From positions 1,674,001-1,738,000 of the forward strand of contig NZ_CP123897.1 in NCBI RefSeq assembly GCF_029910655.1: a stretch of 64,000 nt of DNA. Reading direction: 5' to 3'. Source of the stretch: Methylomonas sp. UP202. GTDB lineage: Bacteria > Pseudomonadota > Gammaproteobacteria > Methylococcales > Methylomonadaceae. How positions within the stretch are numbered: the stretch's first letter is position 1; every line of letters begins with the position of its first letter. Made by a program: the position numbers and the translations under genes. Positions 1 to 64,000 of the stretch are shown one piece after another. The notes below the pieces were generated by a model, which had not been told where the DNA came from, did not search any database, and worked only from the letters and a program-made list of their open reading frames with translations.

Positions 1-1
1 C

Positions 2-451
2 CTGCGCTACGGCAAGGTCTGTATATTGGCGGACGCCGATTCCGACGGCAACCACATCGCGACCTTGATCTGCGCGCTGTTTTATCAGCATTTTAGGGCC
101 TTGGTCGATGCCGGTCACGTATTCGTGGCGATGCCGCCGCTTTACCGGATCGACGTTGGTAAAAAGGTGTTTTATGCATTGGACGAATCCGAACGCCAGG
201 GGGTATTGGCGCGCATCGAAGCCGAAAAATTGACCGGCAAGGTCAATATTCAGCGCTTCAAGGGCTTGGGCGAAATGAACCCGTCCCAATTGCGGGAAAC
301 CACGATGAATCCGGACACTCGCCGACTAGTACAGTTGACCGTCGCGGAAAACGACAATACCCGCGAGCAGATGGATTTGCTGTTAGCCAAAAAACGTGCC
401 AGCGACCGTAAGAGTTGGCTGGAAGACAAAGGCAATTTGGCTGACGTATAA
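2..451 (+). CDS. parE: DNA topoisomerase IV subunit B, C-terminal part
   Basis: This is the last 149 residues of a type IIA topoisomerase ATPase/TOPRIM subunit; the gene begins before the window. With ParC, ParE decatenates daughter chromosomes. The TOPRIM metal-binding DADSDG motif is visible at the left edge. It is followed by the RFKGLGEMNP block shared by GyrB and ParE, and a C-terminus reading LLAKKRASDRKSWLEDKGN. This ending, and the absence of the long GyrB insertion, favour ParE over GyrB. The gene stops 2 bases before the next possible start, so the following S1-domain gene is probably cotranscribed. Confidence 0.93.
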   Translation: MRYGKVCILADADSDGNHIATLICALFYQHFRALVDAGHVFVAMPPLYRIDVGKKVFYALDESERQGVLARIEAEKLTGKVNIQRFKGLGEMNPSQLRETTMNPDTRRLVQLTVAENDNTREQMDLLLAKKRASDRKSWLEDKGNLADV

Positions 452-474
452 CCGTGCCCAACAGGACTGAAATC

Positions 475-1305
475 ATGATAGAACTCGGCAAACTCAATAC
501 TTTAAGCATCTTCAGCCATCGCGATGATCAATGCTATCTCGATGGCGGCGAATGGGGCGAAATCGCGTTGGCCGACTCCGGCGGGGCGGCCGGTAAGCCG
601 GTCGGCGATCGCCTAACGGTTTTCGTCTATATAGACGGCAAGAATCAAGTCGTTGCCACCTCGCAAACGCCTAAAGCGCAAGCCGGCGAAGTCGCTTGGC
701 TGAAAGTGGTATCGCTGAGTCACGCCGGCGCGTTTTTGGATTGGGGTTTGCCCAAGGATTTGCTGTTACCGTTCAGCGAGCAAAAAGGCAAGGTCGTCGA
801 AGGGCGTTTCTGCCTGGTGAGGCTGTTTCTGGATGAAGATAATCGGATTGCGGCGTCGATGCGTCTGGACGATTTTATCCAAGATGAGGCGTTTTATTAT
901 CAGGACGGCCAGGCCGTGGAGTTGATCATCGCCGAGCATACCGAACTGGGTTTTAAGGCCGTTGTCGATCATAAATACTGGGGTGTGTTATATAAAAGCG
1001 AGGTGTTCCAGCCGTTGAAAAAAGGCCAGAAGCTGGCCGGCTTCATCAAAAAGATACGGCCGGATCGACGGTTGGATCTGATTTTAACGCAAGCTAAATA
1101 CGGCGAGAAAGTCGATAGCACCTCGCAAAAAATCTTGGATATCTTGGCGGAGCGCGGCGGTTATATCGCGTTGACCGACAAAAGCGATCCGCAATTGATT
1201 TACGACACCTTTGGCGTCAGTAAGAAGGTGTTCAAGCAGGCCATCGGCGGCTTGTACAAGCAACGCCGAATAGTGCTGGAGTCGGATGGGATCAGACTGG
1301 CCTGA
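475..1305 (+). CDS. CvfB/YitL-family S1 RNA-binding protein
   Basis: The 276-residue product resembles the CvfB (YitL) family, proteins with tandem S1-like OB folds and a C-terminal winged helix. It is inferred to bind RNA; the exact cellular role is not established for this clade. The MIELGKLNTLSIF start is typical of the family. The S1-like segments lie at about residues 60-200, with a VSLSHAGAFLDWGLPKDLLL stretch. The last 60 residues look like the winged helix. An upstream GTG at 454 would add seven residues without family support, so the ATG at 475 is preferred. It directly follows parE. Confidence 0.8.
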   Translation: MIELGKLNTLSIFSHRDDQCYLDGGEWGEIALADSGGAAGKPVGDRLTVFVYIDGKNQVVATSQTPKAQAGEVAWLKVVSLSHAGAFLDWGLPKDLLLPFSEQKGKVVEGRFCLVRLFLDEDNRIAASMRLDDFIQDEAFYYQDGQAVELIIAEHTELGFKAVVDHKYWGVLYKSEVFQPLKKGQKLAGFIKKIRPDRRLDLILTQAKYGEKVDSTSQKILDILAERGGYIALTDKSDPQLIYDTFGVSKKVFKQAIGGLYKQRRIVLESDGIRLA

Positions 1306-1325
1306 GGCCTAGCCAACGGGGTGAC

Positions 1326-1349
1326 GCCGGACGGAGTTGCCCGTCCGGC
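1326..1349. terminator. Perfect 9-bp stem-loop between convergent genes
   Basis: GCCGGACGG and CCGTCCGGC form a perfect 9-bp stem around the six-base loop AGTTGC. It lies between the end of the S1-domain gene and the end of mltD, which converge. Neither strand has a clear T-tract after the stem. It may stop transcription weakly or protect both 3' ends, but it is not a classical intrinsic terminator. Confidence 0.45.
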
Positions 1350-1399
1350 AGCAAACAGAGCTTTGGGACCGACTTAAGCAGCGCTCGCGGTTCTTAGGC

Positions 1400-2989
1400 T
1401 TAGGTCGAAGGATGGGCGGTTTCTACGATGATCTTGAGTTTAGTGCCGGGTTTTATATCGGCCTTGTTTTTAGGGACATTGTTCCATTTGCGCAGTTCGG
1501 TGACGGCGACGTTAAATTTCTTGGAAATTTGCGCCAAGGTGTCGCCCGATTTAACCGTGTAGCTGATTTGCTTGAAAGCCGGTGCCGCCGAAGCGACAGT
1601 AATGTCGCCGCCTTTCTTGACGGTGATTTTTTGGCCAGGCTTCAGAACCGCTTTTTTCGGCAGTTTGTTCCAATTGACGATGTCGTCCCTGTCCACGCCT
1701 AAATGTTGCGCGACGCTCCACAGCGTATCGCCTTTTTTGACCGTGTAGATTTGCTTGCTCGGCGCGGCTTGGGTTGGCGCCGAAGGTTGGGCGGCGGCTA
1801 CGTTGCCGGTCGGTTCGTCACGCAAGGCTTTGTACGAGGTCGGTATCAACAAAACCTTGCCGTCGGCGACCGTTTCGCCGTCCAGGTGGTTGACTTGGAT
1901 AATCTCGTCAACCGACGTGTTGTGTTTCTTAGCGATGACTTTCAAGCTTTCTCGGTGGCCCACGGTATGGTGCATCCATTTGATGCGTTCTTCGTGGGGC
2001 AATTCCGCCAGTTTTTCCTTGAAGGCTGGGGCTTTGTCGACCGGAATCAGCAAACGGTGCGGACCTTCCGGATCGGTGCTCCAGCGGTTGAACCCCGGAT
2101 TCAGCTTGAAGAAATGGTCCATCGGCAATTGCGCCAGTTCGGCGGCCTTGCCCAAATCCAGTTGCGATTTGATATCGACCAGTTCGAAGTAGGGTTCGTT
2201 GGGGAATTGCTGCAAACTGACGTTGTATTTCTCGGGGTTGGCGAAGATCTTGGCGATGGCCAGAAGCCGGGGCACGTAGGCGGAGGTTTCGTTGTTCAGG
2301 TCCAGCGACCAGAAGTCGGTGGGTTGGCCTCGATCGAGATTGCGATCTATCGCGTTTTTGATATTGCCTTTGCCGGCGTTATACGAGGCCAGTGCCAATA
2401 GCCAATCGTTGTTGAACCACTCGCTGAGTTCCTTCAAGAAGGTCGCGGCAGCTTGGGTGGATTCTATGACGTCGCGGCGGCCGTCGAACCAGCTGTTTTG
2501 TTTCAGGCCGTAGAGTTTGCCGGTGGGCGGAATGAATTGCCACAGGCCGGAGGCTTGGGCTGGCGACATGGCGTCGGGTCGGAATGCGCTTTCGACGGCC
2601 GGTAACAGCGCCAGCTCGCCGGGAATGTTTTTGGCTTCGAGTTCGTTCAGGATGAAGTACAGATAAGGCTCGGCGCGTTGCTGTACCCGTGTCAGGTATT
2701 CCGGATTTCTCAGATACCAATTGACTTCGCGGTCGATTCGGGCGTTATCGATCTCCGGTAACGCGTACAATGACAGCATCCGGTCCCAGATAGTCGAAAA
2801 CTCCTTGGTTTCGCTCGGTGATTTTTCGTTACGGTTGGCTTGGCCGTTGCGGGTAAATATCGAGAACTTGCTGCCGACGGCCTGGCCCAAATGGTCTTTT
2901 TTGGTGGACTGGCTACAGCCGGACAACAGCAGTATCGGCAGAATCAAAGACAGATGACAGGCTGTTTTTTTCGAAAATGAGCAGGGCAT
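1400..2989 (-). CDS. mltD: Membrane-bound lytic murein transglycosylase D with LysM domains
   Basis: This 529-residue lipoprotein cleaves the glycan strands of peptidoglycan to 1,6-anhydro-muropeptides at the outer membrane. The signal sequence ends in a lipobox with the lipidated Cys at about residue 25. The lysozyme-like SLT domain holds the catalytic Glu in LLPAVESAF (about residue 133), followed by SPAQASGLWQFIPPTG. Three LysM-type repeats follow, starting near HHTVGHRESL, YTVKKGDTLW and YTVKSGDTLA. Length and order fit MltD. It diverges from the yafS-like gene and rnhA, a neighbourhood shared with E. coli, although gloB is missing. Confidence 0.92.
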   Translation of the reverse strand: MPCSFSKKTACHLSLILPILLLSGCSQSTKKDHLGQAVGSKFSIFTRNGQANRNEKSPSETKEFSTIWDRMLSLYALPEIDNARIDREVNWYLRNPEYLTRVQQRAEPYLYFILNELEAKNIPGELALLPAVESAFRPDAMSPAQASGLWQFIPPTGKLYGLKQNSWFDGRRDVIESTQAAATFLKELSEWFNNDWLLALASYNAGKGNIKNAIDRNLDRGQPTDFWSLDLNNETSAYVPRLLAIAKIFANPEKYNVSLQQFPNEPYFELVDIKSQLDLGKAAELAQLPMDHFFKLNPGFNRWSTDPEGPHRLLIPVDKAPAFKEKLAELPHEERIKWMHHTVGHRESLKVIAKKHNTSVDEIIQVNHLDGETVADGKVLLIPTSYKALRDEPTGNVAAAQPSAPTQAAPSKQIYTVKKGDTLWSVAQHLGVDRDDIVNWNKLPKKAVLKPGQKITVKKGGDITVASAAPAFKQISYTVKSGDTLAQISKKFNVAVTELRKWNNVPKNKADIKPGTKLKIIVETAHPST

Positions 2990-3077
2990 TGTCTGTACTC
3001 GCTAAAATAAAAAAATTAGATGCTAGCATGGCTTTCCCGATTAGCCAAAAAAACATGCTCTAAAACGGTTGGGGTAA

Positions 3078-3788
3078 ATGAAGAGAGACTTTTTGTTCGC
3101 ACTGTATCAGACGCCTAGGGGCAAGCTGTTGCAAAGCATGGAGGCGAGTTATTTGAAACGCTCGATCACGGTCAGTTGTAAGCAGACGCAATTGCAGATC
3201 GGCGGATTGGGTTGGGAACGGGACTTCGTGGATTGCTCGCTCTACCAAAATTATTTAATTCTGGATGCCAAGCGTCTTGGTAGCGCCGAGGCGTTAAAGG
3301 TAACCGCCAAGGCCTACAGCTTGCCGATACAGACCGAGTCGATGGACTTGGTGATATTGCCTCATTTGCTGGAATTCGATGCCCAGCGTTTTCGAACCCT
3401 GCGGGAAGTGAATAGAGTGCTAAAACCGGGCGGTGAGTTGGTAATGCTGAATTTCAATCCGTTCAGCCCGTCGGTGCGCTTTCAATTCGTTTGGGACCGC
3501 AAACTGGCCGATTCCTGGCGCGCGCATTTCATCAGCCGCGCCCGGCTGTTGGACTGGCTGAAACTGCTGAATTTCGAAGTCTTGAACACCGTGGAATTTG
3601 GCTTGGACCGTTTTACGATCACCCACGGCCAATTTCGGACCGGTTATCCTTCGTTGCTGACGATGGCTTACGGTGTCAAGGTTGTGAAGCGTCAGTATTC
3701 TCTGATTCCGTTGGCGGCGGAATTTAAGCGCAAAGCCGGTTTGGCGACCGCCGGAGCCGGCGTCGAAAATCGATTACCGAATTACTAA
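3078..3788 (+). CDS. YafS-like class I SAM-dependent methyltransferase
   Basis: The 236-residue protein has the Methyltransf_11 layout. The SAM-binding glycine region is reduced (LQIGGLG), an acidic motif II follows, and the post-motif EVNRVLKPGGELVMLNFNP is typical of the family. The substrate is unknown. Position between mltD and rnhA matches yafS of enterobacteria, so an orthologous relationship is likely. Motif I lacks the usual DxGxG spacing, so SAM binding may differ from canonical members. It lies 13 bases before rnhA and is probably cotranscribed with it. Confidence 0.78.
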   Translation: MKRDFLFALYQTPRGKLLQSMEASYLKRSITVSCKQTQLQIGGLGWERDFVDCSLYQNYLILDAKRLGSAEALKVTAKAYSLPIQTESMDLVILPHLLEFDAQRFRTLREVNRVLKPGGELVMLNFNPFSPSVRFQFVWDRKLADSWRAHFISRARLLDWLKLLNFEVLNTVEFGLDRFTITHGQFRTGYPSLLTMAYGVKVVKRQYSLIPLAAEFKRKAGLATAGAGVENRLPNY

Positions 3789-3801
3789 AACAAATTAAAT
3801 C

Positions 3802-4245
3802 ATGAGCGAGTTAGTTGAAATCTATACCGACGGCGCTTGTCGCGGCAATCCCGGTCCGGGCGGTTGGGGGGTTTGTCTGCAATATAAAGGCAAGCAGAAA
3901 CTGCTGCACGGCGGCGACCCGGAAACCACCAATAACCGGATGGAGTTGATGGCGGCGATTCAGGCCCTGGAAGCGTTGACGCACGCTTGCAACGTGCGTT
4001 TGCATACCGATTCCAAATACGTGTTGCAGGGTATTACCGAATGGATGGTCAATTGGAAGAAGCGGTCCTGGAAAACCTCGGCCAATCAAGCGGTCAAGAA
4101 CGAGGATTTGTGGCGGCGGCTCGACGCGGCGATCCAACGCCATCGCATCGATTGGGTATGGGTGAAGGGCCACTCCGGCAACGACGGCAACGAGCGGGCG
4201 GACCGCTTGGCCAACCAAGGCATCGACGAACTCAAGCGCCGATGA
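3802..4245 (+). CDS. rnhA: Ribonuclease HI
   Basis: RNase HI degrades the RNA strand of RNA-DNA hybrids, removing R-loops and primers in the cytoplasm. All key residues are present at family positions: D10 in [14 protein letters not shown]48 in [10 protein letters not shown]70 in LHTDSKYV, H124 in [14 protein letters not shown], and D134. The length of 147 residues is typical of single-domain bacterial RnhA. Its TGA overlaps the ATG of the next gene (ATGA), indicating translational coupling. Confidence 0.97.
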
Positions 4246-4592
4246 ATGCCGTCGGGCTATCGGATGCGGTGGGCTTGGTGGCCGGCGACGATGGCGGGCA
4301 TACGGCCCCCAATGCGGAAGTCGCGTCCGCCGCTTGGTCGGTTTACATTGTGTTGTGCCAGGACGGCAGTTTGTATACCGGAATCAGCACCGACGTGGCG
4401 CGCCGCTTCGACGAACATAGGAGCGGGCGCGGCGCTAAGTTTTTTCGGAGTCGAATTCCGCTCGCGGTTGCCTATCGCGAAACCGGACACGACCGCGCCT
4501 CGGCGTCTCGGCGGGAGGCCGCGATCAAGAAGTTGTCCAAGCCGCAAAAACTGGCGTTGATCGAAGCGGCGGGCGGGCGTGAAACGCCGTAA
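4242..4592 (+). CDS. GIY-YIG nuclease superfamily protein (YhbQ/UPF0213-like)
   Basis: The 116-residue protein has a single GIY-YIG domain. It begins at [18 protein letters not shown], carries the conserved Arg in VARRFDEH, and has a Glu in [10 protein letters not shown]. Small stand-alone members of this type are common in bacteria and their physiological substrate is poorly known. About 30 residues precede the domain and show no recognisable motif. The start ATG overlaps the rnhA stop by four bases. A start nearer the domain cannot be excluded, since the N-terminal extension is not conserved in the family. Confidence 0.82.
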
Positions 4593-4641
4593 ACCGCGGG
4601 GATTGGTAGAGCCTAGCCGATCCCGGTCCGGTTGCCGGTCG

Positions 4642-5838
4642 TTATTTAGGCGCCTTGTACGGCCACGGCGATTCGGATTTGTAGCCGTCGGTCAAAGTCT
4701 TCAAAAACGCCACCAAATCGTCGACTTCCTTTTTCTTCAGGTTCAATGCGCCGAGCTCGGCATGGTTGACGTTGGTATTTTCCTCGGGAGCCGGCCAACA
4801 CTTTTTCGACAAAGCGGTCGCTTCCAGCGTTAACGTATTCCCGCAACGTTTTTTGATGTCGCGGTTGCTGTACAACTCAACCGCGCCTCGCAGGGTTTTG
4901 AAATAGCCGTTGTGCATATAAGGTCCGGTGACCGCGACATTGCGCAGGGTCGGCACTTTGATTTTGCCGAGTTCGGCGTTGAGGTGCAGGCGGCCGCCCA
5001 GACCCTCGTCGATGAAGGTCGCGCCTTCCGGGTTCAATTCCGCGCTCAAGGTATAAAACAAGTTCGCCGGGTTCTTCGGCACGCCGAGGTTATCGTAACT
5101 GTGGTCCGTGAATAGCGGCGGAGTGCCGTTAGCCAGCGGACGATTGGGGTGGCAGGCCGCGCAATTGCCTTTGTTGCCGGCTTCGAAGAGTTGCAAGCCG
5201 CGTTTTTCCTGGGCCGTAAATTTGGCTTTGCCGAATAAGTAAAAGTCGTATTTGGACGTAAAGCGGTTGAATACCGGACTGCGCTCGAACTCGGCAATCG
5301 CGTTGGCGATCCTGTCGTAGGCGAGGTCGACGTCGTCCAGCGCGCCGTTGCCGTAAACGGTGTCGAACATCGCGGCATACGCGGCGGAGCGGACCTTGGA
5401 CACGACCGTCGCGCTATCGGGGTTGGCCATTTCCACGGGGTTTAAAAACGGCCCCTTGGCTTGGTCTTCCAGCGTCGCGGCTCGGCCGTCCAGGAATTGG
5501 CCGCCGATGTAAAGACCCGAGGCGCGGTCGTAATAAAACGCTGGGGCGTAACCGGAATACATCGCGGTCGGCGTGTTCCGGTTGCCCTGCAAATTGCTCA
5601 GTACGCCTTGCGATGTCGGCGAGTTTTTGTCCGGGTCGGTAAAGGCGAACGCCGGATCGTGGCAGGTAGCGCAGGCCTGACCGGCCGGTTCGGATAGATT
5701 GGTATCGAAAAATAACTGTTGGCCTAGTTGCGCCTTGGTGCTGAGATTGCCGGCACCGGGCAGAACCGGAACGTCGGCGCCGGCCGTCGGGGCGAAGCAA
5801 GCGGCGGTCAGGGTAGTAAGCAGCGATAATAATTTCAT
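4642..5838 (-). CDS. Di-haem cytochrome c peroxidase / MauG-family protein
   Basis: The 398-residue exported protein has two c-type haem motifs, CATCH in the first half and CAACH in the second. This is the CcpA/MauG arrangement. Bacterial di-haem peroxidases reduce hydrogen peroxide in the periplasm, while MauG-type relatives carry out oxidative protein modification. The chosen start gives a clean signal peptide ending AGA; an in-frame ATG 42 bases upstream would spoil it. A C-terminal Cys pair (KRCGN and KKCWP) is unusual. The gene follows the porin by about 90 bases on the same strand and probably shares its promoter. Enzymatic class is inferred. Confidence 0.85.
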   Translation of the reverse strand: MKLLSLLTTLTAACFAPTAGADVPVLPGAGNLSTKAQLGQQLFFDTNLSEPAGQACATCHDPAFAFTDPDKNSPTSQGVLSNLQGNRNTPTAMYSGYAPAFYYDRASGLYIGGQFLDGRAATLEDQAKGPFLNPVEMANPDSATVVSKVRSAAYAAMFDTVYGNGALDDVDLAYDRIANAIAEFERSPVFNRFTSKYDFYLFGKAKFTAQEKRGLQLFEAGNKGNCAACHPNRPLANGTPPLFTDHSYDNLGVPKNPANLFYTLSAELNPEGATFIDEGLGGRLHLNAELGKIKVPTLRNVAVTGPYMHNGYFKTLRGAVELYSNRDIKKRCGNTLTLEATALSKKCWPAPEENTNVNHAELGALNLKKKEVDDLVAFLKTLTDGYKSESPWPYKAPK

Positions 5839-5928
5839 GTTCGTATCTCGTGGGAACCGGTTCGCGCTAGGCGAACGCATCCGAGGCGGCGGATGCCGGT
5901 TCGGGCGCCGCCCCGTCGCTGTGGTTAT

Positions 5929-7431
5929 TTAATAGATGAAGCCGAAGCCCAGATTGAACTCGTCGCCGAACGGCACGCCGGCAGGTACCAGCTTCCGATC
6001 GCGGATATTGCGGTAGTCGGCTTTGATGACGACGTTCTCTATCGGTTTGTAGCTCAACCCGGCTTGATAAATCCAACGATCGAGACCGCTACCTTTCTCG
6101 AAACCGCTAGCGACGGCGGCGACGGTGTCGTAACGCTCGACCCGGACGAATGGTGCGAGGTATTGGCTGCTTTCCTTCCAGACGAACGGCATGATGTCGT
6201 GAGCGGCTTCCACATACCAGCCGAAGCTTTCCTTGCCGATTGGGCCGTCGGCGCCGAGCAATGGGTTTAGGTATTCCGTGTTGTCGATTTTGCTCCAGGC
6301 GCCGAGTGCACGCAATTCCAGACCGCGATACTTATATTGAATGTGACCTTCGTGAAGCTGGGTGAACAGGTCAACTCCGCTTCCATTCGCGTTGACGATG
6401 TTTTTCTGGCTACTGTTGCCAAGGAACGTGGAGCCTCCAACCATCAAACCCGGTACAAAACTGGGTGAGTAATCTAGCCTGCCGGTGAAGGCGAAGTCCT
6501 CTGCTTGAGCATTACTACCACCTTGTCTGCCTTCAGTAATGCCAATGTTCGAAAAGCTACTGGCGTTAAGACCGTTCACCGCATACATCCGATATTGCAG
6601 GCCCGGTAGTATTTCACCGAATAGACCCGCGCCCATTTCTCGCCAAGTGGAAGGGATTATGTAACGTTCGACATCGGGGCGGTGATTACCGTGGTAGGTG
6701 GTCGGTTCGTGCATTTCGTTGATAAAGCCCATCGGCATCAGCATCAGGCCGGCACGGACGTTGTATTTGGGATTGAGCAGGAAATCCAATTGCGAGAACT
6801 CGACGGAAACTTCGCCTTTCGATTCGTCGCCTTCACCGGTCGAAGCGTGTTCGAACTCGATTTCGTTGTTCAGCACGATCCAGTCGTTGAATTTGTAGCC
6901 CAGGTAAATGACGGCGCGTTCCAGGTCGGCGGTGTCTTTATTAGTGGCACTGTCGCCGCGCGGATCGGCGTAATTGGTGTACATTGCTTCGCCGTAACCG
7001 CCGATTGAAATACCCCGATTGACGCGGTAGACATTGGATGCGGCCGGACCTAGACCGTATTGGCTCTTATATTCGCGAGACTCGGGTATGAACAATTGGG
7101 TTTTCAGGCGTTCGACTTCGGTTGCCAGCACATCGGTTTTGCGTTCCAGCTCGCCGTTTTGTCCGGTCTTTCCGTTAACTACCGGGGTGGATTGCGCCAC
7201 TGCTTGGGTCGACTTTTGTTGTTCCTTCAATGTATTGACTTCCTGTTGCAAGGCCTCGTTTTGGGCGGTTTTGGCCTTCAGCGCCTCGATTTCCTGTTGT
7301 TGTTGCTGAACGATTTTCCACATCTCCTCCATCGTGTTCGGCATCGGTGGAGCCGCATGTGCCGTACCCAGCGCCATGCTGATAGCGCCCGCCAGGCAAA
7401 CGGTTGGTTTGAATGGTTTGCTAATAATCAT
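5929..7431 (-). CDS. Outer-membrane porin-like protein with N-terminal coiled coil
   Basis: The 500-residue protein has a signal peptide ending in TAHA. A coiled-coil segment rich in Q, E and K follows (about residues 30-110). The long remainder of alternating hydrophobic residues, with many Tyr and Asn, is typical of a beta-barrel. The last residue is Tyr in FGFIY, the usual recognition signal for Bam-dependent barrel insertion. The repeated pattern YLGYKFNDWIVLNNEIEFE resembles porin-like proteins of the OprO/P type. The substrate is unknown. The start at 7431 is preferred over one 30 bases upstream because it gives a normal signal peptide. Confidence 0.75.
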   Translation of the reverse strand: MIISKPFKPTVCLAGAISMALGTAHAAPPMPNTMEEMWKIVQQQQQEIEALKAKTAQNEALQQEVNTLKEQQKSTQAVAQSTPVVNGKTGQNGELERKTDVLATEVERLKTQLFIPESREYKSQYGLGPAASNVYRVNRGISIGGYGEAMYTNYADPRGDSATNKDTADLERAVIYLGYKFNDWIVLNNEIEFEHASTGEGDESKGEVSVEFSQLDFLLNPKYNVRAGLMLMPMGFINEMHEPTTYHGNHRPDVERYIIPSTWREMGAGLFGEILPGLQYRMYAVNGLNASSFSNIGITEGRQGGSNAQAEDFAFTGRLDYSPSFVPGLMVGGSTFLGNSSQKNIVNANGSGVDLFTQLHEGHIQYKYRGLELRALGAWSKIDNTEYLNPLLGADGPIGKESFGWYVEAAHDIMPFVWKESSQYLAPFVRVERYDTVAAVASGFEKGSGLDRWIYQAGLSYKPIENVVIKADYRNIRDRKLVPAGVPFGDEFNLGFGFIY

Positions 7432-7478
7432 CGGATAACCCCTTGATAGGATGTTGAACAATAAGGTGAGTTTTTCAA

Positions 7479-7508
7479 ATAATAAATGCCAAGCATTCTC
7501 ATTTGCAA
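7479..7508 (-). promoter_or_regulatory. Sigma-70-type promoter of the porin-peroxidase operon
   Basis: Reading the minus strand, TTGCAA at 7508-7503 and TATTAT at 7484-7479 are separated by 18 bases. That is a plausible -35/-10 pair about 45 bases upstream of the porin start. A palindrome occupies the spacer, as expected for a repressor-controlled promoter. Confidence 0.5.
7484..7504. promoter_or_regulatory. Fur/Zur-like palindromic operator candidate
   Basis: The 21-base element reads AAATG-CC-AA-GCA-TT-CT-CATTT on the plus strand. Its arms AAATG and CATTT, and the inner AA and TT, are symmetric. Against an idealised Fur box it matches about 14 of 19 positions by eye. Zur boxes share the AAATG/CATTT ends. 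It lies between the -35 and -10 elements of the porin promoter. Metal-dependent repression of the porin and peroxidase is inferred. Confidence 0.4.
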
Positions 7509-7637
7509 GAAATATTGCTAGGCCATCTGTGGTATTTCACGAACGACAGGGACTATCCGAGCGGGAAATGAGGCAAAAAAGATGGAGTAGGCTGACCGCT
7601 GGTGGACGATAAGGTTGGAAATGGTATCGGGAAAGGT

Positions 7638-7666
7638 TTGGCAAATCGGTTAGCTGTCTCTATCAT
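7638..7666 (+). promoter_or_regulatory. Sigma-70 promoter of the FMN-binding gene
   Basis: TTGGCA and TATCAT are separated by exactly 17 bases, 28 bases upstream of the GTG start at 7694. This gives a short leader. The AGGAACC stretch just before the start codon can serve as the ribosome-binding site. Confidence 0.55.
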
Positions 7667-7693
7667 AGCCACCCTTTATTTGCAGGAACCGTA

Positions 7694-8245
7694 GTGAATA
7701 TTTTTAGCCTGATCAGATCATCAATAGCGTTGATTGCCCTGTTGACCGCCGCAAGTTCGGCGCTGGCGACGGTGTATTACAGCAAGGCGGAAGCGCTGAA
7801 GCTGGCCTTTGCCGAGGATGTTAGTGTCGAAGTGCTATCTCTGTTTCCGACGCCGGAGCAGGTTTTGGAGATCGAACGACTAGCTAAGGTCAAGCTCGAT
7901 TCCAGCCTGATTAGTCTGCATGTCGGCAAAAAGCAGGGCCAGATTGTCGGATACGCGATGATCGAGTCGCACACTGTCAGAACGCAGCCCGAAACCCTGT
8001 TACTGGTCTTGAACGCCGATGGCCGTCTACGCAATGTGTACACTCTAGCTTTCCATGAGCCTACCGAGTATCAGCCTCCGGAGCGCTGGTTTGCACTATT
8101 GACTAATCGCAGTCTGGAGGAACTGAGCTTCGACAAGGAAGTTCAGGCCGTGGCCGGCGCCACCTTGAGCTCGCGGGCGGCGTTAAACAGCGCTAGAAAA
8201 CTGGTCGCTATCTTCGAAGTCCTGTTGAAACCGGCAAAACCCTAA
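7694..8245 (+). CDS. Exported FMN-binding domain protein (probable covalent flavoprotein)
   Basis: The 183-residue protein has an N-terminal signal peptide (to about residue 25) and an FMN_bind fold related to RnfG and NosR. The GATLSS motif at residues 155-160 matches the site where ApbE attaches FMN to Thr (here Thr157). The residue before the Gly is Ala rather than the usual Ser or Thr. Such proteins move electrons on the periplasmic face of the membrane. The start is a GTG behind AGGAACC. The stop overlaps the next ATG by one base, so the two proteins are probably made together as membrane partners. Confidence 0.72.
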   Translation: MNIFSLIRSSIALIALLTAASSALATVYYSKAEALKLAFAEDVSVEVLSLFPTPEQVLEIERLAKVKLDSSLISLHVGKKQGQIVGYAMIESHTVRTQPETLLLVLNADGRLRNVYTLAFHEPTEYQPPERWFALLTNRSLEELSFDKEVQAVAGATLSSRAALNSARKLVAIFEVLLKPAKP

Positions 8246-8733
8246 TGCGATTTTTTGTGACCGGCGAACAAAACCGCCAATTGTTGATCAACTCACTGAT
8301 CCTGATGTTTTTGGTCTACGTGGCGCTGTTGTGGGTCAGTAACGGCTTGATGTATTTTCATAAAATGAGTTTAACCGTCGAGTCGGTGGTCGCTTTCTAT
8401 CTCGGTTCTGAAGAAGCCTTCACCCAGCCCAGAAGCTATCAAAGTCTGCTCGAAGTTACCCACTTTCATCTATTTGCGATGGGCATGCTGGTGTTGACCT
8501 TAACGCATCTGATGCTGATGACCTCGTTACCAACTCTGATGAAAGTGTGGTTAAGCGGCATCATATACGCGGCGGCATTGGCCGACGAAGCGGCCGGTTG
8601 GCTGGTCAGGTTTGTTGACCCCCGTTTTGCCTATTTCAAGATTGCCGCGTTTCTGACCCTTGAAGCTTCGTTGCTAGCGCTGATCGTCATCGTATCGATT
8701 TCGTTGATCCAGTCCCGGCAGCGCATTCAGTAA
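8245..8733 (+). CDS. Four-helix membrane protein, possible b-haem partner of the FMN protein
   Basis: The family is not recognised. The 162-residue protein has four predicted membrane segments (about 14-35, 71-93, 98-122 and 130-155). Histidines H39, H73, H75 and H88 lie at or near the helix ends, so haem or metal ligation is possible. The context suggests it passes electrons between the quinone pool or cytoplasm and the exported FMN-binding protein encoded immediately upstream. That role is inference. The first gene's stop and this start share one base (TAATG), a sign of translational coupling. Confidence 0.6.
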   Translation: MRFFVTGEQNRQLLINSLILMFLVYVALLWVSNGLMYFHKMSLTVESVVAFYLGSEEAFTQPRSYQSLLEVTHFHLFAMGMLVLTLTHLMLMTSLPTLMKVWLSGIIYAAALADEAAGWLVRFVDPRFAYFKIAAFLTLEASLLALIVIVSISLIQSRQRIQ

Positions 8734-8794
8734 CGCGGAACGAATCCGGCCAGCAATCCACGCGCATTCTAAATTTCATTAACAGCGGGTAACT

Positions 8795-9289
8795 ATGAAC
8801 AAGCATTTACAATTGGTTAAAGAATTTCATCGTCAATTCGGCATTGCCCAACCCGATGACGGCGATTTGTCGCATCTGTCGGACATGGATATCGTCATGC
8901 GTCAGGCGCTGCTGTTGGATTGTGCCAGTCACACCTTCAAAGCGGTCGCTGGCGGCGACTTGCTGAAAATACTGGCGGGTTTGGTCGATTTGGCGTTCAA
9001 CGCCTTGGCGGCGATTGCCTGTCGCGGCGACGAGGTGGTCACGGTGTCGGTCAATTGGCGCCAGGACGGCTCGGTATTGTCGTTGGTACGAGCCTTATCC
9101 GATAAAGTTCAACAGTGCGTTTCCGGTGAAACCGTGCACTACTCGGCCTTGTATGCGTTATGCGGGCATTTGGCGCAACGCTTCGTGAACGCCGATTTCG
9201 ATCAGGCGTTTCAGTTGGTCCACGGTCATCTGATGGCCGGCCTGGACGATAGCCAACCGGTCGATCTGAGTCCGGCATTGTTCGAATAA
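8795..9289 (+). CDS. Degenerate MazG / PRA-PH-like all-alpha protein
   Basis: The 164-residue protein begins KHLQLVKEFHRQFG and continues with a GGDLLKILAGLVDLAFN block. This resembles the all-alpha NTP pyrophosphohydrolase fold (phosphoribosyl-ATP pyrophosphohydrolase and MazG relatives). The paired acidic residues normally found on the second helix, which bind magnesium, are replaced by LDCASHTF at residues 41-48. Catalysis by the usual mechanism is therefore doubtful. It stands between the flavoprotein genes and glxR, 17 bases before the latter. The family assignment rests on pattern only. Confidence 0.5.
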   Translation: MNKHLQLVKEFHRQFGIAQPDDGDLSHLSDMDIVMRQALLLDCASHTFKAVAGGDLLKILAGLVDLAFNALAAIACRGDEVVTVSVNWRQDGSVLSLVRALSDKVQQCVSGETVHYSALYALCGHLAQRFVNADFDQAFQLVHGHLMAGLDDSQPVDLSPALFE

Positions 9290-9306
9290 GGTAGAAGAGG
9301 GCCGCG

Positions 9307-10176
9307 ATGCGCTATACATTGGGATTTGTCGGCATCGGCTTGATGGGTAGGCCGATGACCTTGCGCTTGCTGGATGCGGGGTTTACCGTGCGCGTCTGGA
9401 ATCGCAGCCCGGAAAAGCTGAGCGACGTTGCCGCCGCCGGTGCGGCCGTGTGTGCCAGCGTTGCTGAGTTGGTCGCCAATTCCGATGTGATCTTGCTGTG
9501 TCTGGCCGATAGTGCCGCCGTGGAAAGCGTCGTGGCCCAAGGCATCATCGCCGCCGGCAACGCCCAGAAATTGTTGATCGACCTGTCCAGCATTCATCCG
9601 GATGTTACCCGGCGCTTGGCCGCCGCGGTCAAGGCCGGTTGCGGCATGCGTTGGGTGGATGCGCCGGTGTCCGGCGGTACGGTCGGTGCCGAGGAGGGCA
9701 GTCTGGCGATCATGGCGGGCGGCGAAGCGGACGATATCGATGTTGCCCGACAGGTGTTGCGACCACTTTACAGTCGCTTAACCCACATGGGGCCGGTCGG
9801 CAGCGGTCAGATTACCAAAATCTGCAATCAGATGATCGTCAGTTGCAACGTGCTGGTCATCGCCGAAATGATGGCGCTGGCTCGGGCGGCCGGGGTCGAC
9901 GCCGAGCGGATTCCGCAAGCGCTGGCCGGCGGCTTCGCCGATTCCAAACCGCTGCAAATTGTCGGTCCGGAAATGGCGGAGAATCGTTTCGAGCCGGTGA
10001 AATGGCGGGTAGGCACGCTATTGAAAGACCTGACGATGGCGGCGGATATTGCCGGCCAAGCGGGTTCTGCGGTGCCGATGTCCGGTCTGGCCGCGCAACT
10101 GCTGCGGCTCCACGCCGGTCGCGGTTTTCTGGATCAAGATCCGGCGACCTTGATCAAACTTTACCGCGAGACTTGA
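9307..10176 (+). CDS. glxR: 2-hydroxy-3-oxopropionate (tartronate semialdehyde) reductase family
   Basis: This 289-residue beta-hydroxyacid dehydrogenase starts with the Rossmann motif GFVGIGLMGRPM. It carries the substrate signature DAPVSGGTVGAEEG and the catalytic Lys171 in GSGQITKICNQM. Family members reduce tartronate semialdehyde to glycerate with NAD(P)H. The adjacent hyi gene strongly supports that substrate, because Hyi makes tartronate semialdehyde from hydroxypyruvate. Together they form a short glyoxylate/glycerate module. Other hydroxyacid dehydrogenases cannot be excluded by sequence alone. Confidence 0.86.
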   Translation: MRYTLGFVGIGLMGRPMTLRLLDAGFTVRVWNRSPEKLSDVAAAGAAVCASVAELVANSDVILLCLADSAAVESVVAQGIIAAGNAQKLLIDLSSIHPDVTRRLAAAVKAGCGMRWVDAPVSGGTVGAEEGSLAIMAGGEADDIDVARQVLRPLYSRLTHMGPVGSGQITKICNQMIVSCNVLVIAEMMALARAAGVDAERIPQALAGGFADSKPLQIVGPEMAENRFEPVKWRVGTLLKDLTMAADIAGQAGSAVPMSGLAAQLLRLHAGRGFLDQDPATLIKLYRET

Positions 10177-10182
10177 TTGGCG

Positions 10183-10962
10183 ATGTTGCGTTTTTCGGCC
10201 AATCTCAGTTTGTTGTTCGACGAATACCCACTGCTCGAACGGTTCCAGGCCGCGCGCCGCGCCGGTTTCGACGCGGTCGAAATCCAGTTTCCCTACGATT
10301 TGCCGGCCGAAGCGATCGCCGACCAATTGCAGTATCATGATTTGCGCCTGGTGCTGTTCAATGTCGACGCGGCCACTTTGTTGCAGGGCGGCGAAGGCCT
10401 CGCGGCCGTACCGGAGCGCGTCGCCGAGTTTCGGCGAGCGGTGGCGCAAGCCTACCGTTACGCCCAAGTGTTGCGACCGGCGTTCGTCAATGTGTTGCCG
10501 GGCCGATGCTTGACGGCCGCGTGTCGTCCGGCGTATTGGCAAACCTTGCTGGATAATTTGCGATTCGCGGCCGACCAGTTTGCCGAATTGGGCGTCGAGA
10601 CAGTGTTCGAGGCGATCAACACCTTCGACATGCCGGGCTTTTTGGTCGATAGCGGTCGGCAAATGTTGGACATCCTCGATCAAGTCGGCCATTCGCATTT
10701 AAAAATGCAGTACGACATTTATCACATGACCCGGATGGGCGAGGATTGCGCGGCGTTTATCGCGGAACATGCCGAGCGAATCGGCCACATTCAGTTTGCC
10801 GACGCGCCGGGGCGAGGCGAGCCGGGGAGCGGGGCGGTCGATTTTTCCGCCATGTTCGGCGCGATCGCCGGATCGGCCTATCGCGGTTGGCTCGGCGCCG
10901 AATACCGTCCGTCCGGCGCCACGGCCGACAGTTTAGCTTGGCTGCCGGCATCGACGGTATAA
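10183..10962 (+). CDS. hyi: Hydroxypyruvate isomerase
   Basis: The 259-residue TIM-barrel enzyme interconverts hydroxypyruvate and tartronate semialdehyde. The start MLRFSANLSLLFDEYPLLERF matches the family opening, so the ATG at 10183 is chosen over the TTG at 10177. Conserved blocks include FEAINTFDMPGF, with a catalytic Glu, and LKMQYDIYHMTRMGED, which holds metal and substrate ligands. A second acidic residue lies in GAEYRPSG near the end. It follows glxR by only six bases and is surely in the same operon. Confidence 0.88.
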   Translation: MLRFSANLSLLFDEYPLLERFQAARRAGFDAVEIQFPYDLPAEAIADQLQYHDLRLVLFNVDAATLLQGGEGLAAVPERVAEFRRAVAQAYRYAQVLRPAFVNVLPGRCLTAACRPAYWQTLLDNLRFAADQFAELGVETVFEAINTFDMPGFLVDSGRQMLDILDQVGHSHLKMQYDIYHMTRMGEDCAAFIAEHAERIGHIQFADAPGRGEPGSGAVDFSAMFGAIAGSAYRGWLGAEYRPSGATADSLAWLPASTV

Positions 10963-10963
10963 T
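10958..10963 (+). promoter_or_regulatory. Possible -10 element before the VOC gene
   Basis: A perfect TATAAT overlaps the end of hyi, 30 bases upstream of the next ATG. No good -35 lies at the ideal distance. This may be an internal promoter for the VOC and downstream genes. Confidence 0.3.
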
Positions 10964-10992
10964 CGACGGGATTTTCAATCCGGGGTAGGGCC

Positions 10993-11367
10993 ATGACCGC
11001 ACACAATTTTACGTTACATCATGCCAGTCTGTTGGTGTCCGATACCGAACAGTCTTTAAGGTTTTACCGCGACATATTGGGCATGCCTCAGACCGAGCGT
11101 CCGGATTTGCCGTTTCCGGGCGCTTGGCTGCAGATTGGTGCCCAACAAATTCATCTACTGGAGCTGCCCAATCCCGATCCCATCAGCGGACGTGCGGCGC
11201 ATGGCGGCCGAGATCGGCATGTGGCGATGCATGTCGATTCCATCGATGCCCTCAGGGAAAGTTTGGAGCGGGGCGGTATAGAATTCACACTGAGTATCTC
11301 GGGGCGTAAAGCCTTGTTTTGCCGGGACCGGGACGGCAATGCCCTAGAGTTTATCGAGCGTCCGTAA
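10993..11367 (+). CDS. VOC-superfamily (glyoxalase-like) metalloprotein
   Basis: The 124-residue protein has one vicinal-oxygen-chelate domain built of two beta-alpha-beta-beta-beta units. Candidate metal ligands are His in LHHASLLV, Glu in HLLELPNPD, His in RHVAMHVDS and Glu in GNALEFIE, the standard positions. Members include glyoxalase I, dioxygenases and resistance enzymes; the substrate here is unknown. It follows the glxR-hyi pair, so a role in detoxifying a reactive carbonyl is possible but only inferred. Confidence 0.78.
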   Translation: MTAHNFTLHHASLLVSDTEQSLRFYRDILGMPQTERPDLPFPGAWLQIGAQQIHLLELPNPDPISGRAAHGGRDRHVAMHVDSIDALRESLERGGIEFTLSISGRKALFCRDRDGNALEFIERP

Positions 11368-11369
11368 CG

Positions 11370-11891
11370 ATGTCCGGACGTTTGGTTTGGGCGGCGTTGC
11401 TGCTTGGTAGTTCGGCCATGCTGTTGTTGTTGGCCGGTTTTTTGGCGATGCAAGCGGGCTTGGCGTTGCTAACCGGCTTGCTTTATCTGATAGGCGCCAA
11501 AATTTTATTGGTGGCCTTGGGCTTATGGGGTGGCCTAGGGCTATTCGGTTTGATCAGACAAGTTAGTCGGGAGCTGCGGGCTTTTTGCAGCGAAACCGCG
11601 GCGGCTTTGCGGCGCGTCGCCGCGCTGGAACTGGCCAGGCGCGCAGCCGCGACTCGCCGGGCTTTGGAGTTCAAGCAGTTGCAATATCGGGCGGCCATGC
11701 GGCGCCGGCGCATCCTGGCGGCCGACGATCGCAAGCAGTTGCGGGAGTTGTCGGCGGCTGTCGAGTCGGAATTGTTGGCGGGCAAGGCTCTGTTGCCGGC
11801 CAAGCGTTTCAAAACGCTTAGGCGCGAATTGAAACATTGTCTGCGCAGCGGCGACGTCGCGGGCATCCTTGCGGTCCGCGAGCAAGTCTGA
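11370..11891 (+). CDS. Hypothetical membrane-anchored helical protein
   Basis: The family is not recognised. The 173-residue product has two hydrophobic stretches near the N-terminus (about residues 5-28 and 30-62). An Arg- and Ala-rich helical region follows, probably cytoplasmic. The ATG lies two bases after the VOC stop. Its own stop overlaps the next ATG (TGATG), so the two unknown proteins are coupled. It may be an inner-membrane anchor for the following coiled-coil protein. Confidence 0.55.
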   Translation: MSGRLVWAALLLGSSAMLLLLAGFLAMQAGLALLTGLLYLIGAKILLVALGLWGGLGLFGLIRQVSRELRAFCSETAAALRRVAALELARRAAATRRALEFKQLQYRAAMRRRRILAADDRKQLRELSAAVESELLAGKALLPAKRFKTLRRELKHCLRSGDVAGILAVREQV

Positions 11892-12451
11892 TGGCGGCGA
11901 TCGGGCGCTGGCTGAGCGCGGCGCTTTCATTTTGGCGGCGGGCTAGCGACGATCAGCTTGATTGGCGTTTGGCGCGGCAAGACATGGCTGCCGAATTGCG
12001 CCGAAATCAAGCGGTCGCCGAGCAGGCGCTAGCTGCCCAGTTGCGCAAACAGGCTCAGCAATTGGCCCACGACTTGGCAATAAACAAAGCGCGCAACGCC
12101 AACGAACTGGCGATGGTCAAGGTTCAATGCCAGCAGGATTTAAAGGATTACCGGCAATATCTGGAATCGTTGGACAAACTGAAAAGCTCGCTACGCGCCA
12201 GTTACGCGCATTTGCCGGAGGCCGTGGCATTTACGATACATCACCACGCCAAGCAGTTGTTGAACCGGATGTGGGATAGTGACGAACCGGACGAAAAATT
12301 GCGGATGGAGATGGCCTTGTTGCAATTCATGGCGGCGGTGCACGAGGATAGCCGCGCCGCGTTGCAGCAGGAGACCAGCGCAGCCGGCATGCCGCAACGC
12401 GCGTTGGCGTGTATCGATGCTGATCGCGAAGGTAAGCCGCTGTCGGAGTGA
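11891..12451 (+). CDS. Hypothetical coiled-coil protein
   Basis: The family is not recognised. The 186-residue protein is rich in Ala, Gln, Glu and Lys, with a long amphipathic helix at about residues 25-105 that could form a coiled coil. A second helical section with His residues (FTIHHHAKQLLNRMW) follows. No signal peptide or membrane segment is evident apart from a short hydrophobic start. It is translationally coupled to the membrane protein upstream and converges with trkA. Confidence 0.55.
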   Translation: MAAIGRWLSAALSFWRRASDDQLDWRLARQDMAAELRRNQAVAEQALAAQLRKQAQQLAHDLAINKARNANELAMVKVQCQQDLKDYRQYLESLDKLKSSLRASYAHLPEAVAFTIHHHAKQLLNRMWDSDEPDEKLRMEMALLQFMAAVHEDSRAALQQETSAAGMPQRALACIDADREGKPLSE

Positions 12452-12465
12452 CGCCCGCGGCGCGT

Positions 12466-13827
12466 TCAGATCGGTTGGAAATATTCCTCGATATCCTTGA
12501 CGTGTTTCTTGTTCAGCGCAAACATCACCACATGATCGCCTTCCGCGAACACGGTGTCGTGATGTACCGGAATCACTTCCTTCTCGCGAATCAACGCGCC
12601 CAGAATCACGCCGTCGGGCAGATTGACCTGATCGACCCGTAGACCGACCACCGAAGAGGCGTTTTTGCTGCGATGGGCGATCGCTTCGATGGCCTCGGCG
12701 CTGCCGCCGCAAACCGAGCTGACGCCGACCACGTCGCCTTTGCGAACGTGTTTCAAGATGCCGCCTAGGGTTTCCAGCTTGGGTTGTATCGCCAAATCGA
12801 TGTCGCTGCCGTCCAGCAATTTCAGGTAGGAGTTATTGTTGACCAAGCAGATGGCTTTCTTGGCGCCGAGCTTTTTCGCCAGCCCCGCCGAAATCAGGTT
12901 GATGCCGTCGTTATTGGTGATGGCGCAGAACAGATCGGTATCCTCGATCATTTCTTCCAGCAGCAGCGATTCGTCGGTGCAGTCGCCGTGCAAAATCATC
13001 GTGTTGCGCAAATCGTTGGCGATGTCCTTGGCGCGCTCGATGTTGTGTTCGATCACCTTGACGTGATAGTTGTTTTCCAGCGCTAACGCCAGACGTTTGC
13101 CGATGTGGCCGCCGCCGGCCAGCATGATGGATTTGATCGGCGATTCCAGTTTGTGTAAATCGATCAGGGTCTTACGGACCTTGTCGCGCGGGCAGACGAA
13201 AAACACCTCGTCGCCGGTGGCGATGACCGCTTCGCCGTTGACCGGAATCGCCTTGCCGTCGCGAAAGATCGCGGCAACGCGGATCATACCGTCGGCCAGT
13301 TTTTCCTTGACCGCCTGGATGCGTTTGCCGGTCAAAAAGCCGGTGGCGACTACCTTGATCGAAAACAACCGCACCAAACCGTCGGCGAATTCGGAGACGT
13401 GCAGCGCGCCCGGAAATTTGATCAGGTTGCGAATGGCTTCGGTGACCACTTGTTCCGGACTGATGACGATATCGATAGGAATACCGTTAGGTTGGAACAG
13501 TTCGGGGTGGGTCAGAAAATCGATGGCCCTTACCCTGGCGATGGTTTTCGGCTTGCTGTACAGCGTATTGATAACCTGACAGGCCAGCATATTGGTTTCG
13601 TCGCGGTCGGTCACCGCGATGACCATGTCGGCGTCGCGAATCCCGGATTGCTCCAAAACGCTGGGATGCGTGGCGTTGCCTTCGACGGTGGCGATGTCCA
13701 GGCGCGCTTTAAGGGCCGTCAGCAAGTGCGATTTTTGATCGATGACCACGATGTCGTTTTCTTCGCTGGCGAGAGCGCCGGCTACCGATGAGCCGGTGAC
13801 GCCGGCGCCGAGTATCACAATTTTCAT
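12466..13827 (-). CDS. trkA: Trk potassium uptake regulatory subunit
   Basis: The 453-residue peripheral protein gates the TrkH potassium channel in response to NAD(H) or ATP. It has two RCK units, each with a Rossmann motif: MKIVILGAGVTGSS at the start and IMLAGGGHIGKRLA near residue 233. TrkA-C domains follow each unit. The start at 13827 gives the canonical MKIVILGAG opening; longer upstream reading adds unrelated sequence. No trkH gene lies in the window. It is divergent from secA. Confidence 0.94.
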   Translation of the reverse strand: MKIVILGAGVTGSSVAGALASEENDIVVIDQKSHLLTALKARLDIATVEGNATHPSVLEQSGIRDADMVIAVTDRDETNMLACQVINTLYSKPKTIARVRAIDFLTHPELFQPNGIPIDIVISPEQVVTEAIRNLIKFPGALHVSEFADGLVRLFSIKVVATGFLTGKRIQAVKEKLADGMIRVAAIFRDGKAIPVNGEAVIATGDEVFFVCPRDKVRKTLIDLHKLESPIKSIMLAGGGHIGKRLALALENNYHVKVIEHNIERAKDIANDLRNTMILHGDCTDESLLLEEMIEDTDLFCAITNNDGINLISAGLAKKLGAKKAICLVNNNSYLKLLDGSDIDLAIQPKLETLGGILKHVRKGDVVGVSSVCGGSAEAIEAIAHRSKNASSVVGLRVDQVNLPDGVILGALIREKEVIPVHHDTVFAEGDHVVMFALNKKHVKDIEEYFQPI

Positions 13828-13973
13828 ACGGAGGAGGCGTGCCGGAAAATGGGTGGCGAGGTGGGAAAGTGAAGGAGAGAAATTATACCTGCATTGCCTG
13901 GCTTGTCCATGTTCCAGCGGTTTTGGCGTCGGTGGCATGGGCTTGTTTTCTAGTCAGCGCCCCCCCATAACGT

Positions 13974-13979
13974 TATAAT
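13974..13979 (+). promoter_or_regulatory. -10 element of the secA promoter
   Basis: A perfect TATAAT lies 35 bases upstream of the secA start in the trkA-secA divergent region. The -35 region is weak (TAGTCA at 17-base spacing). A C7 run precedes it at 13960-13966. Confidence 0.45.
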
Positions 13980-14014
13980 CGCAAACTTTGGTTCACTCTA
14001 ATACTGGAATTATC

Positions 14015-16747
<2,733 letters not shown>

Positions 16748-16896
16748 TCGGGTTGACGGGCGGCTCCGCCAGTCGCCCGGCTCAAGTCGTCCGGTTTTGA
16801 GCGGATCGGATTGTTTGCCCGGCTTGCCGGGAGTGTATCGTCATCCATGTTTGCGCTATGGCTTCCAGAGATTCATTGTTTTACAGGGTAATCACG

Positions 16897-19398
16897 ATGC
16901 CGCATAGAGTTTTTCATAAGAGCAATCCCGCTTCCGACATCACCAAGCTGCCCAAGTTGGGGATGGAAAAGAAGCATTTCATCTCCGATTTCAAACACTA
17001 TTACAGCCATCGGTTGGGGCGAGACGAAAATTGCCGTTCGCCGCACTATGCCTACGAGGCTTTGTCGTTGACCATCAGCGACAGGTTGGTCGAGCGCTGG
17101 AAAAAAACTTACAACGTCTACCGCGATTCGGATTGCAAGAAGGCCTTTTATCTGTCGATGGAGTTTCTGATCGGCCGGTCCCTGAGCAACGCGATGCTGA
17201 ATTTGGGCGTGGACGACGTGGTTACTCAAGCGCTATACGATCTCGGTTTGGAAGCCGAGGAACTGGTGGAGAGCGAGCCGGACGCCGGATTGGGTAACGG
17301 TGGCTTGGGTCGGCTGGCGGCCTGTTTCATCGACAGTTGCGCGACTTTACAGTTGCCGGTCACCGGTTACGGGCTGCGTTACGAATACGGCATGTTTACC
17401 CAGCAGATCGTCAATGGCGAGCAGGTCGAGCGGCCGGACCACTGGCTGCGGATGGGCAACGTTTGGGAGATCGAACGTCCGGAATACATGCATCGGATCA
17501 AATTCGGCGGCCGGACTCAAAGTCACATTGACGAACACGGCAATCGGCGTACCAGTTGGATAGAAACGCACGATATTCTGGCCATGCCTTACGACACGCC
17601 GGTACCTGGCTACAAGAACGGTACCGTCAATACTTTGCGGCTTTGGAAGGCAATCGCCACCGAAGAGTTTAATCTGCAGGAATTCAACGCCGGCGACTAT
17701 GCCGAGGCGGTCGCTCAGAAGGTCACCGCCGAGAACATCACGATGGTGTTGTACCCCAACGATGCCAACGAAAACGGCAAGGCGCTACGCCTGCAACAAC
17801 AATATTTGCTGGCATCCGCCAGTTTGCAGGACGTGATCGCAAACTGGGTCGGGCGGCACGGCAACAATTTCTCGAAGTTTTCCGAAAAGAATTGTTTTCA
17901 ACTAAACGACACCCATCCCAGTATCGCGGTTGCCGAATTGATGCGTCTGCTGATGGATATCCATGGGTTGTCCTGGCGCGATGCCTGGAATATCACCCGC
18001 AACACGATGGCCTACACCAATCACACGCTGTTGCCGGAAGCCTTGGAAAAATGGTCGGTCAATCTGATGCAAAGTTTGTTGCCGAGGTTGTTGGAGATCA
18101 TCTACGAGATCAACGCGCATTTCCTGGCTGAAGTGTCGGCGCGTTGGCCGGGCGACGGCGAGCGCATGGCGAGAATGTCCATCATCGAAGAAGGCCCGAC
18201 GAAAATGGTGCGCATGGCCTATTTGGCGATCGTCGGGAGTTTTTCAGTCAACGGTGTGGCCGAATTGCATTCCAAATTGCTGAAGGAAGGCTTGTTCCGG
18301 GATTTCTACGAACTGTGGCCAGGCAAATTCAACAACAAAACCAACGGCGTCACACCGAGGCGTTGGCTGGCCGGTTGCAATCCCGAATTGGCGGAATTCA
18401 TCACCGAAACCATCGGCGATGCCTGGATCACCGACTTGTCGCAATTGGCCGAGCTCAAACCCTATGCCGACAACGCGGCATTTCGTAAAAAATGGTACGA
18501 ATTGAATCGGGCGAGCAAGCAACGTTTGGTGGATTTCAAGAAATTCGAGTACGACATCGATATCAACGTCGATGCCTTGTTCGACGTGCAGGTCAAGCGG
18601 ATCCACGAGTACAAGCGGCAAGTCCTGAATGTGCTGCATGTGATTCATCTCTACGACCGGATCAAGCGCGGCGACACCGACAACTGGGTGCCGCGTTGCG
18701 TGTTGATCGGCGGCAAGGCGGCGCCGGGCTATGCGATGGCGAAGAAAATCATCAAGTTCATCAACAATGTCTCGCATGTGATCAACAACGATCCGGATGT
18801 CGGCGACAAGTTGAAACTGGTGTTTTTGCCGAATTACTGCGTCTCGGCGATGGAAAAGATTTGTCCCGGCGCGGACTTGTCCGAGCAAATTTCGACGGCC
18901 GGCAAAGAAGCATCCGGTACCGGCAATATGAAGTTCATGATGAACGGTGCGCTGACGATAGGCACGTTGGATGGCGCGAACATCGAAATCCGCGAGGAAG
19001 TCGGCGAGGAGAACTTTTTTCTGTTCGGCTTGACCGAAGCCGAGGTGGAAGCGTTGCGGGGTCATTACGACCCGGAGGCGTACATCCGCGACGATAACGA
19101 TCTGCAGCGGGTCATGTATTTATTGGAATGCGGCCATTTCAATCGCTTCGAACCGGGTATGTTCGACGACATTATCGCGTCGATTAAAAGCCCCAACGAC
19201 CCCTGGATGACCCTTGCCGATTTCCGCAGCTACCTGGAAGCGCAGAAACGCGTCGACGCCGCGTACCGGGATCAAGAGCATTGGACGCGGATGAGCATTA
19301 TCAACACCGCCGCCAGCGGCAAGTTTTCGACCGACCGGACCATCAGCGAATACAATCACGACATTTGGCACTTGACGCCGATCCAAGTCGAGGGATAG
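16897..19398 (+). CDS. glgP: Glycogen phosphorylase
   Basis: The 833-residue pyridoxal-phosphate enzyme releases glucose 1-phosphate from glycogen. The PLP lysine sits in [12 protein letters not shown]. Other family blocks include [27 protein letters not shown] and [10 protein letters not shown]. Glycogen is a common reserve in methanotrophs. The ATG at 16897 has AGGG at suitable spacing; an in-frame ATG at 16858 would add 13 residues with no ribosome-binding site. The stop lies 11 bases before trmL. Confidence 0.95.
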
Positions 19399-19409
19399 CC
19401 GGGCTGGCG

Positions 19410-19886
19410 ATGCTGGATATCGTGCTGTTCGAACCGGAGATTCCCGCGAACACCGGTAATATTATCCGGCTATGCGCCAATACCGGTGCGCATCTGCACC
19501 TGATTCGTCCGCTGGGTTTTGAGCTGGACGACAAGCGCTTGCGCAGAGCCGGTTTGGATTATCATGAGTGGGTCAATATTCGTCAGCACGGCTCGTTGGC
19601 CGATTACTTGGAGCGCGGAAAGCCCAAACGTTTGTTCGCGTTTACCACCAAGGGCACCAATGTGTTTAGCCAAGTGGGCTATCAAGCTGGCGATGCCCTG
19701 TTGTTCGGGCCGGAAACGCGCGGATTGCCTCAGGAATTCCTGGAGAGTTTGCCGCCCGAGCAAAAGCTCTACTTGCCGATGCGGGCAGAGAGCCGTAGCC
19801 TGAATTTATCGAATACTGTCGCCGTGGCTTTGTATGAGGCCTGGCGACAATTGGGCTATCCGGAGGCCTTGCCGAAGGCACGTTGA
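19410..19886 (+). CDS. trmL: tRNA (cytidine/uridine-34 2'-O)-methyltransferase
   Basis: The 158-residue SPOUT enzyme methylates the wobble ribose of tRNA-Leu isoacceptors. Visible motifs are the [20 protein letters not shown] opening, [10 protein letters not shown], and the knot region [20 protein letters not shown]. The length fits stand-alone TrmL dimers. The start at 19410 is fixed by the conserved N-terminus. It is convergent with sseA, with only 12 bases between the stops. Confidence 0.93.
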
Positions 19887-19898
19887 AGCGCCTCCATG

Positions 19899-20744
19899 TC
19901 AACCCTTCGCTAGTGGGCGATTACGGTCCCGGATCCATTCGCTCCACGAGCCGGCATACAGCCGAGAACCGCCTAGTCCGGCGATTTCCATTGCCAACAG
20001 GTTGTGGCAAGCGGTCACGCCGGAGCCGCACATATGGACGACTTGTCGGGGCTCGATCGGACCGAGAATATCCTGGAATTGCGCTTTCAGATAATTGGCC
20101 GGTAAAAAAAAGCCTTTGCTATCCAGATTGGCCTGAAACGGCCTATTCCGCGCGCCCGGTACATGGCCAGCGACCGGGTCGATCGGTTCCTGCCGGCCCG
20201 CGAAGCGCTCAGGGGTTCTAGCGTCGATTAAAACGATTTCATGTTTGGCCAGACCGTCCCGAACCTTGTTCGCATTCAGCCAACGGCTATCGTCAAGATA
20301 GCAACGAAACGTGCCGGAAATCGGTTTCGGCAATATCGTCGTTACCGGTTTGCCCAGGCGCCGCCAGTTTCGGTAATCGCCATCCAGCACTGCAACCCGG
20401 TCGTGTCCCATTGCGCGCAACAGCCACCACAACCGTCCGGCAAAGGCGCCGGAAGCGTCGTCATAAACCACGACTTGATGGCGGGCACTGACTCCCCAGG
20501 CAATCAGCTTTGCGGTCAGTGCCCGAAAGTCCGGTAATGGATGGCGGCCGGTATAATCTCGGATGGGCGCGGAGAGGTCTTGATTGAGATCCGCATAGCG
20601 GGCGCCTGGGATATGATGCTGGCGATAGGCCCGATGTCCAGCTTCCGGCTCGGCCAGCGAGAAGCGGCAGTCGACGATCAGCCAATTCGGGTCGTCTAGG
20701 TGGGTGCTTAGGGTGTCGGCCGAGACTAGCGTAGTGTAAGACAT
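19899..20744 (-). CDS. sseA: 3-mercaptopyruvate sulfurtransferase (tandem rhodanese)
   Basis: The 281-residue protein has two rhodanese domains. The N-terminal one is inactive and the C-terminal one holds the catalytic Cys239 in the loop CGSGVTA. That loop is characteristic of 3-mercaptopyruvate sulfurtransferases rather than thiosulfate rhodaneses. The enzyme transfers sulfur from mercaptopyruvate to a thiol acceptor. It lies two bases downstream of the quinone oxidoreductase gene on the same strand, so the two form an operon. Confidence 0.9.
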   Translation of the reverse strand: MSYTTLVSADTLSTHLDDPNWLIVDCRFSLAEPEAGHRAYRQHHIPGARYADLNQDLSAPIRDYTGRHPLPDFRALTAKLIAWGVSARHQVVVYDDASGAFAGRLWWLLRAMGHDRVAVLDGDYRNWRRLGKPVTTILPKPISGTFRCYLDDSRWLNANKVRDGLAKHEIVLIDARTPERFAGRQEPIDPVAGHVPGARNRPFQANLDSKGFFLPANYLKAQFQDILGPIEPRQVVHMCGSGVTACHNLLAMEIAGLGGSRLYAGSWSEWIRDRNRPLAKG

Positions 20745-20746
20745 CG

Positions 20747-21721
20747 TTATACCTCCAGGATAATTTTTCCGATATGTTGAGAGCTTTCCATTCTGGCGTG
20801 GGCTTCCGCGGCGTTTGCCAGAGGATAGAGTGAGTCGATGACGGGTTTGATTCGGCCCGATTCAAGCAAGGGCCAGACTTGGCTCAGCAATTGTTGGGCA
20901 ATCGCGGCCTTGAATGCATCGTCCCTTGCGCGTAAGGTGGAGCCGGCGATAGTCAGCCGCTTCATTAAGACCGCCGCCAAGTTGATCTCGGCCTTGGCGC
21001 CGGTTTGAATCGCGATCTGCAACAGGCGGCCGTCAGGCGCCAGCGCTTTCAGATTACGCGGAAAATAGTCGCCGCCGACGATGTCCAGTACCACGTCCAC
21101 GCCCCGCCCCACGGTCAATTGCTTGCAGGTCTCGACAAAGTCGTGGTCACGATAATTGATTGCCGCTTCGGCGCCGAGTGTCATGCAAAAATCGCATTTC
21201 TCTCGGCTGCCGGCGGTGACGATCACTCTGGCACCAAGCGCACCGGCGAGTTGGATAGCCGTCGTGCCGATGCCGCTGCTACCGCCGTGGACCAATAAAC
21301 ATTCGCCGGAGCATAACTTGGCTCGGTCGAATAGATTGCTCCAGACCGTGAAAAAGGTTTCGGGAATCGCGGCGGCCTGCACATAGTCAAAGCCGGCCGG
21401 TATCGGTAGGCAGCAGACCGCACTGGCTATTGCGTATTCAGCGTAGCCGCCGCCGGTCAACAAGGCGCAAACGCTGTCCCCCGGTTTGGGAGAGACGACG
21501 TCCGAGCCGGTTTCAATCACCGTGCCGGCGACTTCCAGGCCTAAAATGGGGGATGCGCCTTCCGGTGGCGGGTATAAGCCGGCGCGCTGCGCGAGATCCG
21601 GGCGATTGACGCCGGCGGCGGAGACCTTGATCAGGACTTGGCCGTTGTCTGGCTTGGGCGTCGGCAATTCGGTTAAAGCGAGTTGGCGAGCTTCGCCGGG
21701 AAGAATCGTGATCGCGCGCAT
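20747..21721 (-). CDS. Zinc-independent quinone oxidoreductase (PIG3/Qor-like MDR)
   Basis: The 324-residue medium-chain dehydrogenase/reductase opens MRAITILPGEARQLALTELP. It has the NADPH-binding motif VHGGSSGIGTTAIQLA. The cysteines of the structural-zinc lobe are missing, as in the PIG3 and Qor subgroup. Such enzymes reduce quinones or alpha,beta-unsaturated carbonyls with NADPH. The exact substrate is unknown. It is the first gene of a two-gene operon with sseA. Confidence 0.87.
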   Translation of the reverse strand: MRAITILPGEARQLALTELPTPKPDNGQVLIKVSAAGVNRPDLAQRAGLYPPPEGASPILGLEVAGTVIETGSDVVSPKPGDSVCALLTGGGYAEYAIASAVCCLPIPAGFDYVQAAAIPETFFTVWSNLFDRAKLCSGECLLVHGGSSGIGTTAIQLAGALGARVIVTAGSREKCDFCMTLGAEAAINYRDHDFVETCKQLTVGRGVDVVLDIVGGDYFPRNLKALAPDGRLLQIAIQTGAKAEINLAAVLMKRLTIAGSTLRARDDAFKAAIAQQLLSQVWPLLESGRIKPVIDSLYPLANAAEAHARMESSQHIGKIILEV

Positions 21722-21798
21722 CGGCGTCTGCAGTTGGGGAAGAGTGTCGTATTATATGCGGCCATTTCGAGCATTAGCGGATTTTCAGCGAGATCAAC

Positions 21799-22827
21799 AT
21801 GATAAAAGCGGGCATCGTAGGCGGCACCGGATATACAGGGGTCGAATTGTTAAGAATCCTGACATTGCATCCCGAGGTCGAGGTTGCGGCGGTGACATCG
21901 CGGGCCGATGCGGGCACGCGGGTCGACAAAGTCTATCCTAGTCTGCGCGGCTATTGCGATGTCGTCTTCACGCGACCGGAAATAGAAAACCTTCGCGACT
22001 GCGATGTAGTGTTTTTCGCGACGCCAAACGGAATCGCGATGACCATGGCAGAGGCTTTGCTTGCGCTGGGGATCAAGGTGATCGATTTATCCGCCGACTT
22101 TCGATTGCAGGATAGTGCGGAATGGGAGCATTGGTACGGCGTCGAGCACGCCTGCCCGGAGCTGATCGGCGAAGCGGTTTACGCGCTGCCGGAAGTGAAT
22201 CGCGCGGCGATACGCGCCGCCAGATTAATTGCCTGTCCGGGTTGTTATCCGACGGCCGTGCAGCTGGGATTTTTGCCGTTGCTGGAGCATGGGCTGGTTG
22301 ATGTCGGCAATCTGATCGCCGACTGTAAATCCGGCGTTAGCGGTGCCGGTCGCAAGGCCGAGCTGTCCTCGCTGATGAGCGAGGCCGGCGAGAGCTTCAA
22401 AGCTTACGGCGTGGCGGGTCATCGGCATTTGCCGGAGATTCGTCAAGGCTTGCGGCGCGCCACGACCGAAGGGGTCGGCCTGACCTTCGTACCGCATCTG
22501 ACGCCGATGATTCGCGGCATACACGCGACCTTGTACGCCAGATTGACCAAGTCGGTCGATTTGCAGAGCCTGTACGAAACTCGGTATCAAGATGAAAAAT
22601 TTGTTGATGTGCTGCCGGCCGGCAGTCATGCCGATACGCGTAACGTCAGAGGCAGTAATCGCTGCCAGATCGCGGTTCATCAGCCACAGGGTGGCGATGT
22701 CGTCGTGATTCTGTCGGTCATCGATAACCTGGTTAAGGGCGCCTCCGGTCAGGCGGTGCAAGCGATGAATTTGACGATGGGTTTGGATGAGTTTATCGGA
22801 TTGGAGTTGGTGCCGCTTTATCCGTAG
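21799..22827 (+). CDS. argC: N-acetyl-gamma-glutamyl-phosphate reductase
   Basis: ArgC catalyses the NADPH-dependent third step of arginine synthesis. The 342-residue protein has the Rossmann start [14 protein letters not shown], the active-site Cys149 in CPGCYPTA, and the late GHRHLPEI block with the catalytic His. Length and start are canonical. It is monocistronic here and ends in a strong intrinsic terminator 16 bases after the stop. Confidence 0.97.
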
Positions 22828-22842
22828 TCTGTATGCCATGAC

Positions 22843-22890
22843 AAACAAAAAGGCCCGTCCCAGCGGTTACTGGGGCGGGCCTTTTTGTTT
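22843..22890. terminator. Bidirectional intrinsic terminator between argC and the PEP-CTERM gene
   Basis: The arms AAAGGCCCGTCCCAG and CTGGGGCGGGCCTTT form a long GC-rich stem with one internal G-T type mismatch and a short loop. A-rich and T-rich flanks lie on both sides, so a U-tract follows the hairpin in either direction. It serves the convergent argC and PEP-CTERM genes. Confidence 0.93.
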
Positions 22891-22915
22891 CGGTGCCGAA
22901 TAGCGATGGACGGGC

Positions 22916-23791
22916 TTAGGCTATTAGCAAATTTCCGCGAGTGTCTCTCATCCTGGCTCTAAAACCCAGCAAGCCCAGCGCAATCAATAGGGCGCTGGCG
23001 GGTTCCGGCACGCTGCCCGTAGTGGTGCTGACGATGCCTGAAACGGCGGACAATTTAAAGTAGTCGTTGCCGAAGCTTAATAATGAAGTCGAATCGCCTT
23101 TACCGGTTCCCGCGCTGGTCGTATAAGCGCTGATCAGCCAGTAACTGGACGACACATTATCGGAATTGATCGCTTTAGCGGTGTTGGTCGAACCCATATT
23201 GTAATTACCGATGAAAGACCAACCGGCGCTGAGTAACTGAGCAAAGGTATGGTTGGCGATTGCGGCCGCCGCAGGCAAGGCGCCACCTACTAGAGAACCA
23301 GTGTAGGCCAGCACTGAAATGTCGGCATCTCCATAGATGTAGCCAACACTCAGGCTGTCGATATCGACACCGTTGGGGCCAAAATACAGCAACGCCGCGT
23401 CGACGTTTCCGTCAGGCGCGTAGTCGGTGGTAGTAGACGCGCTGCCATCATTGTCGAACGCATGGTCCGGCTGGCTGCCGAGTGTTCCGTCGTTACTAGC
23501 GGCGGTCGCCCCTAAGCCGTAACCGGAATACAAAGCCAGGGTTGCCGCGGCAAAAGTTGATGCGGGTGTGGCTGAGGTGGACGACGTTGAAAATGCCGAT
23601 ACCGTTAGGTTAGGCGCGCCCGCCGCGGATGATGAGAATGCCTGACTGTTGCCAGAGGTCGGAGAGTAAGTTGGGTAGTTTGCCGTACAGCCATTTAAAC
23701 AATTCGCAGTATTTAACAAATTCCAGGCGGTAGCGTGCGCGGAAAGTGGCGAAAGAATGAAGGCTGCCAGCACTAAGTATGTTCTAGTCAT
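22916..23791 (-). CDS. PEP-CTERM sorting-domain exported protein
   Basis: The 291-residue protein has a signal peptide (cleavage after SAHA) and a Ser/Thr/Ala-rich body. The C-terminal sorting signal has the VPEP motif, the hydrophobic helix ASALLIALGLLGF and a basic tail. Exosortase recognises this signal and delivers the protein to the outer surface or exopolysaccharide. Two Cys residues (NCLNGC) lie near the mature N-terminus. The body suggests a beta-rich surface protein, but no domain is recognised. It is preceded on the same strand by prsT. No exosortase gene is in the window. Confidence 0.88.
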   Translation of the reverse strand: MTRTYLVLAAFILSPLSAHATAWNLLNTANCLNGCTANYPTYSPTSGNSQAFSSSAAGAPNLTVSAFSTSSTSATPASTFAAATLALYSGYGLGATAASNDGTLGSQPDHAFDNDGSASTTTDYAPDGNVDAALLYFGPNGVDIDSLSVGYIYGDADISVLAYTGSLVGGALPAAAAIANHTFAQLLSAGWSFIGNYNMGSTNTAKAINSDNVSSSYWLISAYTTSAGTGKGDSTSLLSFGNDYFKLSAVSGIVSTTTGSVPEPASALLIALGLLGFRARMRDTRGNLLIA

Positions 23792-24000
23792 TTGGGGATC
23801 TCCGTATTTAGCAGGTGTGCTCGCCCGGTATTCTCTATAATTTCCGATATAGAAACACTGTACTGAAGGATTAAAGCGGGAAGCGTCAATATTTTTACAG
23901 CAAGAAATGTGCGTATATTTGATTTATATGCAATTTCAATTGCTTGGTGTTGCTTTTGAGGGGCGGGGAACTGCGCGTGTAAAATAAGTCGACATGAGGG

Positions 24001-26829
24001 TTAGCGGTTGAGTTTTTCCAATAAAATCTTTGCTTTGTCGATCCCGTTAAATGATTGGCCACTATTCAAGGCTTCTTGCAACTCGGCCTTGGCTTCGTCA
24101 TTCCGCTGCAGCATTTCTAACGCCGCGGCAATATGGTAGCGAATTTCCGGGTCGCCGGATAAGCGAGAGTGTGCGTCGCGTAGGTAGCGAAGGCCTTTTT
24201 CCGGGTTCCCGGTATTGGCCAGAATCCATCCTAATGTGTCGTTTGCCGAAGGATGCTCGGGCGCCAATTTGACGGCGTTTTCCGCTAAAACCAGAGCTTT
24301 GGGATTGCCCAGATTGAAGTATACGTATGCGAGATTGTTTAAAAACTGTGGTTCGTCCGGGAATTTTTTCAAGAGCTTATCGTACTGTTTTTCGGCGGCG
24401 GCAAATCTGCCGGCACGCATGTTTTCTTCAGCCAACGCAGCCAGCGGTACGCTATCTTCGGGGTGTTTTTCGATCCAGTTGCTCAGCAGACCGTAAGCTT
24501 CCGGGTTCCGGTCGGCTTGCTTCAACGCATCGAACAACTTCATCAATACTTGCGAGTTAGGCTCCAGATTGAAGCCTTCTTGAAAGTGGTTTACGGCTAA
24601 TGCGTAATTTTTGTCATGCATCGCGATATCGCCCAACAAGGTGCGGGCGAAACTTCGGTTTGGGTACTGCTGACGTAAATTTTCGGCGCGGCTAAGCGCA
24701 AAAACCGGCTTTCCGTAGTTCAGCTCGGTTTCCACCAGCGCGATCTGCGATGGCAGATGTTTAGGGTCGGCCAGGACCGCTTTCTTTAACGTTTTGATGG
24801 CTTCATATTGGTCTTCGGCGTCCAATTGACGACGGGCGACTTTGTAGAGCAGTTTCGCGCTCAGTCTGGCTTGATCCGCCATGCGGATGTAAATTGCCAG
24901 CGCTCGATCTCGGCTATTGTTCGCCAAGTAGCAGCGCGCAAGCGCGTCCAGCACTTTATGGTCGTTTTTATCGATGAGTTCGGCGGCTTCGGCGATACTG
25001 ACGGCTTCCGTGGTTTTGCCGGTGTGTAATTTGACTTCGATCAGCGCCAGTAGAACCGGTATGGACTTTTGATCGACTTTGCGGGCCTTGACCAGCCAAG
25101 ATTCCGCGCGCTCCGGTTGTCCGGCGGCCAGTTCGATCAGCGCCAATTCGGTCATCAGCGTGACGTTATCCGGTTGTTTTTTTTGCAGGCTTTCGAGTCT
25201 GGATTTTGCAACGTCGAGTTTATTCTCGGCGGCATCCAATCGGCCCAAATTCACATAAGCGGCTACGAAATTAGGTTCCAGTTCGATCGCGCGTTCAAAA
25301 CTTTGTCTGGCCTGTTTGTATTGTTTCGCGCTGACTTGGGCGGTGCCCATTAAGTTGATCAGTGTAATATTTTTCGGCGCTTGTTCAACCATGGCCTTTG
25401 CAACGCGTAGCGCGTTTGCGGATTCGCCCCGGCTGATATAAATCGACACTAAATGGGTTCCGGCCTGAGTATTGCCGGGGTTGTTTTTGAATGACGCTTC
25501 CAACTCTTCGGCGGCCATCTGCTCTTGCCCCATCGACAGCAGGTTTAAGCCGATTTCGGTGTGGATTTGCTCCCCATCCGCGCTTAAAGCCGAAGCCTTC
25601 TCCAACATGGTGCTGGCCAAATCGTGTCTGCCGGTGCGCATATAGGCGCTTCCCAGTAAAAACATCAGGCGATAGTCCCGAGGATTTCGGACTAATACCG
25701 GTTTGAGTAGGGTAATCACTTGTTCCGGTTCGTTTTTCGCAAGCAGTGCCGATGCCAGCAATTTATAGCCACCGATTTGTTCCGGAAATTGGCGGACGTA
25801 CAGCTGCAAATGACTTACCGCGATATCGTAGCGCTGCAGGCCGAAATTTACCAAGCCTGACAACATCAAGGTCTGCGCGTGGGCGGTTACTAGTTCCGGC
25901 TTTAGATTGACTAACGTATCCGCCGCGGTATTGAGTTCCTTGACCGATTCGTCGATTCGATTGTTGCGCGCCAGAATGACCGATCTTAGATAGTTGCCTC
26001 TTGGGTCGAACGAATAATGTTCCTTGACGTAGTCCAAATCTTGCAGGGCCTGATCGTCACGATGCTGATCCATCAGTATCCCTATGCGGGCCAGGCGGGC
26101 GTCAAGATGTTCCGGTTGGGCCGCCAAGGTGGCGTCGTATTCCGTCAACGCCCCATTTAGGTCTCCTTGAGAATGCTTGATAGAGCCTATAACGAAGCGT
26201 ACGCCGGGATCGTCGGGCTTCATCTGCAGTGCCTTGTCCGTGGCGGTCCGCGCGCCGTCGATATCGCCGCGACGTAATAAGGTATTGGCGCGCCCAATCA
26301 GCGAGTCGATTTGTCCCGGATTGATTTGGCTGGCCATATCGTATTCGTTAAGGGCGGCGCTGAGTTCTCCCAATTGCACATAAGCGTGGCCTCGAAACAA
26401 GTGAAGGGTGGGTTGCAGATCCCGGCTGAATCGGCTGGGATCGATTTCCTTAATCAATTGATCGTATTTGAGCTGATACAAGTACAACTGCGCCAGTGGC
26501 TTAATGAGCAGGGCTTGATCGGCGCCCAATTGCTTGGCCTGAGTCAGTTGCACCTCGGCTTCCGACAGCGACTGTTGTTTGAGGTAGATTTCGCCCAATA
26601 AAATATGCGCGGCGACATAGTTGGGGTTTTCTTGCAGCGCATTTTTTAGATCAATGATCGCTTCCGGTAAATTTTGATTCTGCTGTGCCTGAATCGCTTG
26701 CTCGTAAAATTGACCGGCTCGAATTTCGTCGGAAATAGCGGCTTGAAACGGCGACAAGGTCGAAGCAAGCAACAACGCGGCGGGAATCCGGCGTAACGGT
26801 GGGCGAATTTCGGGCGGATGCTTGTGCAT
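24001..26829 (-). CDS. prsT: PEP-CTERM system TPR-repeat protein PrsT
   Basis: The 942-residue exported protein consists almost entirely of tetratricopeptide repeats after a signal peptide at about residues 1-30. Repeats show the usual A-x-x-x-G-x-x-x-x-A pattern, for example NYVAAHILLGEIYLKQ and KYALAVNHFQEGF-like units. Length and architecture match PrsT, which accompanies XrtA exosortase and exopolysaccharide export loci. The role is thought to be in polysaccharide or PEP-CTERM protein export. A start 36 bases upstream is possible, but the ATG at 26829 gives a better signal peptide. It diverges from flrB. Confidence 0.85.
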   Translation of the reverse strand: MHKHPPEIRPPLRRIPAALLLASTLSPFQAAISDEIRAGQFYEQAIQAQQNQNLPEAIIDLKNALQENPNYVAAHILLGEIYLKQQSLSEAEVQLTQAKQLGADQALLIKPLAQLYLYQLKYDQLIKEIDPSRFSRDLQPTLHLFRGHAYVQLGELSAALNEYDMASQINPGQIDSLIGRANTLLRRGDIDGARTATDKALQMKPDDPGVRFVIGSIKHSQGDLNGALTEYDATLAAQPEHLDARLARIGILMDQHRDDQALQDLDYVKEHYSFDPRGNYLRSVILARNNRIDESVKELNTAADTLVNLKPELVTAHAQTLMLSGLVNFGLQRYDIAVSHLQLYVRQFPEQIGGYKLLASALLAKNEPEQVITLLKPVLVRNPRDYRLMFLLGSAYMRTGRHDLASTMLEKASALSADGEQIHTEIGLNLLSMGQEQMAAEELEASFKNNPGNTQAGTHLVSIYISRGESANALRVAKAMVEQAPKNITLINLMGTAQVSAKQYKQARQSFERAIELEPNFVAAYVNLGRLDAAENKLDVAKSRLESLQKKQPDNVTLMTELALIELAAGQPERAESWLVKARKVDQKSIPVLLALIEVKLHTGKTTEAVSIAEAAELIDKNDHKVLDALARCYLANNSRDRALAIYIRMADQARLSAKLLYKVARRQLDAEDQYEAIKTLKKAVLADPKHLPSQIALVETELNYGKPVFALSRAENLRQQYPNRSFARTLLGDIAMHDKNYALAVNHFQEGFNLEPNSQVLMKLFDALKQADRNPEAYGLLSNWIEKHPEDSVPLAALAEENMRAGRFAAAEKQYDKLLKKFPDEPQFLNNLAYVYFNLGNPKALVLAENAVKLAPEHPSANDTLGWILANTGNPEKGLRYLRDAHSRLSGDPEIRYHIAAALEMLQRNDEAKAELQEALNSGQSFNGIDKAKILLEKLNR

Positions 26830-26951
26830 GGCGTTATGACGGTGATTGGTTAGCTCCGATAGCATAGCCTGAAAGAGGTCCCGCCACCAGCCGTATCGCG
26901 CGATTGAGTCGATACCCGTTCTATCGAACTTGCCAGACTGCGGGAGAGCGG

Positions 26952-26967
26952 CGCCAAAATCTTGGCG
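26952..26967. promoter_or_regulatory. Palindrome upstream of the flrB sigma-54 promoter
   Basis: CGCCAA and TTGGCG are perfect inverted arms around AATC. The element is 40 bases upstream of the sigma-54 -24 box. It could be an activator or enhancer site for the FlrA-type master regulator, or an operator for prsT on the other strand. It does not obviously match the published FleQ consensus. Confidence 0.35.
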
Positions 26968-27006
26968 TGATGGTTTAAGTGTTTGAAAATATGTGTAAAT
27001 TATTCA

Positions 27007-27022
27007 TGGTCCGGTTTTTGCT
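27007..27022 (+). promoter_or_regulatory. Sigma-54 promoter of flrBC
   Basis: TGGTCCGGTTTTTGCT matches the consensus TGGCACGGNNNTTGCW at 11 of 13 specified bases. The obligatory GG-N10-GC spacing is exact. It lies 34 bases before the flrB ATG. In polarly flagellated gammaproteobacteria, flrBC is transcribed by RpoN with the activator FlrA/FleQ, and this fits. Confidence 0.8.
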
Positions 27023-27055
27023 TTTTGCCTGGCGTAACCACTAGGCGTCAAGATT

Positions 27056-28258
27056 ATGGAGACTTTCAGCTATCACCAACAATGGCAAGCCGAACGTTTG
27101 ACCGATGCGTTTCGGGCCTTCAATGCCTTGTCCGAAAATCTAGCCCAGTCCTACCAAGGGTTGGAAGAGCAAGTGACCGCCCTGAACCGCGAACTGGCGG
27201 CGGCGCGCGACGAACGCGTGAACACCTTGATCGAAAAGGAAAGACTGGCCAGCCGTTTGCAACAAATTCTGGCGGCGCTGCCTGCCGCGGTGATCGTGCT
27301 GAACCGAGAAGGGGTGGTGATCGATTGCAACGGCTACGCGGTCGATTTCCTCGGCGAGCCCTTATTGGGCGAGAGTTGGTGGCAAGTCGTTGGTCGCAGT
27401 CTGCAGCCGGTGTTCGATTCCCCGCACGAGAGGCAACTGCGTGACGGCCGTACCGTCAACATCACCTACAGCGCCTTGGGTAACGGCGCGGAGCAGCTGA
27501 TCTTATTGTCCGACGTTACCGAATTGCGTTCCCTGCAGAATTTATTGGCTCGTCAAAAGCAATTGAGCGCGATGGGTGAGATGGTGGCCGGATTGGCCCA
27601 TCAGGTGCGCACACCGCTATCGACCGCCATTCTGTACGCCTCGCAAATCAATACGCCGGGCTTGAGCGGCGAAAAGCGCCTGCAATTCTCCGCCAAGATA
27701 CTGGAACGCCTGCACTATTTGGAAAGGCAGGTTAACGATATGCTGATTTTCGCCAAGCAAGGCCGAATGGCCATGCAGGACTTCGAGTTGCAAACCTTGT
27801 GGCTATTGTTGGCGGATAGTGCCGATGCGCTGACTTGCGATTTTACGCTCGAGGACCGATCCGGTATCGCACGTTTGACCGGGAACCAGGATGCATTGCT
27901 CGGCGCGTTGCTGAATCTGCTGACCAACGCCGTAGAGGCCGGAGCCCGGCGTGTCATTTTGACCGCGACGGCCGGAGAGGAGGGCGATTTGCTCATCGAA
28001 GTGGTCGACGATGGGCCGGGCGTGCCCGAACCGCGCCGGGAGCGCTTGTTCGAACCGTTTTTCACAACTAAGGCTAACGGCACCGGTCTCGGACTGGCGG
28101 TTGTCGATAGCGTGGCCAAGGCGCATGGCGGCCGGGCGACTTATCGGCCCTTGCCCGAACGCGGCAGCCGTTTTACGTTAATTTTGCCATCAACCCGTTA
28201 CGAACCCAGTTTATCGACCGGTGTCGCCGGCCGCGGAGAACGTTATGAAACCGTGTGA
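27056..28258 (+). CDS. flrB: Flagellar sensor histidine kinase FlrB/FleS
   Basis: The 400-residue kinase lacks membrane segments, as expected for the cytosolic FlrB/FleS sensors. It has an N-terminal coiled coil, a PAS-like domain at about residues 70-160, an H-box with His182 in GLAHQVRTPLS, and an ATPase domain ending GTGLGLAVVDSVAKAHGG. It phosphorylates FlrC to switch on middle flagellar genes. The last 14 bases overlap flrC. It lies directly behind a sigma-54 promoter. Confidence 0.88.
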   Translation: METFSYHQQWQAERLTDAFRAFNALSENLAQSYQGLEEQVTALNRELAAARDERVNTLIEKERLASRLQQILAALPAAVIVLNREGVVIDCNGYAVDFLGEPLLGESWWQVVGRSLQPVFDSPHERQLRDGRTVNITYSALGNGAEQLILLSDVTELRSLQNLLARQKQLSAMGEMVAGLAHQVRTPLSTAILYASQINTPGLSGEKRLQFSAKILERLHYLERQVNDMLIFAKQGRMAMQDFELQTLWLLLADSADALTCDFTLEDRSGIARLTGNQDALLGALLNLLTNAVEAGARRVILTATAGEEGDLLIEVVDDGPGVPEPRRERLFEPFFTTKANGTGLGLAVVDSVAKAHGGRATYRPLPERGSRFTLILPSTRYEPSLSTGVAGRGERYETV

Positions 28259-29627
28259 CGTATTGATCGTCGAAGACGACCCGGCCTTGGCCGAAGCCTT
28301 GTGCGACACGTTGGAACTGGCCGGCTATCAGGTCAAGTCAGCGAAAAACGGCGCTGACGCGTTGGGCTTGTTGTCCCGGCAAACGGCGCGGCTAATCGTC
28401 AGCGACGTGCAGATGCCGGTAATGGACGGCTATCAGTTATTGCAAAACCTCCAGCAAAAGCCCGAGGCGCCGCCGGTATTGCTGATGACGGCTTACGGCA
28501 CGATTCCGAAAGCGGTCGAAGCGATGCAGGCCGGCGCCGCCGATTATCTGATCAAACCCTTCGAAGCCGGGGTTCTGCTCGACAAGGTGGCGGGATTTAT
28601 TCAAGGTCCGCAACCCCAGCAGTGCGAAAGAGTCGTCGCCGACGCATTGATGAAAAAATTGTACGCTCTGGCGGCCAAGGTCGCGAAGACCGATGTGACC
28701 ATGTTGCTGGAAGGCGAAAGCGGCACCGGCAAGGAAGTGTTGGCGCGGTACATACACCGAAACTCGCATTTTCATCAAGGTCCGTTCGAAGCGATCAACT
28801 GCGCGGCAATCCCGGAAAACATGCTGGAGGCGATGTTGTTCGGTTACGAAAAAGGCGCGTTTACCGGCGCGGTGCAGTCGATGCCCGGCAAATTCGAGCT
28901 CGCTCACGGCGGCACGTTATTGCTCGATGAAATTTCCGAGATGGATTTGGCCTTGCAGGCTAAATTGCTCAGAGTCTTACAGGAAAAAGAAGTTGAAAGG
29001 CTGGGCAGTCACCGCAAGATTGCATTGAACGTCAGAATTTTGGCGACTACCAACCGGAAATTGAAGTCCTATGTTAACGAAGGCCGGTTTCGCGAGGATC
29101 TGTATTTCCGATTGAGCGTGTTTCCGTTACGCATTCCGCCCTTGCGCGAGCGGCCGGGTGACGTGCTGCCGCTGGCCTACGAATTGTTGGCGAAACACAG
29201 CCCGCATGGCCGGCCGGCCTGCACGATAGAGCCGGAAGCCGCCGTTCGCTTGCAACAATACCGCTGGCCGGGCAACGTGCGCGAACTGGAGAACGTGATA
29301 CAGCGCGCGCTGATTCTGCAAAACAACGGTCGAATCGGTTGCGCCGAGTTGATATTCGAAGAGGGCTGCGAAATCTTGCCGGAATTGCCGGCCGAACTGC
29401 AAAGCCTTGCCTCGCCGAGCGATGGGGCTGCCGAGGCGGCGGGGGCTCTTTGCAGTGCCAGTCTCGATGAAGGCGTGCGTTCGGCCGAGGAAAAGATCAT
29501 CCTGCAGATGCTGCATGAGGCCAGCGGCAGCCGCAAGGCTACGGCCGAGCGGTTGGGAATCAGCCCGCGCACCTTGCGTTATAAAATTGCCCGGATGAAG
29601 GAGGCCGGGGTGTTGGTTCCTTGTTAA
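28245..29627 (+). CDS. flrC: Flagellar sigma-54 response regulator FlrC/FleR
   Basis: The 460-residue activator has a receiver domain with phosphoacceptor Asp54 in VSDVQMP. The AAA+ domain has Walker A GESGTGKE near residue 157 and the sigma-54 contact loop GAFTGA at 204-209. A Fis-type helix-turn-helix (ATAERLGISPRTLRYK) closes the protein. It activates sigma-54 promoters of basal-body and hook genes. The promoter just after this gene, in front of fliE, is the obvious target. The start lies within the end of flrB. Confidence 0.92.
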   Translation: MKPCDVLIVEDDPALAEALCDTLELAGYQVKSAKNGADALGLLSRQTARLIVSDVQMPVMDGYQLLQNLQQKPEAPPVLLMTAYGTIPKAVEAMQAGAADYLIKPFEAGVLLDKVAGFIQGPQPQQCERVVADALMKKLYALAAKVAKTDVTMLLEGESGTGKEVLARYIHRNSHFHQGPFEAINCAAIPENMLEAMLFGYEKGAFTGAVQSMPGKFELAHGGTLLLDEISEMDLALQAKLLRVLQEKEVERLGSHRKIALNVRILATTNRKLKSYVNEGRFREDLYFRLSVFPLRIPPLRERPGDVLPLAYELLAKHSPHGRPACTIEPEAAVRLQQYRWPGNVRELENVIQRALILQNNGRIGCAELIFEEGCEILPELPAELQSLASPSDGAAEAAGALCSASLDEGVRSAEEKIILQMLHEASGSRKATAERLGISPRTLRYKIARMKEAGVLVPC

Positions 29628-29630
29628 AAA

Positions 29631-29647
29631 TTGGCTTGAAATCTGCT
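29631..29647 (+). promoter_or_regulatory. Sigma-54 promoter of the fliE operon
   Basis: TTGGCTTGAAATCTGCT keeps the GG-N10-GC core and the T before the -24 box. It departs from consensus mainly in the CA after TGG and one T of the -12 box. It lies 34 bases before the fliE ATG and four bases after flrC, matching FlrC-dependent promoters. Confidence 0.72.
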
Positions 29648-29680
29648 TGTCCGATATAAAATCACCAGCGAGTCATTTTT

Positions 29681-29992
29681 ATGTCAGATATGAATATCAA
29701 CCAAGTCCTGGCTCAAATGCGGACCATGTCCATCGAAGCCGGCGGCAAACCGCCGGTTGGCGACAATTCCGGCGATTTCGCCGCGATGTTGAAGCAATCG
29801 ATCGACTCGGTGAACCGCACTCAGCAAACCGCCAACGACATGGCGCAATCCTTCGAAATGGGCAAGCCGGACGTTAGTCTGGCCGAGGTGATGATCGCCT
29901 CGCAAAAAGCCAGCGTATCGTTCCAGGCCATGCTGCAAGTCCGCAACAAACTGGTCGATGCCTACAAGGACGTTATGGGCATGTCCATGTAA
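29681..29992 (+). CDS. fliE: Flagellar hook-basal body complex protein FliE
   Basis: The 103-residue protein joins the MS ring to the rod. The C-terminal half carries the conserved VSLAEVMIASQKASVSFQ and LQVRNKLVDAYKDVM segments of FliE. The N-terminus is variable, as usual. It is the first gene of a continuous run to fliK. The gap to fliF is 18 bases. Confidence 0.95.
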   Translation: MSDMNINQVLAQMRTMSIEAGGKPPVGDNSGDFAAMLKQSIDSVNRTQQTANDMAQSFEMGKPDVSLAEVMIASQKASVSFQAMLQVRNKLVDAYKDVMGMSM

Positions 29993-30010
29993 GCTGCTAT
30001 GCTGTGAGCC

Positions 30011-31759
30011 ATGAGCGAAATAGACCGAAACCTACCGATGGAAAGCGCGTTGCCGATGGTGACGACGGACAAGGGCAGAATGCAGACGGCGTTGAGAAGC
30101 CTGAGCAAACTGCCGCTGTCCAACCAATTGGGCTTGATGTTGGGCCTGGCCTTAAGCGTCGCTATTGGGGTTGCCGTCGTGCTCTGGTCGCAGGAGCAAC
30201 ATTACGACTTATTGTTTCCGGCAGTCGCCGAAAAAGATGCCACCGAAATCCTCGATGCGTTGACCAAGCTAGGCGTCGAGTATAAGGTCGAGACCGGTAC
30301 CGGAACGATCATGGTGCCGGCCGAAAAAGTCCGCGAAGTCAAGCTCAAGCTGGCCGCGCAAGGTCTGCCGCGCAGCACCAGCCTCGGTTACGAGTTGCTC
30401 GACAAGGACAACGGTTTCGGCGCCAGCAAAAACGTCGAACAGATGCGCTTTCAGCGGGCCTTGGAAGGCGAGATTGCGTTGACCGTGCAAACCATCCAAA
30501 ACGTCAAATCCGCCAAAGTGTTGTTGGCGATTCCGGTACAGTCGGTCTTCGTCCGCGAACGTAAAAAACCCAGCGCTTCGGTCGTGGTCGAGCTGTATCA
30601 GGGCCGCAGCTTGGAAAAGGAACAAATCGAAGCCATCGTCCACTTGGTATCGTCCAGCGTGCCGTTGATGGAGCCGGGCCAAGTCACCGTCGTCGATCAA
30701 AAAGGCCGTTTGCTGAACAGCAAGGAAACCTCGGAGGACATGTCTCTGTCTAGTAAACAGTTCGATTACAAGCGCAATCTCGAGGAGCATCTGCGCGGGC
30801 GGATCGAGAATATTCTGACGCCGCTGGTTGGCGGCGACGGCATGCGGGCGCAGATTTCCGCCGACGTCGATTTCACGGTGACCGAAAAAACCCAGGAAAT
30901 GTTCAACCCCGATTTGCCGGCGCTGCGTAGCGAGCAAACCCAGGAAGACAAAAACTCGCAATCCAAGGTGCAAGGCGTTCCGGGCGCGTTATCCAACCAG
31001 CCGCCGCCGACAGGCGTGGCGCCGGAAGTCGCCAGCGGCCAGGAGAAAACCGAAACCAGCGGAGAAACCGGTTCCACCAGCAAAAGCGCGACCCGCAACT
31101 ACGAACTCGATAAAACCATTACCCACACGCGGCTCGCGACCGGCGCGTTGCGGCGACTGTCGGTGGCGGTCGTCGTCGATAACAAAAAGGTCGCTCAGGC
31201 GGACGGACAATTCGGCCAACTGCCGTATTCCCAGGAAGAACTCAACCAATTACGCGATTTGGTCAAGCAGGCGGTGGGCTTCGACAACAGTCGCGGCGAT
31301 CAGGTCACTGTGACCAACGTGGCTTTCAAAATGCCGGAAGCGCTGGAAGAAGTGCCCAGCGAACCGTTCTGGCAACAAGCTTGGTTTGGCGGTAGCATGC
31401 GGCAATTGGCGGCCGTGCTGGTGGTGCTGATGTTGATTTTGGGTGTGCTGAGGCCGGCGGTGCGGACCTTGATCGCCAAGGAAGCGCAGATCGAAGCGTT
31501 GGAAGAGGCCAAGGCCATTGCCGAGGCGTCCGGCGGTATCGTGCGCTTCGACGAAGAAGGCCGGCCGGTGCCGGTCGCCGTCAAGGTCGATGAAGAAACC
31601 GGCGAGGTGCGGACGATCACGACCGGCGCCGAGGATTTGTTGCTGCTGGAAGCCCCGCAAAGCTACGAAAAAAGGCTGGAATACGTGCAAAAACTGATAG
31701 ACGAAGATCCCAAACTGGTCGCCCAAGTCATCAAAACCTGGTTGAAGGACAATGGCTGA
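30011..31759 (+). CDS. fliF: Flagellar MS-ring protein FliF
   Basis: The 582-residue protein builds the membrane MS ring and houses the export gate. It has two membrane helices (about residues 38-58 and 455-475) flanking a large periplasmic YscJ/FliF-type domain. A charged cytoplasmic tail binds FliG. Segments such as GLPRSTSLGYELLDKDNGFG and VTVVDQKGRLLN are family hallmarks. It overlaps fliG by 8 bases. Confidence 0.97.
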   Translation: MSEIDRNLPMESALPMVTTDKGRMQTALRSLSKLPLSNQLGLMLGLALSVAIGVAVVLWSQEQHYDLLFPAVAEKDATEILDALTKLGVEYKVETGTGTIMVPAEKVREVKLKLAAQGLPRSTSLGYELLDKDNGFGASKNVEQMRFQRALEGEIALTVQTIQNVKSAKVLLAIPVQSVFVRERKKPSASVVVELYQGRSLEKEQIEAIVHLVSSSVPLMEPGQVTVVDQKGRLLNSKETSEDMSLSSKQFDYKRNLEEHLRGRIENILTPLVGGDGMRAQISADVDFTVTEKTQEMFNPDLPALRSEQTQEDKNSQSKVQGVPGALSNQPPPTGVAPEVASGQEKTETSGETGSTSKSATRNYELDKTITHTRLATGALRRLSVAVVVDNKKVAQADGQFGQLPYSQEELNQLRDLVKQAVGFDNSRGDQVTVTNVAFKMPEALEEVPSEPFWQQAWFGGSMRQLAAVLVVLMLILGVLRPAVRTLIAKEAQIEALEEAKAIAEASGGIVRFDEEGRPVPVAVKVDEETGEVRTITTGAEDLLLLEAPQSYEKRLEYVQKLIDEDPKLVAQVIKTWLKDNG

Positions 31760-32762
31760 GGATCCCAATGACCTATCCCATGCCCAGCGCGCCTCGCTGC
31801 TGCTGCTGGCCGTCGGTCAGGACCGGGCGGCGACGGTACTGCGCCACATGGGACCCAAGGAAGTGCAATTGATCGGCTCGACGATGGCGCAACTGGGACC
31901 CATCAGCTCGGGGATGGTGGATCAGGTCTTGGAAGAGTTCATTATTCAGATCAAGAACGAAACCGGCCTGGGTTTGGATTCCGACGAATACATCCGGGCG
32001 ATGCTGACCAACGCATTGGGTGCCGACAAGGCCGGCAGTATCATCGACCGGATTTTGTTGGGCGCCAACAGCAAGGGTATCGAGCAGCTCAAATGGATGG
32101 ATACCCGCTCGATCGCCGACTTGATCCGTCTCGAACATCCGCAAATCATCTCGATCATTTTGTCCTTGTTGGACGCCGATCAGGCGGCCGATGTGCTGAC
32201 GATGCTGCCGGAAAACATGCGTTCCGACATTCTGATGCGCATCGCCACGCTGGAAGGCGTGCAGCCTGCGGCATTGCGCGAGCTGGACGACATCATGGAA
32301 AAACAATTGACCGGCAGCGAAGGCGTCAAGTCGTCGCAAATCGGCGGTATCGACGCTGCCGCCAATATTCTCAATTTCATCGAAAGCACGGTCAGCGATC
32401 CGATGATGCAAGACATCAACGAAGCCAATTCCGATCTGGCTCAACGTATTCAGGACAAAATGTTCGTATTCGGCGATTTGGTCAACGTCGACGACCGCGG
32501 CATTCAAACCCTGCTACGCGAAGTTTCCACCGACCAATTGCTGTTGGCTTTGCGCGGCGTGGACGGCGCCTTACGCGACAAGATTTTCGCCAACATGTCC
32601 CGTCGCGCGGCGGAAATGCTGCGCGACGACCTCGAAGCCGCGCCGCCGGCTCGCCTCAGCGAAGTCGAAGCCGCGCAAAAAGACATCCTGGCGATCGCCA
32701 AACGCTTGTCCGACGCCGGGGAAATTTCGTTAGGCGGCGGCGGCGGCGATGAATTCGTCTAA
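31752..32762 (+). CDS. fliG: Flagellar motor switch protein FliG
   Basis: The 336-residue rotor protein links the MS ring to the C ring and contacts the stator. N-terminal, middle and C-terminal FliG domains are present. The motif LEHPQIISIILSLLDADQAA is in the middle domain. The charged torque helix region, NVDDRGIQTLLREVSTDQLL, is near the end. It overlaps both fliF and fliH, showing tight translational coupling. Confidence 0.97.
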   Translation: MAEDPNDLSHAQRASLLLLAVGQDRAATVLRHMGPKEVQLIGSTMAQLGPISSGMVDQVLEEFIIQIKNETGLGLDSDEYIRAMLTNALGADKAGSIIDRILLGANSKGIEQLKWMDTRSIADLIRLEHPQIISIILSLLDADQAADVLTMLPENMRSDILMRIATLEGVQPAALRELDDIMEKQLTGSEGVKSSQIGGIDAAANILNFIESTVSDPMMQDINEANSDLAQRIQDKMFVFGDLVNVDDRGIQTLLREVSTDQLLLALRGVDGALRDKIFANMSRRAAEMLRDDLEAAPPARLSEVEAAQKDILAIAKRLSDAGEISLGGGGGDEFV

Positions 32763-33453
32763 GGGCAATAAATTCTCCGACGCCGAGCTGCAAGCGCTGA
32801 ATCGCTGGACCGATTTGCAGGATTTCAGCGCGCCGCGCTCCGAACCCGTCGATGTCAAGGAAGCCACGGAAACCTTGACGGTCGATCAAATCGAAGCGAT
32901 CCAAAAACAGGCTTACGCGGAAGCCTACGCGCAAGGTCGGCAACAGGGCATGGAAGAAGGGCGCGAGATTGGCTTGGAAGAGGGACGGCGGCAGGGTTAC
33001 GAAGAAAGCCTGCACTTGCTGCAAAAGCAGGCCGCCGAACTGAATGTGCTGCTCGAAGCCTTGAGCGAGCCGTTTCGAACGCTCGACGCCGCCGTCGAAG
33101 AAGAATTGGTCAAACTGGCCTGCGCGATAGCCGGCCAATTAGTCCGCCGCGAACTGAAAACCGAACCCGGCGAAGTCGTCGCGGTGGTGCGCGAAGCCGT
33201 CAAGGCCCTGCCGCTGGCCTCGCAAAAAATTACCGTCAATCTGCATCCCGAAGACGCGGCGTTGGTCAGAACCGCGCTGAGTCTGGACGAAAGCATGCCG
33301 CCTTGGTGTTTGCGGGAAGACCCCTTGCTTAGCCGCGGCGGTTGTACCGTCGAAACCGAAGTGTCCAGCGTCGATGCCAGCGTCGAAACCCGCTTGGCTG
33401 CCGTGATCGCCACGGTCTTGGGCGGCGAACGCCGCCAAGACACTCAGCGATGA
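32749..33453 (+). CDS. fliH: Flagellar export ATPase regulator FliH
   Basis: The 234-residue protein binds and inhibits the export ATPase FliI and tethers it to the C ring. It has the typical Gly- and Glu-rich repeat region (GRQQGMEEGREIGLEEGRRQ at about residues 64-84). The C-terminal FliH/YscL domain contains LVKLACAIAGQLVRREL. The first 14 bases overlap fliG and the stop overlaps the fliI ATG. Confidence 0.93.
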   Translation: MNSSKGNKFSDAELQALNRWTDLQDFSAPRSEPVDVKEATETLTVDQIEAIQKQAYAEAYAQGRQQGMEEGREIGLEEGRRQGYEESLHLLQKQAAELNVLLEALSEPFRTLDAAVEEELVKLACAIAGQLVRRELKTEPGEVVAVVREAVKALPLASQKITVNLHPEDAALVRTALSLDESMPPWCLREDPLLSRGGCTVETEVSSVDASVETRLAAVIATVLGGERRQDTQR

Positions 33454-34799
33454 TTCCCACGCCGGACCGTGGACGGTTGTGGTTGGCACGTTTGCAACCA
33501 TATCGGCAACGTTTGCTCGAGCCGCCGCCGTTAATCGTCGAAGGCCGCTTGACCCGAATGGTGGGGCTGACTTTGGAAGCCGAGGGTTGCCGAGCCTCGA
33601 TCGGCTCGCTGTGCCGCGTCGTCACCAAGTCCGGCAAAGTCATTTCCGCCGAAGTCGTCGGCTTTTCCGGAGCCCGCTTGTTTTTGATGCCGACCGGCGA
33701 TACCCATGGCTTGGAGCCTGGTTGCCGGGTGATTCCGCTCGGGCAGGACAGCCTGGTCGGCGTCGGTTTCGGCTTACTTGGCCGGGTGCTGGACGGCGCC
33801 GGTCAGGCGCTGGACAACAAGGGACCTTTGATCACCGATGCCAAGGTCTCGCTATCCGGCGTGCCGATCAATCCGCTGACCCGCAAACCGATCCGCGAAG
33901 CCTTGGATGTCGGCGTCAGAGCCATCAACTCAATTCTCAGCGTCGGCCGCGGTCAGCGGATGGGCTTGTTCGCCGGCACCGGTGTCGGTAAGAGCATCCT
34001 GCTGGGCATGATGACCAAATTCACCAATGCCGACATCGTCGTCGTTGGCCTGATCGGCGAGCGCGGCCGGGAGGTGAACGAATTTGTGTTGAAGATCCTG
34101 GGCGAGGAAGGCTTGAGCCGCGCGGTGGTGGTGGCGTCGCCGGCCGACGATTCGCCGCTGATGCGGGTGCATGGCGCGCTATTGGCGACGGCGATCGCCG
34201 AATATTTTCGCGACCAGGGCTTGAACGTGCTGCTGTTGATGGATTCGTTGACCCGCTATGCCCAGGCTTACCGCGAAATCGCGTTGGCCATCGACGAGCC
34301 GCCGGCCACCAAGGGTTATCCGCCGTCGGTATTCGCCAAATTGCCGCAGTTGGTGGAGCGGGCCGGCAACGGCGACGAAGGTGGCGGCTCGATCACCGCG
34401 TTTTACACCGTGCTGGCCGAGGGCGACGACACCAACGACCCGATCGCCGACGCGGCTCGCGGCGTGTTGGACGGGCATATCGTATTGTCGCGAGCGCTGG
34501 CCGACTCGGGCCATTATCCCGCCATCGACGTCGAAGCGTCGGTTAGCCGGGTGATGCCGGATATTGTGGATAACGAGCACATGCGCATGGCTCGCGATTT
34601 GCGGCGTTTGTATTCCACTTACCAGCAAAACCGCGACTTGATCAGCGTCGGCGCTTACCGGCCCGGCGCCGATCCGCGCATCGATCAGGCGATCGAGCGC
34701 AATCCGGCCATCATGGCGTTTCTGCGGCAGGACATGGACGAATCGGTCGATTTGAGTCGTAGCATTGACGAGCTGGCGCAATTGCTGGGCGGCCGATGA
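33450..34799 (+). CDS. fliI: Flagellum-specific export ATPase FliI
   Basis: The 449-residue F1-beta-like ATPase energises flagellar protein export. Walker A is in GLFAGTGVGKSILLG, Walker B in VLLLMDSLTRYAQA, and the N-terminal beta barrel precedes them. The start ATG overlaps the fliH stop (ATGA); earlier in-frame sequence belongs to another frame of fliH. The end overlaps fliJ by four bases. Confidence 0.96.
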   Translation: MIPTPDRGRLWLARLQPYRQRLLEPPPLIVEGRLTRMVGLTLEAEGCRASIGSLCRVVTKSGKVISAEVVGFSGARLFLMPTGDTHGLEPGCRVIPLGQDSLVGVGFGLLGRVLDGAGQALDNKGPLITDAKVSLSGVPINPLTRKPIREALDVGVRAINSILSVGRGQRMGLFAGTGVGKSILLGMMTKFTNADIVVVGLIGERGREVNEFVLKILGEEGLSRAVVVASPADDSPLMRVHGALLATAIAEYFRDQGLNVLLLMDSLTRYAQAYREIALAIDEPPATKGYPPSVFAKLPQLVERAGNGDEGGGSITAFYTVLAEGDDTNDPIADAARGVLDGHIVLSRALADSGHYPAIDVEASVSRVMPDIVDNEHMRMARDLRRLYSTYQQNRDLISVGAYRPGADPRIDQAIERNPAIMAFLRQDMDESVDLSRSIDELAQLLGGR

Positions 34800-35248
34800 A
34801 AAAATCTCAGCGCCTGAATGTCATCGTCGATTTATACGTTCGCCAGGAACGCGAAGCGTTGGAGGCGATGGGCGTCAGCCAGCAACGGCTCGCCGATCAG
34901 CAAAACCAGCTCGATCAACTGGTTCAATATCGCTTGGAATATTTGCAGCGTTTCGAGGCACGTCAGCGGGCCGGGATTAACGTTGGTCAGTTGCTGGAGT
35001 TTCGAGCGTTCGCCGACAAGCTGGACGGGGCGATCGAAGGTCAGCGCCGCCAGGTGCTGCAATGCGAAAGGGATTTGCAAAAAGCCCGTGGACTTTGGGA
35101 ACAATGCCATCAGCGCACTAAAAGTTTGAAGCGCGTCAAGGAATTGGCGGCCGTCGACGAAGCGAAAACCGAACAAAAACGCGAGCAAGCCGAGCAAGAC
35201 GACCGGGCAGCTCGCTCGCGCCGCGATGATGGCACGGGACGTGCTTAG
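34796..35248 (+). CDS. fliJ: Flagellar export chaperone FliJ
   Basis: The 150-residue, nearly all-helical coiled-coil protein is the size and shape of FliJ. FliJ binds the FliI ring and escorts substrates or chaperones. It is rich in Gln, Arg and Glu with heptad character throughout. Assignment rests mainly on the position between fliI and fliK, since FliJ sequences diverge strongly. The start overlaps the fliI stop. Confidence 0.87.
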   Translation: MKKSQRLNVIVDLYVRQEREALEAMGVSQQRLADQQNQLDQLVQYRLEYLQRFEARQRAGINVGQLLEFRAFADKLDGAIEGQRRQVLQCERDLQKARGLWEQCHQRTKSLKRVKELAAVDEAKTEQKREQAEQDDRAARSRRDDGTGRA

Positions 35249-35277
35249 ATCGATGATATAGTCCGAGGAGTGGCGCC

Positions 35278-36741
35278 ATGAATATTCAAGGTTTCAATTT
35301 GGTTTCGTTGTTGGCCGGCACCGAAAATGCCGCCGGTTTGAACGGTTTGAACGGTTTGAACGGTTTGAACGGTTTATTTTCCGGCGAAGGCGGTGCGGCC
35401 GGGTTTTCCGATACGCTGATGCGGCAGTTGACGGCCTTGCAGCAGGCCATGGCATCCGGCGGCGCAAGCACCGCTGGCGATTTGTCGTTGCCGAGCCAAG
35501 TTTCGGGCAGCGAAGGCCAGGTGATCGACGGGCAAACCCTGCAAAACTTTGCCGCGTTATTCGGCAAACGCTTGCCGGCTACCACGGTCGGTCAAGCCGG
35601 CGGAGCGGATTCGGCCAAATCCGAAATCGATCTGGACGACACCTTGCAGGCTTTGGCCGAGGTGCTGCAATCGTTGCAAAGCCTTGAGGCCGCTGCGCCG
35701 GAAGCCGCTCAAGCAACGCCGGTCGCCGAGATCGACACGTCTACCGAGCAACGCCACGATTCCGAGATTCGTAACTTGACCGAGCAGTTACAAGCCGCGC
35801 TGGACGCCGCTGGCGTTACCAAGGTGCCGGCGGCTAAGGTGGCGGAGCTTGGTTCTCAAACCTCGGCGGAGGTTTCTACCCAGACCGCCGCGACGGTTTC
35901 CGCCCAGACGGATGAGCAAGTGGCCAGCGCCTTGCAAACCGCTTCGGCGATAGGTCAGGAACGCCAGCCCGCCAAATTGCAAACCGCGGCCGGCCGGGAT
36001 GCGTTACTGGCAAACTTGACCGGTGACGACGCCAAGAATTTGACGGCCTCGGCGGCGACCAGCATCGGTTCCACCGCGGGCTCCGAGGCCGCCACCGGTA
36101 ACGCCGGCGGGCAGACCGGCAACAACGAGCAAGCGCCCCAGCAATCGTCGTCGGACAGCGGTCTGTCCGCCGTTAAAGTGTCCGCCGAAAGTGGCGATAG
36201 CGCCGACAGTCGCTGGTCGCGGGTCGCGGCGGATGTGGGCCAATTGAATAGAGTCGCGGCCAATGCAGGCCCGCAGCCTGAAGCCACTGTGATCGGACGG
36301 CCGGTCAACCACCCGGAATGGAATGCCGAGCTCGGTCAGAAATTGTTGTGGATGCACAATCAGGCGGTACCGTCGGCGGAAATTCGCTTGAATCCCGAAC
36401 ATTTAGGACCGATTTCGATCAAGATCGATGTCAATCAAGATCAGGCCAACGTCACGTTTACCACTCAGCACGCGGTGGTCAAGGAGGCGATCGAGGCGGC
36501 GATTCCCAAGCTCAGGGAGATGCTGGGCGGTCAAAACTTGAATCTGGCCGATGTCAACGTGTCGCAGCAACAGTCCGAGCAACGCTCGGGCCGCGAGGGT
36601 TTTCAAATGGCCGGCGACCAACAGCGCGGGCGGCAGGGTCAAGCTTCCGGGCAGGAGGTGTCGGTTGCCGACCCGGTCATCGACGAAATCGAGACCGGGC
36701 GAGCGATCGCCAGCAATGGCTTGCTGAGCTTGTTTGCCTAA
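35278..36741 (+). CDS. fliK: Flagellar hook-length control protein FliK
   Basis: The 487-residue protein measures hook length and switches export specificity. The long central region is low-complexity and rich in Ala, Ser, Gln and Thr. The conserved Flg_hook domain occupies about residues 340-450, with AEIRLNPEHLGPISIKIDV and VVKEAIEAAIPKLREML. Residues 19-32 are a run of Gly-Leu-Asn units encoded by a 9-base tandem repeat. A GAGGAG ribosome-binding site precedes the ATG. The flagellar gene run ends here; fliL to flhA genes are not in the window. Confidence 0.9.
   Translation: MNIQGFNLVSLLAGTENAAGLNGLNGLNGLNGLFSGEGGAAGFSDTLMRQLTALQQAMASGGASTAGDLSLPSQVSGSEGQVIDGQTLQNFAALFGKRLPATTVGQAGGADSAKSEIDLDDTLQALAEVLQSLQSLEAAAPEAAQATPVAEIDTSTEQRHDSEIRNLTEQLQAALDAAGVTKVPAAKVAELGSQTSAEVSTQTAATVSAQTDEQVASALQTASAIGQERQPAKLQTAAGRDALLANLTGDDAKNLTASAATSIGSTAGSEAATGNAGGQTGNNEQAPQQSSSDSGLSAVKVSAESGDSADSRWSRVAADVGQLNRVAANAGPQPEATVIGRPVNHPEWNAELGQKLLWMHNQAVPSAEIRLNPEHLGPISIKIDVNQDQANVTFTTQHAVVKEAIEAAIPKLREMLGGQNLNLADVNVSQQQSEQRSGREGFQMAGDQQRGRQGQASGQEVSVADPVIDEIETGRAIASNGLLSLFA
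35335..35376 (+). repeat. 9-bp tandem repeat in fliK encoding Gly-Leu-Asn
   Basis: Four perfect copies of GGTTTGAAC lie head to tail and are followed by a partial fifth. The unit is a multiple of three, so copy-number changes keep the reading frame and would only lengthen or shorten the FliK N-terminal region. Confidence 0.9.
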
Positions 36742-36879
36742 GCCAATACGGTAAACCGCTGGCAGAGGATGCGCCAGCCGAGCCGCGAGCAGGGATACCC
36801 CTTTACTAATTAACCAACGCTGGACCGCGAACTGGTCGTTCCTCGCGGATCTATTCCGATCGCCGCGCCGCCTGATTGC

Positions 36880-37413
36880 CTATCGAGTGGCCGAGAAAGA
36901 AACCGGCGCGCTGCTGGGGCCGGCCAAGCTTTGCTTGATTTTGCGCGCCAGCGCGGCAATCGCGTGTTCGGTGACGCTGGCATGGTTGCCTTTCAGTTCG
37001 ATGTCGTAGCGGGCCAGAATTTGCCGGTTGCGAGTATCGACCAGATATGCCCAAAGGTAGGACACCAAAAAGCTGGGTTTGCTGTGTTGGGCGATGACGA
37101 TCCAGTCCGCGCCTTGAGCCTTGCCCAGATCGGCGGCCAGATCCGGATGATGGAATAAATAGCCGAAGCCGGCGTTCGCCGAGGTCAAGGCCGCGTCCGC
37201 GACGCGCTCGCCGAGGTAGGCGCCGTCGTGGGACAGCGCGGCGATCAACAGCGGCGCCATCGACGCGGTACGCTGTTTTTCTTGCGGCGTATTCGGCAGC
37301 GACGTAATGTCGTTTAGCTCGAAAGCGGGGATCGCGATGCGCGGCGCGGCTGGGGCTGGGCCGGCGATCAACCCGACTAGAACCAATACTGGTTTCAGCA
37401 ATGTTTTAGTCAT
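36880..37413 (-). CDS. DUF2380-like exported protein
   Basis: The 177-residue protein has a signal peptide (cleavage near PAPA-A). Its body opens PRIAIPAFELNDIT and contains GADWIVIAQHSKPS and LVDTRNRQILARYDIELKGN, resembling the DUF2380 family. The function is unknown. Such proteins have an ABC-substrate-like or TolB-N-like alpha/beta appearance. It is divergent from a MoxYX-like sensor-regulator pair, which may control it. Family naming is from pattern recognition only. Confidence 0.6.
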   Translation of the reverse strand: MTKTLLKPVLVLVGLIAGPAPAAPRIAIPAFELNDITSLPNTPQEKQRTASMAPLLIAALSHDGAYLGERVADAALTSANAGFGYLFHHPDLAADLGKAQGADWIVIAQHSKPSFLVSYLWAYLVDTRNRQILARYDIELKGNHASVTEHAIAALARKIKQSLAGPSSAPVSFSATR

Positions 37414-37742
37414 GATTATCTCCTAGTGATCAATTACTTCGGTTGACCCTCGGGCATGAAAATCGGCGATTCGGCAGCAGCTCTAGCCGCGATTGGCGGC
37501 ATGCCGACATCGGCGGCAGCGCTACCGGCCTCGATTTCCACCCACCGGACGATTTGGCTACCGCCGCCAGCGAGGAGGCGATCGTCTTTCGCGAAGGTGG
37601 TGCCAGATTACGCCGCCCGGCCCAGCGGATCAGCCGAGATTTGCCCGGCCGATTCGGGCAATTTGCCCGCCGGGCGGTACTTGCTAGGCAGCTCGGGACG
37701 GGCTGCTTACAATGAGGCCATCTGTTTTTCCAGGCATGCTCG
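37414..37742. other. Divergent intergenic region without a supported gene
   Basis: The 329 bases separate the DUF2380-like gene from the sensor kinase. Open frames exist on both strands, but none has a convincing start, ribosome-binding site or recognisable protein. One plus-strand frame (37443-37715) reads GLDFHPPDDLATAASEEA and could be a decayed coding remnant. Promoters for both flanking genes must lie here, but no clear -35/-10 pair is seen. Confidence 0.5.
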
Positions 37743-39095
37743 ATGAATTTGAAGTGGCATTTGTTATCCCGCATCGCCGTCGCGGCGGTACTCTGCTTGT
37801 CCGCGATGTCGTATTACGCGTTGCAACGCAGTGCCAAGCAAGTCAATGCGTTAGTCGTCGCGAGCGCCGATTCGCTGGCTCGCCAACTGGATTACCAATT
37901 ATTGATGGAGCGTTCAGGCTATCCGTCGGCAGCCGGGTTTCCGGATTTCGAGTTGTGGAAGCAAACCAGCCGCGTGCCGGGCTTGTGCGTCGGCTTTGAA
38001 GCACCGGACGGCCGCGTGATGCGCCATGTCTGCACCGGTGCCGCGTTGGCGGCGGCGCCTTGGCCGGTCTGGTTCGACGTGCTGTACCGGCACGGTTTCG
38101 GCGCGGAGCCGGTCGGCCGTCGCGATGTTGGTTTAAACAGCGCCTCGAAAGGCACGGTGGTTGTAGAAGCCGGCGCGGAGCTGACCGTGGCGCGTGCTTG
38201 GGCAACCTTGACCGATCTGGCCGAGCTGTCGGCGCTGACAGTGCTGACGATTTCCGGACTGGTCTATCTGGCGGTGGGCCGGGCGCTACGGCCGGCCGGC
38301 GACGTGGCGGCCGGTTTGGCGCGACTGGCGCGCGGCGAGCTGGACTATCGCTTGCCGGAATACGCCTTGCTGGAATGGCGCTTGATTGGCGCGGCGATCA
38401 ACCGCTTGGCGGACAGTCAGCAACGTTTGCTGAGCGAGCGCCAGCGCTTGGCGGCGCGCTTGCTGCAAGTGCAGGAGGATGAGCGCCGTCATCTGGCCCG
38501 CGAACTGCACGACGATTTCGGCCAAGCCCTGGCCGCGATTAACGCGGTCAATGCGGCGATCGCCCAAACCGCTCGTCGCGACTGTCCGGAATTGTTGGCC
38601 GAAACCGAACGCATTGCTCGCTACACACGGGGGTTACATGACGGATTGCGCGGCTTGACGACCCGACTGCGGCCGGCGGAATTGGACGAGCTGGGGTTGG
38701 CGGCCGCGCTGGCTGCCTTGGTACGGTCCTGGCAGCGGCCGGTGGCCAACCACACCCGCTACGCGCTAAAAATAGACGGCGACTGCCGGCTTTTGTCGGC
38801 GGACGCCGCCACTGCGATTTACCGCTTGGTGCAGGAGGGGATCAACAATATCGCCAAGCATTCGGGCGCCGGTCTGGCCGAGATTTGCTTGACGATCGCC
38901 GAGCGCGCCGAATTGACGATTAGCGACGACGGATGTGCCGAAGGCCTACCGTTTGCGGACGGCCCAGGCATTGGCTTGGTAGGCATGCGCGAGCGGGTGA
39001 CCGCGCTGGGCGGTCGGTTCGAGTTGGTCGTGCGCCAACCGCGCGGACTGCGGGTGCGGGTCAGTCTGCCGTTGCCGGAACAGGCGGTCGAATGA
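37743..39095 (+). CDS. LapD/MoxY-type membrane sensor histidine kinase (HisKA_3)
   Basis: The 450-residue kinase has a membrane helix at about residues 8-27, a periplasmic domain to about 155, a second helix near 160-180 and a HAMP-like linker. The NarL-type dimerisation domain holds His256 in ARELHDDFGQALAA. The ATPase domain ends GPGIGLVGMRERVTALGG. The short periplasmic domain resembles the LapD_MoxY_N type. MoxYX systems control methanol oxidation genes in methylotrophs. Its stop overlaps the regulator ATG by four bases. The signal sensed is unknown. Confidence 0.82.
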   Translation: MNLKWHLLSRIAVAAVLCLSAMSYYALQRSAKQVNALVVASADSLARQLDYQLLMERSGYPSAAGFPDFELWKQTSRVPGLCVGFEAPDGRVMRHVCTGAALAAAPWPVWFDVLYRHGFGAEPVGRRDVGLNSASKGTVVVEAGAELTVARAWATLTDLAELSALTVLTISGLVYLAVGRALRPAGDVAAGLARLARGELDYRLPEYALLEWRLIGAAINRLADSQQRLLSERQRLAARLLQVQEDERRHLARELHDDFGQALAAINAVNAAIAQTARRDCPELLAETERIARYTRGLHDGLRGLTTRLRPAELDELGLAAALAALVRSWQRPVANHTRYALKIDGDCRLLSADAATAIYRLVQEGINNIAKHSGAGLAEICLTIAERAELTISDDGCAEGLPFADGPGIGLVGMRERVTALGGRFELVVRQPRGLRVRVSLPLPEQAVE

Positions 39096-39775
39096 ACGGC
39101 GCGGCGATTCGCATCCTGCTGGTCGATGATCACGCCATCGTTCGCGAGGGGTATCGCGCCTTACTGGCCAAGCAGCCCGATATGTTGTTGGTGGCTGAAG
39201 CCGGCGATGCGGCGACGGCTTATGGCTTATTCCGGGATGTCGATCCCGACGTGGTCGTCACCGATTGGAGCTTGCCCGGCCAAAGCGGCTTGGAATTGAT
39301 CGGCCGGATTCGCCAGCGCGATGCCCGCGCCAAAATCCTGGTATTCAGCATGCATCAGAATCCGGCGTTCGCTTGGCAGGCCTGTCGGGCCGGCGCGTTG
39401 GGCTATATCGGTAAAAACGAGGACCCGGAAACGCTGTTGCAAGCCATCCGCGATGTGCGGCGGGGCCGTCACGTATTGAGCGGCACCGTGGCCCAAGCGT
39501 TGGCGATGGAAAAACTCGGCGGCGAGGGCTGGGCCTTGGAAGCCTTGACACCGCGCGAATTCGAAATTTTGCGTTTATTGGTCGCGGCGCGAACGCCGGC
39601 ACAGATCGCGAAACTGCTCAATATCAGCGTCAAGACCGTTTGCAATAGCCATTACCTGATCAAGCGTAAATTGGGCGTCGGCAGCGACATCGAGCTGACC
39701 CGGCTGGCGATCAAGCTCAATGTCGTCGATTTGCTGGAGTTGACCGACCCCAACGAACCGGAACGCGACACCTAG
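39092..39775 (+). CDS. LuxR/NarL-family response regulator (MoxX-like)
   Basis: The 227-residue regulator has a receiver domain with Asp58 in VVTDWSLPG and a C-terminal LuxR helix-turn-helix (LTPREFEILRLLVAARTPAQ and ISVKTVCNSHYLIKRKL). It is coupled to the sensor kinase gene by an ATGA overlap and is surely its partner. Candidate targets are the divergent DUF2380-like gene or methanol-oxidation genes elsewhere. Both are inference. Confidence 0.88.
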   Translation: MNGAAIRILLVDDHAIVREGYRALLAKQPDMLLVAEAGDAATAYGLFRDVDPDVVVTDWSLPGQSGLELIGRIRQRDARAKILVFSMHQNPAFAWQACRAGALGYIGKNEDPETLLQAIRDVRRGRHVLSGTVAQALAMEKLGGEGWALEALTPREFEILRLLVAARTPAQIAKLLNISVKTVCNSHYLIKRKLGVGSDIELTRLAIKLNVVDLLELTDPNEPERDT

Positions 39776-39794
39776 CGGATTTGGCCCGGTACGA

Positions 39795-40097
39795 TCAATC
39801 CAGTGCTTGACCGGCTTCGTCGAAATTCAATACGGTGATTTCGCCGTCGACGTCGGTGATTTCGGCTTGGCTCAACGTGCCGTTACCGTGATAGCTATAT
39901 TGATGGCGCAGTTCTACGTCGCCGTAAACCAGTTTTTCCAGCAGCAATAGCCGTTCGTCGCCGTCGAAAAAGCCGCGAAAGTAGGTGTTGCGGTTTTCCA
40001 GATGGCTTGCGTCGGGCAGTTCGTTAACCAGTTTCAGGGGCAGCTTGACGCCGCTGTAGCTGATGAAATAGCGGCAGGCGCAGTTTTCCAATTCCAC
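39795..40097 (-). CDS. DUF6156-like small conserved protein
   Basis: The 100-residue protein contains CRYFISYSGVKLPLKLVNEL, NRNTYFRGFFDGDERLL and YGDVELRHQYSYHGNGTL. These match a small conserved family with an alternating beta pattern (DUF6156-like). The function is unknown. The start is taken as GTG at 40097 because GAGGA lies eight bases upstream. The in-frame ATG at 40139 has no such site and adds 14 unlike residues. It converges with the response regulator. Confidence 0.65.
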   Translation of the reverse strand: MELENCACRYFISYSGVKLPLKLVNELPDASHLENRNTYFRGFFDGDERLLLLEKLVYGDVELRHQYSYHGNGTLSQAEITDVDGEITVLNFDEAGQALD

Positions 40098-40194
40098 GGT
40101 GGGTTTCCTCGTTATTTTTTGAAAGCCTAATTTCCGCAAGTTTTGTGCCGAAATTAATCCGGCGCATAGACGAGTCCACGCGCTGAGCCGGGTT

Positions 40195-40215
40195 GGCGGG
40201 TGAAACCGCGCTTAC
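40195..40215 (-). repeat. Short hairpin repeat, copy 1 (REP-like)
   Basis: On the minus strand the element begins GTAAGCGCGG and ends CCGC, with a six-base loop between GCGG and CCGC. About 17 of 20 bases match copy 2 at 41878-41898. That copy is in opposite orientation, on the far side of the Fe-S gene. Confidence 0.5.
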
Positions 40216-40298
40216 GCCAAGGGCTTGATCGTTGAGTTGTCGCTATTCCAACGGTTCTCGCCGGATTAAGCCCGTAAAGTCTGTGGTAAATCGTTCGC

Positions 40299-40339
40299 GC
40301 CGGCCATTGATTGTCGGTTTTGCGACAATCGGCGCCGGC
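40299..40339. other. Two-segment hairpin upstream of the Fe-S oxidoreductase gene
   Basis: GATTGTCG and CGACAATC pair perfectly across the loop GTTTTG. After a 4/3-base internal loop, GCCGGC pairs with GCCGGC. The whole structure would be very stable in DNA or RNA. It lies about 100 bases upstream of the gene start and could be a leader element or an old mobile-element end. No T-tract follows. Confidence 0.55.
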
Positions 40340-40436
40340 CCAGCCGCGTTGCGTTCGCCGCTAACCAGCGATTTCGGCCGGCGGAGCAGGGTGGCTTCGT
40401 TTTTGCTTGATGCTGGTTTTCACTCGTTCAGCATTT

Positions 40437-41813
40437 ATGAAGTTGTTATTGGACTGGTCGTCCTACCGCAATGCCGGCATGGGCGATGCCTACGCCGACA
40501 TCCCCAAGCACGGTGCCGATTTTGCCAAGGCGATCGCGGTTTGCATCGGCAGCAAGCAATGCCAGCAACAGGCCGACAAGGGCGTGATGTGCCCGAGCTT
40601 TCGGGTTAGCGGCAATCCGGATTTGTCGCCGGGCGGACGGGTCAAGTTGCTGAAAGCCGCGCTGAATGCCGACGACGCGGAAGCGCTGTTCGATCCTGCC
40701 TTGGTCGCCGCGATGGATCTGTGCGTGGCCTGCAAGGGTTGCAGGCGCGAATGCGAAAACGAAGTGGACATGGCGGCGATCAAGGCCGAATTCCTGGCTC
40801 AGCAAGCGGCCCGGCGCGGCCTGCCGTTGCGTCGCCAATTGTGGGGGCATCTGCCCAAATTACTGAAGTGGCCGGTGCTGCGTCGGTTGATCGCGTGGCG
40901 CAACCGTTCGCCGCTGTTGGCCAAACTGGCGCAATCGGTGTTGGGCATTAGCGCCAAGGCGGAATTGCCGCTGCCGGCCGAGCGTCCGTTCCAAGTCCCG
41001 CGACAATCCAGTTTGGTCCTGCACCCGGAGTTGAGCGACCGGCAAGTCGTGCTGCTGGTCGACACCTTCAATTACTACTTCAACCCGGCCTCGGCCGAGG
41101 CGGCAAAAAATTTGCTAACGGCGGCCGGCTACCACGTCCATGTCGCGGCACCGTCCCCCACCGATAAAGACCAGCGGCCGCTGTGCTGCGGGCGCACCTA
41201 TTTTTCCAACGGCATGCTCGACCAAGCTCGCGCCGAGGCTCGCCGGATGCTGGCCGCGTTGAGCGAGCATATCGACGCCGGCAGCGCCATCGTCGGTCTG
41301 GAGCCGTCCTGTATTCTGAGTTTACGCGACGAGTACCTGAAATTGGGTTTGGGCGAATCGGCCCGTAACTTGGCCGAAAAAGTCGTGCTGCTGGAAGAGT
41401 TTATCGTCCGCGAGCAAAGCGCCAAGCGCTGGAATCTGGTTTTTCAAGCGATCCCGAGTCAACCGCGGGTGCTGCTGCACGGCCATTGCCACCAGAAAGC
41501 GGTCGGCTCGATCAAGTCGGTCCGCAAAATTTTAAAGCAAATTCCCGGCTTGTCGTTCGAACTGATCGAGTCGTCCTGTTGCGGCATGGCCGGTAACTTC
41601 GGCGTCGAAGCCGAACATTACGACGATGCCCAGGCGATGGCCGAACTGGCCTTGTTCCCGGCGCTACGCGCAGAGTCCGATGCGCTATTGGTCGGCAGCG
41701 GATTTTCCTGCCGCGAACAAATTGTTGGCGGCGGCTTCGCCAAGCCGCTGCATTTGGCCGAATTGCTGTGTTTGGCGTTACCCCAACCGGACGGAGAGGC
41801 TAGCACCGGTTGA
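40437..41813 (+). CDS. Orphan Fe-S oxidoreductase subunit (YdiJ/GlcF C-terminal-half-like)
   Basis: The 458-residue protein corresponds to the iron-sulfur half of YdiJ-type D-lactate/2-hydroxyacid dehydrogenases. A 4Fe-4S site reads CVACKGCRREC (C-x2-C-x2-C-x3-C). The region of the first cluster is altered (CIGSKQC then GVMCPSF). Two CCG-type domains contain CCGRTYFSNG and SCCGMAGNFG. No FAD-binding half is fused or adjacent. It may pair with a separate flavoprotein encoded elsewhere. The start at 40437 matches the point where the fused proteins switch from FAD to Fe-S halves. Confidence 0.72.
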   Translation: MKLLLDWSSYRNAGMGDAYADIPKHGADFAKAIAVCIGSKQCQQQADKGVMCPSFRVSGNPDLSPGGRVKLLKAALNADDAEALFDPALVAAMDLCVACKGCRRECENEVDMAAIKAEFLAQQAARRGLPLRRQLWGHLPKLLKWPVLRRLIAWRNRSPLLAKLAQSVLGISAKAELPLPAERPFQVPRQSSLVLHPELSDRQVVLLVDTFNYYFNPASAEAAKNLLTAAGYHVHVAAPSPTDKDQRPLCCGRTYFSNGMLDQARAEARRMLAALSEHIDAGSAIVGLEPSCILSLRDEYLKLGLGESARNLAEKVVLLEEFIVREQSAKRWNLVFQAIPSQPRVLLHGHCHQKAVGSIKSVRKILKQIPGLSFELIESSCCGMAGNFGVEAEHYDDAQAMAELALFPALRAESDALLVGSGFSCREQIVGGGFAKPLHLAELLCLALPQPDGEASTG

Positions 41814-41877
41814 GTGGAGCAGAAGCCGGCTAATGTTTGTGAAAGAGCTTGCGTTCGTGAGATTGAAAAAGGTGGGT

Positions 41878-41898
41878 GTAAGCGCGGCTTTAACCGCG
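41878..41898 (+). repeat. Short hairpin repeat, copy 2 (REP-like)
   Basis: The element reads GTAAGCGCGG, then CTTTAA, then CCGCG. CGCGG and CCGCG form a 5-bp stem. It is inverted relative to copy 1 at 40195-40215, and the two bracket the Fe-S oxidoreductase gene. Confidence 0.5.
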
Positions 41899-42030
41899 AT
41901 CGAAGACCTTCCGACACAGAGATGTCTCGCTCACCGGTGTTCAGAGTAACCAGCGTTGATTTTGCCTCGACCGCGAGTCCACGCTCGCTAACCCATTTTG
42001 TTTTTCGCCGCTTTGATAAGGAATCGTTCG

Positions 42031-43737
42031 ATGAAACTGTCCATAGATAAACCGCATCTTCAGCAACTGTTGACCGCTCACCCGCGCCTGACCGGCTTGA
42101 ACGAGCAACTGCGTTTCGGCAATAAAGCCCAGGTGTTTTACGATCAACTCAGCGGCGTCGAGATGGAAACGTTGGCCGGCATTTACGCCCAACAAGGCGA
42201 GAGTTATCAGCAACAGGCCGCGCTGCTGACGGCGTTGCGGCAAGCCTTAACCGACGATCACCGCCGCTACGGACCGGACGATCTGGAAAAACTGCTGCCG
42301 GACATCGCGAGCTACTTGTTGGACGGCGCGATTCACGGCTGGTTGTTTCACGTCGAGCATGGCGGCCGAACCCTGGCTTATTTAGTTACCCGCGTCGATT
42401 ACACGCCGCCGGGCGAGGAAGAAGCCGGGCGCATCCTGATCGAATTAAAAGCCAACAGCAAGGGCAAGATCGCGATCGAAACTCTGGTAATCCGCGGCAA
42501 GGATCTGGACCACAAAACCATTCCCGAAATCTTTGCCGGCAAGGGTTATTTGAAGGAGACCGCCGAGTTGACGGCCAGTTACGATGACGCGGCTGCCCGC
42601 TATTTCGATTGGCGCGGCCGCTACGGCGAGCAATTCTCCGGTTGGGGTACCGGCATCTACGCCGAAGACCCGACCGCCAGCCACCGCAGCAACGACTGGA
42701 CCCGCAAAAATACCGTGGTGCTGTCGTCCGGCGGCGGCGCGTGCCGGCTGGTCAACGACGAAAATATCCTCAGCGATCGGGTGCTGACGCTGGAAGCCTC
42801 CGGCGACATCTTCGGCACCTATTTGCGCAAGGCGGGCAAAAGCATGCGCTACGACAGCAAGACCGAGAGCCAGATGGAGCAAGCCAAGGCCGAGGTCGGC
42901 AAGGGCTTGTTCACCGAACTGCCGGTACACGGCTACATCCTGCTGTTTCATTTGGAGTTGCACCACCACGTCTGGGTCCATGTCGACGATATGCAGCCCT
43001 ACGTCTACCAGCCGGAACTGAAACAAAAGCTGATCCTGCCGCCCGAGCAAACCGATTTGATCGACATCTTGACCGCCGAAATGGACATGCTGATGGACGA
43101 CATCGTCGAAGGCAAATCCGGCGGCACCACGGTGCTGTGCGCCGGGCCGGCCGGGGTCGGCAAGACCCTGACCGCCGAGGTGTATTCGGAAATCATCAAG
43201 CGGCCGCTGTATCGGGTGCATTCCGGCCAGCTCGGCTTGAACGTCGCCGAAATGGAGAAAACCCTGAAGGAAACCCTGATCCGCGCCCAGCGCTGGGGCG
43301 CGGTGATGCTGATCGACGAGGCCGACGTTTACATCAAAAAGCGCGCCGATAATCTGGCTTCCAATGCCGTGGTTGGCGTGTTCCTGCGGGTGCTGGAATA
43401 CTTCAACGGCCTGCTGTTTCTGACCACCAACCGGGTCGACGACATCGACGAAGCCATTATTTCCCGCTGCATCGCGATGATTCGCTACCACTCGCCGAAC
43501 AGCGCCGACCGCCGCAAAATCTGGAAGGTGATGACCGAACAGTTCTCGCTGCCGATCTCGGACGAACTGATCGAGCAATTGGTGGACTTGTTCCCCGGCG
43601 CCTCCGGCCGCGATATCAAGGGCCTGACCAAACTGGTCGCCAAGTTCTGTATGCAAAAACAACTGGCGCCGACCTTGGATGTATTTATTCGCTGCTCGGT
43701 GTTTAGGGGCTTGGAGTTGGTGGGGGAGGCGGCTTGA
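42031..43737 (+). CDS. AAA-family ATPase with large unassigned N-terminal region
   Basis: The 568-residue protein has a C-terminal AAA module. Walker A is GPAGVGKT (372-379), Walker B is VMLIDEAD (about 425-432), and a sensor region LLFLTTNRVDDIDEAIISR follows. The first 340 residues are not recognised; their end (GYILLFHLELHHHVWVHVDD) resembles the region before the AAA module in some fungal-type AAA proteins. It probably remodels or unfolds a protein partner. A good AAGGA site precedes the ATG. It stands alone between unrelated genes, so no partner is visible. Confidence 0.75.
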   Translation: MKLSIDKPHLQQLLTAHPRLTGLNEQLRFGNKAQVFYDQLSGVEMETLAGIYAQQGESYQQQAALLTALRQALTDDHRRYGPDDLEKLLPDIASYLLDGAIHGWLFHVEHGGRTLAYLVTRVDYTPPGEEEAGRILIELKANSKGKIAIETLVIRGKDLDHKTIPEIFAGKGYLKETAELTASYDDAAARYFDWRGRYGEQFSGWGTGIYAEDPTASHRSNDWTRKNTVVLSSGGGACRLVNDENILSDRVLTLEASGDIFGTYLRKAGKSMRYDSKTESQMEQAKAEVGKGLFTELPVHGYILLFHLELHHHVWVHVDDMQPYVYQPELKQKLILPPEQTDLIDILTAEMDMLMDDIVEGKSGGTTVLCAGPAGVGKTLTAEVYSEIIKRPLYRVHSGQLGLNVAEMEKTLKETLIRAQRWGAVMLIDEADVYIKKRADNLASNAVVGVFLRVLEYFNGLLFLTTNRVDDIDEAIISRCIAMIRYHSPNSADRRKIWKVMTEQFSLPISDELIEQLVDLFPGASGRDIKGLTKLVAKFCMQKQLAPTLDVFIRCSVFRGLELVGEAA

Positions 43738-43962
43738 AACGCTGAACAGGACACTGGCCCGAAACGCCATCGGCGAAACAGATCGGAGACTTAGCGGTCG
43801 GCGGTGGCGTGGTCCAAGCGCGCGTCGGCTTAGAAACTTAGGTTTGTATCTCGGCTGACTCTTGAATGTATCGAGTTTTCTCGCGGCGGTAATCCTTTGA
43901 TTCGAGCCGAATGCTTGGGTATGAGACCTTCGGCCGCCGTGGTTGCGTGTATCGAGCAGAAT

Positions 43963-44715
43963 TTACTGATTTAACGACATTGTATGAAGAAGAGTCCAGA
44001 CATCTTGTTCTACGGATTCAAGACGGGCCTCATTCCCGGCGTCCACGGCACATTCAGCCGCTATAAAAAATGTCGGCGAATTGTTCTTGGCTTGGTTCGA
44101 ACCGATTATCGCGGTAATAGTTAATGCCGCCGATCTATCAGCCGTATCCTTGCCGAACCAATGTTTGTGCGTGGTTTGCCAGCCGTTGTATTGGCCATTC
44201 AGTTTAATAGCCTCGAAAGCAATTCGTATCGCCCGGTCGGAACGTTTGGAATCGCAGCAAGGAACCGATAGGCCGTATTCCAGATAGTGATTGATACCGT
44301 AACCCATCAGGACTCGATTTCTGACGTAAGCAATCTCAGACGCCAGTTTGGCAAAATCCCAAGCGTATCCGACTTCATTGGAGGTGTAGCGTAGCTCTCG
44401 AAACTTACAATCAGCAAGATGGTCGCGCCGTTTCAGCATTAGCAACGACTGGATTCCGCTGTCCGGCGGATGGTTTGCAGAGATTCTATTTAACTCGGCA
44501 AGGTATTGCGAAGTATCGTCATACCAGTGGCCGGGGACGGTCAATTTGACGATGCCTAGACGATCACTAACACGGGCCGGTTGCAACTGGGTACACGCTG
44601 ACAGGATCAAGACCGCAATCGCAAAGATTAAGTAAGAATATCCCAAAGCGATCAACAGGTTAGCGTGTTGAGCGGGCGGGAATATGAAATTGTCCCGAGT
44701 TTCTCGCGGGAGCAC
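43963..44715 (-). CDS. Hypothetical lipoprotein, last gene of the Sel1 cluster
   Basis: The family is not recognised. The 250-residue product has a hydrophobic segment ending LILSAC, a lipobox, with the Cys near residue 41. The mature part has a mixed alpha/beta look (IVKLTVPGHWYDDTSQYLAE and SPTFFIAAECAVDAGNE). The ATG at 44715 makes it overlap the upstream lipoprotein gene by 56 bases. A later TTG near 44658 would remove the overlap and give a shorter signal sequence. The base composition is visibly lower in GC than the flanking genes. Confidence 0.6.
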   Translation of the reverse strand: MLPRETRDNFIFPPAQHANLLIALGYSYLIFAIAVLILSACTQLQPARVSDRLGIVKLTVPGHWYDDTSQYLAELNRISANHPPDSGIQSLLMLKRRDHLADCKFRELRYTSNEVGYAWDFAKLASEIAYVRNRVLMGYGINHYLEYGLSVPCCDSKRSDRAIRIAFEAIKLNGQYNGWQTTHKHWFGKDTADRSAALTITAIIGSNQAKNNSPTFFIAAECAVDAGNEARLESVEQDVWTLLHTMSLNQ

Positions 44716-45334
44716 TTACAGCGTTACTATCCTCGATAAGCGGGATATCGGAAAACTCGGACTTGGAATCGATTGCCGCTTTCAAGTCTGGCTTTAGATT
44801 AGCGTAATCGGATTGTCTGTAGGATCGATTCCCGCATTCGGTGTTGTATTTTCCATTCAGTAGGTTCAGGGCGTTTGCCTTGTCGTTATAGGCGTTGACG
44901 GCTGCGTTATATGTCTTGATATCATCGTGATTTATTTGGATGCGTCGGTTGAAATCGTTCACGGCCTTGATGCTGTCGGCTTGTATACGTCCGCGTAGCT
45001 CATCCAACGCTTGAGTTTGTTCGTACAATTCCGTTTTTTCAGCCGCGAGTTTGACATTTTCCTTTTGCAAGGCCACTGAATCTTCCTTGGCTTTAATAAT
45101 ACGTTGGGCGCAAGCAACTAACTCGGATGCAGTCATCGGTTTCACTCCCGCTACCGATTGGCGAGATACGGCGTTACCGAGACTGGGCATGGCGACGACA
45201 TCCGAATCAAGAGCGGTTGGAGCGGGCGCCTTGGTTGGAGGAGCACTGCAAGCGGAGAGTAGGCCGCTGAATATTAAGGTAAGCCAATATCGTATCTGCG
45301 TTTGCCGCTGTGTTTCAGGGCGATAAATTGTCAT
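44660..45334 (-). CDS. Hypothetical coiled-coil lipoprotein
   Basis: The family is not recognised. The 224-residue protein has a signal sequence with lipobox LLSAC near residue 29. A long helical stretch (about residues 75-150, KAKEDSVALQKENVKLAAEK and onwards) probably forms a coiled coil in the periplasm. Two Cys residues in the mature part (VACAQ and TECGN) could pair. The ATG overlaps the stop of the Sel1-repeat gene by four bases, so it is translated as part of that operon. Confidence 0.62.
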   Translation of the reverse strand: MTIYRPETQRQTQIRYWLTLIFSGLLSACSAPPTKAPAPTALDSDVVAMPSLGNAVSRQSVAGVKPMTASELVACAQRIIKAKEDSVALQKENVKLAAEKTELYEQTQALDELRGRIQADSIKAVNDFNRRIQINHDDIKTYNAAVNAYNDKANALNLLNGKYNTECGNRSYRQSDYANLKPDLKAAIDSKSEFSDIPLIEDSNAVSAPARNSGQFHIPARSTR

Positions 45335-47457
45335 ATCGGGAGGTCGCGTTGTTGGATATTGGGATCAATGTCCGGGAAATAACTACGGTCTTTTTTGATT
45401 TTGAAGTCATTGGAATCGTCATCTTCGGCAAACTCGATTCGGTACCTTGTAGGTACATCGGTGAATCTACCGTTTTGCAACAGCAACAATTGTTGGACCG
45501 CAGGTTCATAACCTTGTTTCGCCGCCAACGTTGTCCATCGAATCGCTTGCTCTACATCCATGGTTTCCACACCTATACCTTGCGCATACATTAGCCCAAG
45601 GTTGTATTGCGCGAATGCATTGCCTTGTTCCGCCGCGGCAGTGAGATAGGTCACGGCTTTGCTCTCGTCTTTATCGGTGCCACGTCCCTCTAAATACATC
45701 ATGCCCAATAAAAACCGGGCTTTTAGATTGCCGTGATCGGCGGCGGTTTTTGCCCATTTGAATGCGGCCTGTTGATCCTTGGACCAGAAATAGCGAGATA
45801 ACCGATATTCAGCCTCCGAGTCGCCAGCGTTGGCTTGCTCAATCAACCAATCCAGTTGAAAAATCTCGTAAATTAAGCCGGTTTTGTCGTTTTTAGCTTC
45901 GATTAAAACCTGGGAACTACTGGCGGGAAACGGCCCTTTCCAGTTCGTCTGGACTTCATCACCATTCTTGGAATGTACGATGACTTTTTCGATCGGAGCG
46001 AGCTGGAAAACGCCGCCGTTTGCGCGTTGTTTTTCCGCCATGGCATACCATTTTTCGGACTCCTTCGTATCGATTGGGACGCCTAAACCGGCTCGATACA
46101 TCGAGCCTAAGTCTTCTTGGGCGGAAGCGTGCCCTTGTTCAGCGGCGGCCCTTATCCACTTTACCGCTCGCGAAAGGTCTTGTTTAATTTCCACGCCATC
46201 GCGCAATAACAAACCCAGGCGATACTGGGCATCGGCAAAATCTTGCTTTGCGGCGAGTTCGAGCCAACGCGCGGCTTCGATTTCGCTACGGGGAACGCCG
46301 TTGCCTTCCAGGTGCAGCAAGCCCAAACTTGCTTGCGCCATCTTGTGGTTTTGCTCGGCGGCCAGACGGTACCATTTGACGGCTTCTTCAACATCCATCG
46401 GCACGCCTGCGCCAATTCTGTAACAGTTTCCCAAATTGTTTTGCGCTTTGGCTAAACCCTGGTCGGCCGCTTTGCGATACCAGTCCGCGGCCTGTTTGGG
46501 GTCGATTGCGATGCCTTTCCCCTGTTCGTAAATCACGCCCAGCGCGGCCTGTGAGTCAGGTAGTACGGCGGCTTTGAGGTACCATTTACGAGCTTCGACA
46601 TAATCTTGATTTACCCCTTTGCCTTCAAAATACATGGTGCCTAAATTCTGTTGCGCCGCCGTGTAACCTTGCTCGGCAGCCGAACGAAATAAGGCTTCGG
46701 CTTCGGAAAAACTTTGTTTTACGCCTTTCCCAAAATAATAGAGCGCTCCCAAATCGGTTTGGGCTTGCGCTAAACCTTGGTTGGCGGACATCCGCAACCA
46801 ACGCACACCTTCGTCAATTTGATTGCCGTCCCGTAATAAAATACCGAGGTTATATTGAGATTCTTTATGGCCACGCGAGGCGGCAATTCTAAATAGACGA
46901 GCGGCTTCTTGCCGATCGGGATTCAAACCTCGTCCCAACTGAAATAGTATCCCCAGATTGGCGGTGGCGCCCAGATGGCCTCGATCGGCCGCGCTGGCAT
47001 ACCAGCGGCGAGCTTCTTTATAATCTTGATCCACCCCTCGACCTTGATCGAACATGGTCGCCAAAGACATCATGGCTTCAGTAAAGCCATGTTCCGCCGC
47101 CAAGCGATACCAATGCGCCGCTTGCTTTAGATCACTTGCGACGCCAAGTCCCTTGTCGTAAAACACGCCGATGTTATTTTGCGAATCCGGATAGTTTTGC
47201 TCTGCGGCCTGACGGTACCAGTGCAAGGCTTTTTGGTAATTCTGGGTAACGCCCAAACCCATTTGATTCATGACGCCCAAATTGTGTTGTGCTCGTTTGT
47301 CGCCGGATTCCGCCAGAGGAGTCCACAACGTTAACGCAGCGACGTAATCGTTCCGAGCCGCGGCAGCGACCCCGTCTTCAAAATTACCTGCAAAAGCCGG
47401 AGTGGCCAGCGCCAAGAAATAAAGTAACTGGATGGTGTTCTTAGTTAATGTTTTCAC
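45331..47457 (-). CDS. Exported Sel1/TPR-like repeat protein
   Basis: The 708-residue protein has a signal peptide ending in PAFAG and about fifteen Sel1-like repeats of 36 residues. These show the A-x-x-x-L-G-x-x-Y/M-x-x-G-x-G-V signature, for example AQHNLGVMNQMGLGVTQNYQ. About 80 residues between the repeat blocks (near 490-570) contain the non-repeat insertion KVIVHSKNGDEVQTNWKGPF. The tail, after the last repeats, is acidic. Such proteins act as scaffolds for partner proteins. It heads a three-gene cluster with two lipoproteins; the partner is unknown. Confidence 0.8.
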   Translation of the reverse strand: MKTLTKNTIQLLYFLALATPAFAGNFEDGVAAAARNDYVAALTLWTPLAESGDKRAQHNLGVMNQMGLGVTQNYQKALHWYRQAAEQNYPDSQNNIGVFYDKGLGVASDLKQAAHWYRLAAEHGFTEAMMSLATMFDQGRGVDQDYKEARRWYASAADRGHLGATANLGILFQLGRGLNPDRQEAARLFRIAASRGHKESQYNLGILLRDGNQIDEGVRWLRMSANQGLAQAQTDLGALYYFGKGVKQSFSEAEALFRSAAEQGYTAAQQNLGTMYFEGKGVNQDYVEARKWYLKAAVLPDSQAALGVIYEQGKGIAIDPKQAADWYRKAADQGLAKAQNNLGNCYRIGAGVPMDVEEAVKWYRLAAEQNHKMAQASLGLLHLEGNGVPRSEIEAARWLELAAKQDFADAQYRLGLLLRDGVEIKQDLSRAVKWIRAAAEQGHASAQEDLGSMYRAGLGVPIDTKESEKWYAMAEKQRANGGVFQLAPIEKVIVHSKNGDEVQTNWKGPFPASSSQVLIEAKNDKTGLIYEIFQLDWLIEQANAGDSEAEYRLSRYFWSKDQQAAFKWAKTAADHGNLKARFLLGMMYLEGRGTDKDESKAVTYLTAAAEQGNAFAQYNLGLMYAQGIGVETMDVEQAIRWTTLAAKQGYEPAVQQLLLLQNGRFTDVPTRYRIEFAEDDDSNDFKIKKDRSYFPDIDPNIQQRDLPI

Positions 47458-47509
47458 GAACGTTTCACGATACGGTTACTATTGGAGTTGTGCCGCAAAT
47501 CCGCGGGCA

Positions 47510-47519
47510 GGGGGGGGGG
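47510..47519 (+). repeat. G10 homopolymer tract upstream of the Sel1 gene
   Basis: Ten consecutive G residues lie 53 bases upstream of the Sel1 gene start. Seen from that gene they form a C10 run between the palindrome and the start codon. Long mononucleotide runs are slippage-prone and may change promoter or leader spacing. Confidence 0.85.
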
Positions 47520-47549
47520 TGGTCTAGTGGATGTTCTAGGGTGATTTTA

Positions 47550-47564
47550 GTAACAATCTGTTAC
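47550..47564. promoter_or_regulatory. Perfect palindrome, candidate operator of the Sel1 cluster
   Basis: GTAACA-ATC-TGTTAC is a perfect 6-bp inverted repeat. It extends to TT and AA with one mismatched pair on each side. It sits about 93 bases upstream of the Sel1 gene start. The regulator is not identified; no regulator gene is adjacent. Confidence 0.5.
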
Positions 47565-47789
47565 AAATCGATGACGGCCATGGCTGAAGAGTGCATCGAC
47601 GGTATGCAGATGAGTTCAACGAGCAAGCTCTGGCAAAAGTCTACAGCTGAGGCAAAGGAACGATTCAAGCGATTGTCGACGAGTCAAACCTAAGCAATTT
47701 TCCGAACGCTAAAAGACTTGCTCGCGGTAGTCCAAGCAAAACAGGGATTAAGCTCAGGGAGAACGATTGGATCAACAAATTGACAAGTT

Positions 47790-47995
47790 GCCAATGTCAT
47801 ACTCGGGCGTTGTGCCGCGCTTGATTGGGATGCGGTCGTGCAACACTCCCGCTTGGCGTCTCGTTACAATGGCAGTCGTAGGGCAAAGCGCGGATATGCC
47901 GCGTTGGAACGCTATCGGTTGCGGTTAATGCCGCTCACTCGCCGTTCTTTTGATTGTCCGGGGTGTAAATCCTTGCATAACCGCTGGATGCATGG
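47790..47995 (+). pseudogene. Possible remnant of an IS5-type transposase N-terminus
   Basis: One plus-strand frame reads ALDWDAVVQHSRLASRYNGS followed by a GYAALERYRLRLMPL-like segment. This resembles the N-terminal region of IS5-family transposases. Stops and a possible frameshift surround it and the catalytic DDE core is missing. No terminal repeats were found. The match is weak and judged by eye. Confidence 0.25.
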
Positions 47996-48280
47996 AACGG
48001 GTTGATATCAAAGATCGTTTTGATCCTTACAACCCGGATTTATCGGTGTCGGACTAGCTGTTAAGACGATTTGGAGCGCATTTGACTGTCGAATTGACAG
48101 TTTGCGTTTGGGCTGGAGTTAAAGCAACGACGTCGTAAATAAAATCAAGCTGTTATCTGCTGTTTTTTGTGTTGGATTTCGCAATGTTGATGTTTACGTT
48201 TGAAATTCAAAGGTAAAGCAAAATCCCGGCCAGCATTAACGATGATTTACTTTTCAACGCACTAGAATGGTGGGCACGCG

Positions 48281-48289
48281 TGTTACAAT
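48281..48289 (+). promoter_or_regulatory. Extended -10 promoter of bamA
   Basis: TGTTACAAT is an extended -10 (TGn plus TACAAT), 30 bases upstream of the chosen bamA start. No good -35 or sigma-E motif (GGAACTT) was found upstream. Confidence 0.4.
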
Positions 48290-48319
48290 CGCCGCCATTT
48301 ATACATCTTGGTTGAGTGC

Positions 48320-50653
48320 GTGAAGAAAAATCCGCTATTTCAAATACTGTTGCTGAGTGCCTTGGCCGGCAAATTGGCCCACGCCGGCAGCTTCGTAGTT
48401 GATGACATCCAGGTCAAGGGATTGCAACGGATTTCGGCGGGTACGGTATACAACTATCTGCCGGTATCGGTTGGCGAAACCTTCACCGACGAAAAACAAG
48501 CCTCGGCGATCCGCTCCTTGTTCAATACCGGTTTTTTCAAGGACATCACGCTGGAGCGGGACGGCAATACCTTGATCGTGACCGTGGTCGAACGGCCGTC
48601 GGTCGCCAAAATCGTCATCGAAGGCAACAAGGACATCAAGAAGGAAGACTTGACCGAAGCCTTGAAGAAAATCGGTCTGGCGGAAGGCAAGGTCTACAAC
48701 AAACAAGTATTGGACAAGGTCGAGCAGGAGATGCGCCGCCAATATTTCAGCCACGGTAAATACGGCTTGAAGATCAAGACCGAGGTCACCGATCTGACCC
48801 GCAACCGGGTCGGCATACGCATCGAGATTTCCGAGGGCCGGGTGGCCAAGATCAAGCAGATCAACATTGTCGGCAATAAAACCTTCGCCAGTGACGCCTT
48901 ACGCAAGGAATTCGAACTCAGTACCACCAATTTTCTATCTTTTTATTCCAAGGATGACCAGTATTCCAAGCAAAAGTTATCGGCCGATTTGGAAAAGCTG
49001 CGTTCGTATTATCTGGATCGCGGCTACATCAATTTTTCGATCGAATCGACCCAGGTCGATATCACCGCCGATAAGAAGGAAATCTACATTACGATCAACG
49101 TCAAGGAAGGCGAGGTGTATACGCTGGAAAAGGTCAAATTGTCCGGCGAGTTGATCGTGCCGCCCGAGGACTTGATCAAACTGGTCAGGGTCGGGCCTGG
49201 GGAAATTTTCTCTCGTAAAAACGCCACCGAGACCTCGAAGGCGATTTCCGACCGGTTGGGCGACGAAGGTTATACCTTCGCCAACGTCAATATGGTGCCG
49301 GAAATCAACGAGCAATCCAAAACGGTGGCGATGACTTTTTTCGTCGATCCGGGTAAACGGGTTTACGTCAGGCGGATTAACGTGAAGGGCAACACCAAGA
49401 CCCGCGACGAAGTGATCCGTCGCGAGGCCCGGCAAATGGAGTCCAGTTGGGCGGCTAGCAGTAAGATCGAGCGCACCAAGACTCGTCTGGACCGCTTGGG
49501 CTATTTCGAGGAAGTCGGCGTGGAAACGCCGCCGGTGACCGGCGTGGCCGACCAGATCGACGTCAATTACACCGTCAAGGAAAAAGCCTCCGGTAACTTG
49601 CAAGCCGGTATCGGTTACTCGCAGGTGCAGGGCATCATCTTCAACGCCAACGTGTCGCAGGACAACATCTTCGGTACCGGTAAGCGGCTGGATTTCGCGT
49701 TCAACAACAGTAGCATCTTGACCCGTTACAACTTGGGTTTCACCGATCCTTACTACACGCTGGACGGTGTGTCGCTCGGTTACAATTTGGGCTATACCTC
49801 GCGTAACGCCTATGCCGCCAACTTGGCTGCGTATAACACGACGATCACCAATGCCGGCGTCAACTTCGGCATTCCGCTAAACGAATTCGACAGGGTGGGT
49901 TTCGACCTGGAATTGAAACGGACCGAAATCGAAAATACCGCGTATTCGTCCGATACCATTCTGAAGTTTCTCGGTTACACCAAATATACCAGCGGTCAAA
50001 TTCGCTCGAAAAGCTTTACCAGTTTGTCGACCTCGGCCGGCTGGACCCACGATACGCTGGATCGGGCTACCTTCGCGCATAGCGGCGGCCAGCAGCGGAT
50101 TTCGGCGTTGGCGACGATACCGGGTAGCGATCTCGAGTACTACAAGGTCGGCTATAAGCACCAACACTACTTTCCGCTATCCAACGATTTCACGTTCCGC
50201 TTATTGGGCGAGGTGGCTCACGGTGGCGGCTACGGCAGCACCGACGGCTTGCCGTTCTTCGAAAACTATTTCGCCGGCGGTACCGGCGACGTGCGCGGCT
50301 TCATGCAGAATACGCTGGGTGTGATCGACGCGACCACGCTCAACAAGAACGCCTACACCAATCGTCCGATCGGCGGCGCGACCAAGCTGATCGGTAAGGC
50401 CGAATTGTTTTTCCCGATTCCGTTTTTGAGCGACGTCAAGTCGGTGCGGATCGGCTCGTTCGTCGATGCCGGTACCTTGTCGCCGGGCTTGAGCACCGGC
50501 GATCTCCGCAAATATTTCCGCTACTCGGTGGGCTTGTCCGGGGAATGGCTGTCGCCGTTCGGCGCGTTGGCGGTCAGCGTGGCTCAACCGCTCAATTCCG
50601 AGTCTGGAGATAGAACTCAGGCCTTCCAGTTCACGTTCGGCTCGGGATTTTAG
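48320..50653 (+). CDS. bamA: Outer-membrane protein assembly factor BamA
   Basis: BamA inserts beta-barrel proteins into the outer membrane. The 777-residue protein has a signal peptide ending LAHA and five POTRA domains at about residues 22-420. A C-terminal Omp85 barrel ends in FGSGF with terminal Phe. The loop motif VRGF (GDVRGFMQNT) is in the barrel as expected. No ATG is available; the GTG at 48320 gives a standard signal peptide, while a TTG 12 bases upstream is an alternative. The usual upstream rseP/dxr genes are missing. Confidence 0.96.
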   Translation: MKKNPLFQILLLSALAGKLAHAGSFVVDDIQVKGLQRISAGTVYNYLPVSVGETFTDEKQASAIRSLFNTGFFKDITLERDGNTLIVTVVERPSVAKIVIEGNKDIKKEDLTEALKKIGLAEGKVYNKQVLDKVEQEMRRQYFSHGKYGLKIKTEVTDLTRNRVGIRIEISEGRVAKIKQINIVGNKTFASDALRKEFELSTTNFLSFYSKDDQYSKQKLSADLEKLRSYYLDRGYINFSIESTQVDITADKKEIYITINVKEGEVYTLEKVKLSGELIVPPEDLIKLVRVGPGEIFSRKNATETSKAISDRLGDEGYTFANVNMVPEINEQSKTVAMTFFVDPGKRVYVRRINVKGNTKTRDEVIRREARQMESSWAASSKIERTKTRLDRLGYFEEVGVETPPVTGVADQIDVNYTVKEKASGNLQAGIGYSQVQGIIFNANVSQDNIFGTGKRLDFAFNNSSILTRYNLGFTDPYYTLDGVSLGYNLGYTSRNAYAANLAAYNTTITNAGVNFGIPLNEFDRVGFDLELKRTEIENTAYSSDTILKFLGYTKYTSGQIRSKSFTSLSTSAGWTHDTLDRATFAHSGGQQRISALATIPGSDLEYYKVGYKHQHYFPLSNDFTFRLLGEVAHGGGYGSTDGLPFFENYFAGGTGDVRGFMQNTLGVIDATTLNKNAYTNRPIGGATKLIGKAELFFPIPFLSDVKSVRIGSFVDAGTLSPGLSTGDLRKYFRYSVGLSGEWLSPFGALAVSVAQPLNSESGDRTQAFQFTFGSGF

Positions 50654-50676
50654 TTCAGTTCAAGGCAGTTTTACCC

Positions 50677-50682
50677 TATAAT
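50677..50682 (+). promoter_or_regulatory. -10 element of the skp promoter
   Basis: A perfect TATAAT lies 50 bases upstream of the skp ATG in the bamA-skp gap, with a weak TTCAGT -35 at 17-base spacing. It could give skp and fabZ extra expression beyond readthrough from bamA. Confidence 0.4.
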
Positions 50683-50731
50683 CGGGCTTGCGTTCTGTCT
50701 TAACACAATTTAACCGGAGATGGTTATTACC

Positions 50732-51232
50732 ATGAAAAAAAGTATTGCTTTATTCTTAACGCTGATGGCGTTTGCTGGCGTTAGTCACGCGGAACTGAAG
50801 ATCGGTTTCGTCAACGTGGCAAAAGTATTGGAGAAGGCCCCGCAGGCAGCGAAAGCAAAAACGCGTTTGGAAACCGAATTTTCGCCTCGGGATAAAGCTT
50901 TGGTTTCTCAGCAAAAAGAAATCAAAACCTTGGAAGACAAACTCGGCAGGGATTCCGCTGTGATGGGGGAAGAAGAACGCCACCGTTTGGAAAAAGACAT
51001 TTTGGATAAAAAACGCGATGCGGCCAGAGCTCAGCAAGAGTTCAGCGAAGACTTCAATATGCGCCGCAACGAAGAACTGGGTAACCTGCAAAAACGTATC
51101 GTCGAAGCAGTAAGAGCGTTAGCTAAGGAGGAGTCGTTCGACCTGCTGCTGACCGACGGCGTCATTTACGCTAACGACCAAATCGACGTCACCGCGCGGG
51201 TACAACAAAAGCTGGAAACGCTGTCGCAATAA
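50732..51232 (+). CDS. skp: Periplasmic chaperone Skp/OmpH
   Basis: Skp trimers hold unfolded outer-membrane proteins on their way to BamA. The 166-residue protein has a signal peptide ending SHA, the core opening LKIGFVNVAKVLEKAPQAAK, and a long charged coiled-coil tentacle. The length is typical. The ATG at 50732 (MKKSIALFL) is preferred to one 12 bases upstream. It lies between bamA and fabZ, the standard order except for the missing lpxD. Confidence 0.92.
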   Translation: MKKSIALFLTLMAFAGVSHAELKIGFVNVAKVLEKAPQAAKAKTRLETEFSPRDKALVSQQKEIKTLEDKLGRDSAVMGEEERHRLEKDILDKKRDAARAQQEFSEDFNMRRNEELGNLQKRIVEAVRALAKEESFDLLLTDGVIYANDQIDVTARVQQKLETLSQ

Positions 51233-51331
51233 TTCAAGAGCGTTTCCGTCGGAAACGCCGACGTCAAAGCGAGGGAGACGGCCCGCCGGCTGGCTCCCTT
51301 TTTCGTTTACCTCCACCGACTCCGGACCATC

Positions 51332-51778
51332 ATGACAGGTACGCTAGACATATTGCAAATTCAGGCACTTCTTCCGCACCGTTATCCCTTTTTGTTGGTT
51401 GATAGAGTCGTCGAGTGCGAACCCGGCGCGAAATTGGTCGGTATTAAAAACGTCAGTTTCAACGAGCCGTTTTTCCAAGGTCATTTTCCGGCGCAACCCA
51501 TCATGCCCGGCGTGCTGATCCTGGAAGCGCTGGCGCAAGCTACCGCGCTATTGACCGCGAAAAGCGACGACAAACTGGGGCAGGGCAATACCACTTTCTT
51601 CTTGGCCGGCATCGACAACGCCCGCTTCAAAAAGCAGGTTGTGCCCGGCGACCAGTTGCGCCTGGAAGTGACCTATCTGAAACACAAACGCCATCTATGG
51701 TCTTTCGACTGCCGCGCTGAAGTCGATGGCGAACTGGCGGCCGGCGCACAAATCATGTGCGCGGTCGCGACGAGCTAA
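51332..51778 (+). CDS. fabZ: 3-hydroxyacyl-ACP dehydratase FabZ
   Basis: FabZ dehydrates beta-hydroxyacyl-ACP in fatty-acid elongation and so competes with lipid A synthesis for hydroxyacyl chains. The hot-dog fold shows [11 protein letters not shown], then catalytic His51 in [14 protein letters not shown] and Glu65 in LILEALAQA. The 148-residue length is normal. It precedes lpxA by three bases, tying the two competing pathways together in one operon. Confidence 0.96.
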
Positions 51779-51781
51779 GTC

Positions 51782-52552
51782 ATGATAGATTCCAGAGCGG
51801 TAGTCCATCCCAAGGCCGAATTGGCCGAAGACGTTTCGGTCGGTCCGTTCAGCGTCATCGGTCCCGAAGTGCAAATCGACGCCGGCACCGAAATCGGGCC
51901 GCACGTGGTTATTCGAGGTCCAACCGCGATCGGCCGCGACAACAAGATTTACCAATTCTCGTCGATAGGCGAAGACCCGCAAGACAAAAAGTACGCCGAC
52001 GAAGTGACTCGGTTGGAAATCGGCGACCGCAACGTGATCCGCGAATTCTGCACGATGCATCGCGGCACGCTGCAGGATAAAGGCTTGACGTTGATCGGCA
52101 GCGATAATCTGTTCATGGCCTATACCCATGTGGCTCACGATTGCGAGATTGGCGACCACGTGATCATGGCGAACGGCGCATCGATCGCCGGCCACGTGCA
52201 CATTGGCGATCATGCCATTTTGGGCGGTTTTACGCTGGTCCATCAATTCACCCAGATCGGCGAGTACAGCTTCTCGGCGATGGGTAGCGCGATTACTCAG
52301 GACATTCCGCCGTTCGTGATGGTTGGCGGCCGGCCGACCCGGCCGCACGGCATCAATTCGGTCGGCATGGAACGCAACGGTAAATCGCCGGAAGTGATAC
52401 GCCAGATTCGTCAGGCCTACAAAATCTTGTACAAGAACAACTTGCGCCTGGAAGATGCCATCGAAGAGATGGAAGGCATGGCCGGCGAAAGCAACGAACT
52501 TTCCAATATGGTCAGTTTCTTGCGCAATGTCACCCGCGGCATCCTCCGTTAA
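51782..52552 (+). CDS. lpxA: UDP-N-acetylglucosamine O-acyltransferase LpxA
   Basis: LpxA performs the first acylation of lipid A synthesis. The 256-residue protein is a left-handed parallel beta helix with hexapeptide repeats. Catalytic His119 is in [10 protein letters not shown], and TMHRGT and [12 protein letters not shown] are family blocks. Its last 26 bases overlap rnhB. The adjacent lpxB and lpxD genes, normally in this operon, are absent. Confidence 0.96.
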
Positions 52553-53120
52553 TCCTTCACGCCTGATCGCCGGCATCGACGAAGTGGGGCGAGGCTGTCT
52601 CGTCGGTCCGGTCGTCGCGGCGGCGGTGATCCTCGATCCGGCCAAGCCGATTGCCGGTTTGACCGACTCCAAAAAACTCAGCGAAAAACGCCGCGCCGCG
52701 CTGGCCGACGAAATCAAGGTCAAGGCACTGGCGTGGGCGGTCGGCCGCGCCGAAGCCAGCGAAATCGACCGCATCAACATCTTGCAAGCCACCTTCGTCG
52801 CGATGCGCAGAGCTTTCAGCCAATTGGCGATCAAACCCGATTACATCATGGTCGACGGCAACCGGTTGCCCGGCATAGCTTGCCCCGGCGAAGCGGTGGT
52901 CGGCGGCGACGCCTTGGTCGCCGAAATTTCCGCCGCGTCCATCCTGGCTAAGGTCGCGCGCGACACGGAAATGGACGTGCTGGATAGACTCTATCCCGGT
53001 TACCAATTTGCCGTTCACAAAGGTTATCCGACCAAAACCCATCTGAGCGCATTGGCGGAATTGGGCGTATCGCCGCAACATCGCCGCTCCTACGCGCCGG
53101 TCAAAAAATTCCTGGGTTGA
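52527..53120 (+). CDS. rnhB: Ribonuclease HII
   Basis: RNase HII cleaves at ribonucleotides embedded in DNA. The 197-residue protein has the motif [20 protein letters not shown], with the acidic active site formed by D and E in DEVGR. Further acidic residues occur later, in VDGNRLPG and VGGDALV. The start ATG lies within the end of lpxA; upstream in-frame sequence is lpxA in another frame. The order lpxA-rnhB-dnaE skips lpxB. Confidence 0.94.
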
Positions 53121-53125
53121 CCGCG

Positions 53126-56100
53126 ATGAATCCCCGCTTCGTCCACCTCCGCATCCACACCGAATTCTCACTGGTTGACGGTATCGTCCGCATCAAGCCG
53201 CTGGTCAAAAAGCTCGGCGAATTCAATATGCCAGCGGCGGCGATTACCGAGCAGAGCAATCTGTTCTCGTTGGTCAAATTCTACAAAGCCGCGCAAGGCG
53301 CCGGCATCAAGCCGATCGCCGGCGCCGATGTGCTGATTTACAACGACGACGAACCGGCCGCGCCGCACCGCCTGACTTTGTTGGCTCGCAATCAACGGGG
53401 TTATGTGACCTTGACCGAACTGGTGTCGAGGGGTTACCAGGAAGGCCAGCATCAAGGCATTCCGATGCTGCAAAAAGCCTGGATAGCCGAAAACCACGAA
53501 GGTCTGATCGCCTTGTCCGGCGCAATGCAGGGCGATGTTGGCGCGGCCCTGTTGTCGGAAAATTTTGCCCTGGCTAAGGCTTGCGCCGAATTCTGGGCCG
53601 GTTTGTTCCCGGACAGTTTTTACCTAGAAGTCCAGCGCGTCGGCAAACCGGACGAGGAGCGTTACATCAAGCTGGCGGCGGATTTGGCCGCCGAATTGGA
53701 CTTGCCGGTCGTCGCGACCAACGATGTGCGCTTTTTGAATCGGAGCGATTTCGACGCTCACGAAGTGCGGGTCTGCATCCATCAAGGTCGGGTTTTGGAC
53801 GACAGCCGCCGGCCGAAGGATTACACCGAGCAGCAATATTTGCGCAGCGCCGAGGAAATGCTGGCGCTGTTCGCCGACTTGCCGGAAGCCTTGCAAAACA
53901 GCGTCGAAATCGCCAAGCGTTGCAATGTCGAGTTGCGCTTGGGCGAAAATTTCCTGCCCGATTTCGAAGTCCCCGAGGGGATGACGCTGGCCGATTATTT
54001 CAAGCAGGCGTCGCGCGAGGGATTGGAAGAACGCTTGCAGCAGCACGCGCCGGTCGGCAATGGCTCGTTCGAGGACAATCGCAAGGTCTACGACGAGCGG
54101 CTGGAGACCGAACTGAGCGTGATCGTGCAGATGGGTTTTCCCGGCTACTTTATGATCGTCGCCGACTTCATCCAGTGGGCCAAGAATAATGACATTCCGG
54201 TTGGGCCGGGTCGGGGTTCGGGCGCCGGCTCGCTGGTGGCTTATGCGCTAAAAATTACCGACCTCGATCCGATCGAATTCGACCTGCTGTTCGAGCGCTT
54301 CCTGAATCCGGAGCGGGTGTCGATGCCCGACTTCGATATCGACTTTTGCATGGAACGCCGCGACGAAGTGATCGATTACGTGGCGCGTCATTACGGCCGC
54401 GATCACGTGTCGCAGATCATCACCTACGGTTCGATGGCGGCCAAGGCGGTGATTCGCGACGTCGGCCGGGTGATGGGCCATGCCTACGGTTTCGTCGATA
54501 GGCTAGCCAAGCTGATTCCGTTCGAAATCGGCATGACCTTGGACAAGGCCTTGAAGGAAAGCCCGGAACTCAAGGACTTGTACGAGGCCGAGGAAGAGGT
54601 CAAGCAGTTGATTGACATGGCCCGCGCGCTGGAAGGCATCTCGCGTAACGCCGGCAAGCATGCGGGCGGCGTGGTGATCTCGCCGACCAAACTGACCGAC
54701 TTTTCGCCACTGTATTGCGAGCAGGGCGGCGGCAACTTGGTGACCCAGTTCGACAAGGACGATGTCGAGGCGGTCGGCCTGGTCAAGTTCGACTTTTTGG
54801 GTTTGCGCACCCTGACCATCATAGCCTGGGCGCTGGAAACGATTAACCGCCAGCGCGCCGCGAAGGGCGAGCCGCCGGTGGACATTGCCCAAATTCCGCG
54901 CGACGACCTGCCCAGCTACGAACTGCTGAAGAAGGCCCAGACTACGGCGGTGTTCCAGCTCGAATCCAGCGGCATGAAGGCGCTGATCAAAAAGCTTAAA
55001 CCCGACTGCTTCGACGACATCATTGCGTTGGTGGCGCTGTTCCGGCCCGGTCCGCTGGAGTCGGGCATGGTCGACGACTACATCAACGTCAAGCACGGCG
55101 CCAAGGCCGAATACGCCCATCCGCTGCTGGAACCTATCCTGAAGCCGACCAACGGCGTCATTCTCTATCAGGAACAGGTGATGCAGATCGCCCGCGAACT
55201 GGCAAGCTACACGCTGGGCGGCGCCGACATGTTGCGGCGGGCGATGGGTAAGAAGAAGCCCGAGGAAATGGCCAAGGAACGGGAGAAGTTCATGTCTGGT
55301 GCGGTCGCCAACCAGATCGACGCAGGCATCGCCACCTACGTGTTCGACTTGATGGAGAAATTCGCCGGCTACGGTTTCAACAAGTCGCACTCGGCGGCTT
55401 ATGCATTGGTTGCTTACCAGACAGCTTGGCTGAAGGCGCATTATCCGGCGGCCTTCATGGCGGCGGTGATGTCCTCCGATATGGACAACACCGACAAGGT
55501 GGTGGTGTTGATCGAGGAATGCCGGGAGATGAAATTGCAAATCCGGCCACCCGACGTCAATCTGTCCGATTTTCGCTTCACGGTCAACGACCAGGGCCAG
55601 ATCGTCTACGGCATCGGCGCGATCAAGGGTGTCGGTGAAAACGCGATCGAGGATTTACTGAAGGAGCGCAACGCCAACGGGCCGTATTCGGGTTTGTACG
55701 ATTTGTGCAAGCGCGTCGATCTGCGCAAGGTCAACCGACGAGTGCTGGAAGCGCTGATCAAGGCCGGCGCGTTGGATACCATCGACCCGAACCGTGCCGC
55801 CCACATGGCCGAACTGACTACCGCGCTCAGAGTGGCCGAGCAACATGGCAAAATGGCGCTGGCCGGCCAAAACGACTTGTTCGGCTTGGGCGTCGAAGTC
55901 GAGGAAAGCGATAACGAGGCCGACGCCTACTCCACCGCCGTCGAACCGTGGACCGAAAAAGAAAAACTGGAAGCCGAGAAGCAAACCCTGGGTTTGTTCC
56001 TGTCCGGCCATCCGATCGCCGAATATCTGCCGGAGCTCAAACACATCACCCACGGTACGCTGGGCAGCTTGGAAGTCGATGCCGGCCGGGCGCGCGGCAA

Positions 56101-56614
56101 GATGGAGGCGCGGGTCGCCGGGCTGATTGTGGAAATGCGTACCCGTCAGACCAAGCAGGGCAAGATGATGGGCTTCGCGACGCTGGACGACCGCACCGGC
56201 CGTTTGGAAGTCGCCGCGTTCAGCGGCATCTTCGACAAATACCGCAACCTGCTGAGCAAGGACACGATCCTGGTCGCCGAAGGCTCGTTGGCGATGGACG
56301 ACTTTACCAACGGCCTACGAATGACCGCCGAAAAGTTGTACGGCATCGAGGAAGCCCGCGAGTTATTCGCGCGCGGGATTCAACTGACGATAGATACCGC
56401 CAACCGCAGTTTGAGCGGCGATTGGCCGGCGCGTTTGCAGGACATCCTGGCGCCGTTTCGCGGCGGCAATTGTCCGGTCCAGATCGACTATCGCACCGCC
56501 CGCGACAAGGCCGCGTTGCAACTTGGCGAAGAGTGGCGGGTCCGGCCGGCCGATGAGCTGTTGATTCGCTTGCGCCGTTTGTTGTCCAACGAGAACGTGT
56601 CGGTTAGGTATTGA
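53126..56614 (+). CDS. dnaE: DNA polymerase III alpha subunit
   Basis: This is the 1162-residue replicative polymerase subunit. It has an N-terminal PHP domain (FVHLRIHTEFSLVDGIV), the polymerase catalytic acids in MPDFDIDFCMERRDEVIDYV, and GPGRGSGAGSLVAYAL. A helix-hairpin-helix and OB domain come near the end. The ATG at 53126 is preferred over an overlapping TTG nine bases upstream. It closes the bamA-to-dnaE block; dnaE next to rnhB is conserved in gammaproteobacteria. Confidence 0.97.
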   Translation: MNPRFVHLRIHTEFSLVDGIVRIKPLVKKLGEFNMPAAAITEQSNLFSLVKFYKAAQGAGIKPIAGADVLIYNDDEPAAPHRLTLLARNQRGYVTLTELVSRGYQEGQHQGIPMLQKAWIAENHEGLIALSGAMQGDVGAALLSENFALAKACAEFWAGLFPDSFYLEVQRVGKPDEERYIKLAADLAAELDLPVVATNDVRFLNRSDFDAHEVRVCIHQGRVLDDSRRPKDYTEQQYLRSAEEMLALFADLPEALQNSVEIAKRCNVELRLGENFLPDFEVPEGMTLADYFKQASREGLEERLQQHAPVGNGSFEDNRKVYDERLETELSVIVQMGFPGYFMIVADFIQWAKNNDIPVGPGRGSGAGSLVAYALKITDLDPIEFDLLFERFLNPERVSMPDFDIDFCMERRDEVIDYVARHYGRDHVSQIITYGSMAAKAVIRDVGRVMGHAYGFVDRLAKLIPFEIGMTLDKALKESPELKDLYEAEEEVKQLIDMARALEGISRNAGKHAGGVVISPTKLTDFSPLYCEQGGGNLVTQFDKDDVEAVGLVKFDFLGLRTLTIIAWALETINRQRAAKGEPPVDIAQIPRDDLPSYELLKKAQTTAVFQLESSGMKALIKKLKPDCFDDIIALVALFRPGPLESGMVDDYINVKHGAKAEYAHPLLEPILKPTNGVILYQEQVMQIARELASYTLGGADMLRRAMGKKKPEEMAKEREKFMSGAVANQIDAGIATYVFDLMEKFAGYGFNKSHSAAYALVAYQTAWLKAHYPAAFMAAVMSSDMDNTDKVVVLIEECREMKLQIRPPDVNLSDFRFTVNDQGQIVYGIGAIKGVGENAIEDLLKERNANGPYSGLYDLCKRVDLRKVNRRVLEALIKAGALDTIDPNRAAHMAELTTALRVAEQHGKMALAGQNDLFGLGVEVEESDNEADAYSTAVEPWTEKEKLEAEKQTLGLFLSGHPIAEYLPELKHITHGTLGSLEVDAGRARGKMEARVAGLIVEMRTRQTKQGKMMGFATLDDRTGRLEVAAFSGIFDKYRNLLSKDTILVAEGSLAMDDFTNGLRMTAEKLYGIEEARELFARGIQLTIDTANRSLSGDWPARLQDILAPFRGGNCPVQIDYRTARDKAALQLGEEWRVRPADELLIRLRRLLSNENVSVRY

Positions 56615-56722
56615 GCCGTTAGGCGGTCTTGCTTGGCACGCCGGGCGCTTCGGCGCGAATTCGGCGGCGGCCGGTCGCTCCGGGCTATAATGAGCCGACT
56701 TCATCAACTTAACGGATTGAAC

Positions 56723-57358
56723 ATGGATTGGCTGCATTTCTTGCTCGACGTATTGCTGCATATCGATAAACACTTGGCCGATTTGATCGGCGAGTACGGC
56801 ACTTTGACTTACGCGATTTTGTTTGCGGTGATCTTTATCGAAACCGGTTTTGTCGTGATGCCGTTCCTGCCCGGCGATTCCTTGTTGTTCGCGGCCGGCG
56901 CGTTCGCGGCGCTGGAGTCTTTCGAGATGCCGACCTTGTTGAGCCTGTTGGCGCTGGCGGCGGTGCTCGGCGATACCGTTAATTATTGGATAGGACGGAG
57001 CATCGGTCAAAAAGCCTTTACGCTGAGTTGGGTCAACCACCAGCATTTGTTGAAGGCCCAAGCTTTTTACGATACCTACGGCGGTAAAACGATTGTGTTG
57101 GCGCGCTTTGTACCCATCGTTCGCACCTTCGCGCCGTTTGTGGCCGGTATCGGTCGAATGCGCTATCGGGACTTCTTGCTGTTTAATCTGATCGGCGGCT
57201 TGGCGTGGGTACTGATTTGCGTCTTCGCCGGCTATTTTTTCGGCAATATTCCGGTCGTCAAGAAAAACTTCGAACTGGCGATCCTGGCCATCATCGTGAT
57301 TTCAATTCTACCTATCGTCATCGAAGTCTGGAAAGCCCGGCGGCAACCCGCCGAATAG
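56723..57358 (+). CDS. DedA-family membrane protein
   Basis: The 211-residue protein has the DedA/SNARE-associated fold. It has membrane helices and the re-entrant signature FIETGFVVMPFLPGDSLLFA, followed by GRFVPIVRTFAPF-like residues (ARFVPIVRTFAPFVAG) that include the essential Arg residues. DedA proteins recycle undecaprenyl phosphate or other lipid carriers across the inner membrane and support envelope stress tolerance. It is followed nine bases later by a PerM-type permease. Confidence 0.9.
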   Translation: MDWLHFLLDVLLHIDKHLADLIGEYGTLTYAILFAVIFIETGFVVMPFLPGDSLLFAAGAFAALESFEMPTLLSLLALAAVLGDTVNYWIGRSIGQKAFTLSWVNHQHLLKAQAFYDTYGGKTIVLARFVPIVRTFAPFVAGIGRMRYRDFLLFNLIGGLAWVLICVFAGYFFGNIPVVKKNFELAILAIIVISILPIVIEVWKARRQPAE

Positions 57359-57367
57359 GAGAGGACG

Positions 57368-58447
57368 ATGGGAGATCTCAGCGATTCGCAAAAATGGTTA
57401 GTGCTGGCTTTTCTGATTGGTGCTTCCGCATTGATTTACTTGCTGTCGCCGGTGCTGATGCCGTTCGCGGTGGCGGCAGTGCTGGCTTATCTTGGCGACC
57501 CGCTGGTTGACAGACTGGAAGCACTGGACTTTAAAGGACGAAGCTTGAGTCGCACGGTTGCGGTGGTTCTGGTGTTTTCCGGCATTTCGCTGGCGATCGC
57601 CGCGCTGCTGATCGTGGTCATCCCGGCCTTGGAATACCAAATCGGCGAGTTCATCGACAAACTGCCGGCCTATTTGAACTGGCTGAATCGTACCGTGATT
57701 CCGGTGCTGCAAAAATATTTGGGCCGCGGCGTCCGGCCCTTGCATATCGAGCAGCTGAGCACCTTGATCAAAAACCAGTGGCAGGACGGCGGCGGGGTAT
57801 TCGAAAACTTCATGCAGTCGGTATCGCACTCCGGTGCGGTGATCATCGGCTGGTTGATGAATCTGGTGCTGATACCGGTCATCACCTTTTATTTGTTGCG
57901 CGACTGGGATGTGTTGGTCGAGCGCGTTCACGATCTGTTTCCGCGCCGTTACGCTGCTACGGTCGGCGCGCTGGCCGCCGAGGCCGACGATGTCCTCGGC
58001 GCCTTCTTGCGCGGCCAGTTTTACGTGATGTTGGCCTTGGGCGGCATTTACAGCATCGGCTTATGGCTGGTCGATTTGGAATTGGCGCTGGTAATCGGCA
58101 TGACGGCCGGCTTGATCAGTTTCATTCCTTACATGGGGGCTTTGGTCGGCATCGTGTTTTCCTGCATTGCCGCGCTGCTGCAATATCAGGACGCGGTGCA
58201 CTTATTACCCGTGCTGATCGTGTTCGCGGTCGGCCAGAGTCTGGAAGGCATGCTGTTGACGCCCTGGCTGGTCGGCAACAAGATCGGCTTGCACCCGGTC
58301 GCGGTGATGTTCGCGGTGATGGCCGGTGGCCGTTTGTTTGGCTTTCTGGGCGTGTTGCTGGCCTTGCCGGTGGCCTCGGTAATCATGGTCTTGCTGCGGC
58401 ATTTGCACGAGCGTTACACCTTCAGCGGTTTTTACAGCAAGGGTTGA
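57368..58447 (+). CDS. AI-2E/PerM-family membrane permease
   Basis: The 359-residue protein has seven to eight membrane helices in the PerM (AI-2E transporter) pattern. It includes the conserved LVGIVFSCIAALLQYQD and VGNKIGLHPVAVMFAVMAGG segments. Family members include YhhT, PerM and TqsA; substrates vary and are mostly unproven. The ribosome-binding site GGAGAGG precedes the ATG. It is followed three bases later by the DUF3530-like gene. Confidence 0.87.
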   Translation: MGDLSDSQKWLVLAFLIGASALIYLLSPVLMPFAVAAVLAYLGDPLVDRLEALDFKGRSLSRTVAVVLVFSGISLAIAALLIVVIPALEYQIGEFIDKLPAYLNWLNRTVIPVLQKYLGRGVRPLHIEQLSTLIKNQWQDGGGVFENFMQSVSHSGAVIIGWLMNLVLIPVITFYLLRDWDVLVERVHDLFPRRYAATVGALAAEADDVLGAFLRGQFYVMLALGGIYSIGLWLVDLELALVIGMTAGLISFIPYMGALVGIVFSCIAALLQYQDAVHLLPVLIVFAVGQSLEGMLLTPWLVGNKIGLHPVAVMFAVMAGGRLFGFLGVLLALPVASVIMVLLRHLHERYTFSGFYSKG

Positions 58448-58450
58448 GCG

Positions 58451-59230
58451 ATGCGTCTGGCGATCGCGTTTTGCGGTGTTTGCTTGGCGTGTTCGGCATT
58501 GGCGGGCGATCCGGCCCGCGAGCAGGCCTATGCCGATGCGATTCAGCAGCAACCGGCCATCGGCGAAGCGGTGTGGCTGCAAACCGGGGAGGGCGGGCGA
58601 TTTTTAGCGTTGTTCGTCGATGCCGAAAAAACCGCTAACGAGCAGGTGGTCATCGTTCTGCACGACGCGGATAGTCATCCCGATCAGCAACCGCTGATCC
58701 GCGAACTACGCACGGTGTTGCCGCGGCACCGCTGGGCGAGCTTGGCGATACAGTTGCCGTTGCGCGAAGCCGGCGCGGCGCTGGAAGACTATTACCCGTT
58801 GGTTGGCGAGGCCGACGCCCGGATTCAAGCGGCCATCGATCATGCGATCAAAATCGGCGCCAAGCAAATTGCGATGGTCGGTTACGGCATCGGCGCGGCG
58901 ATGGCGGCCGCCCGCCTCAGCCGGAACCCGGTCAATGTCGTCGCGTTTGCCGCGATCAGTTTGCCGGTGCCGGATAGCAGTCAGGCCGGCGTGCAAACCC
59001 TAAGCTTCGTGAAGAATATCAATCTGCCGTTGCTCGACGTTTACGCCGAAGCCGACTGGCCGGACGTGACGGAAACCGCCGCCAAGCGCCGCGTCGCCGG
59101 TAAGGAGAATCCGGTTTACCGGCAGATCCGCATCGACGGCGACGATCACGCCTATCGGCAAAATTACCCGTTGCTGGTCAAACGCGTCTATAGTTGGCTG
59201 GCAACGACCATCATGGAAAATCAACAATAA
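58451..59230 (+). CDS. DUF3530-like exported alpha/beta-hydrolase-fold protein
   Basis: The 259-residue protein has a signal peptide (to about residue 19) and an alpha/beta hydrolase pattern resembling DUF3530. The nucleophile-elbow position reads GYGIG at residues 144-148, where active hydrolases have GxSxG. Gly146 replaces the Ser, so classic esterase activity is unlikely. Later blocks include DVYAEADWPD and the His-containing IDGDDHAYRQN. Several gammaproteobacteria encode such proteins; the function is unknown. It sits in a tight operon with the permease and the TIGR02647 protein. Confidence 0.7.
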   Translation: MRLAIAFCGVCLACSALAGDPAREQAYADAIQQQPAIGEAVWLQTGEGGRFLALFVDAEKTANEQVVIVLHDADSHPDQQPLIRELRTVLPRHRWASLAIQLPLREAGAALEDYYPLVGEADARIQAAIDHAIKIGAKQIAMVGYGIGAAMAAARLSRNPVNVVAFAAISLPVPDSSQAGVQTLSFVKNINLPLLDVYAEADWPDVTETAAKRRVAGKENPVYRQIRIDGDDHAYRQNYPLLVKRVYSWLATTIMENQQ

Positions 59231-59245
59231 CAGAGGGGAGACTTT

Positions 59246-59482
59246 ATGCCATTGAACGAAGACTTATACGCCGAGATTCGGCTGTTGGCGCTGTATAACC
59301 TGGAGTCGATTCAGGAGGGTGTCAAGGTGCACGGCAATGCCGAGCCGGCCTTGATCGCGGCCGCGCGACGTCTGCACGACAAAGGCTTGGTCAGCCAGGC
59401 CGACGGCGGTTACTTGACCGACTTGGGCGTCGAAGCCGCCGAGCACGCCCAAAAACTGCTAACCATCCTGAAAACGCGCTGA
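59246..59482 (+). CDS. TIGR02647-family small protein
   Basis: The 78-residue protein has the family pattern: LYAEIRLLALYNLESIQEG, then AARRLHDKGLVSQADGGYL and AAEHAQKLLTIL. It looks like a small helical, perhaps winged-helix, protein. The function is unknown. It lies 15 bases after the DUF3530-like gene with a GAGGGGAG ribosome-binding site, and converges with the DUF6164-like gene. Confidence 0.83.
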   Translation: MPLNEDLYAEIRLLALYNLESIQEGVKVHGNAEPALIAAARRLHDKGLVSQADGGYLTDLGVEAAEHAQKLLTILKTR

Positions 59483-59534
59483 GCCGTTTTCAGTGTCGCC
59501 GGTCCGACGCGGAAAGCGCCGGTCCGGCGGCGCT

Positions 59535-59900
59535 TCACAGTCCCAAATCGAACAACCATTTTACCGAGGCGTAGCCGACCGCGGCGATCAATGCGCTGTA
59601 ACTGAGAAAATGTAACGGTTGGCCGAGGTTATGCCGCCAAAAACCGGTGTGTTGGCCTTGCAGTTTGCGTAGCCGATACAGCTCGCGCTGGGCTTCGGCG
59701 CGTTCGGCTTGGTAGGCGTCGCACAGCGCGCGGGCCTGTTCTAGGTCGTCGGCATCGTAAAGCCAGATGGCCGCGGTTGAAATGCCCCAATTGCCGGCCG
59801 AGGTTTCGTAAAAGCCGATCTCGTGTTCGGTCAGCAGTTGGCGGATGTCGTCGGCTTCGTCGAGCGGAACGTCTCTTAAATTGAAAAATAATACCGCCAT
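59535..59900 (-). CDS. DUF6164-like membrane-anchored protein
   Basis: The 121-residue protein begins with an alpha/beta domain (MAVLFFNLRDVPLDEADDIR, SAGNWGISTAAIWLYD). The middle is an Arg/Glu-rich helix and the end is one hydrophobic helix at about residues 98-117. The pattern matches a small conserved family (DUF6164-like) common in gammaproteobacteria. The function is unknown. It is the last gene of a minus-strand operon, seven bases after mutM. Confidence 0.75.
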   Translation of the reverse strand: MAVLFFNLRDVPLDEADDIRQLLTEHEIGFYETSAGNWGISTAAIWLYDADDLEQARALCDAYQAERAEAQRELYRLRKLQGQHTGFWRHNLGQPLHFLSYSALIAAVGYASVKWLFDLGL

Positions 59901-59907
59901 GAACGAT

Positions 59908-60723
59908 CTATTGTTGGCACGTGGGGCAGAAATAACTGGCGCGCTGGCCGATTTTTAGGTGTTGGACCGGCTCCCGGCAGCTTAAACAGGGTTCGCCGCC
60001 CCGGCCGTAAACCCGCAACGATTGTTTGAAGTAGCCGGGTTTGCCTTGCGCGTCGGTAAAGTCGCGCAGCGTGGTGCCGCCTTGGGCGATGGCTTGCTCC
60101 AGCACGGTTTTGATCGAGGCGCTCAGCCGGGCGCAATCGTCGGCGTCGAGGCCTCCGGCCGGCCGGGTTGGTAGTATGCCGGCCAGAAACAAGGATTCGT
60201 TGGCGTAGATATTGCCGACCCCGACGACGATGTGGCTGTCCATGATCAGCTGTTTGATCGGCACTTGCCGGCCGGCGAGACGTCCGGCCAGATAGGCGGG
60301 ATCGAAGTCGGCGGATAATGGTTCCGGACCGAGTTCGGCCAACAGCGGATGCGCATGGGGGACTTCCGCCGTCCACAACACCGCGCCGAACTTGCGTTGA
60401 TCGTTATAGCGCAGCAAAGTGTTGTCGTCGAACACGAAATCGAGATGGTCGTGCTTGCCGTGGGCCAGCCCGGCCTGACCGATGCGCAAATTGCCGGACA
60501 TGCCGAGATGAATTAGCAGCGTACCGTTTTCGAGGTCGAACAGAAGATACTTGCCTCGCCGGTCGATGCGGCGCAGCCGGCGGCCGGTCAGCAGAGCGGC
60601 CAGATCGGCGGGAACCGGCCAGCGCAAGCGGGATTCGCGAACAACCACCGAGGCAAAGGTTTTGCCTTCGATGTGCGGCGCGATGCCGCGTCGGCTGGTT
60701 TCGACTTCGGGAAGCTCTGGCAT
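59908..60723 (-). CDS. mutM: Formamidopyrimidine-DNA glycosylase
   Basis: MutM (Fpg) excises 8-oxoguanine and formamidopyrimidines. The 271-residue protein starts PELPEVET, where Pro1 after Met removal is the nucleophile and Glu2 is catalytic. The H2TH region includes IANES-like VGNIYANESLF. The C-terminal zinc finger is CLSCREPVQ with YFCPTCQQ. The start at 60723 is fixed by that N-terminus. It sits between hflD and the DUF6164-like gene, eight bases after hflD. Confidence 0.97.
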   Translation of the reverse strand: MPELPEVETSRRGIAPHIEGKTFASVVVRESRLRWPVPADLAALLTGRRLRRIDRRGKYLLFDLENGTLLIHLGMSGNLRIGQAGLAHGKHDHLDFVFDDNTLLRYNDQRKFGAVLWTAEVPHAHPLLAELGPEPLSADFDPAYLAGRLAGRQVPIKQLIMDSHIVVGVGNIYANESLFLAGILPTRPAGGLDADDCARLSASIKTVLEQAIAQGGTTLRDFTDAQGKPGYFKQSLRVYGRGGEPCLSCREPVQHLKIGQRASYFCPTCQQ

Positions 60724-60731
60724 CGCGGACC

Positions 60732-61355
60732 TTAAATTTGCGTCAGCAGAAATCGGGCTTCGTCCTGAATTTTTCGGCGCGACCATAACAAGGTCCAGCG
60801 CGTGCCTCCGCACTGCCGCCACAACAAAGTCGAGCGGATGCCTGCCAGCAATAAGGCCCGGATTTTATTGACTATGGCTTGGTTGCCCAGATATTGGGGG
60901 TCGCCCGCCACCATGATGCGCGGTTGCAGGGTACTGATGGAGCTGTGATAGATGTCGGCTAAATTGGCCAGGACGTTTTCGTGCAGGATGCCGAAATGCT
61001 CGGACTGGGCTTGCGCTCTGGCGATGCCTGCCCGGATGTTATCCTGCATCTCGGTTTTGCCGGACAGTTTTTTTTGAAGATAGACCAGTTGGGCGGCGTA
61101 GCGGGTCTGTTCCGCGCTGGCCTGTTCTCGATTTGCCAATTGTCGCTGCAACTGCTCGAGTCCGTGAGTGACGCCGGCAATGCCGCCGTACACCTCGGCA
61201 ACGCTGTCCGAGTCGATTTTCAGCAGGCTGCCGATGCTGCTCTGCATCGCCGGGGACGGGCAAGCGCCGGCGGTGGCCAATTGGTGTACGAGCGAGCAGG
61301 CCTGGGCGATACCGGCCAGCGCGATCGTCTGGTTGCTCAGCGTCTGTATTGTCAT
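60732..61355 (-). CDS. hflD: HflD-like high-frequency lysogenisation protein
   Basis: The 207-residue all-helical protein matches HflD (YcfC). It opens with TIALAGIAQACSLVHQLA and has conserved stretches AEVYGGIAGVTHGLEQLQ and LLAGIRSTLLWRQCGG. HflD is a membrane-associated protein that affects phage lambda CII in E. coli; its normal role is not clear. Usually it lies between mnmA and purB. Here it lies between a rhodanese gene and mutM, with a one-base gap to the former. Confidence 0.85.
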   Translation of the reverse strand: MTIQTLSNQTIALAGIAQACSLVHQLATAGACPSPAMQSSIGSLLKIDSDSVAEVYGGIAGVTHGLEQLQRQLANREQASAEQTRYAAQLVYLQKKLSGKTEMQDNIRAGIARAQAQSEHFGILHENVLANLADIYHSSISTLQPRIMVAGDPQYLGNQAIVNKIRALLLAGIRSTLLWRQCGGTRWTLLWSRRKIQDEARFLLTQI

Positions 61356-61356
61356 C

Positions 61357-61794
61357 TCAGTTGCAAGCGACCGTCGCGCAACTGGGTTTGACCGGTTTGC
61401 CGGATTTGATCCAGCCTTGAATGCCGCTGGACAGGTGGTAGATTTGGTTCATGCCTTTTTGCTCGGCCAACAATTTGCCGAGTTTGGCGCTGCGGTTGCC
61501 GGACCGGCATACCAGAATCACCGGCTGATCCGGTGACGTTTTCAATTTCTCGACTTGGCTGCTCCAGGCCTCCTGGTCGATTTGGCCGTTTGCGTCGAAC
61601 GATTGCAACAAGCGGCTTTGCGGGATCACGCCGGACGCCTGCCATTCCTGTTCGGTACGCACATCAATCACCAGTGCGTTTTGGTTTTTTTGCATGTCCA
61701 GCAATTGCTCGGCGCCGACTTCCGCCAATTCTCCGGCCGTTAACCGAAAGCTGACCACCAGGGTCGACAGAGCCAAGAATATCGATTTTTTCAT
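61357..61794 (-). CDS. Periplasmic single-domain rhodanese
   Basis: The 145-residue protein has a signal peptide (to about residue 20) and one rhodanese domain. The catalytic Cys96 lies in the loop CRSGNRS, which favours sulfurtransferase activity or thiol-group handling. The C-terminal tail carries a Cys pair (SCATVAC). It is exported, so it may act on periplasmic thiols or sulfide. The start at 61794 gives the signal peptide; a longer form adds seven residues. It lies 21 bases after the EAL-HDOD gene. Confidence 0.8.
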   Translation of the reverse strand: MKKSIFLALSTLVVSFRLTAGELAEVGAEQLLDMQKNQNALVIDVRTEQEWQASGVIPQSRLLQSFDANGQIDQEAWSSQVEKLKTSPDQPVILVCRSGNRSAKLGKLLAEQKGMNQIYHLSSGIQGWIKSGKPVKPSCATVACN

Positions 61795-61815
61795 AAACCA
61801 CCGGTAACGGGACAT

Positions 61816-63021
61816 TTAAGTACTTAACAGCGGAAACACGCATTTGGCCCACCAATCGATGCTTTCCAAATACAGTTGGCCGATTCGAGTATGCGAAACG
61901 CCCCGATACGACCCCAAGGACGGTTCCCAACGCTCGTGAGCGACGCAAAACTTGAGGGCTTCGCCGGGGCCGCCCGCGTATTCCAGCACGGCTTGCATTA
62001 TATCGTCGGACAGCGGCAGCTGTTCGATAACTTTCGGTAACGGCATGTCCAGCAAGGCATCCAGGCCGGACAGCATGCCGACGAAGAAAAACAGCTCCCT
62101 GTCCTGGCCGGTTTCCTGCGCCAGCAGTTCGCACAGCTTGGCGCGGACTAATACGTTTTGTAGAACCGAGGAGGGCTTGTCGCTTAGCGACGACAGCGTC
62201 AGGATGTTGACCCAGCGTTTGACCTCGATCAACCCCAGGCAGACGATGGCGTGCTGAATCGATTCGATCTTGCGCGGCAACGCGAAAAACGCCGAATTGA
62301 TGTAATGCAGCAGCTTAAAACTCAGACCGACATCTTGAGAGACGATGCGGCCGATCTCCGAAAACTCGACATCGGGCTGGTTGATGGCCGACATTAGCCG
62401 GATAGCGGAGGCCTGGCTGACGCCGAGGCGCTTGCCTTCGACCAAATTGGGTTTGCTGAAGAAAAACCCCTGGAACAGTTCGCAGCCCCATTCCTTCAAC
62501 GCTTGAAATTCCTCGTGGGTTTCGACTTTCTCGGCCAGTAGGCTCAGCCCGTAACCTTTGAGCTCGGTGATCAAGGCGTGGGATTTCTCGAGGCCGTCGG
62601 CCATGACGTCCAGTTTGACGATGTCCGCGATTTCCAGCAACGGCCGCCATTCCGGCGTCAACACGAAGTCGTCCAGCGCGATGGTGTAGCCTAATTCGGA
62701 CAGGGCCTTCAAATTGGCGACGATGGCGTCGTCGACCGCGACCGATTCCAGGACTTCGATGACGATGCGGTCCTTGGGCAAGTGTAGCGGTATGTTGTCC
62801 AGCAAGTTCCGGCCGGTAAAGTTGATGAAGGCCTTATGCGGACCGACCAATTCGTTCAGGCCGATTTCCAGGATGGTGTCGGTAATGACTTGGCGGGTCG
62901 CGTTGGCTGCCCCATCCTGTTGACTCAAATCGAAGTCCTTGCCCCGAAACAGAATTTCGTAAGCGAAGGTGCTTAAATCCCGGTCCAATATCGGCTGTCG
63001 GCCGATTAGAAAATCTGTCAT
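61816..63021 (-). CDS. EAL-HDOD (YuxH/CdgJ-like) signalling protein
   Basis: The 401-residue protein couples an EAL domain (about residues 1-195) to an HDOD domain (205-390). The EAL motif is EIL (Glu22). Later residues include INFTGRNLL, VIEVLES, ALDDF and AEKVET. The usual DDFGTG is reduced to DDFVLT, so phosphodiesterase activity is uncertain. EAL-HDOD proteins such as CdgJ affect motility and biofilms. GGGGGAG upstream of 63021 supports this start over two upstream ATGs. It is the first gene of the minus operon. Confidence 0.83.
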   Translation of the reverse strand: MTDFLIGRQPILDRDLSTFAYEILFRGKDFDLSQQDGAANATRQVITDTILEIGLNELVGPHKAFINFTGRNLLDNIPLHLPKDRIVIEVLESVAVDDAIVANLKALSELGYTIALDDFVLTPEWRPLLEIADIVKLDVMADGLEKSHALITELKGYGLSLLAEKVETHEEFQALKEWGCELFQGFFFSKPNLVEGKRLGVSQASAIRLMSAINQPDVEFSEIGRIVSQDVGLSFKLLHYINSAFFALPRKIESIQHAIVCLGLIEVKRWVNILTLSSLSDKPSSVLQNVLVRAKLCELLAQETGQDRELFFFVGMLSGLDALLDMPLPKVIEQLPLSDDIMQAVLEYAGGPGEALKFCVAHERWEPSLGSYRGVSHTRIGQLYLESIDWWAKCVFPLLST

Positions 63022-63076
63022 GCGTTGCGGCTCCCCCCGTGCATCCTCTATCATGAAGCTTGGTGGGGTTTTATAC

Positions 63077-63095
63077 ACGAGCGTGCCGCGCTCGT
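63077..63095. promoter_or_regulatory. Inverted repeat between the EAL-HDOD and copZ genes
   Basis: ACGAGCG and CGCTCGT are perfect 7-bp arms around TGCCG. The element lies between the divergent EAL-HDOD and copZ starts. It may be an operator or a leader hairpin; it does not match the CueR box as known. Confidence 0.35.
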
Positions 63096-63140
63096 CGAGT
63101 GACCCGCCGATTCGGATTTCAACAACTTTGGGAGAACTCT

Positions 63141-63350
63141 ATGTCGGAAACAGCGTCTTTAGCGGTAACGGGTATGAAATGCGGCGGTTGCGAGAATAAC
63201 ATCGTCGGAAAACTGTCGGCGGTGCCGGGCGTGATAGCCGTAAAAGCCTCGCATACTGAAAAACGGGTGGACGTCGAGTACGATCCGACCCAGACCGACC
63301 TCGATGAAATCGAGGACACCATCGTCGAAGCCGGTTTCAAAGTCGAATAA
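63141..63350 (+). CDS. copZ: Copper chaperone CopZ (HMA domain)
   Basis: The 69-residue protein is a single heavy-metal-associated domain with the CxxC metal site in GMKCGGCENN (Cys14 and Cys17). Such chaperones deliver Cu(I) to CopA. GGGAGAA precedes the ATG. It is followed by a copA gene 86 bases later. Copper is central to methanotrophs because it is the cofactor of particulate methane monooxygenase. Confidence 0.92.
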   Translation: MSETASLAVTGMKCGGCENNIVGKLSAVPGVIAVKASHTEKRVDVEYDPTQTDLDEIEDTIVEAGFKVE

Positions 63351-63436
63351 ATCGCGATGCGCGCGTACCTGGCCAAGGTGCCGACCGCCGGTGCCAACGA
63401 TCAAGTCGCAACAACGGCAAATGCCGGGGATATTCA

Positions 63437-64000
63437 ATGACCACTGACCAAGTTCAAACCGCCGAAACCCGCCTGTCGATTCTGGGCATGCGTTGCGCGG
63501 GCTGTATTGCCGCCGTCGAAACCGCATTGCAACAAGTGCCGGGCGTCGAATCGGTCGCCGTTAATTTCGCCGACCATTCCGCGACCGTCACCGGCACCGC
63601 CGACCATGAAGCGATGAAGCGTTCGCTACGGGAAGCCGGCTACGACGCGGCGGTGATGGAAGGTCTGGAAGACCCGCGCGAGGAGGAAGAGCAGGAAGAA
63701 CGGCGCTATCTTGATTTGATGAACAAGGCCAAGGTCGCCGGTGCGCTGGGCGTGCCGCTGATGTTGGGCGCCCATATGGACTGGTTTCCGGCGATGGGTA
63801 CGGCCGCCGGCGCCGACTTTTGGTCCATCGTCGCCTTGCTGACGCTGGCGGTGATGTTTTATTCCGGCGGACATTTTTTCGTCAGCGCGGTGAAGCTGCT
63901 GCAAGTTCGGCAAAGCAATATGGACACGCTGATCGCGCTGGGTACCGGCTCGGCCTGGTTGTATTCTTGCGTCGTCATCGATTTTTCCGGGCAATTGCCG
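63437..64000 (+). CDS. copA: Copper-translocating P-type ATPase, N-terminal part
   Basis: The first 188 residues of a P1B-type ATPase are present; the gene runs past the window. The N-terminal HMA domain carries the CxxC site GMRCAGCIAAV (Cys20 and Cys23). A Glu/Asp-rich linker follows, then the first membrane helices with MDTLIALGTGSAWLYS, typical of Cu(I) exporters. It likely exports excess Cu(I) from the cytoplasm, with CopZ as donor. Confidence 0.92.
   Translation, partial: MTTDQVQTAETRLSILGMRCAGCIAAVETALQQVPGVESVAVNFADHSATVTGTADHEAMKRSLREAGYDAAVMEGLEDPREEEEQEERRYLDLMNKAKVAGALGVPLMLGAHMDWFPAMGTAAGADFWSIVALLTLAVMFYSGGHFFVSAVKLLQVRQSNMDTLIALGTGSAWLYSCVVIDFSGQLP

Follow-up and report, generated by a model that had tools for sequence, protein, structure and literature searches.

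A conserved porin, flavoprotein and membrane protein trio in Methylomonas sp. UP202, with Fur boxes and a proposed role in periplasmic ferric iron reduction

Introduction

Flavinylation clusters of the PepSY/DUF2271/ApbE and MsrQ-like types combine a membrane electron carrier with an exported flavinylated protein and ApbE, and several of them are linked to iron assimilation and Fur (Meheust 2021; Huang 2024). Flavinylation clusters are often connected with iron assimilation (PMC8238504). Porins have also been linked to iron supply. In Geobacter/Desulfuromonas, porins under Fur control have been predicted to transport Fe(II) (PMC545781), a function suggested there for the psp porin, which is weakly PF07396-like (Rodionov 2004), and OmpC/OmpF are of importance to iron uptake by E. 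coli once the high-affinity system is blocked (PMC7315122). In Methylobacter, a porin-cytochrome (MtrAB-type) cluster joins an inner-membrane 4TM electron donor to an outer-membrane barrel. The locus described here shares features with each of these systems.

Organization and conservation of the locus

The window, a 64-kb stretch of the Methylomonas sp. UP202 genome, had been predicted to contain a divergent four-gene locus encoding exported or membrane proteins. ORF calling bore this out and located all four ORFs within positions 4642–8733. The genes for a MauG-like di-haem c-type enzyme (4642–5880, minus strand) and an outer-membrane porin (5929–7434, minus strand) are divergent from those for an exported FMN_bind (RnfG-like) protein (7694–8245, plus strand) and a four-helix inner-membrane protein, here termed 4TM (8245–8733, plus strand). 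A single intergenic region harbors the promoter region common to both operons (7462–7693). The MauG-like gene lies 3' of the porin gene in the same orientation at a distance of 48 bp; its likely start within the ORF 5880–4642 is at position 5838 (MKLLSLL). Translation of the porin starts at ATG 7434, with TTG 7461 as a possible alternative, and the FMN_bind gene has a GTG start. Because its stop codon TAA and the start codon ATG of 4TM overlap by one base, this pair looks translationally coupled.

Co-occurrence was assessed in a sample of 151 Methylococcales genomes. 4TM is present in 95 of them, the porin in 94 and the FMN protein in 92, and 93 genomes contain both porin and 4TM. The FMN gene adjoins the 4TM gene on the same strand in 92 of 92 cases, and porin orthologues are located upstream of this pair in 81 of the 95 genomes; 12 genomes retain a porin that is unlinked from it. 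Chance neighbourhood was rejected, as co-occurrence with 4TM is highly significant for the FMN protein and for the porin across these genomes (Fisher p ~1e-37, uncorrected for kinship). The same trio occurs in the same order in Myxococcota/'Deltaproteobacteria' contigs, where apbE follows after 4TM and fur sometimes precedes. Porin, FMN protein and 4TM are an obligate trio, and its linkage is well supported. The trio is not essential, since several Methylomonas genomes lack it.

The MauG-like gene behaves differently. It is located 3' of the porin gene in 21 of the sampled genomes and between the porin and FMN genes at some loci (L033, L036, L052, L057), but most trio loci lack it, and no MauG-like neighbour was found at the trio loci of the Myxococcota/'Deltaproteobacteria' contigs, that is, outside Methylococcales. 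Where the porin is unlinked, the gene accompanies the porin and not the FMN-4TM pair. It was therefore rejected as a core member and represents an optional accessory at the porin end. Thus a conserved neighbourhood exists for three of the four families, but does not extend to the MauG-like one.

Properties of the encoded proteins

The FMN protein matches Pfam FMN_bind with an E-value of 9e-5 (23.6 bits, curated cut-off 22.0 bits), as do 31 of 32 homologues (E<=0.1), and is also matched by RnfG 9eri (E 1e-7). Its flavin motif is A-G-A-T-L-S-S, and [STA]GATLS is conserved among its relatives. At the acceptor motif [S/T]GA[T/S] the window protein carries AGAT and most relatives carry S/T-GAT, with the acceptor T retained in nearly all. 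Three apbE genes are present in the same genome. A flavin-binding fold and a link to ApbE are apparent from sequence, and the FMN protein is a probable ApbE substrate with covalently bound FMN.

The AF2 model of 4TM (pLDDT 83) consists of four long helices. No Pfam match was obtained for 4TM, and 35 homologues showed no match at E<=1 to the Pfam families NapH, MsrQ, PepSY, DsbD, NQR/RNF and DUF4405. A known fold was rejected, as Foldseek returned no significant PDB match and the matches to cytochrome b6f were weak. Other weak matches, noise-like at first, turned out to be a sister family, a 4TM monohaem cytochrome whose TM1 and TM2 are separated by a CxxCH domain. Three histidines in TM2 of 4TM are invariant (H73, H75 and H88), the first two being common to both families; H39 is not conserved. 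4TM is thus classified as a new family, the haem-c-free sister of the monohaem cytochrome. A route in which 4TM is a probable quinol-to-flavin electron carrier is supported because the TM1-TM2 loop of the sister family holds a monohaem c domain and H73/H75 are shared. Binding of b-haem by 4TM is a guess based on the histidine spacing.

The AlphaFold model of the porin (pLDDT 74) shows an N-terminal coiled coil followed by a barrel of ~16 strands and matches OmpC/OmpF/OmpM1 in Foldseek with E ~1e-12. The window porin has no Pfam match, and PF07396 was matched weakly by 8 of 30 homologues.

The MauG-like protein matches CCP_MauG (4e-43), and its best PDB match is MauG (1e-89). Two CxxCH haem sites (C70/C73/H74 and C240/C243/H244) are invariant in the family, as is Y337, which aligns with the axial ligand Tyr294 of MauG. 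In bacterial cytochrome c peroxidases the ligand of the high-potential haem is a Met. The invariant Tyr at this position speaks against cytochrome c peroxidase identity; of the predicted MauG-type peroxidase, the MauG type is retained, whereas the term peroxidase is too specific. In the family profile, Leu and Gly occupy the positions of the MauG hole-hopping residues Trp93 and Trp199, and only some relatives have a Trp at position 93. The protein did not reach the NCBIfam cut-offs for MauG (TIGR03791, 97.7 versus 443.85 bits) or MbnH (TIGR04039, 142.8 versus 362.85 bits). MauG-linked porins carry additional Trp194 and Trp428; these are confounded with clade and were rejected as evidence for porin modification by the enzyme.

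Fur control and the link to iron

Motif discovery without a prior yielded AAATGAGAATGATTTGCATTT in 38 gamma upstream regions and AAATTGAA..TTTTCAAT in delta loci. The former agrees with the Vibrionaceae Fur box AATGANAATNATTNTCATT (PMC5511505), the latter with the delta FUR box TTGAAAATCATTTTCAA (PMC545781). The box in the window, AAATGAGAATGCTTGGCATTT (7484–7504, minus strand), is positioned 50–70 bp upstream of the porin start and scores 19/21, the next best site in the window scoring 14. It is the only box seen in the intergenic region, ~190 bp from the FMN start, and was missed by a canonical 19-mer Fur scan but recovered by motif discovery. The exact 19-bp motif occurs once in the genome; a looser pattern, used to locate other genomic Fur sites, is also found at bfd, at tonB and in a region near a TonB-dependent receptor. 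Several unlinked porins and some unlinked FMN-4TM operons also have a box. Furthermore, fur is located upstream of the porin gene at four loci (L064, L066, L069, L079), and in one genome (G109, locus L130) the porin gene lies upstream of feoAB. The identification of the conserved motif upstream of the porin as a Fur box, which places the locus in the Fur regulon, is well supported. The original prediction of a redox or metal-handling system is upheld, and the conserved Fur boxes and adjacent fur genes allow the metal to be specified as iron. FeoB was rejected as an obligate partner: no positive association was observed, at least 14 trio genomes lack FeoB, and overall frequencies are similar.

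Proposed function and alternatives

The trio, its linkage and the Fur sites can be read from the genome sequences. The locus is likely to be a Fur-repressed iron acquisition module, in which a porin is coupled to a quinol-fed, flavin-based periplasmic ferric reductase. Under iron starvation Fur would leave the box at 7484–7504 and both operons would be expressed. The porin would pass small ferric chelates or Fe2+ across the outer membrane. 4TM would oxidize quinol in the inner membrane, perhaps via a b-haem on H75/H88, and reduce the FMN that ApbE attaches covalently to the RnfG-like periplasmic protein. The flavin would then reduce Fe(III) to Fe(II), which may be imported via FeoB or another importer encoded elsewhere. 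We infer this direction of electron flow and iron as the substrate. Points that count against the model are the missing linkage of FeoB to the trio, the single box seen in the window's intergenic region, the AGAT motif in place of the usual S/T-GAT, and the lack of the trio in several Methylomonas genomes. Where present, the MauG-like enzyme may remove H2O2 that would otherwise react with Fe(II), or else oxidatively modify a partner, e.g. the porin. The predicted electron path from the membrane to a flavin beside an outer-membrane pore is supported.

Flavodoxin is known to replace ferredoxin. By analogy, the FMN protein could in iron starvation be an iron-sparing substitute for a c-type cytochrome as periplasmic electron carrier after quinol, with an acceptor other than iron and a porin that admits a soluble acceptor or vitamin. 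Fur control, the c-haem domain as the main extra part of the 4TM sister family and the known flavin/cytochrome swaps (PMC8238504) are in line with this, but the accessory neighbour of the porin is a di-haem protein and thus not iron-sparing, and an internal electron shunt needs no porin, yet the porin is an obligate partner. This explanation is unlikely. A flavin-based analogue of the porin-cytochrome conduit, leading from 4TM through the FMN protein and porin to extracellular acceptors, appears quite doubtful. The membrane-to-flavin pair is always accompanied by a porin, whose coiled coil could extend into the periplasm, and the Methylobacter cluster uses a 4TM monohaem inner-membrane partner (PMC13322032). 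However, the barrel resembles a ~16-strand diffusion porin, the module has no redox protein able to fill it, and Fur repression suits assimilation more than respiration. A related reading, improbable to a similar extent, puts flavin in the place of the cytochromes of the porin-cytochrome complex: a new family of 4TM quinol dehydrogenases, a covalent-FMN carrier and a dedicated porin would pass electrons to iron, either at the outer membrane or across it, and the MauG-like enzyme would oxidatively modify the porin.

The originally predicted transfer from the flavin to the di-haem enzyme as electron-consuming terminal oxidoreductase is very unlikely. It draws on gene adjacency in the window and on the loci with the MauG-like gene between the porin and FMN genes, but is contradicted by the lack of this gene at most trio loci, by the failure to find it beside the trio in the Myxococcota/'Deltaproteobacteria' contigs, and by its association with unlinked porins. 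Copper handling is even less likely: M. capsulatus MauG-family proteins are copper-responsive and surface-exposed (PMC4831470) and such enzymes have copper-linked partners in MopE and CorA (PMC3621798; cf. MopE/SACCP and CorA/CorB of methanotrophs), but trio loci have Fur boxes and in some cases adjacent fur genes, nothing resembling MopE, CorA or MbnP was noticed as a partner, and the trio occurs in Myxococcota, where methanotrophy is not expected.

The iron demand of methanotrophs is large (sMMO, cytochromes). If the ferric reductase model is true, ~60% of the sampled Methylococcales genomes as well as Myxococcota have a TonB-independent iron route, and Fur-controlled porin use, suspected since 2004, becomes directly testable.

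Comparison with known systems

The MauG-like protein shares two c-haems, the Tyr ligand and MauG-like distal residues with the di-haem enzymes MauG, BthA and MbnH, but lacks Trp93/Trp199 of MauG, scores below both NCBIfam cut-offs and has a porin as its partner. The psp porin, likened here by description, is preceded by tandem Fur boxes, as are some trio loci; unlike for the trio, no flavoprotein, 4TM or ApbE partner is described for it (Rodionov 2004). Compared with the Methylobacter porin-cytochrome cluster, FMN takes the place of cytochromes; the locus has no multihaem gene, and its barrel is an OmpC-like diffusion porin of ~16 strands instead of MtrB.

The available portions of the flavinylation accounts of Meheust 2021 and Huang 2024 make no mention of a porin combined with an FMN protein and 4TM, and the combination is probably undescribed. 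A membrane family without a Pfam model would join the few carriers that feed extracytosolic flavins, and flavinylation gains a simple porin as outer-membrane partner, both under Fur. Relative to the PepSY/DUF2271/ApbE and MsrQ-like clusters, the membrane partner is a 4TM protein without a Pfam family, the flavin protein consists of one stand-alone FMN_bind domain, and at the outer membrane a porin takes the place of a TonB receptor.

Conservation of the gene arrangement

The original prediction of four open reading frames was confirmed in the window. The genes for a MauG-like di-haem protein (5880-4642) and a porin (7434 or 7461 to 5929) lie on the minus strand, and those for an exported FMN_bind protein (FMN; 7694-8245) and a four-helix inner-membrane protein (4TM; 8245-8733) on the plus strand, the stop of the former sharing one base with the start of the latter. 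A Pfam search matched the di-haem protein and, in FMN, the FMN_bind domain, and yielded no family for the porin and 4TM. Methylomonas koyamae R-45383 shows the identical arrangement and a 4TM that is 97% identical. A small GIY-YIG-like ORF (4345-4592, plus strand), flanked by RNase H and the MauG-like gene, is kept in Methylomonas.

In nearly all of 80 related contigs that were fetched with 4TM, including Methylococcales and MAGs labelled Myxococcota or Deltaproteobacteria, FMN lies immediately upstream of 4TM and the porin upstream of FMN. In most loci of these MAGs with enough flank, apbE is next after the trio. Among 151 sampled Methylococcales genomes, 95 harbor 4TM. FMN was found in 92, all belonging to these 95, and always adjoins 4TM on the same strand; the porin was found in 94, 93 of them together with 4TM. 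It is located at most 5 kb upstream in 81 genomes, and in 12 it is still present though on another contig or megabases away. The distribution (Fisher p ~1e-37, with shared ancestry left uncorrected) shows that the three families are gained or lost jointly in this sample. Outside Methylococcales, the trio also turned up in one further family of Gammaproteobacteria, in three of its genomes.

Two modules are apparently decaying: at G092:C1:1414715-1416267 4TM is a fragment and FMN is absent, with intact, adjoining porin and MauG-like genes, and at G061:C1:591750-592241 4TM contains an in-frame TGA and the porin is absent. Genomes of family f7 (e.g. G006, G013) contain divergent porin homologues (E ~1e-73) without FMN or 4TM partners. 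A lipoprotein-like ORF of ~230 amino acids without Pfam match occupies the porin-FMN gap of a Methylococcus locus (L028:6629-7327, plus strand); loci L042 and L111 have gaps of similar size.

Predicted Fur regulation

A prior-free motif search of 38 porin upstream regions returned AAATGAGAATGATTTGCATTT, ~70 bp ahead of the start, and the same search of 16 regions from Myxococcota/'Deltaproteobacteria' contigs returned AAATTGAAttTCATTTTCAAT. These correspond to the Fur box of Vibrionaceae (PMC5511505) and the deltaproteobacterial FUR box (PMC545781), respectively. The predicted Fur box of the window (7484-7504) matches at 19 of 21 positions; the runner-up scores 14, and simulated windows attain 14-16. 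Across 5.68 Mb, a Fur pattern allowed at most two mismatches was located in six places. These are the window site, bfd, tonB, two sites at most ~1.5 kb from a gene for a TonB-dependent receptor, and one that is unexplained. As control, the pattern was reversed; it then matched 2 times forward and 3 times in reverse, versus 6 and 6 for the original. Several unlinked porins retain a Fur box, and unlinked FMN-4TM operons carry one at L115, L119 and L121. Upstream of the porin in loci L064, L066, L069 and L079 are Fur genes whose top matches are ferric uptake regulator models, yet under the equivalog cut-offs.

The MauG-like di-haem protein

Of the 151 genomes, 30 contain the specific di-haem subfamily at high score, in a total of 33 loci. 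The original prediction proposed a search for conserved neighbourhoods of the four families; these are seen for porin, FMN and 4TM, with 93 genomes sharing porin and 4TM. The di-haem gene adjoins the trio porin in 21 genomes, in either orientation. As these include genomes with the porin far from FMN-4TM, the di-haem gene is an accessory of the porin.

Among solved structures MauG is closest (1e-89), followed by entries that we take to be BthA (1e-68) and the more distant MbnH (1e-39). The family retains Tyr294, Glu113, Gln103 and Pro107 of MauG but not Trp93 and Trp199, and the protein scores below the family cut-offs for MauG and MbnH. These residues and scores mark it as MauG-like rather than as a MauG, an MbnH or a classical peroxidase; with Tyr294 retained, the earlier peroxidase label is too narrow. 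In a genome without the trio (locus L131, G055:C13), a MauG-like gene is located ~1.8 kb from a feoA-feoB fusion.

Function and comparison with known systems

The porin model, a coiled coil at the N-terminus followed by ~16 strands, resembles OmpC/OmpF and OmpM1. FMN is RnfG-like (9eri, 1e-7), its homologues keep the [STA]GATLS motif, and the genome carries three apbE genes. The presence of an OmpC-like pore together with a membrane-to-flavin pair, under control by Fur, points to reductive iron acquisition as the function of the trio. In E. coli, porins matter to iron uptake once the high-affinity system is blocked (PMC7315122), and Fur-controlled porins for Fe(II) transport were predicted in 2004 (PMC545781). 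In one genome (locus L130, G109:C143) feoA-feoB follow the porin on the same strand, separated from it by a few small ORFs. FeoB is common among the genomes, yet not tied to the trio; thus the inner-membrane importer may vary among species.

The AlphaFold model of 4TM comprises four long helices (pLDDT 83) and gave no significant PDB match. E70, H73, H75, H88, E115, G118 and W119 are among the residues of this family that vary little or not at all. The available text of the literature searched contained no description of the trio, and the membrane partners named in the available parts of flavinylation surveys differ from 4TM. A profile search with 4TM also returned proteins of ~240-315 residues in which the same four helices are interrupted, after TM1 and before TM2, by a CxxCH domain; these have H73 and H75 in common with 4TM, whereas H88 is absent. 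The same genome encodes such a paralogue, without Pfam match, next to a di-haem cytochrome c gene (L090:1444-2232, minus strand; C1:1212428-1212706 region). In Methylobacter, a porin-cytochrome cluster encodes a monohaem protein of the inner membrane that has four TM helices (PMC13322032) and that, going by its description, we take to belong to this sister family. On this reading, 4TM paired with FMN would represent the exchange of a cytochrome for a flavin, as has been described in other systems (PMC8238504).

Follow-up and report, generated by a model that had tools for sequence, protein, structure and literature searches.

In the window, by which we mean the whole 64,000-nucleotide stretch of Methylomonas sp. 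UP202 DNA that was analyzed, three minus-strand genes lie between a gene for an AAA+ ATPase (42031-43737, plus strand) and bamA (48308-50653, plus strand). They encode an exported Sel1-repeat protein of 708 amino acids (45331-47457; GTG start, signal sequence AFA/GNF recognized by eye), a lipoprotein of 224 amino acids (44660-45334), here called lipoprotein A, and a second lipoprotein, lipoprotein B, the gene of which ends at 43963. The original prediction had placed a set of three genes here, and long minus-strand open reading frames are indeed present. It had also stated two overlaps, the first of which, 4 bases (ATGA, 45331-45334) between the stop of the Sel1 gene and the start of lipoprotein A, is real and suggests that the two genes are translationally coupled. 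The second, 56 bases between the two lipoprotein genes, exists only if lipoprotein B begins at a GTG at 44715 (250 amino acids), but this GTG is not conserved. An alternative TTG at 44655 lies 4 bases past the stop of A and yields a protein of 230 amino acids that needs no overlap. The corresponding gene in Methylomonas sp. WSC-6 has an ATG start and overlaps the stop of A by 1 base. Both candidates were kept because the protein read from the TTG has no basic residues ahead of its hydrophobic stretch, and lipoprotein B may therefore start at either codon.

Judged by sequence comparison, the three open reading frames are genuine genes, because they occur in the same order (Sel1-A-B) in WSC-6, with protein identities of about 50-59%, and because the differences between the two genomes are concentrated at codon position 3. 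In detail, the differences amount to 0.60 at position 3 and to 0.30 and 0.25 at positions 1 and 2 for the Sel1 gene, to 0.64, 0.34 and 0.29 for A and to 0.60, 0.39 and 0.19 for B, for which 150 codons were covered. In addition, dN is smaller than dS in all three genes when the window is compared with Methylomonas koyamae R-45383, a strain of the same species (dN/dS pairs of 0.0055/0.0216, 0.0019/0.0129 and 0.0057/0.0189).

The Sel1 protein plainly belongs to the repeat family PF08238 (391 bits against a Pfam cut-off of 30.7, E 5e-121, 15 Sel1 stretches), a membership that defines no function. Its nearest sequence relatives among solved structures are Sel1-repeat proteins, and with the MerG model (NCBIfam NF033786) it reaches 206.6 bits, under the cut-off of 350. 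The protein has an export signal, and its first 26 residues, the signal region, contain no cysteine, so that it has no lipobox of its own. Its GTG start aligns with an ATG start in WSC-6, a stretch at residues of about 480-535 is weakly conserved and the C-terminal tail, ...QQRDLPI, is conserved.

Both lipoproteins had been described as unrecognized, and profile searches bear this out, with no Pfam or NCBIfam match above cut-off for either of them and nothing in Pfam for B even when E values of up to 10 are allowed. Lipoprotein A has the lipobox LLSAC (by eye), and its lipid cysteine, Cys29, is kept in all of the ten aligned members. These members, whose identity to the protein in the window goes down to 25%, have in common L72, C75, F128-N129, N150, C167, R170 and D176, among others. 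Besides the lipid cysteine, one pair of cysteines is found in the mature part of all ten and of a second copy present in genome G178, always exactly 92 residues apart. An AlphaFold2 prediction from four sequences gives a hairpin of two helices (69-114 and 122-168) with a mean pLDDT of 72.7 overall and of about 80-94 over residues 61-190, and a disulphide between C75 and C167 would close the base of this hairpin. A Foldseek search of the model against the PDB gave no match with E <= 0.001. The best VIA-align score (Z 9.6, to unrelated helical bundles) is below the level that is meaningful for helical models with this tool and was taken as a common arrangement, not as kinship. In the searches as a whole, weak matches to LmuB, PtuA and Mu Gam-like proteins, as well as to MRP-S28, Bag6, Dor1, APG6 and others and to FtsB and others, were set aside as chance similarities of coiled coils or repeats. 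Lipoprotein A apparently represents an undescribed family, present in 11 genomes and absent from Pfam.

Lipoprotein B has the lipobox LILSAC (by eye), the cysteine of which is kept in WSC-6, where the gene is split across two contig ends, and two cysteines are kept in a distant homolog. The AlphaFold2 prediction, made from three sequences, is of low confidence (mean pLDDT 39.7), and a profile of the protein yielded chance-level matches only when compared with solved structures (best E 0.15). Its pattern of strands and helices made us suspect a PsbP/Mog1/DcrB-like fold.

Conservation of all three genes at this site, with ordinary composition, throughout the genus would have spoken against the original prediction, but this is not what the genomes show. 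The whole trio is found in 3 of 37 genus genomes, namely those of the window, R-45383 (G005) and WSC-6 (G017), and in WSC-6 it lies at another site, where it adjoins a DIMCO/Nitro_FeMo-Co gene. Taken singly, lipoprotein A is present in six of these genomes and lipoprotein B in three. For the Sel1 protein, four genomes have a match at E <= 1e-60; the one in G013 (38% over 342 amino acids) is, however, a different Sel1 protein. Four close relatives, G002, G004, G006 and G007, whose AAA gene is 95% identical, lack both lipoprotein B and the orthologous Sel1 protein. Between the window and WSC-6, BamA (79%) and the AAA gene product (83%) are more similar than the proteins of the trio, as would be compatible with transfer of the latter and also with their fast vertical evolution.

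On a wider taxonomic scale, lipoprotein A matches 13 of 237 genomes of the taxonomic family, 11 of them strongly, and 13 of 311 of the order, with the same 11 strong matches. In a sample of 369 genomes of the class there are seven matches, made up of the window's own genome, G473 (8e-13), G570 (5e-8) and four near the threshold. G473 and G570 look like distant exported relatives, with a likely cysteine pair 105 instead of 92 residues apart in G570 and a single cysteine in the reading frame of G473, and the count of 11 leaves both of them out. Also dropped from this count were G030 (1.9e-4), G097 (4.3e-4), G068 and G231, as well as G342, G353, G365 and G596 (near 1e-3). Lipoprotein B is found in 3 of 237 genomes of the taxonomic family and matches three of 369 in the class sample, namely the window's own genome, a clear but distant one in G429 (E 1.4e-28), an exported protein of 353 amino acids with the domain at its C-terminal end, and a weak one in G449 (E 0.008), which was dropped. 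Plasmid searches with lipoproteins A and B gave no match.

A composition differing from that of the flanks had been claimed for the cluster, and this holds for codon usage. The GC3 values of the three genes (Sel1 0.532, A 0.509, B 0.532) are the three lowest among 58 open reading frames of at least 100 amino acids in the window, a mechanical list that includes some spurious frames, and their codon-usage scores are low as well, while the adjoining bamA has a typical GC3 of 0.739. For plain GC the claim stands in part, as the low zone, from about 43.5 to 51.5 kb, is wider than the trio.

The plus strand at 47602-47696 carries the relic of a transposase gene of an insertion sequence (HTH_Tnp_1 type), with 81% identity to elements that relatives have in many copies; the matching transposase gene is present in 13 copies in G012. 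This decayed insertion sequence speaks for mobility at the site, but it does not show that the trio was moved by it. Further on, positions 48138-48307 (plus strand) match the region upstream of bamA in relatives and mark the inner limit of the rearranged segment. In six of seven relatives' stretches, genes for a flavocytochrome-c-type protein, a SpoU methylase and RNase R lie upstream of bamA, the seventh (WSC-6) being cut by a contig end, and in three of five (G007, G002 and G004) the 3' neighbor of the AAA gene is a flavodoxin gene; the families are in both cases those named for G007. The trio sits, by this comparison, at a break in gene order, because the AAA gene and bamA are here neighbors across it.

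The patchy distribution, the low GC3, the transposase relic and the break in gene order beside bamA together lead us to regard the trio as probably an accessory, horizontally mobile set of genes, with differential loss as the alternative. The same points favor the arrival by transfer that had been proposed originally, and we infer a horizontal origin, although no donor was found and the family of lipoprotein A hardly occurs outside this taxonomic family. This confinement speaks for another reading, in which the three are native envelope genes, ancestral in the genus, that evolved fast, drifted to lower GC and were lost in most species, and in which relic and break would be coincidental. The extension of the low plain GC over bamA and an OmpH-like gene (at 50720, 48.6% GC) points in the same direction, and so does the trio of WSC-6, which is also lower in GC3 than its neighboring genes, as if composition followed the gene and not the host. 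Two lineages, however, carry the trio at different genomic sites, and close relatives lack B and the orthologous Sel1 protein, so that we consider a native origin unlikely.

Our preferred reading, to which we give a probability of roughly 0.4, is that the trio constitutes an accessory and probably mobile envelope module of some Methylomonas, with a periplasmic Sel1 scaffold tethered at the outer membrane by its lipoproteins. Once exported, the Sel1 protein would form a long, soluble, superhelical binding scaffold in the periplasm. According to the Lol +2 rule, known from E. coli, lipoproteins without Asp after the lipid cysteine are sorted to the outer membrane. Because neither A (C-S) nor B (C-T) has an Asp at this position, both would end up in the outer membrane, in its inner leaflet, and hold the scaffold there. 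The stiff hairpin of A, with its putative disulphide staple, might dock or tether the scaffold, and lipoprotein B might provide a second, globular contact. At the outer membrane, such an assembly could keep a polymer or partner proteins in place, in the manner of an AlgK-type periplasmic hub. Complex formation, outer-membrane sorting and the role as a hub are what we infer from the sequences, and this scaffold idea fits the anatomy of the three proteins. The mechanism is, at the same time, generic for Sel1 proteins. In addition, of the 11 genomes that carry A, 8 have no lipoprotein B, so that the three proteins need not act as one complex.

The closest working analog is AlgK, a lipid-anchored Sel1 protein that is described as a hub (PMC9384988). 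The likeness consists in an envelope gene set, a lipid anchor and an exported superhelix of Sel1 repeats, which is expected to lie on the inner side of the outer membrane. Unlike in AlgK, the lipid anchors of the trio are on separate proteins, and the Sel1 protein, besides its missing lipobox, reaches 108.8 bits with the AlgK model (NCBIfam NF038194), under the cut-off of 700. Neither lipoprotein A nor lipoprotein B is known to belong to the alginate system, and the best reading of the analogy is that the trio may work like AlgK without being an AlgK. In the open-licence PMC literature we found no paper joining Methylomonas with Sel1.

The surroundings of lipoprotein A in other genomes bear on its proposed role. 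When near-syntenic pairs are counted once, the 11 genomes reduce to eight arrangements, in four of which the gene directly upstream of A encodes a repeat protein, Sel1 or TPR, that is exported or bound to the membrane. These are the Sel1 gene in the species of the window and in WSC-6, a gene for a TPR-aspartyl protease in G006, with a Sel1 gene further upstream, and a TPR-CHAT gene together with a ShlB-type transporter gene in G178 and G182. The other four have a TerB-like gene, just under the Pfam cut-off, in G019 and, with an intervening mutator-family transposase, in G020, a PNPOx-like gene in G201, a gene without Pfam match in G200 and no same-strand upstream gene in G202. Compared with the eight Sel1-bearing genes that we counted in the 5.68 Mb of the window's genome, a yardstick that covers Sel1 genes only, an enrichment of such neighbors at A is suggestive.

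It is conceivable, though doubtful, that lipoprotein A founds a new family of outer-membrane lipoproteins in which a rigid stapled hairpin of invariant length is an outer-membrane dock shared interchangeably by different exported helical-repeat proteins, namely the Sel1 scaffold, the TPR-CHAT protease and the TPR-aspartyl protease. Should this be true, it would connect CHAT proteases, in the periplasm of methanotroph relatives, with two-partner-type secretion, and a simple, testable rule would emerge for the outer-membrane placement of unlipidated periplasmic Sel1 and TPR scaffolds, with the two cysteines 92 residues apart as a marker for finding scaffold partners. No paper in the open-licence PMC literature was found to join the CHAT domain with two-partner secretion, or CHAT, filamentous hemagglutinin, TPR and ShlB. 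If docking fails, the trio would be one more accessory envelope gene set; annotation gains two unrecognized lipoprotein families.

Another explanation for accessory Sel1 genes is immunity. An orphan immunity cluster would shield the periplasm and the membranes from effectors injected by competitors through type VI or contact-dependent systems, and the patchy distribution, the low GC3 and the lipoprotein topology do resemble immunity islands. There are two precedents: the Sel1 protein Sel1E of Klebsiella pneumoniae protects E. coli from VgrG4 (PMC7108748), and phospholipase D family genes in an insertion in a T6SS locus are accompanied by five putative lipoproteins with Sel-1 repeats (PMC4068068). 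Sel1 repeats are also listed among polymorphic-toxin architectures (PMC3482391), a listing without bearing on immunity. The trio shares with Sel1E the occurrence of Sel1 repeats in accessory DNA, but it has lipoproteins of other families alongside, and the Pfam scan, which covered part of the flanking reading frames, recognized no effector or VgrG as neighbor at either of its sites. Furthermore, a Sel1 protein of 708 amino acids with 15 repeat stretches in a fixed trio differs from tandem variable copies, and we regard an immunity function as quite improbable. We consider it about as improbable that A is an accessory of an export machine for surface proteins or a polymer and, as an adaptor, couples an outer-membrane transporter to a repeat protein of the periplasm, the Methylomonas trio serving a transporter encoded elsewhere: A does follow the TPR-CHAT protein and the ShlB/FhaC-type transporter in G178 and G182, and the TPR-aspartyl protease preceded by a Sel1 gene in G006, but no transporter was recognized beside A in the other arrangements, both CHAT loci come from one genus and count as one arrangement, and their large open reading frame is TpsA-like by its repeats only, its Pfam match being a sub-threshold one to bactofilin.

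The order in these CHAT loci is the large repetitive reading frame, the ShlB-type transporter, the TPR-CHAT protein and lipoprotein A, the latter in two copies in G178. Upstream of the Sel1 gene in the window, a promoter-like palindrome noticed by eye was dropped, as it is not kept in WSC-6. About 50 bases 5' of the Sel1 start lies a run of 10 C (47510-47519, minus strand), which has 8 C in strain R-45383.

The lipoprotein A family may be wider than the lipoproteins whose two mature cysteines lie 92 residues apart, since an exported and apparently non-lipidated relative in genome G570 (L082:1240-1917) shows the same FN/YN pattern as lipoprotein A together with a cysteine spacing of 105 residues. 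In two genomes, both from one related genus, a large repetitive ORF is followed by a ShlB/FhaC-type transporter and a TPR-CHAT protease-like protein and then by one or more lipoprotein A homologues (L042:4676-9514 and L045:7036-11883). Terms for the TPR-CHAT protease-like protein and the ShlB/FhaC-type transporter were joined by no paper in the open-licence literature searched. In G020, one of a pair of genomes with a TerB-like gene upstream of the lipoprotein A homologue, a mutator-family transposase gene (L027:10354-11583) separates these two neighbours, which is not so in the other genome, G019.

The lipoprotein B domain is also found at the C-terminal end of a longer exported protein of 353 aa (L066:1453-2514), whose host belongs to a different family within the same class and whose adjoining gene presumably resembles recR.

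Regarding the Sel1 gene of the trio, a run of 10 C is located about 50 bases ahead of its start (47510-47519), and the same run comprises 8 C, along with other changes, in the same-species strain R-45383. A C tract of variable length located there could affect expression. Two further Sel1 genes of 586 aa each are present in the genome of UP202 (C1:3614577-3616091, plus strand, and C1:4028451-4029965, minus strand). Their identical repeat scores and their opposite orientation, about 0.4 Mb apart, suggest a recent inverted duplication.

In two of the compared genomes, G007 (L077:5235-5448) and G002 (L078:5564-5780), the AAA+ ATPase gene, which in UP202 adjoins the trio, has parts of its 3' end repeated at 77-80% identity close to the intact copy.
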